Source: Tepidimonas ignava (GTDB lineage: Bacteria > Pseudomonadota > Gammaproteobacteria > Burkholderiales > Burkholderiaceae_C). From it: 64,000 nt of DNA. The stretch is from positions 1 through 64,000 of the forward strand of contig NZ_SMAH01000014.1 in assembly GCF_004342625.1 (NCBI RefSeq), given 5' to 3'. The translations under genes were made by a program, and so were the position numbers. The first letter of the stretch is position 1. The number at the start of each line of letters is the position of its first letter. Under the pieces are notes generated by a model. That model searched no databases, was not told the DNA's origin, and saw only the letters and a program-made list of their open reading frames with translations. Shown here in pieces: positions 1 to 64,000 of the stretch.

Positions 1-71
1 GGCTCGTCCGGCTGCGGCCAACCGAGACTCGCGTCGCCAACCCGCCGCTGCTGCGGCTGCGGGCGGCGTGA
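1..71 (+). CDS. 3' end of an unidentified gene (partial)
   Basis: The first 71 bases read open in the third forward frame up to a TGA at 69-71. Almost every codon in that frame ends in G or C, as in coding DNA of this genome. The visible tail is about 22 residues and ends in LRLRAA. The body of the gene lies outside the window, so I cannot name it. It would converge on the decayed gene that ends at 93. The other two forward frames have poorer third-position GC. Confidence 0.35.
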   Translation, partial: LVRLRPTETRVANPPLLRLRAA

Positions 72-92
72 AAATGAATTTTTCAGGGACGA

Positions 93-700
93 CTATTTAC
101 CCAACTTTTCGAGATAGATATTCCGGTTTTGTTTCCATGAATCAGAGTCAAAACTTTCTGTACTTTCGTGTGTGATGGATATTGGCCAAGTTCCGGCAGA
201 CAACGATAAGGTTCGTGCACTCCGACAAAAATCTAAAATCATAAAAATGAAAGAAAAACGGGGATCGAACCGGAGCCCTGTTTTGAGTATTGTCGTTTGT
301 TTCGCTGCGAGCAATACCCCATCCAGCAGCTCGCATTCCTAACCAGTTGGGCCATAACGCGAGAGGCGCCCGAAGGGGCTTCTCCATGAGCTATTGCGCC
401 TGAGATGTTGTTGCTCGTCCCAGCGTAGGCTATTGATGGCGGCATCAAAAATAAAAGCCCGGCTAGGTTGAAATGGGGTGCGTCGTCGATTTCCGGCCAC
501 ACCAACAATGTCAAAAGTTTCCAGTCCGGCGGATGCGCGATCGACAATAAAATGGCCATCGATCCATGCGTCATCGTGTATGAAAATCATGATATCAGTG
601 ACTGTATATTTTAATTTCTTGATTGTATATTGCAGATAATCCTGTGCAGTTATCGAAAAATAATTGGATGAATGCGATCGTCGTCTGTCTGTCTTATTGA
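93..700 (-). pseudogene. decayed glycosyltransferase-like gene
   Basis: Pieces of one protein can be read in shifting frames. They run from about 690 (IAFIQLFFDNCTGLSAIYNQ), through FIHDDAWIDG and FDIVGVAGNRRR, then NISGAIAHGEAP, then ECELLDGVLLA, to GTWPISITHES and LEKLGK with a stop at 93-95. These blocks resemble a family of GT-A-like glycosyltransferases in polysaccharide and glycosylation loci; HDD would be the metal/nucleotide-binding motif. That assignment is from memory and inferred. Lesions seen: a missing N-terminus, a shift near 625, a pair of shifts near 370-405 that cancel, an in-frame TAG at 339-341 (GPTG*ECELL), and a second cancelling pair near 235-255 (FIFMIL where FHFYDL is expected). 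The low GC suggests acquired DNA. Nothing else is visible between 72 and 832. Confidence 0.6.
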
Positions 701-832
701 TTGTCCGTTTGGGTTTTGCTACAAAATGTTGCTTCATCTTTCTGGAAGGCGGAGATCAATGCTGCGCTGCTGGTTTTTATAGGCTATGATTGAGCGGGCA
801 ATGTGGTTTGATTGTTTGCGTCTTGTTTGGTG

Positions 833-1447
833 CTAGAGGGGAAAGTGTTGCTGGGCCAACTCAATAAGTTCTTGCTGTGTGAGGTCGGATTTTGATGCTG
901 CTATCCATAGATCCAAATGGGGCGCTGCACGTCTTGCGTGCGCAATGGATTTGAACCCGGCATTGACGAGTGCGGCGGCGAGTATGCGTAGCGTGAAACC
1001 TGTTTTGTGTGACATGAATGTGTTACCCGCAGCGATTGCGGGTCGCCATCCCCAAAGCATGTCCATAGGTGTTATTGGGCCGACTGCCGACATGTAAATG
1101 GGCTCCAGGAGCTTGTCGTCAGCGACTAGCGCGCAAATTGCTTGTACATCGGGGCATGTGATTATTGCATAGCCGTTCGGTTTCAATACTCGCCAGAACT
1201 CGCGTAAGGCTGTGGGAACTTCGTGTGCGTACAAGTGCTCGATGTTGTGGCTTGAGTAGATGGCATCGATAGTTTCGTCCGGTACGCTTGACATATTCGT
1301 CATCGATCCAATAATGTCAGGACTAACGGATGGATCGATATCGAGGCGTAGTTCGGTCCAAGTTTCTTGGCTAAACTCCTTTGTTGTGCCTGATTTGGTT
1401 TTAGGGCCGCATCCAACATGCAAGAAAGTTTTCGTGTTGGTGTTCAT
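833..1447 (-). CDS. class I SAM-dependent methyltransferase
   Basis: This 204-residue protein has a Methyltransf_11-type fold. Motif I is LHVGCGPKT at residues 9-17, the acidic ribose-binding position follows in LRLDIDP near 34-40, and SSHNIEHLYAHE near 65-76 with FWRVLKPNGYAIITCPD near 85-100 gives the later motifs. Such proteins often methylate sugars or carriers in surface-glycan loci. Its place between a broken glycosyltransferase and Maf suggests a role in decorating flagellar or surface glycan, but the substrate cannot be read from the sequence. Its AT content is higher than that of the genes after 1.6 kb, suggesting acquisition together with the decayed gene. No strong Shine-Dalgarno precedes the ATG. 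Confidence 0.8.
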   Translation of the reverse strand: MNTNTKTFLHVGCGPKTKSGTTKEFSQETWTELRLDIDPSVSPDIIGSMTNMSSVPDETIDAIYSSHNIEHLYAHEVPTALREFWRVLKPNGYAIITCPDVQAICALVADDKLLEPIYMSAVGPITPMDMLWGWRPAIAAGNTFMSHKTGFTLRILAAALVNAGFKSIAHARRAAPHLDLWIAASKSDLTQQELIELAQQHFPL

Positions 1448-1611
1448 TGTTCGAGGTGGTCTTCAGGTGTTGATGCCGGTTAACATTGAGGTTGTTGTTT
1501 GGTCTTCGAAAAGTCAGCGTTTATCAGGGTTAGGAATCAGTTCGCTTCGATACAGTGGGCAACGATTATAATCATGTGTATGCGATATTTATTGTCTTAT
1601 GGGTTAAAACA

Positions 1612-4128
1612 TCATACAAAACTGGGGTTGTTTGGGGTGTCGGGCTGTGAGGTTAGCGAGTTGATGTGCGCCGCAATAAGGCTGGCGGGCTCGTGCATCC
1701 CCCGTGATCGAAGCATTTCTGCCAGCCGACGCATCGTGTGCGTGTCGTTCGGGTGCTTTCGCAAGTAAGCGTCGTAGGCGTCCATCGCTTCGGCAAGCTG
1801 TCCTTGAGCGGCCAGCAAGTCCCCATACAGGGGTAGATAGCGTGGGCTGAGGTCGCTTAGGCACTGCAGAGCGTGCAACGCCATGGTGGCATTGCTTTCA
1901 CGCAGAGCCCACCGTGCGATACGACTCAACGCTGGCGCCCAGAAGCGCCGGTCGTCGTGTTGCAAAACTTTTTCGTAGCTGACCATGGCGTCTGCGGCAC
2001 GGTCTTCCAGTTCGGCAAGTACGCCTTCTGCCAAAGCAAGGCATGGGGCAACCCCCGGGCGCTCAGCGATCTGTTGCAAGCCCTGAATCAGTCCGTGTAA
2101 ACTATAAAGGTTGTGGCGAGCTTCCAGTTGTTCGAGCCGCACCAGCGCGGCCATTGGGTCGGCTTGGGTACGCGCGCGGGCCAAGTGCAAGCTGTTGTTG
2201 GACTGCATATCGGCTTCATGCCGCGACTGCAATTCCTGAAGTGCTTGTTCGTCACTTGGTGTGCGGGGACGCTGACCCAGCCGAAGGATCCAGAGCTTCC
2301 AGCGACCATGCTCTCCTCGGCGCGACCATAGTTGAGCAAGTTCTGATAGGGATGCGGCATCGCTGTACTCTCGCACACGCTCGCGAGCTTTGTCCCGAGC
2401 GTTCTCAATCAGCGATCGCAGTCGTTGGGTGCCAGACAACAGGGTGTCGTAGTAGTCGGCCAGTGCCTTGCGTACTTGCTCGGCTTGCAACGACTCGAGC
2501 TCGCGGTTGTGTTTCATGGCGCGCAACAACGCTGTTACGGAACAGCTGCGCACCAGCCGAACGTGCTCGGGATAGCGTTGCTCGAGTTCGCGCTCCAACC
2601 GTTCCAGCCGTAGGCGAAGGTTACGGTTGCGGATCGTGCCTTGTGCGTCGAACAGTTTGGCGACGATGCGGCGGGCGTGGTGTAGTTCTCCGGCGAGGTC
2701 GGCAAGGGTCTTGAGCTGTCGGTCGAATTCCCGCACCAAGCGCTGGGCATGCCCGAGGCGATCGGTGCTGTCTGGTGCAACGGTCTGGAGTTGTGAGGCT
2801 GTCTGAGCGGCCCGGTCGACGATGTCGGTTACTTCGTCGAGATTTGTAAAGCGCACACCCTCCATACGTGCCGAGCCGGGTGCCACCGTCACGATATCGA
2901 TACCTTGTCGACGTAGCTGTTGGGCCTGCGCGGACAACGTCTGAGCGGCGGCTAGAAAATCCGCCGTCGTCAGCGCCCGGCGTCCATCGTTGGTGACCAC
3001 CTCAAGTTGGGGGAGGTCAAAACGCGGCCCGGCTTTACGTTCGTTGCTTCCGAGGGCATGTGTGTGTCCGTCCGGGGTGAAGCACAGGTCCACGCCGCCC
3101 AGGATTACGCAGCTCAACCCAAGCGCTGCGGCGAACTGCAAGGCTGTGTTGGTGACCGTCGGGCCGGCGGCGTACACACAGCGCGTGGGGTTGAGGCTTG
3201 ACGTCCAAGGCAACAGCTGTCCCAGATAAGCCGAGCGATGGGGCCACTGCGCCAGCAGGCGCGGCTGCACGTGGTTCGAGTGGATGAACACCGTGCGCGG
3301 CCCAAAGTTGAGCATTTCGCGGCTGATTTCATAACTCATCTGGGTCGGGTCGACCGAGACGATGAAGTCGGGCTCGATGCCAACCTGTTGAAGGCGCGCG
3401 CTGATGCGAGACACCGCCAGAACCACCAAGTGGTCTCGGTGCTGCAGCACCCAGGGCAACAAATCGTCGAGCGACGGGCCACCAGCGAGCAGCACACCCA
3501 CACACCCGTTCGCGCTGCCCACCCACTGCGCGGCACTGGCCGGACTGTCCACGGCATTCTCGATTTGACAGGCCAAAAAGGCTTCGTGGCCGCGACTGGC
3601 CGCGGTTTGCCAGCGCAGCGCAGCCACTTGATCCCGCAGCGCCCACGCGAGTTGCGTGCTCGCGGAATCGACGCAGCTTTGCACCCCGAGCGAAAAAATC
3701 ACTTCCACCGCGTCCAGGTATAGGTAGTCGCCCAGCCGCTGGGCTTGGGCTTGTTGCTGCCAGTCGTCAGCCGGCGCCACGGCTACATCGTCGCGTATGG
3801 GCTCGAAGCAGCCAGCATCGCGCAGGGTTTGGTAGATAGGCGCAGGCTCGATGAACAACACCCGGCTGCCCGCGGACAAGGGGCGCCCTGCCACGTACCG
3901 ATAAAGCAGCCCGGAGTCCGTCCCGACGACGATGTACAGGGTGTCTTCGTGCTCGAACGTCTTGCCGAACGTGGCGTCGAGGGTGGCCTGGGCCCCCAGC
4001 CGGTCGAACACGGCACCTGTGACCTCCTCGAGGTAGCGGTCGCCGTGCTCGTTGATGGTCCAGTGTAAGGCTACCGGTTCGGCTGTCGGTGATTCGGTCG
4101 CTGGGATTGGGGGGGCTTCGTCGGGCAT
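1612..4128 (-). CDS. maf: Maf-type flagellin glycosyltransferase (DUF115) with C-terminal TPR region
   Basis: This 838-residue protein matches motility accessory factor (Maf) proteins, which transfer CMP-activated nonulosonic acids (pseudaminic or legionaminic) to flagellin Ser/Thr in the cytoplasm before export. The central DUF115 domain carries GVLLAGGPSLDD near residues 211-222, VSVDPTQMSYE near 270 and ILGGVDLCFTPDGHTHA near 350. The N-terminal ~200 residues form the usual Maf cap. The last ~180 residues look like TPR helices (LAEGVLAELEDRAADAMVSYE, LAEAMDAYDAYLRKHPND) and may bind flagellin or a chaperone. It is divergent from legB with only 33 bases between start codons, which ties it to legionaminate synthesis. 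Substrate specificity is inferred from that context. Confidence 0.88.
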   Translation of the reverse strand: MPDEAPPIPATESPTAEPVALHWTINEHGDRYLEEVTGAVFDRLGAQATLDATFGKTFEHEDTLYIVVGTDSGLLYRYVAGRPLSAGSRVLFIEPAPIYQTLRDAGCFEPIRDDVAVAPADDWQQQAQAQRLGDYLYLDAVEVIFSLGVQSCVDSASTQLAWALRDQVAALRWQTAASRGHEAFLACQIENAVDSPASAAQWVGSANGCVGVLLAGGPSLDDLLPWVLQHRDHLVVLAVSRISARLQQVGIEPDFIVSVDPTQMSYEISREMLNFGPRTVFIHSNHVQPRLLAQWPHRSAYLGQLLPWTSSLNPTRCVYAAGPTVTNTALQFAAALGLSCVILGGVDLCFTPDGHTHALGSNERKAGPRFDLPQLEVVTNDGRRALTTADFLAAAQTLSAQAQQLRRQGIDIVTVAPGSARMEGVRFTNLDEVTDIVDRAAQTASQLQTVAPDSTDRLGHAQRLVREFDRQLKTLADLAGELHHARRIVAKLFDAQGTIRNRNLRLRLERLERELEQRYPEHVRLVRSCSVTALLRAMKHNRELESLQAEQVRKALADYYDTLLSGTQRLRSLIENARDKARERVREYSDAASLSELAQLWSRRGEHGRWKLWILRLGQRPRTPSDEQALQELQSRHEADMQSNNSLHLARARTQADPMAALVRLEQLEARHNLYSLHGLIQGLQQIAERPGVAPCLALAEGVLAELEDRAADAMVSYEKVLQHDDRRFWAPALSRIARWALRESNATMALHALQCLSDLSPRYLPLYGDLLAAQGQLAEAMDAYDAYLRKHPNDTHTMRRLAEMLRSRGMHEPASLIAAHINSLTSQPDTPNNPSFV

Positions 4129-4141
4129 CTCGGGCCACCAT

Positions 4142-4150
4142 GGAGGAGGG
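4142..4150 (+). promoter_or_regulatory. Shine-Dalgarno that decides the legB start
   Basis: The purine run GGAGGAGGG lies 11 bases before the ATG at 4162 and 14 before the ATG at 4165. No comparable site precedes the in-frame ATG at 4207. This favours the longer LegB with about 15 extra N-terminal residues, although the conserved fold begins only near residue 30. Confidence 0.5.
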
Positions 4151-4161
4151 TCTACGCTACG

Positions 4162-5220
4162 ATGATGCTACCAACCGATCAACACCGCAAACGGCGAAAC
4201 TGCGACATGGCTTCCCCTCATTCCACTGCTTCACCCAACTTGCCGACGTGTCTGGTCACCGGTGCAGACGGGTTCATCGGGTCGCACCTGACGGAGTTGC
4301 TGGTCGCGCGAGGCTACCGTGTGCGGGCGTTGGTGCAGTACAACAGTTGGGGGCACTGGGGGTGGCTTGATGAAGCTGCCTGCAAGGCGCGGATCGAGGT
4401 GGTGTTGGGTGATATCCGCGACGCCGCGTTTTGTCGCACTTTGGTGCGGGGGGTCGATATCGTCTTTCACTTGGCGGCTTTGATTGCGATACCGTATTCC
4501 TATCGCGCGCCGGAAAGCTACGCCCAAACCAATGTGCTGGGCACACTCAATATGTGCCAGGCGGCGCTTGAGGCGGGCGTGCGACGCTTTGTACACACCT
4601 CGACGAGTGAGGTGTACGGCACGGCCCGCTACGTGCCCATCGACGAAAGCCATCCGTTGCAGCCGCAGTCGCCTTACAGCGCATCAAAGATCGGCGCGGA
4701 CGCCATGGCGCAAAGTTTCCACGCCAGTTTTGGATTGCCCGTGACGGTGGCGCGGCCTTTCAACACCTACGGGCCACGCCAGTCCGCCCGCGCCGTGATC
4801 CCCACCATCATCACACAAATCGCGGCTGGCAAGCGGCGCATCGAGCTGGGCGACCTCAGACCGACGCGTGACTTCAACTACGTCGAGGACACGTGTCGGG
4901 GTATGGTGGCGCTGGCGGAGTGCGACGCGGCCGTCGGCGAAGTGGTCAACATCGGTTCGAACTACGAGGTATCGATTGGAGACACCGCCCGCCTGATTGC
5001 CGAGCTGATGGGGGCGTCGGTCGAATTCGTGTGCGACCCGCAAAGGATGCGGCCTGCCGCATCGGAGGTGCAGCGCTTGTGGTGCGACAACCGCAAAATC
5101 GAGCGTCTGACCGGTTTCAAGCCTGCGATTGCGCTGCGGGAAGGGCTGCAGCGCACCATCGCCTGGTTCACCCAACCGGAGCACCTACGTCACTACAGGG
5201 CGGATCACTACCATGTCTGA
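4162..5220 (+). CDS. legB: NAD-dependent 4,6-dehydratase of legionaminic acid synthesis
   Basis: This 352-residue extended SDR-family nucleotide-sugar dehydratase has the NAD motif GADGFIG (residues 34-40), the active-site segment HTSTSEVYG (145-153) and the catalytic pair Y172-x3-K176 in PYSASK. In the Campylobacter legionaminate pathway, LegB converts GDP-GlcNAc to the 4-keto-6-deoxy sugar. The adjacent PtmE-type nucleotidyltransferase supports a GDP-linked route here. It is the first gene of a seven-gene operon and overlaps legC by 8 bases. The start is chosen from the Shine-Dalgarno; ATG 4207 is the alternative. A UDP-GlcNAc dehydratase role cannot be excluded from sequence alone. Confidence 0.87.
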   Translation: MMLPTDQHRKRRNCDMASPHSTASPNLPTCLVTGADGFIGSHLTELLVARGYRVRALVQYNSWGHWGWLDEAACKARIEVVLGDIRDAAFCRTLVRGVDIVFHLAALIAIPYSYRAPESYAQTNVLGTLNMCQAALEAGVRRFVHTSTSEVYGTARYVPIDESHPLQPQSPYSASKIGADAMAQSFHASFGLPVTVARPFNTYGPRQSARAVIPTIITQIAAGKRRIELGDLRPTRDFNYVEDTCRGMVALAECDAAVGEVVNIGSNYEVSIGDTARLIAELMGASVEFVCDPQRMRPAASEVQRLWCDNRKIERLTGFKPAIALREGLQRTIAWFTQPEHLRHYRADHYHV

Positions 5221-6367
5221 GGTCGCCGCCTTCATCCGTGCGGTGCGAGAGCTGTACCGCCAGCCCGACGGCGCAATACCGTTGCATGCGCCAACGTTGG
5301 GTGAACGCGAAAAAGCGCTGGTGTCGCAAGCCATCGACTCGACCTATGTGTCCAGCGTCGGGCGTTTCGTGACGGTGTTTGAACAGCAGGTGGCCGACTA
5401 CGTCGGTGCGCGCTACGCCGTGGCCACGGTGAATGGCACCGCCGCGCTGCACACGGCCCTGCAGGCGGTGGGTGTGACATCAGGGGACCTGGTGCTGACC
5501 CAGGCCCTTACGTTCGTGGCCACGGCCAACGCCATTCGGTACTGCGGGGCCGACCCCGTTTTTTTGGACGTCGATGCGAGCACCTTGGGCCTGAGCCCGG
5601 CAGCAGTGGATGAGTGGCTGACGCAACATGCCGTGCGGCGTGACGATGGTGTGACCGTGCATCGGACCAGTGGAAGGGTGGTGCGGGCGTGCGTGCCCAT
5701 GCACACGCTGGGCCATCCCGTGCGCATCGATGCGCTGGTGCGTGTCTGCGACGCGTGGGGGGTGACGGTGGTGGAGGACGCTGCGGAGGCGCTGGGAAGC
5801 CGTTACCAGGGGCGGCACGTGGGAACCTTCGGGCGCTTGGGGGTCTTCAGCTTCAACGGCAACAAGATCATCACCACAGGTGGGGGAGGGATGGTCGTGA
5901 CCAATGATGAGGCCCTGGCGTGCCGAGCCCGGCACTTGACCACCACCGCCAAACGCCCCCATCCATGGGCGTTCGAACACGACGAGGTGGGCTACAACTA
6001 CCGCCTGCCCAACCTCAACGCCGCGCTGGGCGTGGCGCAGATGGAGCGCTTGGACGACCTGCTGGCCCGCAAACGGACCCTGGCACTGCGGTATGCTGCG
6101 CTGTGCGATTCCCATGGCTGGTCATGGATCGACGAGCCCCCGGGCGCCCGGAGTAATTTTTGGTTGTGCGGCCTGATGCTGCCGGACGTCCAGACGCGTG
6201 ACCATTGGTTGGGGCGAACCAACGAACAGCAGATTGGCACACGTCCGCTGTGGACGCCGATGCACCGCTTGCCTATGTACCAACACTGCCTGCGTGACGC
6301 GTTGACGGTGACCGAAGAGTGGGCGGCGCGCGTGCTCAACGTCCCCAGCACCCCCCCACCACAGTGA
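5213..6367 (+). CDS. legC: PLP-dependent aminotransferase, LegC family
   Basis: This 384-residue DegT/DnrJ/EryC1-type sugar aminotransferase adds the 4-amino group to the keto-sugar made by LegB. It contains NGTAALHTAL near residues 74-83, VVEDAAEALGS near 187-196, and FNGNKIITTGGGG with K218 as the likely PLP-binding lysine. The ATG overlaps the end of legB by 8 bases (ATGTCTGA), which implies translational coupling. Longer upstream openings lie inside legB and are rejected as starts. It ends 11 bases before legG. Members of this family in nonulosonate loci are LegC-like, so the assignment rests on both motif and context. Confidence 0.87.
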   Translation: MSEVAAFIRAVRELYRQPDGAIPLHAPTLGEREKALVSQAIDSTYVSSVGRFVTVFEQQVADYVGARYAVATVNGTAALHTALQAVGVTSGDLVLTQALTFVATANAIRYCGADPVFLDVDASTLGLSPAAVDEWLTQHAVRRDDGVTVHRTSGRVVRACVPMHTLGHPVRIDALVRVCDAWGVTVVEDAAEALGSRYQGRHVGTFGRLGVFSFNGNKIITTGGGGMVVTNDEALACRARHLTTTAKRPHPWAFEHDEVGYNYRLPNLNAALGVAQMERLDDLLARKRTLALRYAALCDSHGWSWIDEPPGARSNFWLCGLMLPDVQTRDHWLGRTNEQQIGTRPLWTPMHRLPMYQHCLRDALTVTEEWAARVLNVPSTPPPQ

Positions 6368-6378
6368 GGGTTGGCCCG

Positions 6379-7554
6379 ATGAGTGTTCAACGGGTTGCGG
6401 TGGTCACGGGAACGCGGGCCGACTACGGCTTGCTGTACTGGCTGATGCGCGAGCTGGACGGGGCGCCTGACTTTGAGCTGCGCGTCATCGCCACCGGTAT
6501 GCACTTGATGCCGCGTCATGGCCACACGGTGGACGAGATCGAACGCGATGGCTTTTGCGTTGCGGCCAAAGTCGATTTGGCCCAGACCGATGACACGCCC
6601 CTGGCCGTGGCGCAGGCGGCGGGCCGTGCCGTGGTCGCAATGGCTGGCGCATTGCACGAGCTGCGGCCCGATTGGGTGGTGCTTCTGGGCGACCGGTACG
6701 AGGCCGTGGCCGCGGCGCTGGCGGCGTACACCCTGGCGATACCCATCGCGCATCTGCACGGCGGGGAAGTGACGCTGGGCGCCCTGGATGACGGTTATCG
6801 CCATGCCATCACCAAATGGGCGGCGTTGCACTTCACGGCAGCCGAACCGTACCGGCGCCGGGTGATTCAGATGGGTGAGCATCCTGATCGGGTGTTCAAT
6901 GTCGGGGCCCCTGGCTTGGAACATTTACGCCGTACGCCGTTGCTGTCACGGTCACGGTTGGAAGCCGACCTTGGGCTTGAGCTTGGCGACCAAGCCCTGT
7001 TGGTCACCTTCCACCCCGCCACGGCGGACGAGGGTGAACCCGTGCAACAGACTCTGGAGTTGCTCGCGGCGCTGGACGAGCTGCCTGAATGCCGGGTGGT
7101 GATCACCGCGCCCAACAGCGACGCCGGCCACAGCGGCGTGTTCGAGGCCATGCAAACGTATGCGCGGCAACGTCCCGATCGATGCCGCTTCGTCACGTCG
7201 CTGGGGCATGTACGGTACTGGTCGCTGATGCGCCAGGTGCGTGCCGTGGTTGGCAATTCCTCCAGCGGCATTATCGAGGCCCCCAGTGCTGGGTGTGCGA
7301 CCGTGAACATTGGCAGCCGCCAACAGGGGCGCTTGCGTGCGGCCAGTGTCGTGGATTGCCCGCCACAGCGGCAGGCTATTGTGCGGGCTTTGCGGCAAGT
7401 GTTGCACCCCGCCTTTCAAGTTGGTCTGGCAGGTGTCGCAAACCCGTACGGTGACGGCATGGTGTCACAGGCGATTCTGGAAGTGTTGCGGCGGGTGGAC
7501 CCAAGCAAGCTGGGCCCCAAGGGGTTCTGGGATTTACCGGGAGTGGCCGCATGA
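6379..7554 (+). CDS. legG: hydrolysing sugar-nucleotide 2-epimerase (NeuC/LegG)
   Basis: This 391-residue protein of the UDP-GlcNAc 2-epimerase superfamily has the hydrolysing NeuC/LegG features. GTRADYGLLYWLM lies near residues 10-22, LLGDRYEA near 100, HLHGGEVT near 127, VTFHPAT near 213 and SSSGIIEAPS near 295. It should release 2,4-diacetamido-2,4,6-trideoxymannose with inversion at C2, the substrate for LegI. It starts 11 bases after legC and shares a 4-base ATGA overlap with legI. The GTRADYG start block is typical of the family, which supports the ATG at 6379 over an upstream in-frame ATG inside legC. Confidence 0.9.
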   Translation: MSVQRVAVVTGTRADYGLLYWLMRELDGAPDFELRVIATGMHLMPRHGHTVDEIERDGFCVAAKVDLAQTDDTPLAVAQAAGRAVVAMAGALHELRPDWVVLLGDRYEAVAAALAAYTLAIPIAHLHGGEVTLGALDDGYRHAITKWAALHFTAAEPYRRRVIQMGEHPDRVFNVGAPGLEHLRRTPLLSRSRLEADLGLELGDQALLVTFHPATADEGEPVQQTLELLAALDELPECRVVITAPNSDAGHSGVFEAMQTYARQRPDRCRFVTSLGHVRYWSLMRQVRAVVGNSSSGIIEAPSAGCATVNIGSRQQGRLRAASVVDCPPQRQAIVRALRQVLHPAFQVGLAGVANPYGDGMVSQAILEVLRRVDPSKLGPKGFWDLPGVAA

Positions 7555-8648
7555 ATGGTGATGAGCATACCCCGTCGGTGACCGTCATCGCGGAGGCGGG
7601 TGTCAACCACAACGGTCAACCTGACTTGGCGTGGGGGCTGCTGGATGCCGCGGCCCGAGCGGGCGCTCACGTCATCAAATACCAAACGTTCCGTGCCGAG
7701 GCATTGGCCACCCCGGGTGCCGCGATGGCCGACTACCAGCAGCGCAACACGGGTGCTACGCAAAGCCAGTTGGACATGCTGCGACGACTTGAGCTTCCCT
7801 TGCCGGTGTATCGCGAGTTGCGCGACGAGGCTCGGCGGCGGGGTTTGCGCTTTCTATCGACGGCCTTTGACTTGCCGAGTTTGCGCTTGTTGGTGGACGA
7901 CCTGGGGCTGGACGAGTTGAAGGTCGCGTCGGGCGAATTGACCAATGCGCCCCTGTTGTTGGCGCACGCCCGCAGTGGCGCGCGGCTGATCGTATCCACC
8001 GGCATGGCAACCTTGGGTGACGTGGAGGCCGCGCTGGGGGTGGTCGCGTTCGGTCGTGTGGCCGGTGCCGCCGACAAGCCCTCGCCGGAGGCATTTCGGC
8101 AGGCCTATGCCTCCAGGGAGGGGCAAGCTGCCTTGCGTCAGGGGGTTACCCTGCTGCACTGCACCAGTCAGTACCCCGCGCCGATGGATCAGGTCAACTT
8201 GCGCGCCATGGTGACGTTGTCGCGCGCTTTTGGCCTTCCCGTGGGCTATTCCGACCACACGATGGGCATTGAGGTGGCGCTGGCTGCTGCGGCGCTGGGG
8301 GCAACGGTGATCGAAAAACACTTGACGCTGGACCGGACGATGCCCGGGCCGGATCATGCGGCCTCGTTGGAGCCGGACGAAATGGCTGCCTTGGTCCGGG
8401 GGGTGGCTGTCGTGTCTGCGGCGCTGGGCGATGGCGTCAAGCGTCCGCAGCCCTGCGAAGAGGACACCGCCAGGGTGGCGCGGAAAAGCCTCGTGGCGGT
8501 GGCACCCATCCGACCCGGCGATGTGTTGGACGACAGCCGAGTGGGGGTCATGCGACCGGGTGACGGCATGTCCCCGCTGGCGTATTGGCACCTGCTGGGC
8601 CGACGCGCGACGCGTGCCTACGAACCGGGGGACATGTTGGATGAATAG
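7551..8648 (+). CDS. legI: legionaminic acid synthase (NeuB family)
   Basis: This 365-residue nonulosonate synthase condenses phosphoenolpyruvate with the six-carbon diacetamido sugar to form the nine-carbon acid. The TIM-barrel NeuB domain begins VIAEAGVNHNGQ (near residue 12), with KYQTFRAE near 44, LLHCTSQYPAP near 200, GYSDHTMGIE near 230 and VIEKHLTLDRTMPGPDH near 255. A C-terminal SAF (antifreeze-like) domain is visible from about residue 305 (VARKSLVAVAPIRPGD). NeuB, PseI and LegI are close relatives; the neighbours legB/C/G point to legionaminate rather than pseudaminate. It overlaps legH by 8 bases. Confidence 0.9.
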   Translation: MNGDEHTPSVTVIAEAGVNHNGQPDLAWGLLDAAARAGAHVIKYQTFRAEALATPGAAMADYQQRNTGATQSQLDMLRRLELPLPVYRELRDEARRRGLRFLSTAFDLPSLRLLVDDLGLDELKVASGELTNAPLLLAHARSGARLIVSTGMATLGDVEAALGVVAFGRVAGAADKPSPEAFRQAYASREGQAALRQGVTLLHCTSQYPAPMDQVNLRAMVTLSRAFGLPVGYSDHTMGIEVALAAAALGATVIEKHLTLDRTMPGPDHAASLEPDEMAALVRGVAVVSAALGDGVKRPQPCEEDTARVARKSLVAVAPIRPGDVLDDSRVGVMRPGDGMSPLAYWHLLGRRATRAYEPGDMLDE

Positions 8649-9291
8649 GCGCATCGTGCTGCTTGGTGCCGGCGGCCATGCCAAGGTGGTGCTCGACGTG
8701 CTCCGGTTAAGCGGTGGTTGGCAGGTGGACGGTGTGGTTGCGCCCGGCCTTGACATGGGGGGTACGTGGCGGGGGCTGCCCATTGTGGCCAACGATGATG
8801 GTTGGTTGGACCGTATCAGCCCATGCGAGTGTGCGTTTGCCATCGGGGTCGGCTGGGTGCCAGGTGGAACGCCAGCGCGCCATGCGTTGTTCGGGCGGCT
8901 GCGCGCGCGCGGGTGCAGCGTACCCCCGTTGGTGCACCCAAGCGCCGTGGTGGCCTCGACGGCCTTACTGGGGGAGGGAGCCCAAGTGATGGCGGGCGCC
9001 GTGGTGCAACCCGATGCCATCATTGGCGACAACGCGATTGTCAACACCGGGGCGCGCGTGGATCATGATTGCACCGTCGGCGTCGGTGCCCATGTCGCGC
9101 CTGGCAGCGTGTTGTGCGGCGGCGTGCAGGTCGGGCCGCGAGCCTTTGTTGGTGCTGGTGCTGTGGTGTTGCCGGGTGTAAAGCTGGGCGAAGCTGCAGT
9201 CGTGAGTGCCGGCGCCAGGGTAAGGTACGACGTTCCGCCCGGAGGCCGGTGGGTAGGTGACAACTTGATTTCCGAAGGACAAGGTGCATGA
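8641..9291 (+). CDS. legH: sugar N-acetyltransferase (LegH/PglD/NeuD-like)
   Basis: This 216-residue protein has the PglD-type layout: an N-terminal nucleotide-sugar-binding fold beginning IVLLGAGGHAKVVLDVL, then a left-handed beta-helix of hexapeptide repeats (VHPSAVVASTALLGEG, NAIVNTGARVDHDCTVGVG, HVAPGSVLCGGVQVG). DHDC carries the usual catalytic histidine region. In the pathway it would acetylate the 4-amino group made by LegC, so it acts before LegG although it is encoded later. A NeuD-type O-acetyltransferase is the main alternative. It is coupled on both sides, with an 8-base overlap with legI and a 4-base overlap with ptmE. Confidence 0.83.
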   Translation: MNRRIVLLGAGGHAKVVLDVLRLSGGWQVDGVVAPGLDMGGTWRGLPIVANDDGWLDRISPCECAFAIGVGWVPGGTPARHALFGRLRARGCSVPPLVHPSAVVASTALLGEGAQVMAGAVVQPDAIIGDNAIVNTGARVDHDCTVGVGAHVAPGSVLCGGVQVGPRAFVGAGAVVLPGVKLGEAAVVSAGARVRYDVPPGGRWVGDNLISEGQGA

Positions 9292-10355
9292 TCAGCCACG
9301 ACTGGCAGGCCCTGCGGTTGCGGGCAGACGCCTCTCTTCGGCAGGCGATCGAAATCATCGATCGTGGCGCTAAGCGCATCGCGTTGGTGGTGGACGACTG
9401 GGGGCGGCTGCAGGGTACCGTCACGGACGGCGATATCCGGCGTGGCCTGCTGCGGCACCTGAGCCTTGATGCACCGGTGGGGGAGGTCATGAACACCCAG
9501 CCCCGTGTGCTGCCACCACAGTACTCGCGGGAGGATGCCCTACGTCTGTTGGGCAGTGCGCAGGTGCTGCAGGTCCCCATTGTTGACGCGGACGGAGTCG
9601 TGGTGGGCCTAGAAACGCTGAGTGACTTACTCAAACGCCCGCGACTGGAAAACCCCGTCTTTTTGATGGCGGGGGGCTTTGGCACGCGCCTGCGCCCTTT
9701 GACTGACGACTGCCCCAAGCCGATGTTGCCGGTAGGCGGCAAGCCAATGCTCGAACACATCCTGCAGGATTTGATTGACTACGGTTTTTATCGATTTTAC
9801 ATTTCGGTGCACTACTTGCGCCACAAAATCATCGATCATTTCCAAGATGGTGGCCGTTGGGGTGTCAGCATTCAATATATCCACGAAGACCAACCGCTGG
9901 GCACCGCTGGCGCACTGGGTCTGCTGCCCAAAGAGGCCGTGCAACGGCCCGTCGTGGTGGTCAATGGTGACATCATGACCAGGGTTAACTACGAGGCACT
10001 GCTGCAAGACCATGACCGCCATACACCCGCCGCCACCGTATGCACACGGCAGTATGATTTTCAGGTGCCGTATGGCGTCATCGAACATGATGGACAACGC
10101 ATCACGGAAATCACTGAAAAGCCCGTGCATCATTTTTTTGTCAGTGCGGGTATTTACGTGTTGGCGCCGCAAGTGGTGCATTCGGTGCAGCCCGGGGTGA
10201 GGCTGGACATGCCAGATTTGCTAAAACAGCATATCAGCGCGGGGCGGCAGGTGCGGATGTTCCCTGTGCACGAGTACTGGTTGGACATTGGGCGCATGGG
10301 TGATTTTGAGCTGGCCCAGCGCGATATTCTGCGGGTGATTCATCATGGCCAGTGA
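9288..10355 (+). CDS. ptmE: CBS-domain sugar-1-phosphate nucleotidyltransferase (PtmE-like)
   Basis: This 355-residue protein combines two N-terminal CBS motifs (about residues 8-115; IALVVDDWGRLQGTVTDGDIR) with a nucleotidyltransferase domain starting PVFLMAGGFGTRLRPLT near residue 122. KPMLPVGGKPML and VVVNGDIMT (divalent metal and nucleotide region) are also visible. In Campylobacter, PtmE is a glucosamine-1-phosphate guanylyltransferase feeding GDP-GlcN into legionaminate synthesis. The same architecture inside a leg operon supports that role here. The CBS pair probably senses a nucleotide. It overlaps legF by 11 bases. The partner enzymes for glucosamine phosphate supply (PtmF, PgmL) are not in the window. 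Confidence 0.83.
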   Translation: MISHDWQALRLRADASLRQAIEIIDRGAKRIALVVDDWGRLQGTVTDGDIRRGLLRHLSLDAPVGEVMNTQPRVLPPQYSREDALRLLGSAQVLQVPIVDADGVVVGLETLSDLLKRPRLENPVFLMAGGFGTRLRPLTDDCPKPMLPVGGKPMLEHILQDLIDYGFYRFYISVHYLRHKIIDHFQDGGRWGVSIQYIHEDQPLGTAGALGLLPKEAVQRPVVVVNGDIMTRVNYEALLQDHDRHTPAATVCTRQYDFQVPYGVIEHDGQRITEITEKPVHHFFVSAGIYVLAPQVVHSVQPGVRLDMPDLLKQHISAGRQVRMFPVHEYWLDIGRMGDFELAQRDILRVIHHGQ

Positions 10356-11061
10356 CGTGTCAGGGCGGCGTGTATTGGCCCTCATACCGGCGCGTGGTGG
10401 CAGCCAAGGGGTGCGGCGTAAAAACATACGCCCGTTGGCTGGAAAACCTTTGATCGCTTGGACCATTGAGGCTGCAAGCGCTGCACCCAGCGTCGAACGG
10501 GTCGTGGTGTCGTCCGAAGACGCGGAAATCCTCGAAGTGGCGCGCCAATGGGGGGCTGAGGTTCCGTTCGTGCGGCCACGGGAGCTTGCCCAGGACGACA
10601 CGCCGGGGATTGACGTCGTTTGGCACGCCTTGTCGCTGTTGCCGGGTTACGACTGGGTCGTGCTGCTGCAGCCTACATCGCCAATGCGAACCGCGGGTGA
10701 TATCGAAGCTGCGCTGCAGCACTGTTGGAGGGCGGATGCACCGGCGTGCGTGGGGGTTACCCCGGCCGCGTGCAACCCGTGGTGGATGTTCGGGTTGGGG
10801 CGAGGCGGACGGCTCAAGCCGTTGCTGCCCCCCGAGCAACGACCCGCCAGACGTCAGGATGCGCCTGAGCTGTTCGAACTCAACGGCGCCGTGTACGTGG
10901 CGCAGGTCGATTGGTTACGCCGGAACGGCAGTTTTGTCGGCGACGAGACCGTTGCCTACGTGATGGATCCGGTGTGTTCGGTGGATATCGACACCGAACT
11001 TGATTTGGAGTGGGCTGAGTTCTTGATGTGTCGACGCTTGAATGAACCAAGCGGTCCGTAA
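10345..11061 (+). CDS. legF: CMP-legionaminate synthetase (NeuA/LegF)
   Basis: This 238-residue acylneuraminate cytidylyltransferase carries the family signature LALIPARGGSQGVRRKNIRPLAGKPL split over residues 10-35, then VVVSSEDAEIL near 57, LLQPTSPMR near 108 and a VDIDTELDLEWAE C-terminal block. It activates legionaminate with CTP to CMP-legionaminate, the donor for Maf. It is the last gene of the operon and converges on a flagellin gene; an 11-bp inverted repeat spans its stop codon. NeuA and PseF are relatives, and the specificity is inferred from the operon. Confidence 0.87.
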   Translation: MASDVSGRRVLALIPARGGSQGVRRKNIRPLAGKPLIAWTIEAASAAPSVERVVVSSEDAEILEVARQWGAEVPFVRPRELAQDDTPGIDVVWHALSLLPGYDWVVLLQPTSPMRTAGDIEAALQHCWRADAPACVGVTPAACNPWWMFGLGRGGRLKPLLPPEQRPARRQDAPELFELNGAVYVAQVDWLRRNGSFVGDETVAYVMDPVCSVDIDTELDLEWAEFLMCRRLNEPSGP

Positions 11062-11074
11062 GGCCGCTTGGTTC
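11044..11074. terminator. candidate bidirectional terminator between legF and the flagellin gene
   Basis: GAACCAAGCGG at 11044-11054 is perfectly complementary to CCGCTTGGTTC at 11064-11074, an 11-bp stem with a 9-base loop that contains the legF stop codon. It lies between two converging genes. Neither side has a clear T-run, so rho-independent termination is uncertain. Confidence 0.5.
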
Positions 11075-11083
11075 CTCGCTGCC

Positions 11084-11926
11084 TTACCCCTGCAGCAGCC
11101 GTAGCACGTTCTGCGGCAGCTGGTTGGCCTGCGCGATCATGGCGGTGCCGGCCTGCTGCAGGATCTGCGTGCGGCTGAGGTTGGCCGTCTCGGCGGCGAA
11201 ATCGGCGTCCATGATGCGGCCGCGGGCAGCGGTCTGCTTCTCGATGCCCACGCGCAGGTTGGTCATGATATTTTCGAAGCGGCTCATGTAGGCGCCCATT
11301 TCGGCGCGGCGGGCAACAATGCTTTGAATGGCTACATCGAGTGTTCCGAGGATCGAAGCAATGTTTGCGGTGCTTGCATTGGATGCAATTGAGAACCCGG
11401 TGGTCATAGCCGATCCCACACCGGAAAGTCCGGCCAAAGAGTTCAGTATGAAACTGATTGTTTGACCTCCTTGCGCACCAATTTGGAATACAAAGCTGGT
11501 TGCTGAAGTGCCCAGAATGGCTCTGCCATTGAAACTGGTTTGATCCTGAATGCGTTGCAATTCTTGTGATAGTTGTCGAAATTCTTGGTTGATGTTGAAC
11601 CGCTCAGCGCCTCCGTTGGTGCCGTTGCCAGCCCGCAACGCCAAGTCGCGCATGCGCTGCAACACGTCGGTTACTGTCGACAGCGCACCATCAACCACTT
11701 CCACCATAGAGAGCGCGTCAGCAGTGTTTTGAAGCGCGACGGTCATGCCGCGCGCTTGGCTGTTCATGCGTTCGGCGATGCCCAGCCCAGCCGCGTCGTC
11801 TTTGGCGGTGTTGACGCGCAGACCGGACGATAGGCGTGCCATCGTCGTTTGCAGCGACTGCATGTTGTTGATGGTGTTGCGCTGGGCGTTCAGCGACATC
11901 ACGTTGGTGTTGATCGTCAGGGCCAT
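11084..11926 (-). CDS. fliC: flagellin (copy 1)
   Basis: This 280-residue flagellin is short compared with the ~500-residue enteric type and consists largely of the conserved D0/D1 ends. The N-terminus ALTINTNVMSLNAQRN and the C-terminus ending near MIAQANQLPQNVLRLLQG are typical. The central ~60 residues form the small variable part and contain many Ser/Thr (for example SIASNASTANIAS), possible sites for Maf glycosylation. A good AGGAG lies before the ATG. Its D0/D1 parts are nearly identical to those of the second flagellin at 13647-14483. It is downstream of fliD on the same strand but separated by a strong terminator. Confidence 0.93.
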   Translation of the reverse strand: MALTINTNVMSLNAQRNTINNMQSLQTTMARLSSGLRVNTAKDDAAGLGIAERMNSQARGMTVALQNTADALSMVEVVDGALSTVTDVLQRMRDLALRAGNGTNGGAERFNINQEFRQLSQELQRIQDQTSFNGRAILGTSATSFVFQIGAQGGQTISFILNSLAGLSGVGSAMTTGFSIASNASTANIASILGTLDVAIQSIVARRAEMGAYMSRFENIMTNLRVGIEKQTAARGRIMDADFAAETANLSRTQILQQAGTAMIAQANQLPQNVLRLLQG

Positions 11927-12005
11927 GGTGCGCTCCTAAGTCGTGAAACGAGGGACGGTTGGCCTGGCGTGCACCGTGCGTGCCGTCCAGCGCCTCATGG
12001 CCACA

Positions 12006-12013
12006 TCATCGGC
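12006..12013 (-). promoter_or_regulatory. possible sigma-28 -10 element for flagellin copy 1
   Basis: On the minus strand GCCGATGA resembles the FliA -10 box (GCCGATAA) and lies about 80 bases before the flagellin start. No TAAA -35 sits 15 bases upstream; that place is taken by the T-run of the fliD terminator. This is a weak candidate. Confidence 0.25.
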
Positions 12014-12019
12014 GTTTAC

Positions 12020-12053
12020 AAAAAAAGCAAAGCCCCGATCAACGGGGCTTTGC
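12020..12053 (-). terminator. rho-independent terminator of fliD
   Basis: GCAAAGCCCCG (12027-12037) pairs perfectly with CGGGGCTTTGC (12043-12053), an 11-bp stem with a 5-base loop. Read on the minus strand, it is followed directly by seven T. It lies 19 bases after the fliD stop. Confidence 0.9.
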
Positions 12054-12071
12054 TGGCTTGTTTCGGGGCTT

Positions 12072-13484
12072 TCAGCGTTTGGGGCTGGACCATGCGGCGA
12101 GCTGCTGGCTGATGTAGTTGCTTAGGCTGCTGTAGCCTGCCATCTTGGTGTCCAGCGCCGTGTACTGGGCGCGCAGCGCGGCCTCGGTGCGCTGCACGCG
12201 CTCGTTGATACGGTCAATCTCTTGGTTTTTGCGTTTGACCGTCTCTTGCAGGCTGTTGACCCGGCTCGTGGCGCTGCCCCCGGCGGCGAGGGTATCGCGG
12301 GCAAAGTTTCGGATGCGCTCCGCCAACCCGCCGTTGCCGAACAAGGTGGCCAAGGCCGATGGGTTGGCCAAAGCTGCGTCCAGGCGTGCGCTGTCCACGT
12401 CGAGCGCGCCCTCGCGGTTGAAACGCAACCCGGCTTCGTTCAAGGTGGCAGGGGTGTTGCCAGGCACCATGTCGCCGGCGTAGCGGCGCAACATCGTCAG
12501 AATGCCCAGCGCGGCCGAGTCGCCACGCAGCGGGCCGTTGCCTGCGCCGGTGGGGTCGCTGCGCGTTAGGTTTTTGATGGTGGTCGAAAGCTCGTTGAAT
12601 GCGGCGCGAAACTCTTCCACTGCCTTGCGCATCGACTCGGTGTCATCGGCAACGGTCAACGTGACGGGTTGGGTGGTGGTGCGCAGCGCCGTGAACGTGA
12701 CGCCGCTGAGCACGCCCTCAAAGCGGTTGGAGGCGGACGTCACCGCGATGCCCTCGACGGTGGCTTGGGCGTCCTGGGCACCCGTCACCAGGGTTTGACC
12801 CACCGGGCCGCCGCTGTTGTCATCAAAAAAAGCCAAGCGGCCCAGTCCTGTGTCGGTGTCGGTGATAAGGTTGTTGCTGCCGTCGAACGCGCGGATGTCG
12901 AACCCGTTGGCGGCGCCGGTGTCGGCGCTGCGCACGACCAAACGTTCCTCGCCTCCGGAGCGCACCACCGCGGCGCGCACACCCGCGTTGGCGGCGTTGA
13001 TTTTTTGCGCCACGGTGGACAAGGTGTCGGTGGCGTTGATGGCCACACTCACGCTGGCCCCACCGCCGGGTGTGAAGGTGCCCCCCGACCACTGGCCCAG
13101 TCGAATTTCGAGTGTGCCGCCTTCACCGACGGCGCTGCCCGCGGTGAACGCCTGGGTACGGGTGGATTGGGCCTGCGCCAACGCCTGCACTTCCACCTGG
13201 TATTGACCCGCGACAGCCCCCGCGCCTGCACTGACCGTCACGACGTCTGCAGCGCTGGATGAGGCACTGAGGGCCGACCATGTTCCCGAGCTGGCCAGCT
13301 TGCCAGCTGCATCCTGCAACTTGGCCAACCCGCTTTTGATCTGCGCCCACGCCGAGATGCTCGACTGCAGGGTGCTGATCTGCGACTGAATGTTGGCGAT
13401 GGGCTTGCGCTCCAGCGTCACCAACTGGGTGACGATGCTGTTGACGTCCAAGCCGCTGCCGACGCCGGGTGACGAGATGGCCAT
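12072..13484 (-). CDS. fliD: flagellar filament cap protein FliD (HAP2)
   Basis: This 470-residue protein forms the distal filament cap that promotes flagellin polymerisation. The FliD_N domain is visible at the start (ISSPGVGSGLDVNSIVTQLVTLE, in two parts over residues 3-26), and FliD_C lies near the end (AALRAQYTALDTKMAGYSSLSNYISQQLAAW, around residues 430-465). The middle is rich in Thr/Ser/Ala as usual. The Shine-Dalgarno GGAGG is well placed. It sits between the two flagellin genes on the same strand and has its own terminator. Confidence 0.95.
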   Translation of the reverse strand: MAISSPGVGSGLDVNSIVTQLVTLERKPIANIQSQISTLQSSISAWAQIKSGLAKLQDAAGKLASSGTWSALSASSSAADVVTVSAGAGAVAGQYQVEVQALAQAQSTRTQAFTAGSAVGEGGTLEIRLGQWSGGTFTPGGGASVSVAINATDTLSTVAQKINAANAGVRAAVVRSGGEERLVVRSADTGAANGFDIRAFDGSNNLITDTDTGLGRLAFFDDNSGGPVGQTLVTGAQDAQATVEGIAVTSASNRFEGVLSGVTFTALRTTTQPVTLTVADDTESMRKAVEEFRAAFNELSTTIKNLTRSDPTGAGNGPLRGDSAALGILTMLRRYAGDMVPGNTPATLNEAGLRFNREGALDVDSARLDAALANPSALATLFGNGGLAERIRNFARDTLAAGGSATSRVNSLQETVKRKNQEIDRINERVQRTEAALRAQYTALDTKMAGYSSLSNYISQQLAAWSSPKR

Positions 13485-13586
13485 GGGAGCCTCCGATACG
13501 CGCTAAGGGCTGCAAGGGAATTGTTATACCGCAGGGGCTCAGCGCGCAAGACGCGAATCTACGGGCGGTTATCCGCTCACGACGAA

Positions 13587-13617
13587 GGGCCGCGCGGCCT
13601 GGTTGGCAGCGCGGCCC
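13587..13617 (-). terminator. candidate terminator after flagellin copy 2
   Basis: GGGCCGCGC (13587-13595) and GCGCGGCCC (13609-13617) form a 9-bp GC-rich stem 29 bases after the flagellin stop. There is no T-run, so it may instead stabilise the 3' end of the abundant flagellin mRNA. Confidence 0.4.
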
Positions 13618-13646
13618 CCGGGGCAGTACGCGACCGTCAAGCCGCG

Positions 13647-14483
13647 TCAGCGCAGCAGCGCCAAGACGTTTTGTGGCAGCTGGTTGGCCTGCGCGATCAT
13701 GGCGGTGCCGGCCTGCTGCAGGATCTGTGTACGGCTGAGGTTGGCCGTCTCGGCGGCGAAGTCGGCGTCCATGATGCGGCCGCGCGCGGCGGTCTGCTTC
13801 TCGATGCCCACGCGCAGGTTGGTCATGATATTTTCGAAGCGGCTCATGTAGGCGCCCAGCTCTGCGCGACGACCGACGATTGATTGGATGGCTGTATCCA
13901 ACGCCCCAAGAATCGCGCTGATACTGGCAGCGCTTGCTGTTCCTGCGATCGATAGATTGCTGATAAGGGAGTTCACACCCGACGCATTTCCTAAGCTGAC
14001 AAAGCTGACGGTCAATGTTTGACCGCCTTGGGCTCCGATTTGAAAAGTGAATGAATTGGCATCTGCACCCAGAATCGCTTGGCCATTGAAGTTGGTTTGA
14101 TCTCGAATGCGCGCCAGTTCTGCGGCGAGTTGACGGAACTCCTGGTTAATATTTGTCCTCTCTTCCGTGCCATTCGTGCCGTTACCGGCGCGCAGGGCCA
14201 AGTCTCGCATGCGCTGCAACACGTCGGTGACTGTTGACAGCGCACCATCAACCACTTCCACCATAGAGAGCGCGTCAGCAGTGTTTTGAAGCGCCACGGT
14301 CATGCCGCGCGCCTGGCTGTTCATGCGCTCGGCGATGCCCAGGCCGGCAGCGTCGTCTTTGGCGGTGTTGACGCGCAGCCCGGATGACAGGCGCGCCATC
14401 GTCGTTTGCAGCGACTGCATATTATTAATTGTATTGCGCTGCGCGGTCAGTGAAATGGCATTGGTGTTGATGGTCAGGCTCAT
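13647..14483 (-). CDS. fliC: flagellin (copy 2)
   Basis: This 278-residue flagellin starts SLTINTNAISLTAQRN and ends MIAQANQLPQNVLALLR. It shares long identical blocks with copy 1 in the first ~100 and last ~75 residues, while the ~80-residue middle differs (for example FVSLGNASGVNSLISNLSI). The middle is also less GC-rich at DNA level than the ends. The ATG at 14483 follows AGGAG; a longer in-frame opening upstream lacks support. This copy has a clear sigma-28 promoter and is probably the main filament protein. Confidence 0.94.
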   Translation of the reverse strand: MSLTINTNAISLTAQRNTINNMQSLQTTMARLSSGLRVNTAKDDAAGLGIAERMNSQARGMTVALQNTADALSMVEVVDGALSTVTDVLQRMRDLALRAGNGTNGTEERTNINQEFRQLAAELARIRDQTNFNGQAILGADANSFTFQIGAQGGQTLTVSFVSLGNASGVNSLISNLSIAGTASAASISAILGALDTAIQSIVGRRAELGAYMSRFENIMTNLRVGIEKQTAARGRIMDADFAAETANLSRTQILQQAGTAMIAQANQLPQNVLALLR

Positions 14484-14576
14484 AGCGGTCGCTCCTGAGG
14501 TGGTTGCCGGTAGGCTTGTCGCACGGGGCTGGGTGCCCTGCCGCTGGCAAACCGTTTGACACACCGGTTGCCTGTT

Positions 14577-14603
14577 ATATCGGGCGTGTGGAGCGGGACT
14601 TTA
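14577..14603 (-). promoter_or_regulatory. sigma-28 (FliA) promoter of flagellin copy 2
   Basis: On the minus strand TAAA (14603-14600) is followed after exactly 15 bases by CCCGATAT (14584-14577). The FliA consensus is TAAA-N15-GCCGATAA, so the spacing is exact and the -10 differs at the first and last base. It gives a leader of roughly 85-90 bases. Confidence 0.8.
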
Positions 14604-14654
14604 GGGCTTTTTGCAACGGTGGGCCGCTGTGGTGCGATGGGCGGCATACCCGCC

Positions 14655-14660
14655 TACAAT
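14655..14660 (+). promoter_or_regulatory. -10-like box just before the HD-GYP start
   Basis: TACAAT ends 11 bases before the ATG at 14672. If used, transcription would begin about 4-5 bases before the start codon, giving a leaderless or nearly leaderless mRNA. No good -35 is seen. Confidence 0.4.
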
Positions 14661-14671
14661 GCTGTCCCTTG

Positions 14672-15952
14672 ATGAGCGGCCGTTCTGTCCACACCCCCGT
14701 CCCCCTGCCCACCGAGCGTTTGCGCGTGGGCATGACGCTGCCGTTCACCTTGCTGGACGCGCAGGGGCGGGTGTTGCTGGCCAAAGGCCAGCGCATCGAG
14801 GACGAGTTGCAACTGCGGCTGCTGCGGGAGCGGCGGCAGGTGTACGTGCCGTTCGAGGAGTCGGAGCTGGCCCTCAAGGTGTGGATGAACGGCCTGCTGG
14901 AGCTGGATCGGCGCGGCGCGGCGATCAAGGAGCTGGAGCGGCACGTTCAGCTTGACGAGGGGGCTGAAGGGGCCGCCGAGCCGCTGCGTGGTACGCTGCC
15001 CGAGCAGTGCGCCGAGGTGGCCGCACGGCTGCGACGGTTGCTCGCCAGCGTCGAGCAGGGGGCGCTGGCGCGCGAGCAGGGTGCGGCGCGGTTCGAGCGG
15101 TTGTGGCGTGACCTGGAGCAGTTGACGGCCGGGGACGTGGCCGCCGACGGCAGTACGCTGGTGCTGACCTACCGTGCCTGCACCAGCCCCGCCGACTACA
15201 GCGTGTTGCACGCGCTGCAGTGCGCCGTGTTGGCGTTGCGGGTGGCGCCGTTGCTGCGGCTGCCGCCGCCCGAGTTGCGTGCGCTGGTGCTGGCTACCGC
15301 GACGATGAACGTGGCCATGCTGCGCTTGCAGGACGTGTTGGCGCAGCAGCGCACGGCGCCCTCGACGATCCAACGGGCGCAGATCGATGCCCACGCCGAA
15401 GCCGGTGCCCGTCTGTTGCAGGCGGCCGGTGTCACCGACGCGTTGTGGTTGGACGCGGTGCGGCTGCACCACGCGCCGCTGCCACCGGGTGTTGCGCTGG
15501 CGCAACGACCGGCGCAGGAGCGTCTGGCGCACATCATCCAGGTGCTGGACCGCTACACGGCGTCGATGAGCCCGCGCGCCAGCCGACCCGGGCGCAGCGC
15601 CAAGGAAGCGGCGCGCACGGCGGTGTTGTTCCGCACCGGCGGTGCGCAGGACGAGGTGGGCCTGGCGCTGGTGCAACTGTTGGGGATTTACCCGCCGGGC
15701 ACGTTCGTGCGTCTGCACAAGGGGGAGCTGGCGCTGGTGTTGCGCCGTGGCGACAAGGCGGGCACCCCGGTGGCGGCGGTGGTGGTCAACCGCGCGGGGG
15801 AGCCGCTGGGAACGCCGAAGCTGGTGAACACGGCGCGGCCAGAGTACACGGTGGACGACGCGGTGCCGGGCTCGGCGGTGCGTGCGCGCATCAACCTGGA
15901 CGAAATGGTGAACCTGTTGGCGTACTCGCGCACGCCCGCTGCGGGGATGTAG
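14672..15952 (+). CDS. degenerate HD-GYP-type domain protein
   Basis: This 426-residue protein has a short N-terminal domain (LRVGMTLPFTLLDAQGRVLLAKGQ split around residues 14-36) often found before HD-GYP domains. An HD-GYP-like core follows from about residue 165 to 330. The metal-binding HD dyad of active cyclic-di-GMP phosphodiesterases is absent: the expected AallHDiGK block reads LATATMNVAML. The HHE...GYP block reads RLHHAPLPPG. The IDAHAEAG and LDRYTASMSPRA segments still align. It is therefore probably a non-catalytic binding or scaffold protein. Its place beside flagellin genes suggests a role in motility control, which is inference. Confidence 0.7.
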   Translation: MSGRSVHTPVPLPTERLRVGMTLPFTLLDAQGRVLLAKGQRIEDELQLRLLRERRQVYVPFEESELALKVWMNGLLELDRRGAAIKELERHVQLDEGAEGAAEPLRGTLPEQCAEVAARLRRLLASVEQGALAREQGAARFERLWRDLEQLTAGDVAADGSTLVLTYRACTSPADYSVLHALQCAVLALRVAPLLRLPPPELRALVLATATMNVAMLRLQDVLAQQRTAPSTIQRAQIDAHAEAGARLLQAAGVTDALWLDAVRLHHAPLPPGVALAQRPAQERLAHIIQVLDRYTASMSPRASRPGRSAKEAARTAVLFRTGGAQDEVGLALVQLLGIYPPGTFVRLHKGELALVLRRGDKAGTPVAAVVVNRAGEPLGTPKLVNTARPEYTVDDAVPGSAVRARINLDEMVNLLAYSRTPAAGM

Positions 15953-15975
15953 CAGGGCGGCAGGGGGCGCGGCCG

Positions 15976-16770
15976 TCAGTCGAGGTCCAGTGTGGCCACC
16001 ACCGGCGCGTGGTCGCTGGGCTGGGGGCGTTTGCGCATGGCGCGGTCGACTTCGCACGTGCGCAGCCGGGCGTGCAGCGGGGTGCTGAGCAAGATGTGGT
16101 CGATGCGCAGCCCGCGGTTTTTGGGGAAGGCCAGTTGCCGGTAGTCCCACCAGGTGTACACGCCGCCCTGCGGCGCGGCGGTGCGCAGCGCATCGTGCAG
16201 GCCCAGCGCCAGCAGCGCTTGCAACTGCTCGCGCTCGGCGCTGGTGCAGTGGATGGTTTCGCGCAGGCCGTCGGGGTCCCAGACGTCGAGGTCGTCGCGC
16301 GTGATGTTGAAGTCCCCCATCAGCACGAGCTGAGGGTGTTGCGCGAGCTGTGTGGCGAGCCACTCGCGCAGGGCGGCCAGCCAGCGCATCTTGTAGGCAA
16401 ATTTGTCGCTGCCCGGCGCCTGGCCGTTGGGGAAGTAGGCGCCGACGACGCGCACCGCCTGCGCCGCCCCGGGTGGCTGGACGGTGGCGGCGATCAGGCG
16501 CGCCTGATCGTCGTCCAGGTTGGGCAGGTTGCGCTGCACGTCGTGCAGGCCTGCACCTTGGCGCACCAGCAACGCCACGCCGTTGTAGGTTTTTTGGCCC
16601 AGCCACACGGCGTCGTAGCCCGCAGCGCGCACGGCCGGCACCGGGAAGGCGTCGTCGGGCAGTTTGAGCTCTTGCAGCGCGACGACGTCGGGCTGGCGCT
16701 GGGCGAGCCAGTCCAGCACCTGGGGCAGGCGGACGTTGAGCGAATTGACGTTCCAGGTGGCGAGTTGCAT
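15976..16770 (-). CDS. xthA: exodeoxyribonuclease III
   Basis: This 264-residue protein of the exonuclease/endonuclease/phosphatase family removes nucleotides 3'-to-5' and cleaves at abasic sites in base excision repair. It begins MQLATWNVNSLNVRL, with LQELKLPDD (catalytic metal-binding Glu), GVALLVRQG, LMGDFNITRDDLDVWDP (Asp and Asn of the active site) and a C-terminal SDHAPVVATLDL ending (catalytic Asp-His). The length fits the family. The start at 16770 is the one that begins with the conserved strand; a further ATG at 16800 adds ten unconserved residues. It converges with the HD-GYP-like gene. Confidence 0.93.
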   Translation of the reverse strand: MQLATWNVNSLNVRLPQVLDWLAQRQPDVVALQELKLPDDAFPVPAVRAAGYDAVWLGQKTYNGVALLVRQGAGLHDVQRNLPNLDDDQARLIAATVQPPGAAQAVRVVGAYFPNGQAPGSDKFAYKMRWLAALREWLATQLAQHPQLVLMGDFNITRDDLDVWDPDGLRETIHCTSAEREQLQALLALGLHDALRTAAPQGGVYTWWDYRQLAFPKNRGLRIDHILLSTPLHARLRTCEVDRAMRKRPQPSDHAPVVATLDLD

Positions 16771-16823
16771 GGTGGCACCGGGCGACGGGCAAACCGCCAT
16801 TATCCGAGGACCTGCGGGCGCCC

Positions 16824-17363
16824 TCAGCACCCGGGCAGGCCCCCCAAGTCGGGCGCGCCTTCCGGGATGCACTGGCGGACGCGCCCCAGCCCATGCACCA
16901 CGATGCGGATTTGGCTGCCATCGGCCAAGGCTAGCGTGAGGTTGCCGGCGGTGGCGGTGCCGCGGCGCGGGTTGAACACGAACACGCCGCCGGCGATGCC
17001 TGGGGATAGCGTCACCCCGGGGTGGTCGGCGTGGGTGCGGACGTTGACCACCCCGTCCAGCGTGCAGTCGGTTGGTTGCCGGGCGCAGTCGCAAGCGGTC
17101 TGCTCACTCCAGCCCAGGCACCATTGCGTGCCGTTGGCGCTGACACTGACGACCATGGTCTGCTGCCGCTTGAGGGCCTCCGATTGGGTTTGGCGCAGTG
17201 CTGCGCTGAGCACGTCGGCCGCGCCGCGCAAGCGCGACCGCTCGATCCACGTGCCCATGGCCGGCAGCGCCACCGCAATCAGGGTGGCCAGTGCCGCGAC
17301 GACAACCATGCTTTCGACCAACGTGAGCCCACGCATGCGGGCGCGGCGGCGGTGCGGCACCAC
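16824..17363 (-). CDS. type IV pilin-like minor pseudopilin, GspH/FimT family
   Basis: This 179-residue protein carries a prepilin signal, a basic leader followed by RGLTLVESMVVVAALATLIA, with cleavage expected after Gly and Glu at position 5 of the mature form. A GspH-like domain follows, with a C-terminal GLGRVRQC block and several cysteines (for example WCLGWSEQTACDC). Such minor pilins prime assembly of type IV pili and help DNA uptake. A GTG at 17363 has GGGAGGG upstream; an ATG at 17336 would give a shorter leader. No other pilus genes are nearby. Confidence 0.78.
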   Translation of the reverse strand: MVPHRRRARMRGLTLVESMVVVAALATLIAVALPAMGTWIERSRLRGAADVLSAALRQTQSEALKRQQTMVVSVSANGTQWCLGWSEQTACDCARQPTDCTLDGVVNVRTHADHPGVTLSPGIAGGVFVFNPRRGTATAGNLTLALADGSQIRIVVHGLGRVRQCIPEGAPDLGGLPGC

Positions 17364-17441
17364 GGAGCGTCCCTCCCAGCAACAGCCGCAGTATCGGCGG
17401 GAGCCGCGTGGGCGTCATTCCCCCGTTTGGGGGAGCAGGCG

Positions 17442-18287
17442 TCAGAGGGACTGCTGCAGGTAAGCAAGCTCCTGCGCCGTGAAGCCCGCTTGCTGACGCG
17501 CCGTGGTGTTGAGCGGCGGCTTGGGCTTGGGGGCACGGTGCAGGCGCACCAGGTGCCGGTAGTGCGCCACGGGGTCCAGGCCCCGCTGCTGGCACAGCCA
17601 GCCGTACCAGCGGTTGCCAATGGCCACGTGACCGACTTCGTCGCGCAGGATGACGTCCAGGATGGCGCTCAGGGCCATGGCCTGCGGGGTGCCGACGCGG
17701 CGCAGCCGGGCCTGGATGGGCGGTGTGGCGTCCAGCCCACGCGCTTCCAGCGTGCGGGGCACCAGCGCCATGCGCGCCACGATGTCGTCGGCGGTGCGCT
17801 CGCACATGGTCCACAGGCCGTCGTGCGCCTCGAAGTCGCCGTAGTCCCACTGGCCGCCGCCGGGGCGCGGCAGGCTTTGCAGGTGGAAGCGCAGCAGTTC
17901 GAAGTGGCGCGCTTCTTCGGCCGCAACGCGCCACCAATCGTGGTAGTACTCGGCGGGCATGCCAGGGTAGCGCCATACGGCGTCCAGCGCCAGGTTGATG
18001 GCGTTGAACTCGATGTGGGCGATGGCGTGGGCCAGCGCGGCGTGCCCCTCCGGCGTGAAGGGCGAGCGGGTGGGCACGGCCGCCGGGGGCACGAGCCGCG
18101 GGCGCCCTGGCCGACCGGGCAGGGGGCGCTGGGTGGGTGGGGTCAGGGTGGCTGCCGCGTCAAGCGGGGCGCAGGAAGGCCCCTGCGCCAGCCAAGCTTG
18201 CCAGGTGTGTTGCACGCCGGCCACTTTGGCGCTCGGGTCGGCCTCGGTGAGCCAGTGCAGCGCGGCTTGGCGCAGCTCCTGCGGCAT
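17442..18287 (-). CDS. DUF455 ferritin-like protein
   Basis: This 281-residue protein matches the DUF455 family, which has a ferritin-like four-helix layout. Potential metal-binding clusters are [17 protein letters not shown] (near residues 90-105), [17 protein letters not shown] (near 120-136) and [16 protein letters not shown] (near 215-230), the typical E/ExxH pattern. The biochemical role is not established to my knowledge. It is divergent from gamma-carbonic anhydrase across 46 bases that hold a perfect palindromic -10-like sequence. The ATG at 18287 begins [13 protein letters not shown]. Confidence 0.8.
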
Positions 18288-18297
18288 GGGGGGCGGG

Positions 18298-18331
18298 TTG
18301 GTGGCGGCCGGGCGCATCCGTACAATTGTAC
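18298..18331. promoter_or_regulatory. divergent promoter with a 12-bp perfect palindrome
   Basis: GTACAATTGTAC at 18320-18331 is a perfect palindrome and presents TACAAT on both strands. On the plus strand TTGGTG (18298-18303) lies 17 bases upstream, giving a promoter whose start site falls almost on the ATG at 18334. On the minus strand the same box would serve the DUF455 gene. Confidence 0.55.
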
Positions 18332-18333
18332 GA

Positions 18334-18858
18334 ATGGCCCTGTACCAACTCGACGACTTTGCCCCCAGCGTGCACCCCACGGCCTTTGTGGCCGAGGATG
18401 CACGGGTGATTGGCCGCGTGACGCTGGCTGCCGACAGCAGCGTGTGGTTTGGCGCGGTGTTGCGCGGTGACACCGACCCCATCACGGTGGGGGAGGGAAC
18501 CAACATCCAGGACGGCAGCGTGCTGCACGCGGACATTGGGGTGCCGCTGACCGTGGGCGCGCGGGTGACGGTGGGGCACCAGGTGATGCTGCACGGCTGC
18601 ACGATCGGTGACGAGTCGCTGATCGGCATCGGCGCGGTGGTGCTCAACGGCGCGCGCATCGGGCGGCATTGCCTGGTGGGCGCGCGGGCGTTGGTGACCG
18701 AGGGCAAGACCTTCCCCGACGGCGTGTTGATTCTGGGCAGCCCGGCCAAGGTGGTGCGCGAGCTGACCGAGCAGGAAATCGAGGCGTTGCGCCACAGCGC
18801 CGCGCACTACATCGACAACGCGCGGCGCTTTCGCGCGGGGCTGCGCCGTTTGGCGTGA
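18334..18858 (+). CDS. gamma-class carbonic anhydrase-like protein
   Basis: This 174-residue left-handed beta-helix protein has hexapeptide repeats. The three zinc-binding histidines of the gamma-carbonic anhydrase/YrdA family are visible in LHADIG and [22 protein letters not shown] carries the conserved Arg/Asp of the family. Members hydrate CO2 or act as chaperone-like proteins; activity is not assured from sequence. The end is the usual [15 protein letters not shown] helix. The gene starts 7-8 bases after a -10 box, with no Shine-Dalgarno, and ends 11 bases before hslO. Confidence 0.88.
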
Positions 18859-18869
18859 AGGGGCGCCGG

Positions 18870-19844
18870 GTGTCCGAACTGCACCGCTTTTTGTTCGATG
18901 GCGCGCCTGTGCGCGGGGCGCTGGTGCGCCTGACCGACGACTGGCAGGCGCTGCTGCAGCGTCGGCAGGCCGCGGGGGGCTACCCGGCGCCGGTGACCGC
19001 GTTGCTGGGGGAGATGGCCGCGGCCGCCGTGCTGCTGCACAGCAACATCAAGTTTGCGGGTGCGCTGGTGTTGCAAATTGTGGGCGACGGGCCGGTCAAG
19101 GTCGCGGTGGCCGAGGTGCAGCCCGATTTGGCTTTCCGCGCCACGGCCACCGTGGTCGGCGAGGTGGCGGCGGACGCGCCGCTGGCCGACATGGTCAACG
19201 TGCTGGGGCAGGGGCGCTGCGCGATCACGCTGGATCCGCGCGAGCGCACCCCGGGCATGCAGCCGTACCAGGGCATTGTGCCGCTGGTGGACGCGCGCGG
19301 GCAGCGCCTGGGCCGTCTGAGCGAGATGCTGGAGCACTACATGCGCCAAAGCGAGCAGCTGGACACGTGCATCGTGCTGGCGGCCGACGAGCGCGTGGCC
19401 GCAGGGTTGCTGATCCAGCGCATGCCCACGGCGGGGGCAGGCAACTTGGCCGGGCGCGCGGGGGTGGAGGGCGAGGTGCCGGGGGCGGATGAGGACTTCA
19501 ACCGCATCGCGTTGCTGGCGGCCAGCCTGCGGCGCGACGAACTATTGACATTGGACGCCGACACCGTGCTGCACCGCCTGTTTTGGCAGGAGCAACTGCT
19601 GCGGCTGGTGCCGCAGGGGCAACCGCTGCAGCCGCACTTTGCCTGCACGTGCTCGCGCGAGCGCGTGGCCTCGATGCTGCAAGGGCTCGGGGTGGCGGAG
19701 GTGGAGTCGATTCTGGCCGAACGTGGCGAGATCGACGTGGCGTGCGACTTTTGTGGCCAGCACTACCGCTTCGACCCGGTGGATGCGGCGCGGCTGTTTT
19801 TGGACCAAACCCAACAGCCGCCGGGCAGCGAACGCTTGCAGTGA
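18870..19844 (+). CDS. hslO: redox-regulated chaperone Hsp33
   Basis: This 324-residue Hsp33 protein is a holdase activated by oxidative unfolding of its C-terminal zinc domain. The N-terminal chaperone domain contains FAGALVLQIVGDGPVK and LGQGRCAITLDP. The redox switch cysteines are present as FACTCSRERV (CxC) and VACDFCGQHY (CxxC). No ATG is available before the conserved start, so the GTG at 18870 (VSELHRFLFDG) is chosen. It directly follows gamma-carbonic anhydrase and was probably co-transcribed. Confidence 0.92.
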   Translation: MSELHRFLFDGAPVRGALVRLTDDWQALLQRRQAAGGYPAPVTALLGEMAAAAVLLHSNIKFAGALVLQIVGDGPVKVAVAEVQPDLAFRATATVVGEVAADAPLADMVNVLGQGRCAITLDPRERTPGMQPYQGIVPLVDARGQRLGRLSEMLEHYMRQSEQLDTCIVLAADERVAAGLLIQRMPTAGAGNLAGRAGVEGEVPGADEDFNRIALLAASLRRDELLTLDADTVLHRLFWQEQLLRLVPQGQPLQPHFACTCSRERVASMLQGLGVAEVESILAERGEIDVACDFCGQHYRFDPVDAARLFLDQTQQPPGSERLQ

Positions 19845-19908
19845 GGCGCCACGCCGCGCCCCACCGCGCGCGTGACGGGGCCTTTGCGGCGGGCAGCCGC
19901 TGGCGGCT

Positions 19909-20229
19909 CTAGCGTGGATCCGGTGGCGTGCCGCGGGCCGCGGCGGCCCCGGGGCGCTGGAATTGCACGAAAATTTCGTTGGGCTTGACCATGCCCAGCT
20001 CTTGGCGGGCGATTTCCTCGACCGTCTCCAGCCCCTCGCGCAGGTCGCGCACCTCGGCGGCGAGCCGCTCGTTGCGCTGGCGCGCCGCCTCGTTGGCCTG
20101 TTCGGCCTCGGCCACCTGGCGGCGCAGCGCGGCGACGTCGGCCACGCTGGCGCGCCCCAGCCACATCTGGGCCTGCACCAGCGCCAGCAGCGCCAGCAGC
20201 AACAACGTCACCCAGCGCGCAGGGCGCAT
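19909..20229 (-). CDS. ftsB: cell division protein FtsB
   Basis: This 106-residue bitopic membrane protein has one N-terminal transmembrane helix (WVTLLLLALLALVQAQMWL, residues 6-24) and a coiled coil (residues 30-80), ending in a conserved EEIARQELGMVKPNE block. FtsB links FtsL and FtsQ in the divisome. It is the last gene of the pyrG-kdsA-eno operon, 15 bases after eno, an arrangement common in proteobacteria. Confidence 0.93.
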   Translation of the reverse strand: MRPARWVTLLLLALLALVQAQMWLGRASVADVAALRRQVAEAEQANEAARQRNERLAAEVRDLREGLETVEEIARQELGMVKPNEIFVQFQRPGAAAARGTPPDPR

Positions 20230-20244
20230 GGCGGCCAGCCGCGC

Positions 20245-21876
<1,632 letters not shown>

Positions 21877-21880
<4 letters not shown>

Positions 21881-22323
21881 GGGGCACTGGGCGAAGGGGT
21901 GGGCAGCGCGCGCTGCAGCACAACGGCGGCAAAGCGCAGCAGGTCGTCCAGGTGATGGTCAATCACATGTTGAGCGATGCCCAGGTCGAGGGCTTCGTAT
22001 TCATGCACCAGGATGTTGCGAAACGCCACCATGCGTCCCAAGGCGTCAGCCAAGGGGGCATCGATCCAGCCATGTTGGGCCAGTTCGTGGAAGGCGGCGC
22101 GGGCACCCTCTGGCAACGCCCAACCATGCGCACTGCAGATCAAGTTGGCCATGTCGATGGCTTGTTCGCAGGCGCGCTGGACGTTGAGCAAGGCGGCATC
22201 CTGGTGCGTGAAGTCGTGTGCCGGGTCGGGGCTGGCACGCCATTCGGCGCGGGCGCGGGCCACGGCGCGTTGCAGGCGCTGGGATTTTTGCGCCAAAACC
22301 TCGCGCAGAGCAGCGTCGATCAT
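21877..22323 (-). CDS. hepT: HepT-like toxin (DUF86)
   Basis: This 148-residue all-helical protein has the HEPN/HepT signature RNILVHEY near residues 107-114, which fits the RX4HXY motif of HepT ribonucleases. In the Shewanella system HepT is an RNase toxin that is neutralised when MntA adds AMP to its tyrosine. It follows mntA with a 4-base ATGA overlap. The N-terminal region (LLNVQRACEQAIDMANLI) matches DUF86. Toxicity itself is inferred. Confidence 0.85.
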
Positions 22324-22738
22324 GACGCGAACCCCTGAAGGCGTTGGGCCAGCGCGCGCACGGCGGGGGCGCGGTGACGTTGCAGGTCCTGCCAGTCGCG
22401 CAGCACACGCGCCCAAAGCAACCAGGGGGCGTGGGGCTGGCGTGCCAGCAACAGACGCCCGCGGCTGAGCACGATGAACTGCGTCAACGTGTTGGCGCGT
22501 GCAAGGTCCAGCAGGTCCACGTCGCGTTGCAGGCGGCGGCTCAGCTCGGCGCTGGCCTGCAGCCACTGCGTTGGTGACAGCGGCTGCGGCAGCCACACGG
22601 CCAGATCCAGGTCGCTGTCGGTGCGCAGGCGGCCCTGCGCCGCGCTGCCGTGTAGCCACGCCATCGTCGCCTGCGGCACGGCGGCGTGGAGGGCGGCGCG
22701 CAGCTCGGCGTCGCTGGGGGGCTGCACGGGCGTGGTGG

Positions 22739-22742
<4 letters not shown>
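22320..22742 (-). CDS. mntA: MntA-like nucleotidyltransferase antitoxin
   Basis: This 140-residue minimal nucleotidyltransferase has the motif [20 protein letters not shown], an exact GSX10DXD pattern of MntA AMP-transferases. It should AMPylate the adjacent HepT. The start overlaps the kdsA stop by 4 bases and the end overlaps hepT by 4 bases, so the pair is translationally linked to the kdsA message. [14 protein letters not shown] supplies the third conserved acidic position. The C-terminus is Arg/Gln-rich helix. Confidence 0.85.
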
Positions 22743-26588
<3,846 letters not shown>

Positions 26589-26599
26589 GTGGGGTCCTC

Positions 26600-26605
26600 T
26601 ACAAT
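26600..26605 (+). promoter_or_regulatory. -10-like box just before the small coiled-coil gene
   Basis: TACAAT ends 9 bases before the ATG at 26615, in the 26-base gap after coaBC. It would give an almost leaderless transcript. No good -35 is seen. Confidence 0.35.
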
Positions 26606-26614
26606 GGCTGCACC

Positions 26615-26893
26615 ATGTCAGCGGTCGTGTTCGATACCCATAAAGTGGTCAAAGATTTGCAGGCTTGCGGGATTCCGCCTGAGCAAGCGGAAGCGTTCGT
26701 GCGGGCGCAGCAGGAGATCCTGGGGCAAGTGCTGGACACAACGCTGACCACCAAGACAGACCTTGCGGCATTCGAAAAGAACCTGCGTCAGGATCTGCAC
26801 CGTTTGGAGCGCGAACTTTGGGGGATCCGCTGGATGTTGGGGGTCACCGTGGCAGCCACCGTGATCCCCTTGCTCAAGCCGCTGTTGGCCTGA
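26615..26893 (+). CDS. small coiled-coil membrane protein, DUF1640-like
   Basis: This 92-residue protein has an N-terminal domain (VVFDTHKVVKDLQACGIPPEQAEAFV, in two parts), a coiled coil around residues 40-70 (TTKTDLAAFEKNLRQDLHRLE) and a C-terminal hydrophobic helix (WMLGVTVAATVIPLL). This is the layout of DUF1640/CCDC90-type proteins. The function in bacteria is unknown; a membrane-anchored oligomer is likely. It may be transcribed with coaBC or from its own -10 box. Confidence 0.75.
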   Translation: MSAVVFDTHKVVKDLQACGIPPEQAEAFVRAQQEILGQVLDTTLTTKTDLAAFEKNLRQDLHRLERELWGIRWMLGVTVAATVIPLLKPLLA

Positions 26894-26903
26894 GCGCTTA
26901 CGC

Positions 26904-29900
26904 TTAGCACGCCGGCGCGCTGGGCCGGATGCGGAACCACAGCGCGTACAGCGCCGGAACGAACAGCAGCGTGATGGCCGTGCCCACCGCCACGCCGCCG
27001 ATCAGCACGTAGGCCAATGGCCCCCAGAAGCTGTCGTGCGTCAGCGGCACGAACGCCAACACCGCCGCCAGTGCCGTCAGCACCACGGGCCGCGCCCGCT
27101 GCACGGCGGCTTCCACGACGCCCTCAAACGGCGCCATGCCCGCCTCGAAGTTGTCGGCCACCTGCTGCGTCAGGATCAGCGTGTTGCGCATCAAAATGCC
27201 CGCCAGACCGGTCAGGCCCAGCAGCGCCACGAAGCCAAACGGCTGCCAAAACACCAGCAGCGCCAGTACCGCGCCGATGAGCCCCAGCGGCGCCGTGGCC
27301 ACCACCATGAACGTGCCGGCAAACGAGCGCATCTGCAGCATGATGAACACGAGCATCGCGGCCACCATCAGCGGCTGCAGCTTTTGGATCGACAGGTTGG
27401 CCTTTTCAGACTGCTCGACCGAGCCACCGATGGCAACGCGGTAGCCCTCGGGCAGCTCGGCGCGCAGCGGCGCCAGCGCCTGCCAGACCGCCGCCGTGAC
27501 GTCGTTGGGCTGGGCGCCGCGCACCTCGGCCTGCACGGCCACGAACGGCTCGCGGTTGTAGCGCTTGATGACGGGCTCTTCGTAGCGCACCTCGAGCGTG
27601 CCCAATTGCGCCACCGGGATTTTGCGGCCGTCACGGTTGAGCACTTCCAGCGCCCCCAAGGTGTCGGCGCTGACGCGGCCGCCCTGCAGCGCGCCGCGCG
27701 CGGTCAGCTCTACCGTGCGGTTGCCCACGCGCAGTTGCGTCACCGGCGCGCCCTCCAGCAGGGTTTGCAGTTGTTGCGCCACGTCCTGGGGCGTCAGGCC
27801 CATCAGCCGCAAGCGGTCGGGGTCGGTGCGCAGCGCCAGCACCGGGACGCGCTCGTCCCACTCCAGGTGCGCATCGACCACATGCGGGTTGGCGGCCATG
27901 ATCTCGCGCACACGGTACCCGATGGCGCGCAGCTGCACCGGGTCGGGGCCAAAGACGCGGAACTGCACCGGCCAGGCCACCGGCGGCCCGTACAACAGCC
28001 GCGCCACGCGGATGCGCGCCTCGGCGAATTCGCCGCTGCGGATATGTTCTTCGAGCGTCGCGATGATACGGTCGCGCGCCGCTTCGTCGTGGGCGACGAC
28101 GATGAGCTTGCCAAACGCCGGGTTGGGCGGCTCGGGGTTGGCCGAGATGAAAAAGCGCGGCGCGCCCGCGCCGACGTAGGCCGACAGTGTTTTGACCTCG
28201 GGCATCGGCGCCAGGATGGCTTCGAGGCGGCGCACCGTCTGGTCGGTGACGCGCACGCTGGTGCCCTGCGGCAGGTACACGCTGACCAACACCTCGGTGC
28301 GGTCGCTGCTGGGGAAAAACTGCTTGGGCACGACTTTGGCCATGCCAATGGCCGAGATCACCAACAGGCCCACCGTGCCCGCCACCACCGTTTTGCGGTG
28401 CGTCACGCACCAGGCCACCACGGTGCGTAGCCGCTGGTACAGCGGGGTCTGGTAGATCCCTTCGTGGCTGTGGCGCTGCTCGGGCGGCACGTCGCGCAGC
28501 ATTTTGACGCCCAGGTAGGGCGTGAAGGTGACCGCCACCAGCCACGACACCAGCAGGCTCACGCCCAACACCCAGAAGATGTTGCCGGCGTATTCGCCCA
28601 CGCCCGAGCGGGCAAAGCCGATGGGCAAAAAGCCCGCCACCGTCACCAGGGTGCCAAACAGCATTGGCGCGGCGGTCACGTTCCAGGCGTGCGCGGCGGC
28701 GCGGATGCGGTCCCAGCCTTCTTCCATCTTCACCAACATCATCTCGACGGCGATGATGGCGTCGTCCACCAGCAGACCCAACGAAATGATCAGCGCCCCC
28801 AGCGTGATGCGGTCCAGGTTGATGCCCATGGCCTTGAACACCACGAACGACAACCCCAGCGTCACCGGCACCGCGATGCCGACGATGAGGCCGGCGCGCA
28901 GCCCGATGGCCAGCATGCTCACCCCCATCACGACCGCCACGGCGACGAAAAATTTGATCTGGAACAGGTCCACCGCCTTGGCGATGGCGTCGGCCTGGTT
29001 GGTGAGTTGGGTGAGCTCCAGCCCCAGGGGCAGCTCGGCCTTTTCGCGCTCCAGGTACGCTTGCAGACGCTGGCCGAGCTGCAGGCCGTTTTCGCCTTTG
29101 TTCATGACCACGCCGATGAGCACGGCGTCTTGCCCGCGCGCGCGCACGAGGTACGAGGGCGGCTCTTCGTAGCCGCGGCGGACGGTGGCGATGTCGCCCA
29201 GCCGGATCACTTTGCCGCCGGCGCGTATCGGCAGCGCGGCCAGCGCCTCGGGGTCGGACAGGTCGGCATCCAGCCGGATGTGCAGGCGCGGGCCGTCGGT
29301 TTCCAGCCGCCCGGTGGGCAGCAGCCGGTTGCTGGCGTCAATAGCTTCGAAAATGGCTTGCGGCGACAGCCCCAGGTTGACCAGCCGCGCGTTGTCGAAC
29401 TCCAGGTACACGCGCTGCGTGCGCTCGCCCAGGATCAGCGCCTTGTGCACGCCCTCGATGCGCTGGATCTGGTCGCGCAGCCGCTCGGCCTCGCGCACGA
29501 GTTCGTCGTGCGGTAGCTTGGGCGCGGTCAGCGCCAGCAGGCTGAAGTACACGTCGGCAAAGTCGTCGTTGGCCACCGGACCGATAACGCCGGCGGGCAT
29601 TTCGCGCTGCGCGTCCCACATGCGCTTGCGCACCTGGTAAAACAGCTCGGCCACCTTGGCCTGCGGGGTGTAGTCGTGAAACTCCACCTGCAGCGTGGCC
29701 TGCCCGGGGCGGATCGTGGTTTCGATGCGGTAGAGGTACTCGACCTCCTGGATTTTTTTCTCCAGCCGGTCCACCACCTGCGTTTGCAACTGCTCGGGCG
29801 TGGCGCCCGGCCAGGCGACGTTGACCTGCATCACCCGCACGGTGAACGAGGGGTCTTCGGCCCGCCCCAGCGTGGCAAAAGCGTACACGCCGCCCAACAC

Positions 29901-29972
29901 GGCCAGGATGAGGAAAAACAGCGTGACGGCGCGCTCGCGCACGGCCAGCGCCGACAGGTTCGGAAAGCTCAT
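26904..29972 (-). CDS. RND efflux transporter (AcrB/AcrD/AcrF family)
   Basis: This 1022-residue inner-membrane proton-driven exporter has twelve expected membrane segments. The first helix follows ALAVRERAVTLFFLILAVLGG and a central block runs through LQPLMVAAMLVFIMLQMRS. The first periplasmic part starts TLGRAEDPSFTVRVMQV, and GINLDRITLGALIISLGLLVDDAIIAVEMM (in two parts) includes the TM4 acidic residues of the proton relay. The start at 29972 is the conserved MSFPNLSALAVRERA. It overlaps the adaptor gene by 4 bases. No outer-membrane channel gene is adjacent. Substrates cannot be read. Confidence 0.92.
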   Translation of the reverse strand: MSFPNLSALAVRERAVTLFFLILAVLGGVYAFATLGRAEDPSFTVRVMQVNVAWPGATPEQLQTQVVDRLEKKIQEVEYLYRIETTIRPGQATLQVEFHDYTPQAKVAELFYQVRKRMWDAQREMPAGVIGPVANDDFADVYFSLLALTAPKLPHDELVREAERLRDQIQRIEGVHKALILGERTQRVYLEFDNARLVNLGLSPQAIFEAIDASNRLLPTGRLETDGPRLHIRLDADLSDPEALAALPIRAGGKVIRLGDIATVRRGYEEPPSYLVRARGQDAVLIGVVMNKGENGLQLGQRLQAYLEREKAELPLGLELTQLTNQADAIAKAVDLFQIKFFVAVAVVMGVSMLAIGLRAGLIVGIAVPVTLGLSFVVFKAMGINLDRITLGALIISLGLLVDDAIIAVEMMLVKMEEGWDRIRAAAHAWNVTAAPMLFGTLVTVAGFLPIGFARSGVGEYAGNIFWVLGVSLLVSWLVAVTFTPYLGVKMLRDVPPEQRHSHEGIYQTPLYQRLRTVVAWCVTHRKTVVAGTVGLLVISAIGMAKVVPKQFFPSSDRTEVLVSVYLPQGTSVRVTDQTVRRLEAILAPMPEVKTLSAYVGAGAPRFFISANPEPPNPAFGKLIVVAHDEAARDRIIATLEEHIRSGEFAEARIRVARLLYGPPVAWPVQFRVFGPDPVQLRAIGYRVREIMAANPHVVDAHLEWDERVPVLALRTDPDRLRLMGLTPQDVAQQLQTLLEGAPVTQLRVGNRTVELTARGALQGGRVSADTLGALEVLNRDGRKIPVAQLGTLEVRYEEPVIKRYNREPFVAVQAEVRGAQPNDVTAAVWQALAPLRAELPEGYRVAIGGSVEQSEKANLSIQKLQPLMVAAMLVFIMLQMRSFAGTFMVVATAPLGLIGAVLALLVFWQPFGFVALLGLTGLAGILMRNTLILTQQVADNFEAGMAPFEGVVEAAVQRARPVVLTALAAVLAFVPLTHDSFWGPLAYVLIGGVAVGTAITLLFVPALYALWFRIRPSAPAC

Positions 29973-31072
29973 GACGCGCGCTCCCGCACCGCCATGCCCG
30001 GCTGCAACAGGTGGGTGCCCAGCGCCACGATGCGATCCTGCGGCGCCAGCGGCGCCACCACCAGCGCCTGCCGGTCGTCCACACGCAGCACGCGCACCGG
30101 CACCGCCTCCAGCTTGCCTTCGCGCACGCGCCACACGCGCGGCCCTTCGGCGCGCTCGTCCAGCGCCCCCACGGGCACGACCCAGGCCGCAGCACCGGCT
30201 GCGGGTGCGGGGGCCGTCGGCGCGGAGGTGGGCGCGTTCGGGCCCGCCAGCCGCACCGCCACCACGCTGCCCAGCGGCAGCTCGGCCGGCAGGTCCGGCG
30301 CCCGGTAGCGTGCGCGGCGCGTGCGGCCCAGCGGGTCCACGACCGGGGCGGCCTCGCGCAGCGTCAGCGCGACGCTGTGTCCACCGGGCAACTGCGCCTC
30401 GCCACGCGGCGGGGGCGTCACGCCGTCGGGCAACTGCACCTCGACTTCGCGCGCGCCCGCCTGGGCCAGTGTGGCCACCGGCTGCCCCGCCGCCACCACC
30501 TGTCCGGGCTGGCCGGTGACGTCGGTCAGCACCCCGTCGGCGGGGGCACGCAGCGCCGCGTAGCCGCGGTTGTTGCGCACCTGCGCCAGCCGCGCCTGAG
30601 CGGCGTCGCGGCGGCTGGCGGCCTCGCGCGCGCTCAACTGGGCGCGCTCCAGCGCTTGCGCGCTGACAAAGCTTTGCGCCTGCAGCGCGCGCACGCGGTC
30701 CAGGTCGGCCTGCGCGGTGCGGGCGGCGGTTTCGGCGGCGGCCAGGTCGGCTTCGGCGGCGCGCACGGCTTGCTCCAAGTCGGCCGCGTCGAGCTCGAAC
30801 AGCACCTGCCCCGCGCGCACGGCCTGCCCCGCATCCGCGTGGCGCTTGACGATGCGTCCGCCGACTTGGAACGCCAGCGGCGCTTCGATGCGCGCGCGCA
30901 CGGTGCCCGAAAGCCCCAAGGCCTGGCCGCCGAGCGGGCGCGGCGCTGCGGTCACGACCCAGGGGCGTTCGTCGGCGCTGGTCGCGCGTTCTGGGGCACG
31001 CTGGCACCCCAGCAGCGCCGTGGCCAGCAGCGCAACGGCAACGATCGACACTCGCAACCGCTCCATGGACAT
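29969..31072 (-). CDS. RND periplasmic adaptor lipoprotein (membrane fusion protein)
   Basis: This 367-residue adaptor has a lipoprotein signal ending LLATALLGCQR, so the mature N-terminal Cys is lipidated. A lipoyl/barrel-sandwich half-motif follows (PLAFQVGGRIVKRHADAGQAVRAGQ), with a long helical hairpin at about residues 100-165 and a second half-motif RAPADGVLTDVTGQPGQVV. It connects the RND pump to an outer-membrane channel encoded elsewhere. GGAG lies 6 bases before the ATG at 31072. It diverges from the tetR gene across a 52-base operator region. Confidence 0.92.
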   Translation of the reverse strand: MSMERLRVSIVAVALLATALLGCQRAPERATSADERPWVVTAAPRPLGGQALGLSGTVRARIEAPLAFQVGGRIVKRHADAGQAVRAGQVLFELDAADLEQAVRAAEADLAAAETAARTAQADLDRVRALQAQSFVSAQALERAQLSAREAASRRDAAQARLAQVRNNRGYAALRAPADGVLTDVTGQPGQVVAAGQPVATLAQAGAREVEVQLPDGVTPPPRGEAQLPGGHSVALTLREAAPVVDPLGRTRRARYRAPDLPAELPLGSVVAVRLAGPNAPTSAPTAPAPAAGAAAWVVPVGALDERAEGPRVWRVREGKLEAVPVRVLRVDDRQALVVAPLAPQDRIVALGTHLLQPGMAVRERAS

Positions 31073-31094
31073 ATCTCCGCGTTGGGTGTGGAAT

Positions 31095-31120
31095 ATTAGT
31101 GAACGGTATCGTACACTAAT
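31095..31120. promoter_or_regulatory. probable TetR operator
   Basis: ATTAGTG (31095-31101) and CACTAAT (31114-31120) form a perfect 7-bp inverted repeat with a 12-base centre, midway between the divergent tetR and efflux adaptor genes. TACACT at 31112-31117 inside it is a possible -10 for tetR with only 7 bases to the ATG. Autorepression and repression of the pump are inferred. Confidence 0.7.
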
Positions 31121-31124
31121 TGAT

Positions 31125-31799
31125 ATGTCCACACCGCTTGTTGCCGTTGCCTGTGGGTGCCACCCCGCGCCCGGGCGTCCGATGGACGTGCGCAAAGACG
31201 CGGCGATCCTGCACGCAGCGCGCCGCTTGCTGCTGCAGGGCGGCCCGGCCCAGTTGACGATGGAGGCGGTGGCGCAGGCCAGCGGCGTGTCCAAGGCGAC
31301 GCTGTACCGCCGCTGGCCTGACCGCGACGCCTTGCTGCGCGCCCTGGTGGCGCACGAGGCCGCGCCGCTGCTGCACACGCTGCACACCGTGCCACCCGAT
31401 GAGGAAGCGCTGGTGCGGGCGTTGGTGCGTTTTCTCGATGGGCTGCTGTGCTTCGTGACGCGACCCGCGTACCGCCGCTACCTGCAGGCCGTGGCGGCGC
31501 TGCCGCAGCGGCGCGCCGATTTGCAGCGCATCTGGCACCTGGGGCCGCAGCAGGCGGTGGACGAAGTGGCGGCGCTGCTGCAGCGCTACGCCGTGCAGCG
31601 CGGGGCGCGCTGCAACGACGCGGTACGCGAAGCGGAAACCCTGATCGGCATGGCCATGGGGTTGGACATGGCGCGCGTGCTGTACCAACAGCCACCACGG
31701 CACGGCCGCGCGGCGGCGCGGCGCAGCCATTTGGCGTGGGTGGTGCGGCGGTTTGTGGCGGGGTTGGTGTTCAGCGGCGGGCCAGTGGTGCGACCGTAA
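31125..31799 (+). CDS. TetR family transcriptional regulator
   Basis: This 224-residue regulator has an N-terminal helix-turn-helix (LTMEAVAQASGVSKATLYRR near residues 46-65) followed by WPDRDALLRALV, typical of TetR. The C-terminal ligand domain is not family-specific. It is divergent from the RND adaptor and very likely represses the pump by binding the inverted repeat between them. An alternative ATG at 31182 would remove 19 poorly conserved residues. Confidence 0.9.
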   Translation: MSTPLVAVACGCHPAPGRPMDVRKDAAILHAARRLLLQGGPAQLTMEAVAQASGVSKATLYRRWPDRDALLRALVAHEAAPLLHTLHTVPPDEEALVRALVRFLDGLLCFVTRPAYRRYLQAVAALPQRRADLQRIWHLGPQQAVDEVAALLQRYAVQRGARCNDAVREAETLIGMAMGLDMARVLYQQPPRHGRAAARRSHLAWVVRRFVAGLVFSGGPVVRP

Positions 31800-31847
31800 C
31801 CGGGCCCCAAGCCCCCAAGCGGCGTGCCGTATCCACCCACTGGGTGG

Positions 31848-33509
31848 TTACCACAGGCTCAGCTGCCCGGGCGCGGCCACAGGGCGGCGGCGTGTCGCGG
31901 GTTCGCGGCCTTGGCCGTCGCGGCCAGCGGGCATACCGCGGCGCGAGCCGTGCCGTTGCACGATGGCTTGCGCTTGCACGCGCATGCCGGGTCGGTTGCG
32001 CCAGGCGTGCAGGCGTGCTTTGGCCTGCCGCAACGCTTCGTCCAGCGCCACCGGTGGCACGGGCCAGTCGATGCCGAGGCGTACGCCGCAGGTGGCTTGC
32101 ACGCTGGCCGGCATGCGCCAGGGCTCGAACAGCCAGGCGTCGGGCACACGACGCAGCGCCGGCAACCAGTGGCGCACGAAGACGCCGTGGGGGTCGTGGT
32201 CCAGCGCCTGTTTGACAGGGTTGTAGACCCGCGTGGCGTTGATGCCGGTGGTGCCGGACTGCATTTGCATCTGCGGCCAGTGGATGCCGGGTTCGTAGTC
32301 CAAAAACAGCTGCGCCAGCCACACGCCCACCGGTCGCCAGTGCAGCCACAGCGGGTACGCCGCCACCGACACAAGCATGGCGCGCATGCGGAAGTTGAGC
32401 CAGCCGGTGTGCCGCAGCATGGCCACGCAGGCATCCACCAGCGGCCAGCCGGTGCGGCCCTGGTGCAGGGCCTCGAGGTGCACGGGGTTGCCGTCGTGCT
32501 CGCGCAGGCCGTCGTAGCCGCGGTGCAGGTTGTGGTGTTCGAGCGCGGGCTCGCTTTCCAGCTTCTGGATGAAGTGACAGTGCCAGTACAGGCGGCTCTC
32601 AAACGCGCGCAGCCCGGCCAGCAGACGGCGGGCGTGCGCGGTGTCGGGGTCGGCGTTGTCACGGCCGCGGGGCGCCGCGGCCAGGGCTTGCGCCTGGGTG
32701 CGCGTGGCCTGCACGGTCTCGCGCAGGCTCAGCACGCCGTACGCCAGGTACGGCGACAGGCGTGAGCAGGCGGTGGGCGCGCTCAACGGCGACGAGATGC
32801 CGCCGCGGTACTGCGCCGCGCGCGTGTGCAGAAAGCTGTGCAGCGTGGCCTGCGCGGCGCTGCGGCCGCCGCGCTGACGCGCCGGAGGCTCCCACGGATC
32901 CAAGCCCAGCGCCTGCGCCGTGGGCCAGGGTTGCGGCTGCCAAGCGCCGTCGCCGCTCAGGCGCCACGCCACGGGGTCCAGCCCCGCGGGCGTGGGCAAG
33001 GGCCACGGGGCAAACGCGAGTTCAGCGGGTGGCCAGGGCGCCAGCGGCGCCGCCATCAGCCGTTCACGCGCGGCCAGCCATTGGTCGCGGTCACGCAGGC
33101 CGCGCACGACGCCGAACTGCGGCACCTCGTGCACCGCCACGCCGTGCGCGCGGGCCCAGCGGCGCACGGCGCGGTCGCGCGCAAACGTCCACGCGTTGCC
33201 TGTTTCCTCGTGGGCGTGGATGGCCGCCATGCCCAACGTGCGGTGCAGGGCTTGCAGCACGGGCACGGCGTGGCCAACCAGCACGTGCAGCCGGGCATGG
33301 GGCCGTCCGCTGGCCCGCAGGGCCGCGTCCAGCTCGAGCAGACTTTCACGGATGAAGCCCCAGTGTTGGGCGGCGGCTTCGGGCTGCTGCCACAGGTCCG
33401 GCTCGACGATGTACACCGGCAGCACCGGGCCGCCGCGCGCCGCGTGCGCCAGGGCGGCGTGATCCTGCACCCGCAGGTCGCGCTTGAACCACACGAGTTG
33501 CACGGCCAT
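31848..33509 (-). CDS. phr: deoxyribodipyrimidine photolyase/cryptochrome family protein
   Basis: This 553-residue protein has an N-terminal antenna Rossmann domain (VQLVWFKRDLRVQDHAALA, residues 3-21) and a C-terminal FAD-binding helical domain. The latter is marked by GGISSPLSAPTACSRLSPYLA, SRLYWHCHFIQKLE, TGWPLVDACVAMLRHTGWLN (in two parts) and YEPGIHWPQMQMQSG. Such enzymes use blue light to split pyrimidine dimers. The Shine-Dalgarno GGAGG precedes the ATG. It is the last gene of the nine-gene operon divergent from the LitR/CarH-like regulator. The extreme C-terminus is GQLSLW, close to a beta-clamp-binding motif. Confidence 0.9.
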   Translation of the reverse strand: MAVQLVWFKRDLRVQDHAALAHAARGGPVLPVYIVEPDLWQQPEAAAQHWGFIRESLLELDAALRASGRPHARLHVLVGHAVPVLQALHRTLGMAAIHAHEETGNAWTFARDRAVRRWARAHGVAVHEVPQFGVVRGLRDRDQWLAARERLMAAPLAPWPPAELAFAPWPLPTPAGLDPVAWRLSGDGAWQPQPWPTAQALGLDPWEPPARQRGGRSAAQATLHSFLHTRAAQYRGGISSPLSAPTACSRLSPYLAYGVLSLRETVQATRTQAQALAAAPRGRDNADPDTAHARRLLAGLRAFESRLYWHCHFIQKLESEPALEHHNLHRGYDGLREHDGNPVHLEALHQGRTGWPLVDACVAMLRHTGWLNFRMRAMLVSVAAYPLWLHWRPVGVWLAQLFLDYEPGIHWPQMQMQSGTTGINATRVYNPVKQALDHDPHGVFVRHWLPALRRVPDAWLFEPWRMPASVQATCGVRLGIDWPVPPVALDEALRQAKARLHAWRNRPGMRVQAQAIVQRHGSRRGMPAGRDGQGREPATRRRPVAAPGQLSLW

Positions 33510-33520
33510 CGCGCGGCCTC

Positions 33521-33994
33521 CTACCGGGGCAGCGGGGCCGCGGCGCGGCGCTTGAGCCAGCGCATGCACGCCCCGAGGCCCGGCCACTGTTCGTACAGCT
33601 CCTCGGCGGCGTCCCAGTAGTCGCGGTGCTCGCTGATGCGACCGTCCGGCGCGAAGCGCCAGTGCGTGCAGCCGCGGATGGGCCGCGGCTGGCGCTGGCC
33701 GCGCCAGCGGAACGTGAATACCCAGGTCACGAAGCCCTGGCGTGCGTCGCCCAGGCGATCGTGCACCACGAAGCGGGGTTGGTCCAGCTGCTGGTGCATG
33801 TGCTCGAAGATGGCGCGGATGGCGCTGAGGCCCTGCACCTCGTGAAACGGGTCTTTGAAGCGTGCGTCGTCGGTGAACATGCGGTCCAGGTGCACGAGCG
33901 CCGCGGGGGTGAGCGTTTCGAAAAAATCGACGGCGCGCACGAGCGGCGCCGCGTTGGGGTCGCCGGTGAAGGGGGATGCGATGGGGGTGCTCAT
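33521..33994 (-). CDS. SnoaL-like/NTF2-fold protein
   Basis: This 157-residue NTF2-like protein has a domain starting VDFFETLTPAALVHLDRMF near residues 22-40 and containing DDARFKDPFHEVQG and ISEHRDYWDAAEELYEQ. This is the SnoaL-type set seen in genes next to photolyase and Cfa in many proteobacteria. The fold usually gives a small enzyme or binding pocket; the reaction is unknown. It lies 2 bases after the SDR gene and 11 before phr, so it is co-transcribed. Confidence 0.82.
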   Translation of the reverse strand: MSTPIASPFTGDPNAAPLVRAVDFFETLTPAALVHLDRMFTDDARFKDPFHEVQGLSAIRAIFEHMHQQLDQPRFVVHDRLGDARQGFVTWVFTFRWRGQRQPRPIRGCTHWRFAPDGRISEHRDYWDAAEELYEQWPGLGACMRWLKRRAAAPLPR

Positions 33995-33996
33995 CT

Positions 33997-34767
33997 TCAC
34001 AAGCCCGTGACGCGGTGGATGAGGGCGAAGTAGGCACGGTCGGGCAGCCAGCGCAGGGCGCGCAGCACGCTGGTGAAGCGACGCGGAAAGTGGATGTGAA
34101 ACGCGCCGCGCGCCCAGCCGCGCAGCATGGCCTGCGCGGCCTGCTCGGGGGTGATGAGCGCCGGCATGCGAAAGGTGTTGTGCGCCGTCAGCGGCGTGGC
34201 AACGAAGCCGGGGCTGATCACACTGACCCCCAGCCCACGCGGACGCAGGTCCAAAAACAGCACCTCGGCCAGGTTGGTCAGGGCGGCCTTGGTGGGGCCG
34301 TAGGCCAGCGCCTGCGGCAGGCCACGGTAACCCGCCACGCTGCCTACCAGGCTGAGGTGGCCGTGGCCCTGGGCAAGCAGCCTGGGCACGCACGCGGCCA
34401 TCGTGTGCAGCACGCCCTCGACGTTGATGCGCTGGTGCCGCAGCAGCTCGTCGGTGTCGATGGCGGTGGCGCGCATGGGGCGGTAGTGCCCGGCGCACAG
34501 CAGCACCAGGTCCAGCGCGCCGCCAGCGAAGGCGTGGGCGGCGGCGTGCTCGACCGCCTCGCGGTCCGTGACGTCCAGCGGCAGGGCGTGGCGGCCCGGT
34601 GCAGCGGCGGCCCAGGCGTGCAGGGCATCGGCCTGGCGGGCCGAGACGATGACGCGGGCGCCACGCGCGTGCAGCGCATCGGCCACCGCCCGCCCGATGC
34701 CTGACGAGGCGCCGATGATCCACGCGCGCCGTCCGCCCCAGTCGCGCAACGGTGGGTTCAAGCTCAT
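33997..34767 (-). CDS. short-chain dehydrogenase/reductase
   Basis: This 256-residue classical SDR has the cofactor motif GASSGIGRAVADAL near residues 17-30, LVLLCAGHY near 90 (the NAG equivalent), catalytic Ser in LSLVGSVAGYRG and Y-x3-K in AYGPTKAAL near residues 155-163. The substrate is unknown; the operon context suggests a lipid or acyl ketone or alcohol. It overlaps the DUF3833 gene by 4 bases. Confidence 0.88.
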   Translation of the reverse strand: MSLNPPLRDWGGRRAWIIGASSGIGRAVADALHARGARVIVSARQADALHAWAAAAPGRHALPLDVTDREAVEHAAAHAFAGGALDLVLLCAGHYRPMRATAIDTDELLRHQRINVEGVLHTMAACVPRLLAQGHGHLSLVGSVAGYRGLPQALAYGPTKAALTNLAEVLFLDLRPRGLGVSVISPGFVATPLTAHNTFRMPALITPEQAAQAMLRGWARGAFHIHFPRRFTSVLRALRWLPDRAYFALIHRVTGL

Positions 34768-35321
34768 GGTTCCAGCTTGGTGAAGGTCAGCGTCACCTCG
34801 CCGAGCCGGATGCCCCATTTGCGCATCGTGGCGCGGTTGAGCATGACGCGCTCGTCGATCAGGTACATCCAGTCGTCGAACTGCACCTCGTACACCGTGC
34901 CATCGACCGGCAAGCGCAGGGTGTAGCGCCAGTTAAAGGCAGGGCCCCGCGCCTGTCCGCTGGCCTGGCCCACCACGTCGTCGGCCGTGCCGCGGTAGCG
35001 GCCATCGCCGTCGTCCACCAGACGCCACACACGCCGCTCGGTCTTGCCGTCGCTGTAGGTGAAGCGTTCGTCCAGCACGCCCTGGTTGCCGTTCCACGTG
35101 CCGGTCATGTCGACCACGAAACGGCGCACCACCCGCCCGCTGCGGTCCTGGAACATGCCGTGCGCCAGCAGCCGGCCATTGAAATAGGTTTTGAGGTCCA
35201 GCGCGGGGCGCTCGTCAGCGTAGGTTTCGACAGGGGGTGCGGCGCAGCCGGCCAACAGCCAGCCGGCCCCGACGGCCAGCAGCCCACAGCACAGACGGCG
35301 CGAGGCGGCGGTGTTGCGCAT
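34764..35321 (-). CDS. DUF3833 lipoprotein
   Basis: This 185-residue protein has a lipobox-type signal (LAVGAGWLLAGCAAPP, cleavage before Cys near residue 26) and a DUF3833 domain: LKTYFNGRLLAHGMFQDRSG, FVVDMTGTWNGNQG and FDDWMYLIDERVMLNRATM. It should be anchored to a membrane on the periplasmic side. DUF3833 genes often accompany Cfa-like genes; the fold may bind lipids, but the function is unproven. It overlaps the SDR gene by 4 bases. Confidence 0.87.
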   Translation of the reverse strand: MRNTAASRRLCCGLLAVGAGWLLAGCAAPPVETYADERPALDLKTYFNGRLLAHGMFQDRSGRVVRRFVVDMTGTWNGNQGVLDERFTYSDGKTERRVWRLVDDGDGRYRGTADDVVGQASGQARGPAFNWRYTLRLPVDGTVYEVQFDDWMYLIDERVMLNRATMRKWGIRLGEVTLTFTKLEP

Positions 35322-35340
35322 ACGTATCCAACCTCCGGGG

Positions 35341-36633
35341 TCAAACGGGTGGCGCCATGGGCGGCACGGGGGCGGGTCGGTGGTGGTGGCGCCCCAACCC
35401 TTGCCACAGCCACCAGGCCGCCAGCGCCTTGACGCCGCAGGGCAGCACGGCGTAAGCCCACGTCAGGGCTTGCAGGCCGGCGGGGTCGCGCGTGCCGGGC
35501 GTGTAGCCCAGCAGCTCGAGCACGGGCAGCGCCACGCCTGCGGCCAGCGCGAGGTTGCCCTTGGCCGCCAGGTTCCACCAGCCGAAGTACGCCCCCTCGC
35601 GCTGCCCGCGGTCGCCGACGTCGGCCACGACGTTGGCCAACAGCGCCGCCGGCAGCGCCAGGTCGGCGCCCAGCGCCGCCCCTGACAGCACGCACACCCA
35701 CGCGAACGCCGCCACATCGCCCGCGTCCAGCGTGGCCGTCCAGCCGAACACCCCGATGGACAGCAGCATGCCCGTCAGCCACGCACGCGCCACCCCCACG
35801 CGTCGCACCCACGCCAGCCACAGCGGCATGGCGGCCGCGGCGGCTACGAAGTACGCGGCCAGCAGCCACGGTGCGGCGTGCGCCGCCTGCAGGCGGTCGC
35901 CGACATAAAACAGCACCAAGGTGGCCGGGATGGCGCTGGCCAGTCCGCTGAGCACGAACACCCCCATCAACCACCGAAACGCCGGTCGGCGCCAGGGCAG
36001 GCCCAGCTCGGCCATGGGGGCGGCAGGGGCGCCCGGGCGGCCCGTGGCCGGTCGCGGAGCGCGCGTCCAGGCGAGCCAGCCGGCCAGCAGCAGCCCCGCC
36101 AGCACGGCCAAGGTCAGGTCCCAGCCGGCCAGCGTGGGCAGCACCGACGCGGTGACGACGCCGACGAGCGTGCAGCCTTCGCGCCAAGCGACGATGCGCG
36201 CCTGCTGCGCCGCGTCACCCCCCAGCCGCGCGCCCCAGCTTTGATGCGCGATGGTCAGCACGCTGTACGCCAGCGTGGTCGCCACCACGCACGCCAGCGC
36301 CCACCACGCCAACGCACCGGACGCCAGCGCCGGTGGCCGCAGCAGCGCCGCCATGCCGCACCACAGCAGCAGCGCCGTTGGCCACGCCAAACGCAGCACG
36401 GCCGCTGCGCCACGGCGGAACACGCGATCCAGCCCGCGCCCGATCAGCGGGTCGGTCAGCGCGTCGGCCACGCGGGCCACCAGCAGCACCCCGCCCAGCG
36501 CAGCCAACGGCACCCCCAGCGTGGCGTAGTGGTGGGGCACGTGCACGTAGAGCGGCAACGCCGCGAACGCCAGCGGCAGGCCGGGCAGGCCGTAGCGCCA
36601 GCCGTGGGCGGTGGGGTCAGCCGCTGCGCTCAT
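35341..36633 (-). CDS. MFS transporter (sugar:cation symporter-like, MFS_2)
   Basis: This 430-residue membrane protein has about 12 hydrophobic segments. The N-terminal part has LPLAFAALPLYVHVPHHYA and RVADALTDPLIGRGLDR, typical of the MFS_2 (glycoside-pentoside-hexuronide) group, where an Asp in this loop is conserved. In this operon it more likely moves a lipid or lipid precursor than a sugar, which is inference. The start overlaps the stop of the chalcone-isomerase-like gene by 4 bases. Confidence 0.85.
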   Translation of the reverse strand: MSAAADPTAHGWRYGLPGLPLAFAALPLYVHVPHHYATLGVPLAALGGVLLVARVADALTDPLIGRGLDRVFRRGAAAVLRLAWPTALLLWCGMAALLRPPALASGALAWWALACVVATTLAYSVLTIAHQSWGARLGGDAAQQARIVAWREGCTLVGVVTASVLPTLAGWDLTLAVLAGLLLAGWLAWTRAPRPATGRPGAPAAPMAELGLPWRRPAFRWLMGVFVLSGLASAIPATLVLFYVGDRLQAAHAAPWLLAAYFVAAAAAMPLWLAWVRRVGVARAWLTGMLLSIGVFGWTATLDAGDVAAFAWVCVLSGAALGADLALPAALLANVVADVGDRGQREGAYFGWWNLAAKGNLALAAGVALPVLELLGYTPGTRDPAGLQALTWAYAVLPCGVKALAAWWLWQGLGRHHHRPAPVPPMAPPV

Positions 36634-37256
36634 CGGGCCGCAGCCTGGGCAGGCGGTTGGCCCAGCAGCGCCTGGCGCAGCTCGGGCGCCGAGGTCGTGG
36701 GAGCCAACCAGATGCCAAAAAAGCGCCACGCGAAGCGCGCGTCGGCGACCTCGCCCAGCATGCGGCTGCGCCCGCCGGCGCCGGTGAACACGAAACGCGC
36801 CCCCCAGCCAGGCAGCCACAACCCGGCGATACGGTCCCCGGGCGCCACATCGGGGAAGATGCCCCGCATCGCGTCCAACCAAGCGGCTTCGTCTGCTGGC
36901 GCCAAGGGCTCGGCGCGACGCATTTCCAGCACCGACCGCTGGGCGATGTCGGCCCCCCGAAAACGCCGCTGGTACGTCAACTCCAACACCAGCGGCGCGC
37001 GTCCCAGGTCGTCGGGTTGCCAGCCGGGCGGGGCCAGCAGCCGCGCGTGGTACACCGTCAGACCCAGGTACCGCAGGGTGCCCGCCCCCACCAGCCGCGC
37101 CTCGGGCAACCAGTCGGCAACCGCGGCGGCTGCGCCAGGGGCGCTTGGCTCGTGCTGCGCCGAGGCCAGCGCCGCAGGCGTGCACGCCCAGGTCAGCAGC
37201 GCGCACGCCAGGGCGCATGCGCGCTCACGGTTTGACCAGCGTGACTTGCACCACAT
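36630..37256 (-). CDS. chalcone isomerase-like secreted protein
   Basis: This protein of about 208 residues has an N-terminal signal peptide (ACALACALLTWACTPAALASA) and a chalcone isomerase-like domain with LVGAGTLRYLGLTVYHARL, LELTYQRRFRGADIAQRS and FFGIWLAPTTSAPELRQALLG. Bacterial relatives are fatty-acid-binding or periplasmic proteins rather than flavonoid enzymes. The start is uncertain: the ATG at 37256 overlaps the cfa-like gene by 32 bases and leaves a basic n-region before the hydrophobic core. Confidence 0.78.
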   Translation of the reverse strand: MWCKSRWSNRERACALACALLTWACTPAALASAQHEPSAPGAAAAVADWLPEARLVGAGTLRYLGLTVYHARLLAPPGWQPDDLGRAPLVLELTYQRRFRGADIAQRSVLEMRRAEPLAPADEAAWLDAMRGIFPDVAPGDRIAGLWLPGWGARFVFTGAGGRSRMLGEVADARFAWRFFGIWLAPTTSAPELRQALLGQPPAQAAAR

Positions 37257-38460
37257 CGATGTCGCCGGCGTCGAAGCCAGCCTCGCAGTAGGCCAGGTAA
37301 AAGTGCCACAACCGCACAAAACGCTCGTCAAAGCCTTGCGCGCGCACGGCGTCGCGCTGGCCGTCGAACGCGGCGCGCCAGCGGCGCAAGGTTTCGGCGT
37401 AGTCGCCCCCAAAGGCCACCATGTCGGCCATCTGCAGCCCGACGCGGCGGGCCTGGCGTTCGAGCTCGCCGCGGCTCAACAGGCAGCCCCCGGGAAAGAT
37501 GTATTGTTGGATGAAGTCGCTGCCGCGCAGGTAGTCGTCAAAAAGCTCGTCGCGGATCACGATGGCCTGGATGCAGGCCCGCCCGCCGGGGCGCAGCAGC
37601 CGCTGCAGCGTGCCAAAGTAGGTTGGCCAGTACGCGCGGCCGACCGCTTCGATCATTTCGATCGAGACGATGGCGTCGTAGGGGCCGTCGTCGATGTCAC
37701 GGTAGTCCTGCAAGCGCAGCTGCACCCGGTGGCTCAGCGCCGCGTGGGCGATGCGTTGCATGGCGTGCGCCAGTTGCTCGCTGGACAGCGTGACGCCGGT
37801 GACCTCGACGTCGAACTCGCGTGCCGCCAGCTCCGCCAGTGCGCCCCAGCCGCAGCCGATGTCCAGCAGCCGCTGGCCCGGCCTGAGCGCGCAGGCGTGC
37901 AAGGCGCGGCGCATTTTGGCGTGCTGGGCTTGCTCCAGCGGCTGGCTGCGGTCACCCCCGAACCACGCCGCCGAGTAGCTCATCGTGTCGTCCAGCCACA
38001 GGCGGTAAAAGCCATTGCCCAGGTCGTAGTGGGCGTGGATGTTGCGTCGGCTGCCACGGCGGGTGTTGCGGCGCAGCCAGTGCCTCACCCGGTGCAGCAG
38101 CCGCGCGCCCCAGTGCCCGTGCAGCGCGCCACCCAGCGCCGCGCGGTTGGCCAGCGCCAGGCGCAGCAGCGCCACCACGTCGGGCGAGGACCACTGCCCG
38201 CGCAGGTAGCCCTCGGCCAGGCCGATGTCGCCATGCCGCAGCACCGCCCCTGCCACGCTCCAGTCATGCAGATCCAGCCGCGCCGCGGGGGTGCCGTGGC
38301 CCAGGCACAACGTGACCCCTTGCGGGGTGTGCAGCTCCAGCGTGCCGTGCTGCAACCGCTGCAGCAAGCGCAGCAGGATCCGGCCGGCGGGCGGCGCGTG
38401 GCGCCACGCGGGTGTCCCGTCGTCACCGGTGCGAAAGGAGGGCGCGGTCAGTGTGCTCAT
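37225..38460 (-). CDS. cyclopropane-fatty-acyl-phospholipid synthase family methyltransferase
   Basis: This 411-residue Cfa-family SAM methyltransferase acts on membrane phospholipid acyl chains. Visible are HYDLGNGFYRLWLDDTMSYS, the SAM site LLDIGCGWGALAELAARE, VTGVTLSSEQL, DAIVSIEMIEAVG and FIQQYIFPGGCLLS. In Rhodobacter, related enzymes controlled by the photo-oxidative response take part in methylated and furan fatty-acid synthesis. Whether this one makes cyclopropane rings or methylated chains cannot be told from sequence. It starts at the last base of the DUF1365 gene. Confidence 0.9.
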   Translation of the reverse strand: MSTLTAPSFRTGDDGTPAWRHAPPAGRILLRLLQRLQHGTLELHTPQGVTLCLGHGTPAARLDLHDWSVAGAVLRHGDIGLAEGYLRGQWSSPDVVALLRLALANRAALGGALHGHWGARLLHRVRHWLRRNTRRGSRRNIHAHYDLGNGFYRLWLDDTMSYSAAWFGGDRSQPLEQAQHAKMRRALHACALRPGQRLLDIGCGWGALAELAAREFDVEVTGVTLSSEQLAHAMQRIAHAALSHRVQLRLQDYRDIDDGPYDAIVSIEMIEAVGRAYWPTYFGTLQRLLRPGGRACIQAIVIRDELFDDYLRGSDFIQQYIFPGGCLLSRGELERQARRVGLQMADMVAFGGDYAETLRRWRAAFDGQRDAVRAQGFDERFVRLWHFYLAYCEAGFDAGDIDVVQVTLVKP

Positions 38461-39287
38461 CAAGGGCTCCAAGGGGCCAGGGTGGGTTGTTGCCGGGTGA
38501 CGTGCACGGCCGGCGCTGCAGGGGTGTGAAACCACGGCACCCCGCGGCGCCACAGTTGCAGCGCCTGCCAGTGGATGCGTGCCATCACCGCCGCGCTGTG
38601 CCAGCCGTGGCGCAGCAGCAGCCGCACGGCTTCGCGCGGCTGCGCCGGCTGCAAAGCGCCCGACAGGCTGGTCAACAGCAGGGCGCCGGCGGCGTCGCGG
38701 TACTCGACACGCGCCACGATGCGCTGCGGCGGCGCGCCGTCCAGCGGCGTGCGCAAAAAACGAAACGCGTAGCCACCCTCCACGCGCGCAAACGGCGACA
38801 CGTGCATGGTTTTGGGGGCGTACAGCGTGCGTCCCCAGGCGGGCGCGTCCAGCAGGTAGCAGTGACGTTGACCAAAGGTGTTGTTGACTTCGGCCACGAT
38901 GGCGCGCAGCGTGCCATCGGCGCGGTGGCAGTACCAAAAACTGACCGGTTTGAACACGTAGCCCAAGACCCGCAGGTACGTCTGCAACCACACCGGGCCG
39001 TCGGCGTCGGCGATGCCGTGGGCGGCCAGCAGCTCGCGCAGCCAGGCCAGCGCGCCGCCGGCGGCAGGGCTGCGCCCGTCGCCGTGGTCACGTTCGTCGA
39101 AGGCCACCCAGCCCGGACGGTTGAGCGCGAGCCCCGCGCGGGCGGCGGCCTCGGGCAACACGTGCATCGGCAGCAGGGCGAACCACGTCCGGTACCCGAA
39201 GCGGTGGGGCTGGGGGCGCAGCCGCTGGTGCTGCACCCAGCCGCGCCCAATCAGCACCGGGTCGGGTGGGGTGGGGCGGCTGGCCAT
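38460..39287 (-). CDS. DUF1365 family protein
   Basis: This 275-residue protein has the DUF1365 pattern: GWVQHQRLRPQPHRFGYRTWF near the start, LRVLGYVFKPVSFWYCHR, EVNNTFGQRHCYLL and APKTMHVSPFARVEGGY. DUF1365 genes lie beside an FAD oxidoreductase and a Cfa-like gene in many bacteria, and the three are thought to work on the same lipid, but the chemistry is not established. It lies 24 bases after the FAD oxidoreductase gene. Confidence 0.9.
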   Translation of the reverse strand: MASRPTPPDPVLIGRGWVQHQRLRPQPHRFGYRTWFALLPMHVLPEAAARAGLALNRPGWVAFDERDHGDGRSPAAGGALAWLRELLAAHGIADADGPVWLQTYLRVLGYVFKPVSFWYCHRADGTLRAIVAEVNNTFGQRHCYLLDAPAWGRTLYAPKTMHVSPFARVEGGYAFRFLRTPLDGAPPQRIVARVEYRDAAGALLLTSLSGALQPAQPREAVRLLLRHGWHSAAVMARIHWQALQLWRRGVPWFHTPAAPAVHVTRQQPTLAPWSP

Positions 39288-39311
39288 CGTGCGGTGCTCC
39301 TAACCCCGGCC

Positions 39312-40616
39312 TCAGGCGGCGGCGCGCAGCCGGCCCAGCGCGGCCAGGCAGGCGTCGGCCGCGGCGTAGCCCGCCTGCAGCCCGTCTTCGTGAAACCCGT
39401 AGCCAGCCCACGCCCCGGCGTACCAGGTGCGCGCATGCCCCTGCAGGTGGGGCAACTGGCGCTGCGCCGCCACGGCGGCGTGGTCCAACACCGGATGCTC
39501 GAACGTGAAGGTGTCCAGCACCCGCCGGGGGTCGATGGGACCTTGGGGGTTGAGCGATTCGATCACCGGCTGGGCAAACGGCAGCGGCTGCAGCGCGTTG
39601 AGCCAGTAGTGCAGGCACACGTGGCCGCGCCCCGCGGCGTGGGGGGTGTGCTCGTAGTTCCACGCGGACCACACCGAGCGGCGGCGCGGCATGACGCTGG
39701 TGTCGGTGTGCAGCACGGCGTGGTTGCGCTGGTAGCGAATCGCGCCCAGCACCGCACGCTCCTGGGGTGAGGGGGAGGCCAGCAGCGCCAGCGCTTGGTC
39801 GGTGTGCGTGGCCAACACGACGGCATCGAAGCGGGCGGCGCCGGTGTCGGTGTGCACGGTGACCCCGAAGTCATCGCGCACGATGCGGCGCACCGGCGTG
39901 CGGGCGTGGGCGTGCGGCAGCCGCGCGACGATGCGCTGCACGTACTGGCGGGCGCCGCCGGCCACCGTGTACCAGGTCGGCCGGTCGTTGATTTGCAGCA
40001 AGCCGTGGTTGTGGCAAAAGCGCATCAACATGCCGACCGGGAAGTCCAGCATCCGCTCCGTGGGGCAACTCCAGATGCTGCCCAGCATCGGCAACAGGTA
40101 CCAGTCGCGCAACGCCGTGCTAAAGCGGTGCCGCCGCAAAAACGCCCCCAGCGGCTCGTCCCACGGCGCCGCGCCGTGGTCGCCCAGCGCCAGCGCGGTG
40201 CCCAGGCGGTTGAAGCGCGCGATGTCGGCCAGCATGGCCCAAAAGCGCGGTCGCAACAGGTTGCGCTTGTCGGCAAACACGGTGGCCAGTGAGGCCCCGC
40301 CCCACTCCAGCGCGGGGTGGCCCGCTGTGGCCGGCACGCGCACCGAAAACGACATGCTGGCCGGTGCGGTGGGCACCTGCAGTTGCGCCAACAGCGCGGT
40401 CAGCCCGGGGTAGGTGCGGTGGTTGAAGACCAAAAACCCGGTGTCGACGGGGTGGGTGAGCGGCCGGCCGCGGTGGTCGGGCAACGTGACGTCCACCGTG
40501 CGCGTGTGCCCGCCGAAGGTCGGGGCGGCTTCGAACAGCCACACCTGCGCGCTGCGGTGCAAACGCCATGCCGCCGCCAGACCACTGATGCCGGATCCGA
40601 TGATGGCGACGCGCAT
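39312..40616 (-). CDS. FAD/NAD(P)-binding amine-oxidase-like oxidoreductase
   Basis: This 434-residue flavoprotein begins MRVAIIGSGISGLAAAWRL (dinucleotide-binding GxGxxG) and FEAAPTFGGHTRTVDV, the pattern of flavin-containing amine oxidase and phytoene-desaturase relatives. Later blocks are DTGFLVFNHRTYPGLTAL, AVVLATHTDQALAL and AGAWAGYGFHEDGLQAG. It is the first gene of the nine-gene operon; AGGAG lies upstream. It probably desaturates or oxidises an acyl chain modified by the Cfa-like enzyme, as proposed for related genes in Rhodobacter. That role is inference. Confidence 0.87.
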   Translation of the reverse strand: MRVAIIGSGISGLAAAWRLHRSAQVWLFEAAPTFGGHTRTVDVTLPDHRGRPLTHPVDTGFLVFNHRTYPGLTALLAQLQVPTAPASMSFSVRVPATAGHPALEWGGASLATVFADKRNLLRPRFWAMLADIARFNRLGTALALGDHGAAPWDEPLGAFLRRHRFSTALRDWYLLPMLGSIWSCPTERMLDFPVGMLMRFCHNHGLLQINDRPTWYTVAGGARQYVQRIVARLPHAHARTPVRRIVRDDFGVTVHTDTGAARFDAVVLATHTDQALALLASPSPQERAVLGAIRYQRNHAVLHTDTSVMPRRRSVWSAWNYEHTPHAAGRGHVCLHYWLNALQPLPFAQPVIESLNPQGPIDPRRVLDTFTFEHPVLDHAAVAAQRQLPHLQGHARTWYAGAWAGYGFHEDGLQAGYAAADACLAALGRLRAAA

Positions 40617-40684
40617 GGTGTGCTCCTGGGGTGGGTGGCTTGGGGCCACGGCGCGGACGGATGACCGATCCGTGGGTGCGGTTA

Positions 40685-40717
40685 TTGTGTCCTAGACAAA
40701 AATCCATGCGATGATCA
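40685..40717 (-). promoter_or_regulatory. candidate operator/promoter between litR-like gene and the photo-operon
   Basis: The 122-base divergent region contains TTGTGTCCTAGACAA at 40685-40699, with TTGT and ACAA arms. On the minus strand TGATCA (40717-40712) and TAGG (40694-40691) are spaced by 17 bases, reminiscent of the ECF sigma-E pattern TGATCC-N17/18-TAAG of photo-oxidative stress promoters. Either reading is tentative. Confidence 0.3.
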
Positions 40718-40738
40718 AGGTTACCGGCCCGCACCACC

Positions 40739-41716
40739 ATGTCTGAGCAGCAACCCTCCGATGCCTCGTCCACCGACCAAGCCCCAACGTGGACGATTGC
40801 CGATGTCGAGCGCGACACCGGCATCGGCAAAGACACGTTGCGTGTCTGGGAGCGGCGCTACGGCTTTCCCCGCCCGGGGCGGGACGCCCATGGCGACCGG
40901 TGTTACGACACCGCCCAGGTGCAGCGCTTGCGCCTGATCCGGCGCTTGTTGGATTTGGGCCACCGTCCGGGGAGGGTGGTGGGCTTGCCGCTGACGGCGC
41001 TGCAGGACCTGGCCGCGCGCGGGCCGCGCGTGGCGCCGTCCACCGCGCCGACACCGCCACACGCGCAGGCAACCGTGCTGGCGCAGTGGCTCGGTTGGCT
41101 GGAGGCGGACCAGGGCGAGCGCGTGCAACAGGCGCTGCGCGCGTCGCTGCAGCAGCACGGGCTGGCGCAAACCGTGCAAACGTTGGTGGCGCCGATGTGT
41201 GTGGCGGTGGGTGAGGCGTGGGCCCAAGGCCGCCTTGGCGTGTACCAGGAGCACCTGTGGACCGAGGTGGTGCAGCGCACGCTGCGCGAGGCGATTGCGG
41301 CGCTGGATGCGGCGCCGGGCACGCCCAAGCAGGCGCCACGGGTGTTGTTGACCACCACGCCCGGTGAGCCCCACCTGTTGGGGTTGCTGATGGCGGAGTG
41401 TTTTTTGGCGCTGCAGGGGTGCGAGCGTGTGGTGCTGGGGGCGCAAACCCCGCTCATCGACATCGTGACGGCGGCGCGGCGCCTGGCGGTGGACGTGGTG
41501 GGCCTGAGCTACAGCGCCTACGTGGGCCGCCGCGACCTCGTCGACGAGCTGGTGCAGCTGCGCACACGGCTGCCCGACAACGTGGCGCTGTGGGTGGGCG
41601 GCGCTGGCGCGCAGCGCCACGGCCGCGCGTTGCCCCCGGGGGTGGACGTGGTGGCCCAGGCGGGCGACGTGGCGCGGCGGGTGCACGCCTGGCGTGCCCG
41701 TCATCGAGCGGCCTGA
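40739..41716 (+). CDS. litR: MerR-type regulator with B12-binding domain (LitR/CarH-like photoreceptor)
   Basis: This 325-residue protein has a MerR DNA-binding domain (WTIADVERDTGIGKDTLRVW, residues 18-37; WERRYGFPRP) and a C-terminal cobalamin-binding region. The four-helix part has W161 followed nine residues later by E171-H172 in WAQGRLGVYQEH, the W-x9-EH signature of adenosylcobalamin light sensors. GEPHLLGL with H212 is the probable lower axial ligand, and WVGGAGAQ lies near the end. In the dark such proteins bind DNA as tetramers; light cleaves the Co-C bond and releases DNA. CarH His132, just after Trp, is Ala here. It diverges from the photolyase/lipid operon, its likely target. Confidence 0.88.
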   Translation: MSEQQPSDASSTDQAPTWTIADVERDTGIGKDTLRVWERRYGFPRPGRDAHGDRCYDTAQVQRLRLIRRLLDLGHRPGRVVGLPLTALQDLAARGPRVAPSTAPTPPHAQATVLAQWLGWLEADQGERVQQALRASLQQHGLAQTVQTLVAPMCVAVGEAWAQGRLGVYQEHLWTEVVQRTLREAIAALDAAPGTPKQAPRVLLTTTPGEPHLLGLLMAECFLALQGCERVVLGAQTPLIDIVTAARRLAVDVVGLSYSAYVGRRDLVDELVQLRTRLPDNVALWVGGAGAQRHGRALPPGVDVVAQAGDVARRVHAWRARHRAA

Positions 41717-41740
41717 CCGCGTGCGCCGATGCGCAACGCG

Positions 41741-42682
41741 TCAGGCCGACGGTTGCAGTGCCAACAGCGCGCCGTAGCGTTCGGCCAAAAACGCTTCGCC
41801 GTGCTCCAGCACGTGGTAGCGAAACGCCTCGGCCGCCGGTGACAGCAGCTTGGCCAGTGTGTGCACCACGTGCCAGGCGCGTACCAGCGGCGTGCCCTCG
41901 ACGTCCAAGCGCACGATGAGGCCGTGCTCCAGCTCGAACTTGAGCGCGTGCAACGAAATCAACCCCAGCCCCAAGCCGGCCATCACGGCTTGTTTGATGG
42001 CCTCGTTGTCGGGCAGCTCCATCGCCACGCGCAGCTCCAGGCCGTGCTTGTGCGCAAACTGCTCCAACAGCGCGCGGGTGCCGCTGCCGCGCTCGCGCAC
42101 GATGAACGGGTACGGCGCCAAGGCCTCGGGCGAGGGGTGGCCGATGCGCAGCAGCGGGTGTGCGGGTGGCGCCACGAACACATGCGGGTGGGCCGCGAAC
42201 GGCTCGGCGCGCACGGCCAGCTCGGTGGGGGGGCGGCCCATGATGGCCACGTCCAGCTCGTTGGCTTGCAGCAGGCGCAGCAGTTGTTCCCGGTTGCCGG
42301 TGACCAGCTTGACGTCCACCCCGTGGTGTTCACGCCGAAACGCGGCCAGCAGGTAAGGCAAGAAGTACTGGGCTGAGCCCACCATGCCGATCGTCAACTG
42401 ACCGGCTTCGAGGCGCTTGAGGCGCGCGGCGGTGTCCTCGGCGTCTTTGAGCGTGGCCAACACCTTGCGCGCGTACACCAGCATGTACTCGCCGGCGGTG
42501 GTCAGGGCCACGCGCCGCCCTTGGCGCTCGAACAGCGGCAGTCCCACGTGGCCTTCCAGCTCTTTGATCTGCATGGTCACGGCCGGCGGCGTCAGGTGCA
42601 GCGCCTCGGCCGCGCGCGAAAAGCTCAGGTGGCGCGCCACTTCAACAAAGACGCGCAGTTGGCGGAAGGTGGCGTTGCGCAT
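41741..42682 (-). CDS. cbbR: LysR-type regulator CbbR
   Basis: This 313-residue LysR regulator has an N-terminal winged helix (FRQLRVFVEVARHLSFSRAA and LTPPAVTMQIKELE, residues 6-43) and a periplasmic-binding-like effector domain (LTIGMVGSAQYFLPYLLAAF). It is divergent from the cbb operon and matches CbbR in position and sequence style. CbbR activates cbb genes in response to metabolites such as NADPH, ATP or RuBP depending on species. The intergenic region has TNA-N7-TNA sites that fit it. An AT-rich stretch precedes the start. Confidence 0.9.
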   Translation of the reverse strand: MRNATFRQLRVFVEVARHLSFSRAAEALHLTPPAVTMQIKELEGHVGLPLFERQGRRVALTTAGEYMLVYARKVLATLKDAEDTAARLKRLEAGQLTIGMVGSAQYFLPYLLAAFRREHHGVDVKLVTGNREQLLRLLQANELDVAIMGRPPTELAVRAEPFAAHPHVFVAPPAHPLLRIGHPSPEALAPYPFIVRERGSGTRALLEQFAHKHGLELRVAMELPDNEAIKQAVMAGLGLGLISLHALKFELEHGLIVRLDVEGTPLVRAWHVVHTLAKLLSPAAEAFRYHVLEHGEAFLAERYGALLALQPSA

Positions 42683-42717
42683 GTTCAGTCAAAGCTGAAG
42701 TTGAAATAAAGAAATTG

Positions 42718-42750
42718 TGAATTTACCTTATGTAAGACTGTGCTTATAGT
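42718..42750 (+). promoter_or_regulatory. cbb operon promoter with overlapping CbbR sites
   Basis: TTTACC (42722-42727) and TATAGT (42745-42750) are spaced by 17 bases. Two overlapping CbbR-type sites TNA-N7-TNA cover the -35: TGA (42718-42720) with TTA (42728-42730), and TTA (42723-42725) with TAA (42733-42735). The latter lies in the inverted repeat TTAC-N5-GTAA. Confidence 0.7.
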
Positions 42751-42777
42751 GGTGCCACGCAACGTAGGAGTGGCGCC

Positions 42778-43503
42778 ATGCTGCAAGCCCTGATTTTCGA
42801 CGTCGACGGCACCCTGGCCGACACCGAGCGCGCGCACCTGGCGGCGTTCAACGCCGCCTTCGCCGCCGAGGGCTTGGACTGGCGGTGGGACGAGGCGCTG
42901 TACACCCGGCTGCTGGAAGTCTCGGGCGGCAAGGAGCGCATCCAGCACTACTGGCAACAGGTGTACCCCGAGCGGCGCGACATCGACGGCAACGAGCTGC
43001 GCGCCTTCATCGACCGGCTGCACGAGGTCAAAACCGCCTTTTACGAAGAAGCCGTGCGCCAGGGCGCGGTGCAGCTGCGCCCCGGTGTGCTGGACCTGAT
43101 CGTAGCCGCGCAGCGCGAGGGGTTGCGGCTGGCCATCGCCACCACCACGTCGCCCGTCAACATCGCGGCGTTGCTGCGCGCGGCCATGGGGCCGGACTGG
43201 CAACGCGCGTTTGCCGTCATCGAAGACGCCTCCACCGCGCCGCGCAAAAAGCCGCACCCGCAGGTTTACCAGCAAACGCTGGCGCGGCTGGGTCTGCCGG
43301 CGGCGGCGTGCGTGGCGTTCGAAGACTCCGCCAACGGCCTGCAGGCCGCGCGCGCCTGCGGGCTGCCCACCATCGTCACGCCCAACGCGTTTACCGCGCA
43401 CCACGATGTGCGTGGCGCGCTGCGCGTGCTGCCCAGTCTGGACGGGTTGACCCTGCCGACGCTGCGTCAGTGGCACGCCGAAGCGGTCGGCGCCCCGGCC
43501 TGA
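42778..43503 (+). CDS. cbbY: CbbY HAD-family phosphatase
   Basis: This 241-residue haloacid-dehalogenase-type phosphatase has motif [14 protein letters not shown] (residues 5-17), motif [28 protein letters not shown] and motif [16 protein letters not shown]. CbbY hydrolyses xylulose-1,5-bisphosphate, an inhibitory by-product of RuBisCO. It is the first gene of the operon here, with GTAGGAG upstream. Its presence implies that RuBisCO is made from another locus. Confidence 0.92.
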
Positions 43504-43539
43504 CCCCCGACACGACACGAAGAACCCGAGGAGAACCCG

Positions 43540-44622
43540 ATGCCCCTGGACCAACGCACCACGCTGACCCAGTTCCTGATCGAACAGCGGCGCCGCTTCC
43601 CGAGCGCCAGCGGGGACTTCAACGCGCTTATTCTGGACGTGGCGCTGGCGTGCAAGGCCATCGCGCGCAGCGTGGCCTTTGGCGCGTTGGGTGGGGTGCT
43701 GGGCGCGCAAGCCGGCTCCATCAACGTGCAGGGCGAGGAGCAAAAAAAGCTCGACGTCATCAGCAACGAGCTGTTCGTGCGCGCCAACGAGTGGGGTGGC
43801 CACCTGGCGGGCATGGCCTCCGAGGAGATGGACGAGCCGTACAACATCCCCGGCGTGTACCCACGCGGCAAGTACCTGCTGGTGTTTGACCCGCTGGACG
43901 GCTCCAGCAACATCGACGTCAACGTCTCGGTGGGCAGCATCTTTTCGGTGTTGCGCGCGCCGCAGGACGTCATCGACAGCGGCCGCGACGTCACGGCGGC
44001 GGACTTTTTGCAGCCGGGCTGCCAGCAGTTGGCCGCAGGCTACGCGCTGTACGGCCCCTCGACGATGCTGGTGCTGACCGTGGGCACCGGGGTGCACGGC
44101 TTCACGCTGGACCCCAACCTGGGTGAGTTTTTTCTGTCGCACCCGGACATCCGCGTGCCGGCCGACACGCAGGAGTTCGCCATCAACGCCTCCAACAGCC
44201 GCTTTTGGGAGCCCCCCGTCAAGCGCTACGTGGACGAGTGCCTGGCGGGCAAAACCGGCCCGCGTGGCAAGGACTTCAACATGCGCTGGATCGCCAGCAT
44301 GGTGGCCGAGGCGCACCGCATCCTCATGCGCGGCGGCGTCTTTCTGTACCCGCGCGACACCAAAGACCCCAGCAAGCCGGGCCGCCTGCGCCTGCTGTAC
44401 GAGGCCAACCCGGTGGGCTTCATCATGGAACAGGCGGGCGGGCGCGCCAGCACCGGGCGTGAGCCGATCTTGCAGGTGCAGCCGACCTCGCTGCACCAGC
44501 GCATCGGCTTGGTGTTTGGCAGCAAAAACGAAGTCGAGCGCATCGAGCGCTACCACCGCGAGCCCGCGCCGCTGAAGGACGACAACCCGCTGTTTGCCGA
44601 GCGCACCCTGTTTCGCGACTGA
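43540..44622 (+). CDS. cbbF: fructose-1,6-bisphosphatase class I
   Basis: This 360-residue class I enzyme has [16 protein letters not shown], the metal-binding FBPase signature, near residues 110-125, and [21 protein letters not shown] (in parts), [14 protein letters not shown] and GGVFLYPRD further on. In the Calvin cycle it also works on sedoheptulose-1,7-bisphosphate. The start is preceded by ACCCGAGGAGAAC, a leader repeated before cbbP and partly before cbbA. It lies 36 bases after cbbY. Confidence 0.95.
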
Positions 44623-44672
44623 AGCCGCCGGCCGCGCGCACCGGATTCGAAGCACCCGAGGAGAACGTAGCC

Positions 44673-45557
44673 ATGTCCGAAAAACACCCCATCATCGCCA
44701 TCACCGGCTCGTCCGGCGCCGGCACCTCGACCGTGACGCGCACCTTCGCCAACATTTTCCGGCGTGAGGGCGTCAAAGCCGCCATCATCGAGGGCGACAG
44801 CTTCCACCGCTACGATCGCAAGGAAATGCGCCAGCGCATGGCCGAAGAGGAGGCCAAGGGCAACCGGCACTTCAGCCACTTCGGCCCCGAGGCCAACCTG
44901 TTCGAAGAGCTGGAAAACCTGTTCAAAACCTACGCCGAAACCGGCCGCGGGCGCTGCCGCAAGTACCTGCACAACGAGGAGGAAGCCGCTCCCTACGGCC
45001 AGGAACCGGGCACCTTCACGCCGTGGGAGGACCTGCCGCCCGACACCGACATGCTCTTTTACGAGGGGCTGCACGGGGCCGTGGTCACCGACAAGGTCAA
45101 CGTCGCGCAGTACCCGGACCTGCTCATCGGCGTGGCGCCCTCGATCAACCTGGAGTGGATCCAAAAGCTCATCCGCGACAAGACGCAGCGCCGCTACAGC
45201 CAGGAGGCGGTGGTCGACACCATCCTGCGCCGCATGCCCGACTACGTCAACTACATCTGCCCGCAGTTCGCGGTGACGCACGTCAACTTCCAGCGTGTGC
45301 CGGTGGTGGACACCTCCAACCCCTTCATCGCGCGTGACATCCCTACCGCCGACGAGAGCGTGTGCGTGATCCGCTTCGCCAAGCCCAAGGGGATCGACTT
45401 TCCGTACCTGCTCAGCATGATCGACGGCTCGTGGATGAGCCGCGCCAACACCATCGTCGTGCCCGGCGGCAAGATGGAGCTGGCCATGCAGCTGATCTTC
45501 ACCCCGTTCATCTGGCGCATGATGGAGCGCCGGCGGCGTGCCCTGGGCCTGGCGTGA
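44673..45557 (+). CDS. cbbP: phosphoribulokinase
   Basis: This 294-residue proteobacterial phosphoribulokinase has the P-loop IAITGSSGAGTSTVTRTF (residues 9-26), EGDSFHRYDRKEMRQ with the catalytic Asp/His region, YEGLHGAVVTD, and RRYSQEAVVDTILRRMPDYV. It makes ribulose-1,5-bisphosphate and has no other known role, so the cell should have RuBisCO elsewhere. The leader ACCCGAGGAGAAC precedes the ATG. Confidence 0.96.
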   Translation: MSEKHPIIAITGSSGAGTSTVTRTFANIFRREGVKAAIIEGDSFHRYDRKEMRQRMAEEEAKGNRHFSHFGPEANLFEELENLFKTYAETGRGRCRKYLHNEEEAAPYGQEPGTFTPWEDLPPDTDMLFYEGLHGAVVTDKVNVAQYPDLLIGVAPSINLEWIQKLIRDKTQRRYSQEAVVDTILRRMPDYVNYICPQFAVTHVNFQRVPVVDTSNPFIARDIPTADESVCVIRFAKPKGIDFPYLLSMIDGSWMSRANTIVVPGGKMELAMQLIFTPFIWRMMERRRRALGLA

Positions 45558-45608
45558 CGCCCGAAAGGTGCGATCATCACGCCTTTGACGACGTCCCCCA
45601 ACGACACC

Positions 45609-47648
45609 ATGCAACACCACGAACCTCTCCACGTCCGTCCCGCTCCCGCGCCCGCGCTGGCGCGCCGCATGGCCAACGCCATTCGCATGTTGGCCGTCGA
45701 TGCGGTGGAGCAGGCCAAAAGCGGCCACCCCGGCGCCCCGATGGGCATGGCCGAAATCGCCGAAGTGCTGTGGAACCGCCACCTCAAGCACAACCCGGCC
45801 AACCCCGCGTGGCCCGACCGTGACCGCTTCGTGCTGTCCAACGGCCACGGCTCGATGCTGATCTACGCGCTGCTGCACCTGACCGGCTACGACCTGCCGA
45901 TCGAGGAGCTGAAAAACTTCCGCCAACTGCACAGCAAAACGCCGGGTCACCCGGAGGTGGGCATCACGCCGGGCGTGGAGACCACCACCGGCCCGCTGGG
46001 GCAGGGCATCGCCAACGCGGTGGGCATGGCGCTGGCCGAAAAGCTGCTGGCCGCCGAGTTCAACCGCCCGGGCCACACCGTTGTGGATCACTTCACCTAC
46101 GTGTTCTTGGGCGACGGCTGCATGATGGAGGGCATCAGCCACGAAGTGTGCTCGCTGGCGGGCACGCTGCGGCTGAGCAAGCTCATCGCGCTGTACGACG
46201 ACAACGGCATCTCCATCGACGGCCATGTCGAAGGCTGGTTTGCTGACGACACGCCGGCGCGCTTCGAGGCCTACGGCTGGTACGTGATCCGCGACGTCGA
46301 CGGCCACGACCCCGACGCGGTGGACGCCGCGCTGCGGCTGGCGCGCACCCAGGCGATGCGCCCGGACGGCAAGCCGACGCTGATTTGCTGCAAGACCGTC
46401 ATCGGCCAAGGCTCGCCCAACAAGGCGGGCACGCACGACGTGCACGGTGCCGCCCTGGGCGCGGCCGAGGTGGCGGCCACGCGCGCCGCGCTGGACTGGC
46501 CGCACCCCCCGTTCGAGGTGCCGGCCGACGTTTACGCCGCCTGGGATGCGCGCGGCCACGGTGCGGCCGCTGAAGCCGCGTGGCAGCAGCGCTTCGACGC
46601 CTACGCGCGCGCGTTTCCTGAACTGGCGGCCGAGTTCCAGCGCCGTATGCGTGGCGAGCTGCGCGCCGACCTGGCCGAGCGGTTGCCCACGTTGCTCGAC
46701 GCGGCCGCCGCGCGCACCGACGCCGTGGCCACGCGCAAAGCCAGCCAGTTGGCGCTGGACGCCCTGGCGCCGCTGATCCCCGAGTTCTTCGGCGGCAGCG
46801 CCGACCTGACCGGCTCCAACCTGACCAACTTCAAAGGCTGCACCATCGCCGGCCGCGATCGCTGGGGCAACCACCTCAGCTACGGCGTGCGCGAATTTGG
46901 CATGGCCGCCATCATGAACGGCATCGCGCTGCACGGCGGCTACCTGCCCTACGGCGGCACGTTCCTGACGTTTTCCGACTACAGCCGCAACGCCATTCGC
47001 ATGGCCGCGCTGATGCGCCAGCGCGTCATCCACGTCTTCACGCACGACTCCATCGGCCTGGGCGAGGATGGCCCCACGCACCAAAGCGTCGAGCACGTGC
47101 CCAGCCTGCGCCTGATCCCGAACCTGGACGTGTGGCGCCCCGCCGATGCGCTGGAAACCCTGGTGGCGTGGGCCGCCGCGGTGCAGCGGCGCGATGGCCC
47201 CACGGCGCTGTGCCTGTCGCGCCAAAACCTGCCGGTGGTCACCGAGCGTGCGCACGCCGACGGTGCGGCGCGCGGCGGCTACGTGCTCAAGGATATGGAC
47301 GGTGCGCGCGCCGTCATCATCGCCACCGGGTCGGAGGTGTCGATCGCGCTCAAGGCGCAGGCGCTGTTGGCCGCCGAGGGTGTGCCCACGCGCGTGGTGT
47401 CGATGCCCAGCACCAGCGTCTTCGACCGCCAGGACGCCGCCTACCAGGACAGCGTGCTGCCGCCCGGGCTGCCCGCGGTGGCGGTGGAAGCCGCCCACCC
47501 CGACCTGTGGGCCAAGTACGTGGGCCGCCGCGGGCGCGTGGTGGGCATCGACCGCTTTGGCGAATCGGCCCCGGCGCCGGCCTTGTACGAGTTTTTCGGC
47601 CTGACGCCGGCCAAGGTGGCCGAGGCCGTGCGAGGGGTGCTGGCGTGA
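45609..47648 (+). CDS. cbbT: transketolase
   Basis: This 679-residue thiamine-diphosphate enzyme transfers two-carbon units between sugar phosphates. Motifs are [67 protein letters not shown] (ThDP/Mg site), and in the second half [17 protein letters not shown] and LSRQNLPV. The ATG at 45609 is chosen; an in-frame TTG at 45585 would add eight residues and lies nearer to a GAAAGG. It shares a 4-base GTGA overlap with cbbZ. Confidence 0.94.
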
Positions 47649-48373
47649 GCGTGACGCACACCGATTTGCCGTTCGACCTGATCCTGTTCGACCTGGACGG
47701 CACGCTGGTCGAGACCGCGCCCGAAATCGCCGACGCGGTCAACGACACGCTGGCCGAGCTGGGGCTGGGCAGCGCGTCGCTGGACGAGGTGACGCGCTGG
47801 ATCGGGCACGGCACGCGCGAGCTGCTGGTGCAGGCGCTGGCGGCCCGCCTGGGCCGCACGGTCGACGCCGTGCGGGCCGACACGACCTATTTCACCGCCG
47901 CCGAGGCCGTGTTCCAGCGCCACTACGAGGCGCGCTGCGGCACCCGCAGCCATCCGTATCCGCACGTCATCGAGGCGTTGCAGGCGCTGCGCGCCGAGGG
48001 CGTCAAGCTGGTCGTGGTCACCAACAAGGAGGCCCGCTACACCGCCCGCGTGCTCGACGCGCACCGCATGGCGCCGCTGTTTCACCGCATCATCAGTGGC
48101 GACACGCTGCCGGTCAAGAAGCCCAACCCGCTGGCGGTGGCCGACAGCCTGTTACGCTACGGGGTTGACCGCAGCCGCGCGTTGCTGGTGGGGGACTCGT
48201 CGATCGACGTGGCCACGGCCCGCCATGCCGGCGTTGCGGTGTGGTGCGTCCCCTACGGCTACAACATGGGCGAGCCGATCGAAGCCAGCGCGCCGGACCG
48301 GGTGATCGCGGATTTTGGCGCGCTGCGACCGGCGGTGCTGCGCACGGCCACGGCCAGCGCGGGTTGCGCCTGA
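47645..48373 (+). CDS. cbbZ: phosphoglycolate phosphatase
   Basis: This 242-residue HAD phosphatase removes phosphate from 2-phosphoglycolate, the oxygenation product of RuBisCO. It has [20 protein letters not shown] near residues 10-29, [30 protein letters not shown] and [17 protein letters not shown]. The GTG at 47645 overlaps the cbbT stop (GTGA); no ATG precedes the conserved strand. A 79-base gap with a T-rich patch follows before cbbG, where an internal signal may lie. Confidence 0.92.
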
Positions 48374-48416
48374 AGGGACGGTGGTGGCGCGACGCTGGCG
48401 AGCCGCCATGTTGTGA

Positions 48417-49475
<1,059 letters not shown>

Positions 49476-49504
49476 CGCCGACGCCCTGACCCCACCGACC
49501 CACC

Positions 49505-49541
49505 GGGCAGGGCCGCGCCGCGCCGCGCGGCGCACCTGCCC
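49505..49541 (+). other. GC-rich intercistronic hairpin between cbbG and cbbK
   Basis: GGGCAGG (49505-49511) pairs with CCTGCCC (49535-49541), and inside it an 8-bp stem GCGCCGCG/CGCGGCGC closes on a 3-base loop. No T-run follows, so it is more likely an mRNA stability or processing element than a terminator. Confidence 0.55.
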
Positions 49542-49562
49542 TCCGTCGAGCCGAGCCAAGCC

Positions 49563-50768
49563 ATGGAATTCATCCGTTTTGCCGACCTGTGCGCCCAGGG
49601 CCAAGCCCAGGGCAAGCGCGTGTTCATCCGCGCCGACCTCAACGTGCCGCTGGCGTTCGACGACGGCGTGGCGCGCATCACCGAAGACACCCGCATCCGC
49701 GCCTCGATCCCCGCCATCCGCATGGCGCTGGACGCCGGCGCGGCGGTCATGGTCACCAGCCACCTGGGCCGCCCGACCGAGGGGCAACCCAAGCCCGAGG
49801 ACACGCTGGCGCCGGTGGCCCAGCGTCTTAGTGAGCTGCTGCAGCAGCCCGTGCCGTTGATCCAGCGCTGGGTCGACGGGGGCTTCAGCGTGGCGCCGGG
49901 TCAGGTGGTGCTGCTGGAAAACTGCCGCCTCAACAAGGGCGAAAAGAAAAACAACCCCGAGCTGGCGCGCAAGATGGCGGCGTTGTGCGACATCTTTGTG
50001 CACGATGCGTTTGGCACCGCGCACCGCGCCGAGGCCAGCACCTACGGCATCGCCGAGTACGCGCCGGTGGCCTGCGCCGGTCCGCTGCTGGCGGCGGAAA
50101 TCGACGCCATCGGGCGCGCGTTGGAGCAGCCGGCGCGTCCGCTGGTGGCCATCGTCGCCGGCTCCAAGGTGTCGACCAAGCTGACCATCCTGCAGTCGTT
50201 GGCGCAAAAGGTCGATCGCCTCATCGTCGGGGGTGGCATTGCCAACACCTTCATGCTGGCCGCGGGCTTGCCCATTGGCAAGAGCCTGGCCGAGCCCGAC
50301 CTGGTGGGCGAGGCCAAGGCGGTGATGGAGGCGATGCGCGCGCGCGGCGCCGAGGTGCCGATCCCGACCGACGTCGTCGTGGCACCCGAGTTCAAAGCCG
50401 ACGCCCCGGCCACCGTCAAGGCCGCGGCCGACGTCGGCGCGGACGACATGATTTTGGACATCGGCCCGCAAACCGCGCAGGCGCTGGCCGCGATGCTGGA
50501 GACGGCGGGCACCATCGTCTGGAACGGCCCGGTGGGGGTGTTCGAGTTCCCCGCGTTCGAGCACGGCACCAAGACGCTGGCGCAGGCGATCGCGCGCTCC
50601 AAGGCGTTTTCGATCGCAGGCGGCGGCGACACGCTGGCGGCGATCGCCAAGTACGGCATCGAAGACCAGGTCGGCTACATCTCGACGGGCGGCGGCGCCT
50701 TCCTCGAAGTGCTGGAGGGCAAGACCCTGCCGGCGTTCGAGATCCTGGCGCGGCGCGCGCGTGGCTGA
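49563..50768 (+). CDS. cbbK: phosphoglycerate kinase
   Basis: This 401-residue kinase interconverts 3-phosphoglycerate and 1,3-bisphosphoglycerate. It shows [76 protein letters not shown] and the nucleotide-binding [19 protein letters not shown]. Length and motifs are complete. It is followed 61 bases later by cbbA. Confidence 0.96.
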
Positions 50769-50829
50769 TGCGGCCTGGGGCGAACACGCTTTCCATCACG
50801 ACATCGACCGAGACCCGAGGAGCACCACC

Positions 50830-51897
50830 ATGGCACTGATCACCCTGCGCCAACTGCTGGACCACGCCGCCGAGCATGGCTACGGCCTGCCCGCGTTCAA
50901 CGTCAACAACATGGAGCAAATCCACGCCATCATGCAGGCGGCCGACGCGGTCGACAGCCCCGTCATCCTGCAAGGCTCGGCGGGGGCACGCTCCTACGCC
51001 GGTGAGCCGTTTTTGCGCCACCTGATCGCGGCGGCCATCGAGATGTACCCGCACATCCCGATCTGCATGCACCAGGACCACGGGGCCTCGCCCGGCGTGT
51101 GCATGCGCTCGATCCAGTCGGGCTTCAGCTCGGTGATGATGGACGGCAGCTTGCTGGAAGATGGCAAGACGCCGGCCAGCTACGAGTACAACGTGCGCGT
51201 CACGCGCCAGGTGGCCGACATTGCGCACGCCTGCGGCGTCTCGGTCGAGGGCGAACTGGGGTGCCTGGGCAGCCTGGAGACGGGCAAGGCCGGCGAGGAA
51301 GACGGTCACGGCGCCGAGGGCGAGCTGGACCACTCGATGCTGCTGACCGACCCGGATGAGGCGGCCGATTTCGTGCAAAAAACCCAGGTGGATGCGCTGG
51401 CCATCGCCATCGGCACCAGCCACGGCGCCTACAAATTCACGCAAAAGCCCACCGGCAAGGTGCTGCGCATCGACCGCGTCAAGGAAATCCACGCCCGCAT
51501 CCCCAACGTGCACCTGGTCATGCACGGCAGCTCCAGCGTGCCCGAGGACTGGCTGGCCATCATCAACAGCTACGGCGGCGACATGGGCACCACCTACGGC
51601 GTGCCGGTGGAGGAGATCGTCGAAGGCATCAAGCACGGGGTACGCAAGGTCAACATCGACACCGACCTGCGCATGGCCGCCACCGGGGCCATCCGCAAGC
51701 ACCTGGCCGAAGACCGCAAGAACTTCGACCCGCGCAAATTCCTCAAAGAGGCCACCAAGGCCATGAGCGGCATTTGCAAGGCGCGCTACGAGGCCTTTGG
51801 CAGCGCCGGGATGGCCAGCAAGATCGGCAAGGTGTACAGCTTGGAGCAAATGGCCAAGCGCTACGAAAAGGGCGAGTTGGCGCCGCGGGTGTCGTGA
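50830..51897 (+). CDS. cbbA: class II fructose-1,6-bisphosphate aldolase
   Basis: This 355-residue metal-dependent aldolase has [21 protein letters not shown] at the start, [17 protein letters not shown] with zinc-binding His residues, [28 protein letters not shown] and [20 protein letters not shown]. The start ATG at 50830 follows ACCCGAGGAGC; an upstream in-frame GTG overlapping cbbK is unlikely. It is the last gene of the operon and is followed by a strong terminator. Confidence 0.95.
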
Positions 51898-51943
51898 CCT
51901 GCAGGGGCAACCTGCAAGGTCCCACGGACCTCGGCCCAACCCA

Positions 51944-51975
51944 GGGCGCTTTCCCGGCGGGGAAAGCGCCCTTTT
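51944..51975 (+). terminator. rho-independent terminator of the cbb operon
   Basis: GGGCGCTTTCCC (51944-51955) pairs perfectly with GGGAAAGCGCCC (51960-51971), a 12-bp stem with a 4-base loop followed by TTTT. Confidence 0.93.
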
Positions 51976-52033
51976 GGCTGATGACGGCGGGGGCATCGCC
52001 CCGCGGGCGCAAGCACGCTTGGGCGGCAACGGC

Positions 52034-52039
52034 GACAAT
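52034..52039 (+). promoter_or_regulatory. -10-like box just before the Crp/Fnr gene
   Basis: GACAAT ends 6 bases before the ATG at 52046, so the expected start site would coincide with the start codon. No Shine-Dalgarno is present and the -35 is weak. Confidence 0.35.
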
Positions 52040-52045
52040 GCAGGC

Positions 52046-52759
52046 ATGATCCCGATCAAAGTCGAATCCGCTTGGCGCGGCACCGCGGACTGCAAGGCGT
52101 GCGGCATCCGCGACATGGTGCTGTTTGCCGACCTCAACGAACAGGACTTCAACCTCATCCACGCGCCGATCGACGACCTGGTGTTTGCCGCCGGGCAGAC
52201 GCTCTACGGCGAAGCGGCGCCGGCGCACAGCGTGTACACGCTGCGCACGGGCATGGTCAAGCTCGTGCGCAGCACCCCCGACGGGCGCCAGCGCGTGCTG
52301 CGCGTGCTGCGACCGGGTGACGTCGTGGGTCTGGAGGCGCTGGCCGGCGCGCGCTACGACAGCGAGGCCGTGGCGCTGACCGAAGCGTCGGTGTGCCGCA
52401 TCCCCACCGAGGTGATCCACCGTCTGGCGCAGCATTCGCCACGGCTGCACATGCGCCTGCTGCAAAAGTGGCAGGCGGCCCTGCGCGAAGCCGACGACTG
52501 GCTGGCCAAGCTCAACTTCGGCACGGCGCGCCAGCGGGTGGCCAATTTCGTGCTCAAGATGCGCCACGCCTCCGACCCCGCGGTGGTGACGCTGTTTTCG
52601 CGCGAGGACATGGGCGCGATGATGGACCTCAAGCTGGAGACCGTCAGCCGCGAAATCAGCGCGCTCGTCAAGCGTGGTGTGCTGCAGCCGCTGGACCGGG
52701 TGGGGCGCTTGTACCGCATCGCCGACGAGGTGACCCTGCACGACCTGGCGGCCGGCTAA
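52046..52759 (+). CDS. Crp/Fnr family transcriptional regulator
   Basis: This 237-residue protein has a cyclic-nucleotide-like sensor domain (residues 35-150) and a C-terminal helix-turn-helix with LKLETVSREISALVKRG. The E-x-x-S-R of its recognition helix is the Fnr type. Near the N-terminus there are only two cysteines, in DCKACGIRD (C16, C19), and one more Cys at 117; classical Fnr has three near the N-terminus plus one internal. An oxygen- or nitric-oxide-type sensor is possible but an intact iron-sulfur site is doubtful. It follows the cbb terminator and converges with lapB. Confidence 0.86.
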   Translation: MIPIKVESAWRGTADCKACGIRDMVLFADLNEQDFNLIHAPIDDLVFAAGQTLYGEAAPAHSVYTLRTGMVKLVRSTPDGRQRVLRVLRPGDVVGLEALAGARYDSEAVALTEASVCRIPTEVIHRLAQHSPRLHMRLLQKWQAALREADDWLAKLNFGTARQRVANFVLKMRHASDPAVVTLFSREDMGAMMDLKLETVSREISALVKRGVLQPLDRVGRLYRIADEVTLHDLAAG

Positions 52760-52787
52760 GGGCAGGAACCACCACCCCGCGGATGCG

Positions 52788-53942
52788 CTACAGCTCCTCG
52801 ACGCGCCGCGGCGGGTAGGTGTCCCAGCCCTGGCAGCCGGGGCAGCGCCAAAAATACTGACGCGCCTCGAAGCCGCACGCCGCGCAGCGGTAGCGCTTGA
52901 GCGGTTCGCAGGCGCGCTCCAGCGCGCGGCGCACCAGCGGTTCGGCGTCGTCGTCACCCAAGCCCACACCGGCCAGCCACAGGTTGGCCGCCACCAGCGA
53001 GGGTTCGTGCCGCAGGTGCTCGACGTAGCGCCGGCGCCCCTGCGCGGGGTCGTCGTCCAGCGTGGCCAGCGCCTGGGTCACGTCCAGCGCGGGCGGGTGC
53101 TGGCTGGCCCACGTCTGCAGCAGCGCGCGCGCCTGCGCGGCGTGGGGTTTGCCCAGCGCCCGTGACCACTGGGCCAGCGCGTGCGCCACCAAGGGCAGAT
53201 GCCCGGGCGCGTGTTGGGCCAGCGCGTGCAGGGCCCGCAGCGCGCCCTCGGTCTGGCCCAGCGTTTGCCGCAGCTCGGCCAAGGCCACCCAGGCACGCGC
53301 CGATTCGGGCGTGCGCTGCACCAGCCCTTCCAGCAGCGCCAGCGCTTCGGTGGTGCGCTGCTGGCGTTGCAGTTGCATCGCCTGCTCACACAGGTGGTGG
53401 GCGCGGCGCAGCCGGAAGCTGCCGTGCGCGCTGCCTTCCAGCGTCTCGGCCATCTCGGCCGCGCGCGCCCAGTCACGGCCACGCTCGTACACGTGCAGCA
53501 GGGCCAGCCGGGCGTCGGTGTCGTAGCGGGTGCCCAACAGCGCCCTGAACGCCGCCTCCGCGCGGTCCAGCAAACCGGCTTTGAGGAAGTCGTGCGCCAG
53601 CGCGTGCTGGGCGCGCTCGCGTTCGGCCGCCGGCAGGTCGGCGCGCGCCAGCAGGTGTTCGTGCACGCGCACCGCGCGATCGTAGTCGCCGCGGCGGCGG
53701 AACAGCCCCCCGAGGGCAAAATACAACTCGGCCGCGTCCGGGTCGTTGCGCACCGCCTCGATGAAGGCGTCGATGGCCTGGTCCTGCTGTTCGTTGAGCA
53801 GGTGGTGCAGGCCACGGAAGTACGCCCGCGGGGTGCGGCGTCCCTCCAAGCGCCACTGGCGCAGGTCCAGCCGCGACGCCAGCCAACCCAAGGCAAACGC
53901 CACGGGCAGTGCCCACAACAACCAGGACCAATCAAACGGCAT
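52788..53942 (-). CDS. lapB: lipopolysaccharide assembly protein LapB (YciM)
   Basis: This 384-residue protein has an N-terminal membrane helix (WLLWALPVAFALGWLASRL), many TPR-type helices and a C-terminal rubredoxin-like zinc knuckle with CAACGFEARQYFWRCPGC (CxxC twice). LapB delivers LpxC to FtsH for degradation and so controls lipid A synthesis. It overlaps lapA by 11 bases and forms the conserved ihfB-lapA-lapB unit. Confidence 0.94.
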   Translation of the reverse strand: MPFDWSWLLWALPVAFALGWLASRLDLRQWRLEGRRTPRAYFRGLHHLLNEQQDQAIDAFIEAVRNDPDAAELYFALGGLFRRRGDYDRAVRVHEHLLARADLPAAERERAQHALAHDFLKAGLLDRAEAAFRALLGTRYDTDARLALLHVYERGRDWARAAEMAETLEGSAHGSFRLRRAHHLCEQAMQLQRQQRTTEALALLEGLVQRTPESARAWVALAELRQTLGQTEGALRALHALAQHAPGHLPLVAHALAQWSRALGKPHAAQARALLQTWASQHPPALDVTQALATLDDDPAQGRRRYVEHLRHEPSLVAANLWLAGVGLGDDDAEPLVRRALERACEPLKRYRCAACGFEARQYFWRCPGCQGWDTYPPRRVEEL

Positions 53943-54237
53943 CGGGCAAGTCCGGTTGTGGCCGCGGGGGCGCGGCGGCTGACGCTGCGGCGGCTGGCGC
54001 CGCAGGGGCGGTCGCCGACTGGCGGGCCTGGCGGCGCGCGCGCCACCACAGGGGCGCCATCACCAACACCCCCAGCACCACCCCCAGCAACAACACGATC
54101 AGCAGCACCAGCGCCAGCGGCCCTTCCCAGCGGGTGCCAAACAGGCCATGCACGACCACCGGCGCTTGGTTGTTGAGCGCCAGCGCAAACACCAGCAGAA
54201 AAAACGCCGCGCGCAGCAGCCAGCCCAACAGCTTCAT
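53932..54237 (-). CDS. lapA: lipopolysaccharide assembly protein LapA (DUF1049)
   Basis: This 101-residue protein has two predicted membrane helices (LLRAAFFLLVFALALNNQ near residues 6-23 and LALVLLIVLLLGVVLGVLV near 40-58) and a cytosolic tail rich in Ala. It matches DUF1049/LapA, which partners LapB. The start overlaps the ihfB stop by 4 bases. Confidence 0.9.
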   Translation of the reverse strand: MKLLGWLLRAAFFLLVFALALNNQAPVVVHGLFGTRWEGPLALVLLIVLLLGVVLGVLVMAPLWWRARRQARQSATAPAAPAAAASAAAPPRPQPDLPDAV

Positions 54238-54536
54238 CGCGGGGTGCCTGGGTGGGCCGCGGCGTCCACCGCTTCGCGCAGCGCCTTGCCGGGCTTGAAG
54301 TGCAGCGTGCGCCGCGGCGGCACCGCGACCGTTTCACCGGTGCGGGGGTTGCGGGCCAGGCGCGCGTCGCGCGCCACGACCGCAAAACTGCCAAAGCCGC
54401 GCAGCTCGATGCGCTGCCCACGCGCCAGCGCTTGCGTCATCGCGTCCAGGATGGTTTTGACGGCGGCCTCGGCATCGTCGGCCGTCAGTTGCGGGTGGTG
54501 CTCGGCCAGGGCGTCGAACAGGTCGCTGCGGTTCAT
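54234..54536 (-). CDS. ihfB: integration host factor subunit beta
   Basis: This 100-residue HU/IHF-family protein has NRSDLFDALAEHHPQLTADD at the start, GQRIELRGFGSFAVV and RNPRTGETVAVPPRRTLHFK, the DNA-minor-groove arm with the invariant NPxT segment. IHF bends DNA at specific sites. Its ATG lies 6 bases after a CATAAT box, suggesting a leaderless mRNA initiated just downstream of the rpsA terminator. Confidence 0.94.
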   Translation of the reverse strand: MNRSDLFDALAEHHPQLTADDAEAAVKTILDAMTQALARGQRIELRGFGSFAVVARDARLARNPRTGETVAVPPRRTLHFKPGKALREAVDAAAHPGTPR

Positions 54537-54542
54537 GCTGCG

Positions 54543-54548
54543 ATTATG
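54543..54548 (-). promoter_or_regulatory. -10-like box just before ihfB
   Basis: On the minus strand CATAAT (54548-54543) ends 6 bases before the ihfB ATG. It lies right after the rpsA terminator, so ihfB probably needs its own promoter. The -35 is weak. Confidence 0.45.
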
Positions 54549-54555
54549 CCCAACG

Positions 54556-54591
54556 AAAAACCCGCCGGGGCCTGCGACGGCCACCGGCGGG
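54556..54591 (-). terminator. rho-independent terminator of rpsA
   Basis: Read on the minus strand, CCCGCCGG (54591-54584) pairs with CCGGCGGG (54568-54561) and is followed by TTTTT. The loop holds a second small GGCC pair. It lies about 70 bases after the rpsA stop. Confidence 0.88.
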
Positions 54592-54660
54592 GTGGGGCGC
54601 CCCCGCAGGCCACATGCCGTCCAAGGACGGCACGCCTGCGCAGGGGGTGCGGGTTGGGTG

Positions 54661-56340
<1,680 letters not shown>

Positions 56341-56473
56341 GAAATTTCCTGGGGTAGCGACCGCGGCCGCAGGGCGCGCGGCGTTGGGGTTATCCCGGCA
56401 CGGGGCACGGGGTTGGGTTGACGAACCCGCAGGCGTGCACGGTGGGTGAATGCCGTGGCGGCGCCTTTGGGGC

Positions 56474-58540
56474 CTACGACGAACCGGCAGCCAGCCCCTC
56501 GCGCTCGGGGGCAAATGGCCGCCGTTGCTGCCACCAGTCCAGCACCGTTTGCACCGATTGCTCGATGGTCTGGTGCGTGTTGTCCAGCAGCAGCGCATCT
56601 TCGGCTGGCTTGAGCGCCGCCACGCTGCGCGTGCGATCGCGCGCGTCCCGCGCTTCAAGCTCGGCCAAAAGATCGTCTATGCTAGCATGTTCGCCGCGCG
56701 CGCGCAACTGCTCGTGGCGCCGGCGCGCCCGCTCGGCCACGCCGGCGGTCAGGTACACCTTCAGCGGCGCATCGGGGAACACCACGGTGCCCATGTCGCG
56801 TCCGTCGGCCACCAGGCCCGGCAGGCGCCGCCAGCGCCGTTGGGCCTGCAGCAGCGCCGTGCGCACCGCCGGCAGTGCCGACACGCGCGACGCCGCCGCG
56901 CCGGCGGCCTCGGAGCGCACCTCGTCGGTCACGTCCTCGTCGCCCAGCCAAATGCGGCCGTCGGCAAAGCGCGCTGGCAGCTGCGCCGCCAGCGCCGCCA
57001 GCCGCTCGGCCACGGCCGCGTCGGCCAGCGCGGCGTCGTCGGTCGGCACGCCCGCGCGCTGGGCGGCCAAACCCAGCAAACGGTACAGCGCGCCCGAGTC
57101 CAGCACGTGGTAGCCCAGCCGCTGCGCCACGGCGGCGGCCAGCGTGCCCTTGCCGCAGGCGCTGGGGCCGTCGATGCAGATCACCGGGATGTCGGCCGGG
57201 TCGGCCTGCACCACCTGCCACAGGGTCTCGAAGTAGTCCGGAAACGTCTTGGCCACGCAGCGCGGATCCTGGATGCGCACCGGCCGCCGCGCCGGGTTGA
57301 ACGCGGCCAGCGACGCGCACATGGCCATGCGGTGGTCGTCGTAGGTGTGCACGCTGGCGGCACGCCAGCCCGTGCCGTCGGCCCCCAGCGGGTGCACGCG
57401 CAGCCAGTCGGGGCCTTCTTCCACCACTGCGCCGAACTTGCGCAGCTCGGTGGCCATGGCGGCGATGCGGTCGGTTTCCTTGACGCGCCAGCTGCCGATG
57501 TTGCGCAGCGTGCAGGGGCCGTCGGCGTACAACGCCATCACGGCCAGCGTCATGGCGGCGTCGGGGATGGCGTTGCAGTCCAGATCCAGCGCCCGCAGCG
57601 GCCACGCGCCGCGCCGCACGTGCAGACGGTTGGCTTCGCCCTCGATGCGTGCCCCCATGGCGCGCGCGGCCTCGGCAAAGGCGATGTCGCCCTGGATCGA
57701 GGCCAGCCCCACGCCTTCGATGGTCAGCGCCGCGTCGCTGGCGGCCAGCGCGCCGGCGGCGATGAAGTAGCTGGCCGCGGAGGCGTCGCCCTCGACGTGG
57801 ACGGTGCCGGGCGTGCGGTACGCCGAGCCGGCCGGGATCGTGAAACGCTGCCAGCCGTCGCGCTGCACCGCCACGCCAAAGCGTTGCAGCAGCTTGAGGG
57901 TGATGTCGACGTAGGGTTTGGAGATGAGCTCGCCCACCACCTCCACCGTGATGGGGCGGTGCTGCGCGGCCAGCGGCAGCGCCAGCAGCAGCGCGGTGAG
58001 AAACTGGCTGGAGACGTCGCCGCGCACCTGGATGGGCGCCTGCAGGTGCAGCGTCGCCGGCCCCTGCACGCGCAGCGGCGGGTAGCCCGGCTGTCCCAGG
58101 TAGGTGACGTCCGCGCCCAGGCGGCGCAGCGCGTCGACCAGGTCGCCGATGGGGCGCTCGTGCATGCGCGGCACGCCGCTGAGCTCGAACACGCCGCCGT
58201 GCTGCGCGGTCAGCACCGCCAGCGCGGCGGTCAGCGGCCGCATCGCGGTGCCGGCGTTGCCCAAAAAGAGCTGCGCGTGCCGCTGCGCCAGTTGACCGCC
58301 CAGCCCCTGCACCGCCACCGTGGTCGGGCCAAGCCGCTGCACGCCGCAGCCCAGCTGCTGCAAGGCTTGCAGCATCACGCGGGTGTCGTCGGAGTCGAGC
58401 AGGTCGTGCACCTCGGTGCGGCCGGCGCTCAGCGCGGCCAGCAGCAGCACGCGGTTGGAAATGCTTTTGGAGCCGGGCAGGCGCACGGTTCCGGCGGCGC
58501 GCCGCAGCGGGGGAATGTCGAGAAAGGCGGTGGTGTACAT
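56474..58540 (-). CDS. aroA-cmk: fused EPSP synthase and cytidylate kinase (AroA-Cmk)
   Basis: This 688-residue bifunctional protein carries, in residues 1-~445, AroA (EPSP synthase) with [37 protein letters not shown] and [18 protein letters not shown]. From about residue 450 a complete cytidylate kinase begins [21 protein letters not shown] and includes [14 protein letters not shown] and [16 protein letters not shown]. In most bacteria these are separate neighbouring genes (aroA, cmk, rpsA); here a single open frame joins them without a stop. Fused forms are known in some Burkholderiales. It starts 19 bases after tyrA. Confidence 0.93.
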
Positions 58541-58559
58541 CGGACTTGGGCCTGGGCGG

Positions 58560-59453
58560 TCAGGGGCTGTCCGGGGCGCCGGCCGGCGTCCACGCGCGGC
58601 GCACGCGGCTGGCGTCCTCGATGAGGGCATGCAGCCGCGCGGGGTCGTCCAGCGCGGCGTCAAAGTCGTCCAGCGCCGCGCGCAGCGCCCGCGCCTGCGC
58701 GCGCACGTGGCTGGCGTTGGCGTGCAGGATGTCGCGCCACACCGTGGCGTCGCTGGCGGCGATGCGGGTGAAGTCCCGAAAACCAGGCCCAGCCAGCGCC
58801 AGCATCTGCGCGCCGTGCGGCTGCTGGGCGATGGCCCGCACCGCGGCAAAAGCGACCAAGTGCGGCAGGTGGCTGACCGCGGCCAGCGCGCTGTCGTGCG
58901 CCTCGGGGCTCATGGTGCGCACGCGCGCGCCGGTGGCCACCCACAGCGCGTGGGCGCGCGCCAGCAGGTCGGCGCGGGTGTCGGGCAGCGGCGTCAGCAC
59001 CACCTGGCTGCGGCGGTACAGCTCCGCGCTGGCGTGCTCGACGCCCGCCTTTTCCTTGCCGGCGATGGGGTGCGCCGGCACGAATTGCGCCACGCGCGCG
59101 CCCAACGCGGCGCGGGCGGCGGCCACCACGTCGGTCTTGGTCGAGCCCACGTCCATCACCAGCGCGTCGGGGGCCAGCGCGGGGGCCAACGCACGCAGCG
59201 TCGCCTCGGTGGCGGCCACCGGCACGGCCAGCAGCACCACATCGGCCTCGGCGGCGGCTTCGGCGGCGTCGGCGCACGCCTGGTCCACCACGCCCAGCGC
59301 CAGCGCCTGCGCGCGGGCGCGCTCCGAGCGCGCCACGCCCACCGTGTGCCGCACCGCGCCGGCAGCCCGCAGCGCCAACGCGAACGAGCCCCCCATCAGC
59401 CCGCAGCCGATGATGGCCAACCGCCGAACGGGCGCGAGGTCGGGGGCGCTCAT
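58560..59453 (-). CDS. tyrA: prephenate dehydrogenase
   Basis: This 297-residue TyrA-type dehydrogenase of tyrosine synthesis has [19 protein letters not shown] (NAD-binding, residues 11-29), [30 protein letters not shown] with the catalytic His, and [14 protein letters not shown]. It may use prephenate or arogenate. It overlaps pheA by 4 bases and lies between pheA and aroA-cmk, the common betaproteobacterial order. Confidence 0.94.
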
Positions 59454-60568
59454 GATTCCGACACCGGGTACGCGCCCAGCATCTTGTAAAACGCGCACAG
59501 GCCCTGCAGCTCCTGCAGGGCGGCGGCCACGTGGGGCTGCGACGGGTGGCCGGCGATGTCGATGTAGAAGTAGTACTCCCACTGGCCGGATTTGGCCGGG
59601 CGCGACTCGAAGCGTGTCATCGACACCCCGTGCTCCTTGAGCGGACGCAGCAGGTCGTGCACGGCGCCGGGCCGGTTGGGCACCGACACGACGATGCTGG
59701 TGCAGTCGTGGCCGCTGGGGCCGGGCATGGCCATCGTCTGCGGCAGGCAGATGACGGCAAAGCGCGTGCGGTTGTAGGCCTCGTCCTGGATGGCGTGCGC
59801 GACGATGTGCAGCGCGTACTGCGCCGCGGCGCGCTCGCTGGCGATGGCGGCCCAGGCCGGGTTTTGCGTCGCCAGCCGGGCGCCTTCGGCGTTGCTGGCC
59901 ACCGCGCGGCGCTCGGCGTGCGGCAGGTGGGTGGTGAGCCAGCCCTGGCACTGCGCCAGCGCCTGGGGGTGCGCCATCACGACCTCGATGCCGTCCAGGC
60001 TGGGCACCTGCCGCAGCAGGTTGTGGCGCACCAGCAGGCTCACTTCGCCCACGATGTGCACCGGCGAGCGCAAAAACAGGTCCAACGAGCGCGCCACCAC
60101 CCCTTCGGTGGAGTTTTCAACGCCCACCACGCCGAACTGCGCGGTGCCGGCGGCGGTGGCGTGGAACACCTCGTCGAAGCTGGGGCAGTGGATCAGCTCG
60201 GCGGCGCTGCCGAAGTAGTCGATCGCGGCTTGCTCGCAAAAAGTGCCCTCCGGGCCCAGCACGGCCACCCGCATCGGCGCTTCCAGCGCCAGGCAGGCGG
60301 ACATGATTTCGCGCCAGATCGCCGCCACGTGGCGGTTGTGCAGGGGGCCCGGGTTGGCCACTTCGATGTTGGCGATGACCTGCGCCACGCGGTCGGGGCG
60401 GAAAAAGGGCGACCCCTCGGCGCGCTTGACCTCGCCCACCTGTTGGGCGATGCGCGCGCGTTGGTTGAGCAGCTGCAGCAGTTGCTGGTCGATGGCGTCG
60501 ATTTGTTGGCGCAACGCCAGCAACTGCGGACTGGCGCTGGGCGTCGGGGGCTGGTCGCGGGTGGTCAT
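59450..60568 (-). CDS. pheA: bifunctional chorismate mutase/prephenate dehydratase
   Basis: This 372-residue enzyme of phenylalanine synthesis has an N-terminal chorismate mutase (LRQQIDAIDQQLLQLLNQRARIA), a central prephenate dehydratase (VAVLGPEGTFCEQAAIDYFG, VGVENSTEGVVARSLDLF, with NRTRFAVI) and a C-terminal ACT domain (TSIVVSVPNRPGAVHDLL, FESRPAKSGQWEYYFYID) for feedback control. The ATG at 60568 is chosen; an upstream TTG overlapping the serC stop would add four residues. Confidence 0.95.
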   Translation of the reverse strand: MTTRDQPPTPSASPQLLALRQQIDAIDQQLLQLLNQRARIAQQVGEVKRAEGSPFFRPDRVAQVIANIEVANPGPLHNRHVAAIWREIMSACLALEAPMRVAVLGPEGTFCEQAAIDYFGSAAELIHCPSFDEVFHATAAGTAQFGVVGVENSTEGVVARSLDLFLRSPVHIVGEVSLLVRHNLLRQVPSLDGIEVVMAHPQALAQCQGWLTTHLPHAERRAVASNAEGARLATQNPAWAAIASERAAAQYALHIVAHAIQDEAYNRTRFAVICLPQTMAMPGPSGHDCTSIVVSVPNRPGAVHDLLRPLKEHGVSMTRFESRPAKSGQWEYYFYIDIAGHPSQPHVAAALQELQGLCAFYKMLGAYPVSES

Positions 60569-60576
60569 GGTCGGGC

Positions 60577-61719
60577 TCAAGCCTGGCGTTCAAAGTCGCG
60601 CATGTAGTCCACGAGCGCTTGCACGCCATCCAACGGCATGGCGTTGTAGAGGCTGGCGCGCACGCCGCCGACGGACTTGTGGCCCTTGAGCTGCAGCAGG
60701 CCGCGCGCTTCGGCCCCGCGCAAGAAGGCCACGTTGCGCGGGTGGTTGGGGTCGCGCAGCGGCTCGCCATCGTCGCCACGCAGGAAAAACGGCACGTTCA
60801 TGCGCGAGCGGTGGGCGGGGTCCACCATGTTGACGTACAACGCTGAGCGGTCGATGGCGTCGTACAGCAACTGCGCACGTTGCTGGGCTCGCCGCTCCAG
60901 CGCCGCCAAACCCTGCGCGTCGCCCTCGCACTGCGCCAGCGCCCACTGGAACACCAGGCCGGCCACGTAAATGCCCCAGGTGGGGGGCGTGTTGGCCATC
61001 GAATCTTGCTCGGCCAGCACGCGGTAGTCGAACACGCTGGGGCAGTGGGGCAGGGCGTGGCCCAGCAAGTCCTCGCGCACGATGACGATGGTCAACCCCG
61101 CCGGGCCGATATTTTTTTGCGCCCCACCAAACGCCAGCCCGACGCGGCTCCAGTCGATCGGACGCGACAGCACGTGCGATGAGAAGTCGATCACCAGCGG
61201 CGCTTCGCACCCAAGCGCGGCCAGATCGGGCAGGGTGTGGAACTCGACGCCGTGGATGGTTTCGTTGCTGCACAGGTGCACGTAGGCGGGGCGCTCGCGC
61301 AGCCGCCAGGTGGCGGGGTCGGGGATGGTGGTGTAGCCCTGCTCGGCGCTGCTGGCCGCGATGTGCACATCGCCATAGCGGCGCGCTTCCTTGGCCGACT
61401 TGTCGCTCCAGCCGCCGGTGACGACGAAGTCCATCGCGCGCGCCGGGTGCCGTCCGGCCAGGTTCAGGGGCACGATGGCGTTGTGCGCCAGCGCCCCGCC
61501 TTGCGAAAACAGGATGTGGAAGTGCTCAGGCACGGCCAGCAGCGTGCGCAGGTCGTCGCGCGCCTGTTGCAGGATGGCGCCGAAGTGCTTGCCACGGTGG
61601 CTCATCTCCATCACGCCCATGCCGCAGCCGTGCCAGTCCAGCATCTCGGCCGCGGCCTGCCGCAGCACGGCTTCGGGCATCGCCGCCGGGCCGGCCGAAA
61701 AGTTGTAGGGACGCGCCAT
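60577..61719 (-). CDS. serC: phosphoserine aminotransferase
   Basis: This 380-residue PLP enzyme makes phosphoserine for serine synthesis and also serves pyridoxine synthesis. It starts [19 protein letters not shown] and contains [50 protein letters not shown] and [19 protein letters not shown] with the PLP lysine. ATG 61719 has AGGAG upstream; a GTG at 61728 overlaps the gyrA stop. The following [10 protein letters not shown]-type end reads [19 protein letters not shown]. Confidence 0.95.
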
Positions 61720-61724
61720 GGCGG

Positions 61725-64000
<2,276 letters not shown>

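Follow-up and report, generated by a model that had tools for sequence, protein, structure and literature searches.

A LitR-linked operon of Tepidimonas ignava predicted to join furan-fatty-acid synthesis and DNA photolyase in a light-stress programme

The window analysed here, 64,000 nucleotides of contig NZ_SMAH01000014.1, comes from Tepidimonas ignava, a thermophilic, freshwater host. Between positions 31848 and 40616 it carries an operon of nine ORFs, all on the minus strand. In order of transcription, these encode an UfaD-like FAD/NAD oxidoreductase (fatty acyl desaturase; 39312–40616; Pfam Amino_oxidase/NAD_binding_8), an UfaO-like DUF1365 protein (38460–39287; PF07103, 242 bits), an UfaM-like SAM-dependent acyl methylase of the Cfa family (37225–38460; CMAS, 286 bits), a chalcone-isomerase-like (CHI-like) protein with a predicted signal peptide (36630–37256), an MFS_2/GPH-type transporter (35341–36633; PF13347, 148 bits), a DUF3833 lipoprotein with the lipobox LAGC (34764–35321; PF12915, 244 bits), a short-chain dehydrogenase/reductase (SDR; 33997–34767; PF00106), a SnoaL_2/NTF2-like protein (33521–33994; PF12680) and a protein of the DNA photolyase/cryptochrome family (phr; 31848–33509; PF03441 and PF00875). 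The intergenic gaps from ufaD to phr are +24, −1, −32, −4, +19, −4, +2 and +11. An earlier note, made from the sequence alone, had described these nine genes as one tightly spaced operon; all ORFs and gaps were reproduced, and Pfam returned the same families. Divergent from the operon lies a litR/carH-like gene (40739–41716, plus strand), whose product contains a MerR HTH, a four-helix B12-binding_2 and a Rossmann B12-binding domain. No match to Rfam was found within the window.

To assess conservation, we used 80 Burkholderiales loci found via DUF1365. In all 80, ufaD and ufaM accompanied DUF1365, and the remaining genes were frequent (SDR in 72, MFS in 63, SnoaL in 63). DUF3833 and CHI-like genes were observed beside DUF1365 in 67 and 69 of these loci, respectively. 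The gene order was almost always kept, and the grouping is far from chance. The photolyase gene is part of the operon only where litR adjoins. As a separate observation, gst-purB/ufaD in the Comamonadaceae yielded a candidate new structured RNA.

The gap between litR and ufaD contains a predicted LitR operator, TTTGTCTAGGACACA (40686–40700, minus strand), with one mismatch to the motif TTTGTCYWRGACAAA. This motif was present in the litR–ufaD gap of 16/16 loci where litR lies near ufaD, against 5 of the 50 loci without litR (Fisher p = 2e-11) and none of 3160 shuffled regions. The exact sequence TTTGTCYWRGACA occurs at a single site in the 2.7-Mb genome, at the predicted operator. The −10 region next to it is poor in comparison with the CATACAAT of relatives. 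A further operator match with one mismatch (C20, position 12576) lies inside a lysozyme-like coding frame and was not taken as a regulon member. The Pseudomonas-type TGTACA operator was also discarded, as no TGTAYA site occurs in the 250 bp upstream of ufaD.

The regulator has the MerR DNA-binding domain and both B12-binding domains of the CarH/class I LitR architecture. Together with the conserved operator that lies between it and ufaD, this supports the divergent light-type sensor proposed previously. A search against the PDB matched CarH (E = 6e-30), but the regulator's score against the CarH equivalog model, 139, stayed below the cut-off of 400. Its Wx9EH motif reads WAQGRLGVYQEH, and the second motif, ExHx2Gx41SxSx27GG, keeps the x41 and x27 spacings exactly but has Ser in place of Val/Thr as the third residue of SxV/T. 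Both CarH motifs were present in 29/29 LitRs, and an adenosyltransferase gene is present in the genome. The Thermus thermophilus CarH has the same MerR and AdoCbl-binding architecture, Wx9EH and ExHxxG, but differs in its direct-repeat operator, its carotenoid target and the presence of His132. We did not use the name PhrR, which denotes a TyrR-family regulator in one paper and a Vibrio MerR factor in another.

By sequence, the first three genes belong to the families that make up the furan-fatty-acid pathway known from the literature, namely UfaD (FAD/NAD enzyme), UfaO (DUF1365) and UfaM (Cfa-like), which in Rhodobacter have been proven sufficient for furan fatty acid (PMC7380195); the genes for the UfaD-type desaturase and UfaO are encoded together. 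The earlier note had assigned the Cfa-like and FAD genes to methylated or furan fatty acids, which agrees with these families, but it overlooked that DUF1365 corresponds to UfaO, the third step, so that three genes are explained rather than two. It had also considered cyclopropane chains, and membership of the methylase in the CMAS family would fit an ordinary cyclopropane/acid-stress system with a photolyase attached. The active site argues otherwise. The UfaM of the window and the operon copies carry C139A/S, G236E, H240A and H266Q; the residues E, A and Q at positions 236, 240 and 266 were found in 82/82 operon UfaMs, and 13/13 UfaM-type proteins sampled phylum-wide have E236/Q266, whereas the canonical residues were kept in 17/17 canonical Cfa proteins, including a separate Cfa of the same genome. 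The bicarbonate ligands of Cfa are E239, H266 and Y317 (PMC11387697); in the UfaM of the window, H266 is replaced by Gln and the active-site C139 by Ala. Because the E/A/Q change removes a bicarbonate ligand, the operon UfaMs are probably not cyclopropane synthases, and we infer from this fingerprint that the ring is not closed. The partner genes, of the UfaD and UfaO families, likewise point away from cyclopropane formation, and we give this explanation very little credence.

Two other readings concern the signal to which the operon responds. In Rhodobacter sphaeroides, RSP1091–1087 (ufaD-ufaO-GPH symporter-RSP1088-SDR) and RSP2144/2143 (ufaM/phrA) belong to the sigma-E/ChrR regulon (PMC7380195, PMC7074977). 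Both organisms share the enzyme families of all three furan-fatty-acid steps, a GPH-family transporter and an SDR, and in R. sphaeroides the photolyase gene is numbered next to ufaM; however, the two loci under sigma-E/ChrR correspond in Tepidimonas to a single LitR-linked operon that additionally contains CHI-like and SnoaL genes. Given this precedent, the operon could respond to singlet oxygen via sigma-E/ChrR, the MerR-type neighbour being incidental. Indeed, in other Pseudomonadota the same module adjoins rpoE-chrR in 8/20 loci, sampled one per family, and most of these linked loci have TGATC-N17/18-CGTA promoters. In contrast, the search with the ChrR model gave no match in this genome, nor in the 10 Tepidimonas relatives searched. 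Although a TGATC at the right distance was seen by eye in the window, the CGTA box is absent and the gap has no sigma-E-type promoter; it contains the LitR palindrome instead. We regard control by sigma-E/ChrR as highly improbable. Since the same module lies beside rpoE-chrR elsewhere and ChrR has no match in the Tepidimonas genomes searched, the furan-fatty-acid output is, on sequence grounds, kept while the sensor is swapped between lineages. Alternatively, LitR could bind AdoCbl without forming a bis-His photoproduct and respond to B12 (or redox) status instead of light, making the operon a general membrane-oxidation programme. The absence of an equivalent of His132, which drives tetramer break-up in Thermus CarH, from LitR and the 28 relatives examined is consistent with this idea, as is the finding that the H132A variant of TtCarH is mostly tetrameric in the light (PMC10442372). 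Nevertheless, natural B12 photoreceptors without His at this position still photoconvert (PMC11796333), related LitR-linked clusters are light-induced, and the photolyase joins the operon beside litR only; sensing of B12 or redox status is thus improbable.

We consider it probable that this is a light/photo-oxidative-stress operon, repressed by LitR, that joins furan-fatty-acid synthesis to a photolyase. Points against this reading are the poor −10 region, the lack of His132, the low CarH equivalog score and the Ser in the second CarH motif. The operon rewires a light-stress programme described earlier in Rhodobacter and Pseudomonas. A nine-gene cluster of Pseudomonas mendocina with phrB, an SDR, a FAD protein and ufaM is light-induced (PMC9758184). 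The polycistronic pmlR1/pplR1-phrB-ufaM clusters of P. mendocina/putida resemble the operon in their LitR-family regulator, photolyase, SDR, FAD protein and ufaM, but their class II LitR lacks the B12 Rossmann domain, works with a LOV protein and uses TGTACA-N12-TGTACA sites (PMC9758184), whereas Tepidimonas has a B12-type LitR with this domain and the palindrome described above. Plasmid pAZKH of Azoarcus sp. KH32C has the identical order litR | ufaD-ufaO-ufaM-chi-MFS-DUF3833-SDR-NTF2 and an exact operator; unlike in Tepidimonas, the photolyase is missing from the end.

The start codon of chi overlaps ufaM by 32 nt, and the identical overlap was found in both other Tepidimonas loci and in Azoarcus. 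The CHI-like protein scored 25.9 bits against Chalcone_3, just below the cut-off of 27, with most tested relatives far above it. Searching the PDB with the CHI-like and DUF3833 profiles gave nothing useful, so folds were used instead, predicted from alignments that left out plasmid sequences. The CHI-like AF2 model (pLDDT 89) matched the chalcone-isomerase/fatty-acid-binding (CHI/FAP) fold (Z 16.4, 158 residues, 2.5 Å), the next unrelated fold reaching Z 4.4. The DUF3833 model (pLDDT 90.6) matched calycin-like barrels (Z 13–16); C26 is invariant, and the lipoprotein is probably anchored in the outer membrane. Weak matches of DUF3833 to phosphatidylethanolamine-binding protein or ThreeFoil were set aside, being absent among the fold matches listed. 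The models suggest that both proteins may bind lipid in the envelope. The earlier note had hinted at an undescribed lipid modification and transport pathway; modification by the MFS, DUF3833 and SDR proteins is not supported, as deletion of R. sphaeroides RSP1087–1089 (SDR, hypothetical, GPH-family symporter) left the fatty-acid profile unchanged (PMC7380195, PMC7074977), while binding or transport in the envelope receives some support from the predicted folds.

We infer light induction, repression by LitR, a furan lipid product and an envelope role, which could be combined as follows. In the dark, AdoCbl-loaded LitR would sit on the palindrome and keep the operon silent; light would break the Co–C bond and release it. 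UfaM would then methylate 18:1 chains of phospholipids at their double bond but form no cyclopropane ring, UfaD would introduce a second double bond, and UfaO would add O2 to form the furan ring, giving furan fatty acids of the 9M5 type, for which singlet-oxygen scavenging has been proposed elsewhere. The photolyase, produced alongside, would deal with UV damage. Binding or transport of modified or oxidised lipid within the envelope is the probable task of three products, namely the GPH/MFS transporter, the CHI-fold protein of the periplasm and the DUF3833 barrel lipoprotein; the SDR and SnoaL proteins probably process a by-product. That these three envelope components form a light-triggered carrier chain for the passage of furan or oxidised acyl chains through the envelope is a tentative and rather unlikely extension; if true, furan lipids would act beyond the inner membrane.

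The analysis provides a concrete predicted operator and an active-site signature by which annotation can tell UfaM apart from genuine cyclopropane synthases, and singles out two lipid-carrier-like envelope proteins for functional study. Furan lipids are linked to the turnover of ChrR in Rhodobacter; if ChrR is truly absent here, they cannot play that part, and in lineages without ChrR these lipids must serve something else. The furan-fatty-acid programme would represent a conserved output attached to differing light or oxidant sensors in bacteria.

The nine consecutive open reading frames proposed in the earlier note are all present on the minus strand (31848-40616), exactly as described, and their close spacing was borne out by gaps of +24, −1, −32, −4, +19, −4, +2 and +11 bases. 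Pfam confirmed the family of each product: ufaD (FAD/NAD oxidoreductase), ufaO (DUF1365), ufaM (Cfa-like methylase), chi (CHI-like), MFS, DUF3833, SDR, SnoaL and phr (photolyase). The CHI-like genes of the window and of Tepidimonas sediminis score slightly under the Chalcone_3 cut-off, and those of other relatives reach 37-54 bits. The divergent gene (40739-41716, plus strand), suggested to be a light sensor, encodes a regulator of the MerR type in which Pfam recognizes both B12-binding domains, and its closest PDB match is CarH; we refer to it as litR.

A nine-gene polycistron of Pseudomonas mendocina containing phrB, an SDR, a FAD protein, ufaM and hypothetical genes has been published, with a 25- to 33-fold light induction of phrB and ufaM; since this light-induced cluster is already known, the Tepidimonas operon is a variant. 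It differs from that cluster in its B12-type LitR, its operator, its CHI-like and GPH genes, the presence of the full ufaD-ufaO-ufaM set and phr in a single unit, and the lack of a ChrR match.

In Rhodobacter, UfaM, UfaD and UfaO suffice to convert 18:1 into a furan fatty acid, and RSP1087-1089 are dispensable (PMC7380195). Because their families match these enzymes, the first three genes of the operon would constitute a complete furan-fatty-acid pathway. RSP1087-1089, annotated as an SDR, a hypothetical protein and a GPH-family symporter (PMC7074977), parallel the SDR, DUF3833 and MFS_2 genes of the window, RSP1088 being a putative counterpart of DUF3833. Alignment to E. coli Cfa revealed a clean split at active-site residues between 82 operon UfaM copies and 17 canonical Cfas: the operon copies always carry Glu, Ala and Gln at Cfa Gly236, His240 and His266, and Ser, Ala or Gly at Cys139. 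A separate Cfa elsewhere in the host genome has the canonical residues, and UfaM-type proteins sampled across the phylum carry Glu236 and Gln266 in 13/13 cases. Since Cfa binds bicarbonate through three residues, His266 among them (PMC11387697), the replacement of this histidine makes it a reasonable inference, not a demonstration, that the operon UfaMs do not carry out ring closure.

The AlphaFold2 models of DUF3833 (pLDDT 90.6) and the CHI-like protein (pLDDT 89.0) are confident. The latter matches chalcone isomerases, CHI-like proteins and plant fatty-acid-binding proteins (Z 13.5-16.4; unrelated folds, Z ≤4.4), and DUF3833 is a ten-stranded barrel near nitrobindin, CpeS-type lyases, OssO/OlmO spirocyclases and FABP-type barrels (Z 8-16); a common fold does not prove lipid binding. 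In many other families, chi and DUF3833 remain neighbours without the MFS gene. DUF3833 is also carried by many conjugative resistance plasmids of Klebsiella; of two that were inspected (L189, L184), both have it downstream of an IS5-family transposase, and one has it beside the tRNA-desulfidase RudS. The CHI-like and DUF3833 proteins are the least explained part of the operon and its best target.

With one genome sampled per species, ufaD and ufaM were present in all 80 Burkholderiales loci found with DUF1365, most of which keep chi-MFS-DUF3833-SDR-SnoaL in the same order; the photolyase is the last gene only where litR adjoins. An Azoarcus plasmid has the same gene order with a divergent MerR gene. 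In T. sediminis and T. alkaliphilus, the nearest named relatives of the host (genome size, 2.7 Mb), the complete operon and the neighbouring lysR-gph-fbp genes are conserved (81-97%). A near relative with 97% identical flanks (G009:C11:6500-12500, L186) has lost litR and all nine genes, leaving fragments of phr, snoaL and litR between the flanks, so the block is dispensable and was lost as a unit.

The operon photolyase (31848-33509) falls below every NCBIfam cut-off, has plant cryptochromes as its best PDB matches, and is only 34% identical to a second photolyase in the genome (G000:C4:11331-12761). Just downstream (26904-31799) are genes for an RND efflux permease and a membrane-fusion protein, together with a divergently oriented gene for a TetR-like regulator that is convergent with phr. 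RudS (DUF523/DUF1722) is often near the ufa/phr module across families (L221, L223, L226, L228, L231, L232), a proximity that ties near-UV tRNA repair to this module (compare PMC11417400).

In litR-less Comamonadaceae loci, an element of about 100 nt (~103 nt) lies directly 5' of ufaD, preceded by an ECF-like promoter (GGAACTT-N16-CACTC box). Its closing stem (GUUGCGAAGC/GCUUCGCAAC) encloses two inner hairpins; the element also has a terminator U-run and a loop, CUCCUCCCUCCCUCUC (also given as CUCCUCCC), complementary to the Shine-Dalgarno sequence. RNAalifold predicted a three-way junction with eight pairs showing two-sided changes, several input sequences being close relatives. No Rfam match was obtained at Rfam cut-offs, and a covariance model found copies in 7/200 order-level genomes, 6/7 from the family of the window and including the window's own genome. 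The copy there (G000:C7:136609-136732, L250) adjoins gst-purB, where other genomes have gpx-RNA-[ufa operon]-gst-purB; the operon therefore has at least two chromosomal homes, with the RNA staying at the gst-purB home. The element is a candidate new structured RNA family of the Comamonadaceae gpx/gst/purB locus (L058:8484-8589, L043:8538-8640 and L242:1434-1533, among others).

The palindrome TTTGTCYWRGACAAA (≤2 mismatches) occurs in the gap of 16/16 loci with litR within 400 bp of ufaD, compared with 5/50 loci without litR (Fisher p = 2e-11) and 0/3160 shuffled regions; in several close Comamonadaceae loci it is preceded by a CATACAAT-like −10 box. This comparison of loci suggests that it is the LitR operator. 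Some loci have litR and ufaD 0.7-2 kb apart, several of them with an intervening glutathione peroxidase gene, and most of these loci carry a box close to litR. The window copy (40686-40700; one mismatch) is the sole exact TTTGTCYWRGACA in the genome, and for this reason LitR looks like a local regulator.

The one ChrR family model used (TIGR02451) had no match in the host genome or any of ten congeners. Across 20 loci, one per family (19 other families and G014), the ufa module adjoins rpoE-chrR in eight, litR in two and both in none; TGATC-N17/18-CGTA-type promoters were present in 5/6 chrR-linked loci tested. One Burkholderiales genome has the chrR wiring, with ufaD-ufaO-ufaM next to rpoE-chrR (L239, G014:C1:3239000-3256000); ufaO there spans two reading frames, possibly through a frameshift, and DUF3833 is missing. 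The output is conserved, and the sensor around it has been exchanged.

Wx9EH and ExHxxG are kept in 29/29 LitRs (the window protein and 28 relatives), and His132 is present in none of them. That residue is required for efficient tetramer break-up in Thermus CarH (PMC10442372), and its position is variable among other B12 photoreceptors (PMC11796333). This natural LitR/CarH clade without His132 would be a test case for whether light release depends on the bis-His photoproduct.
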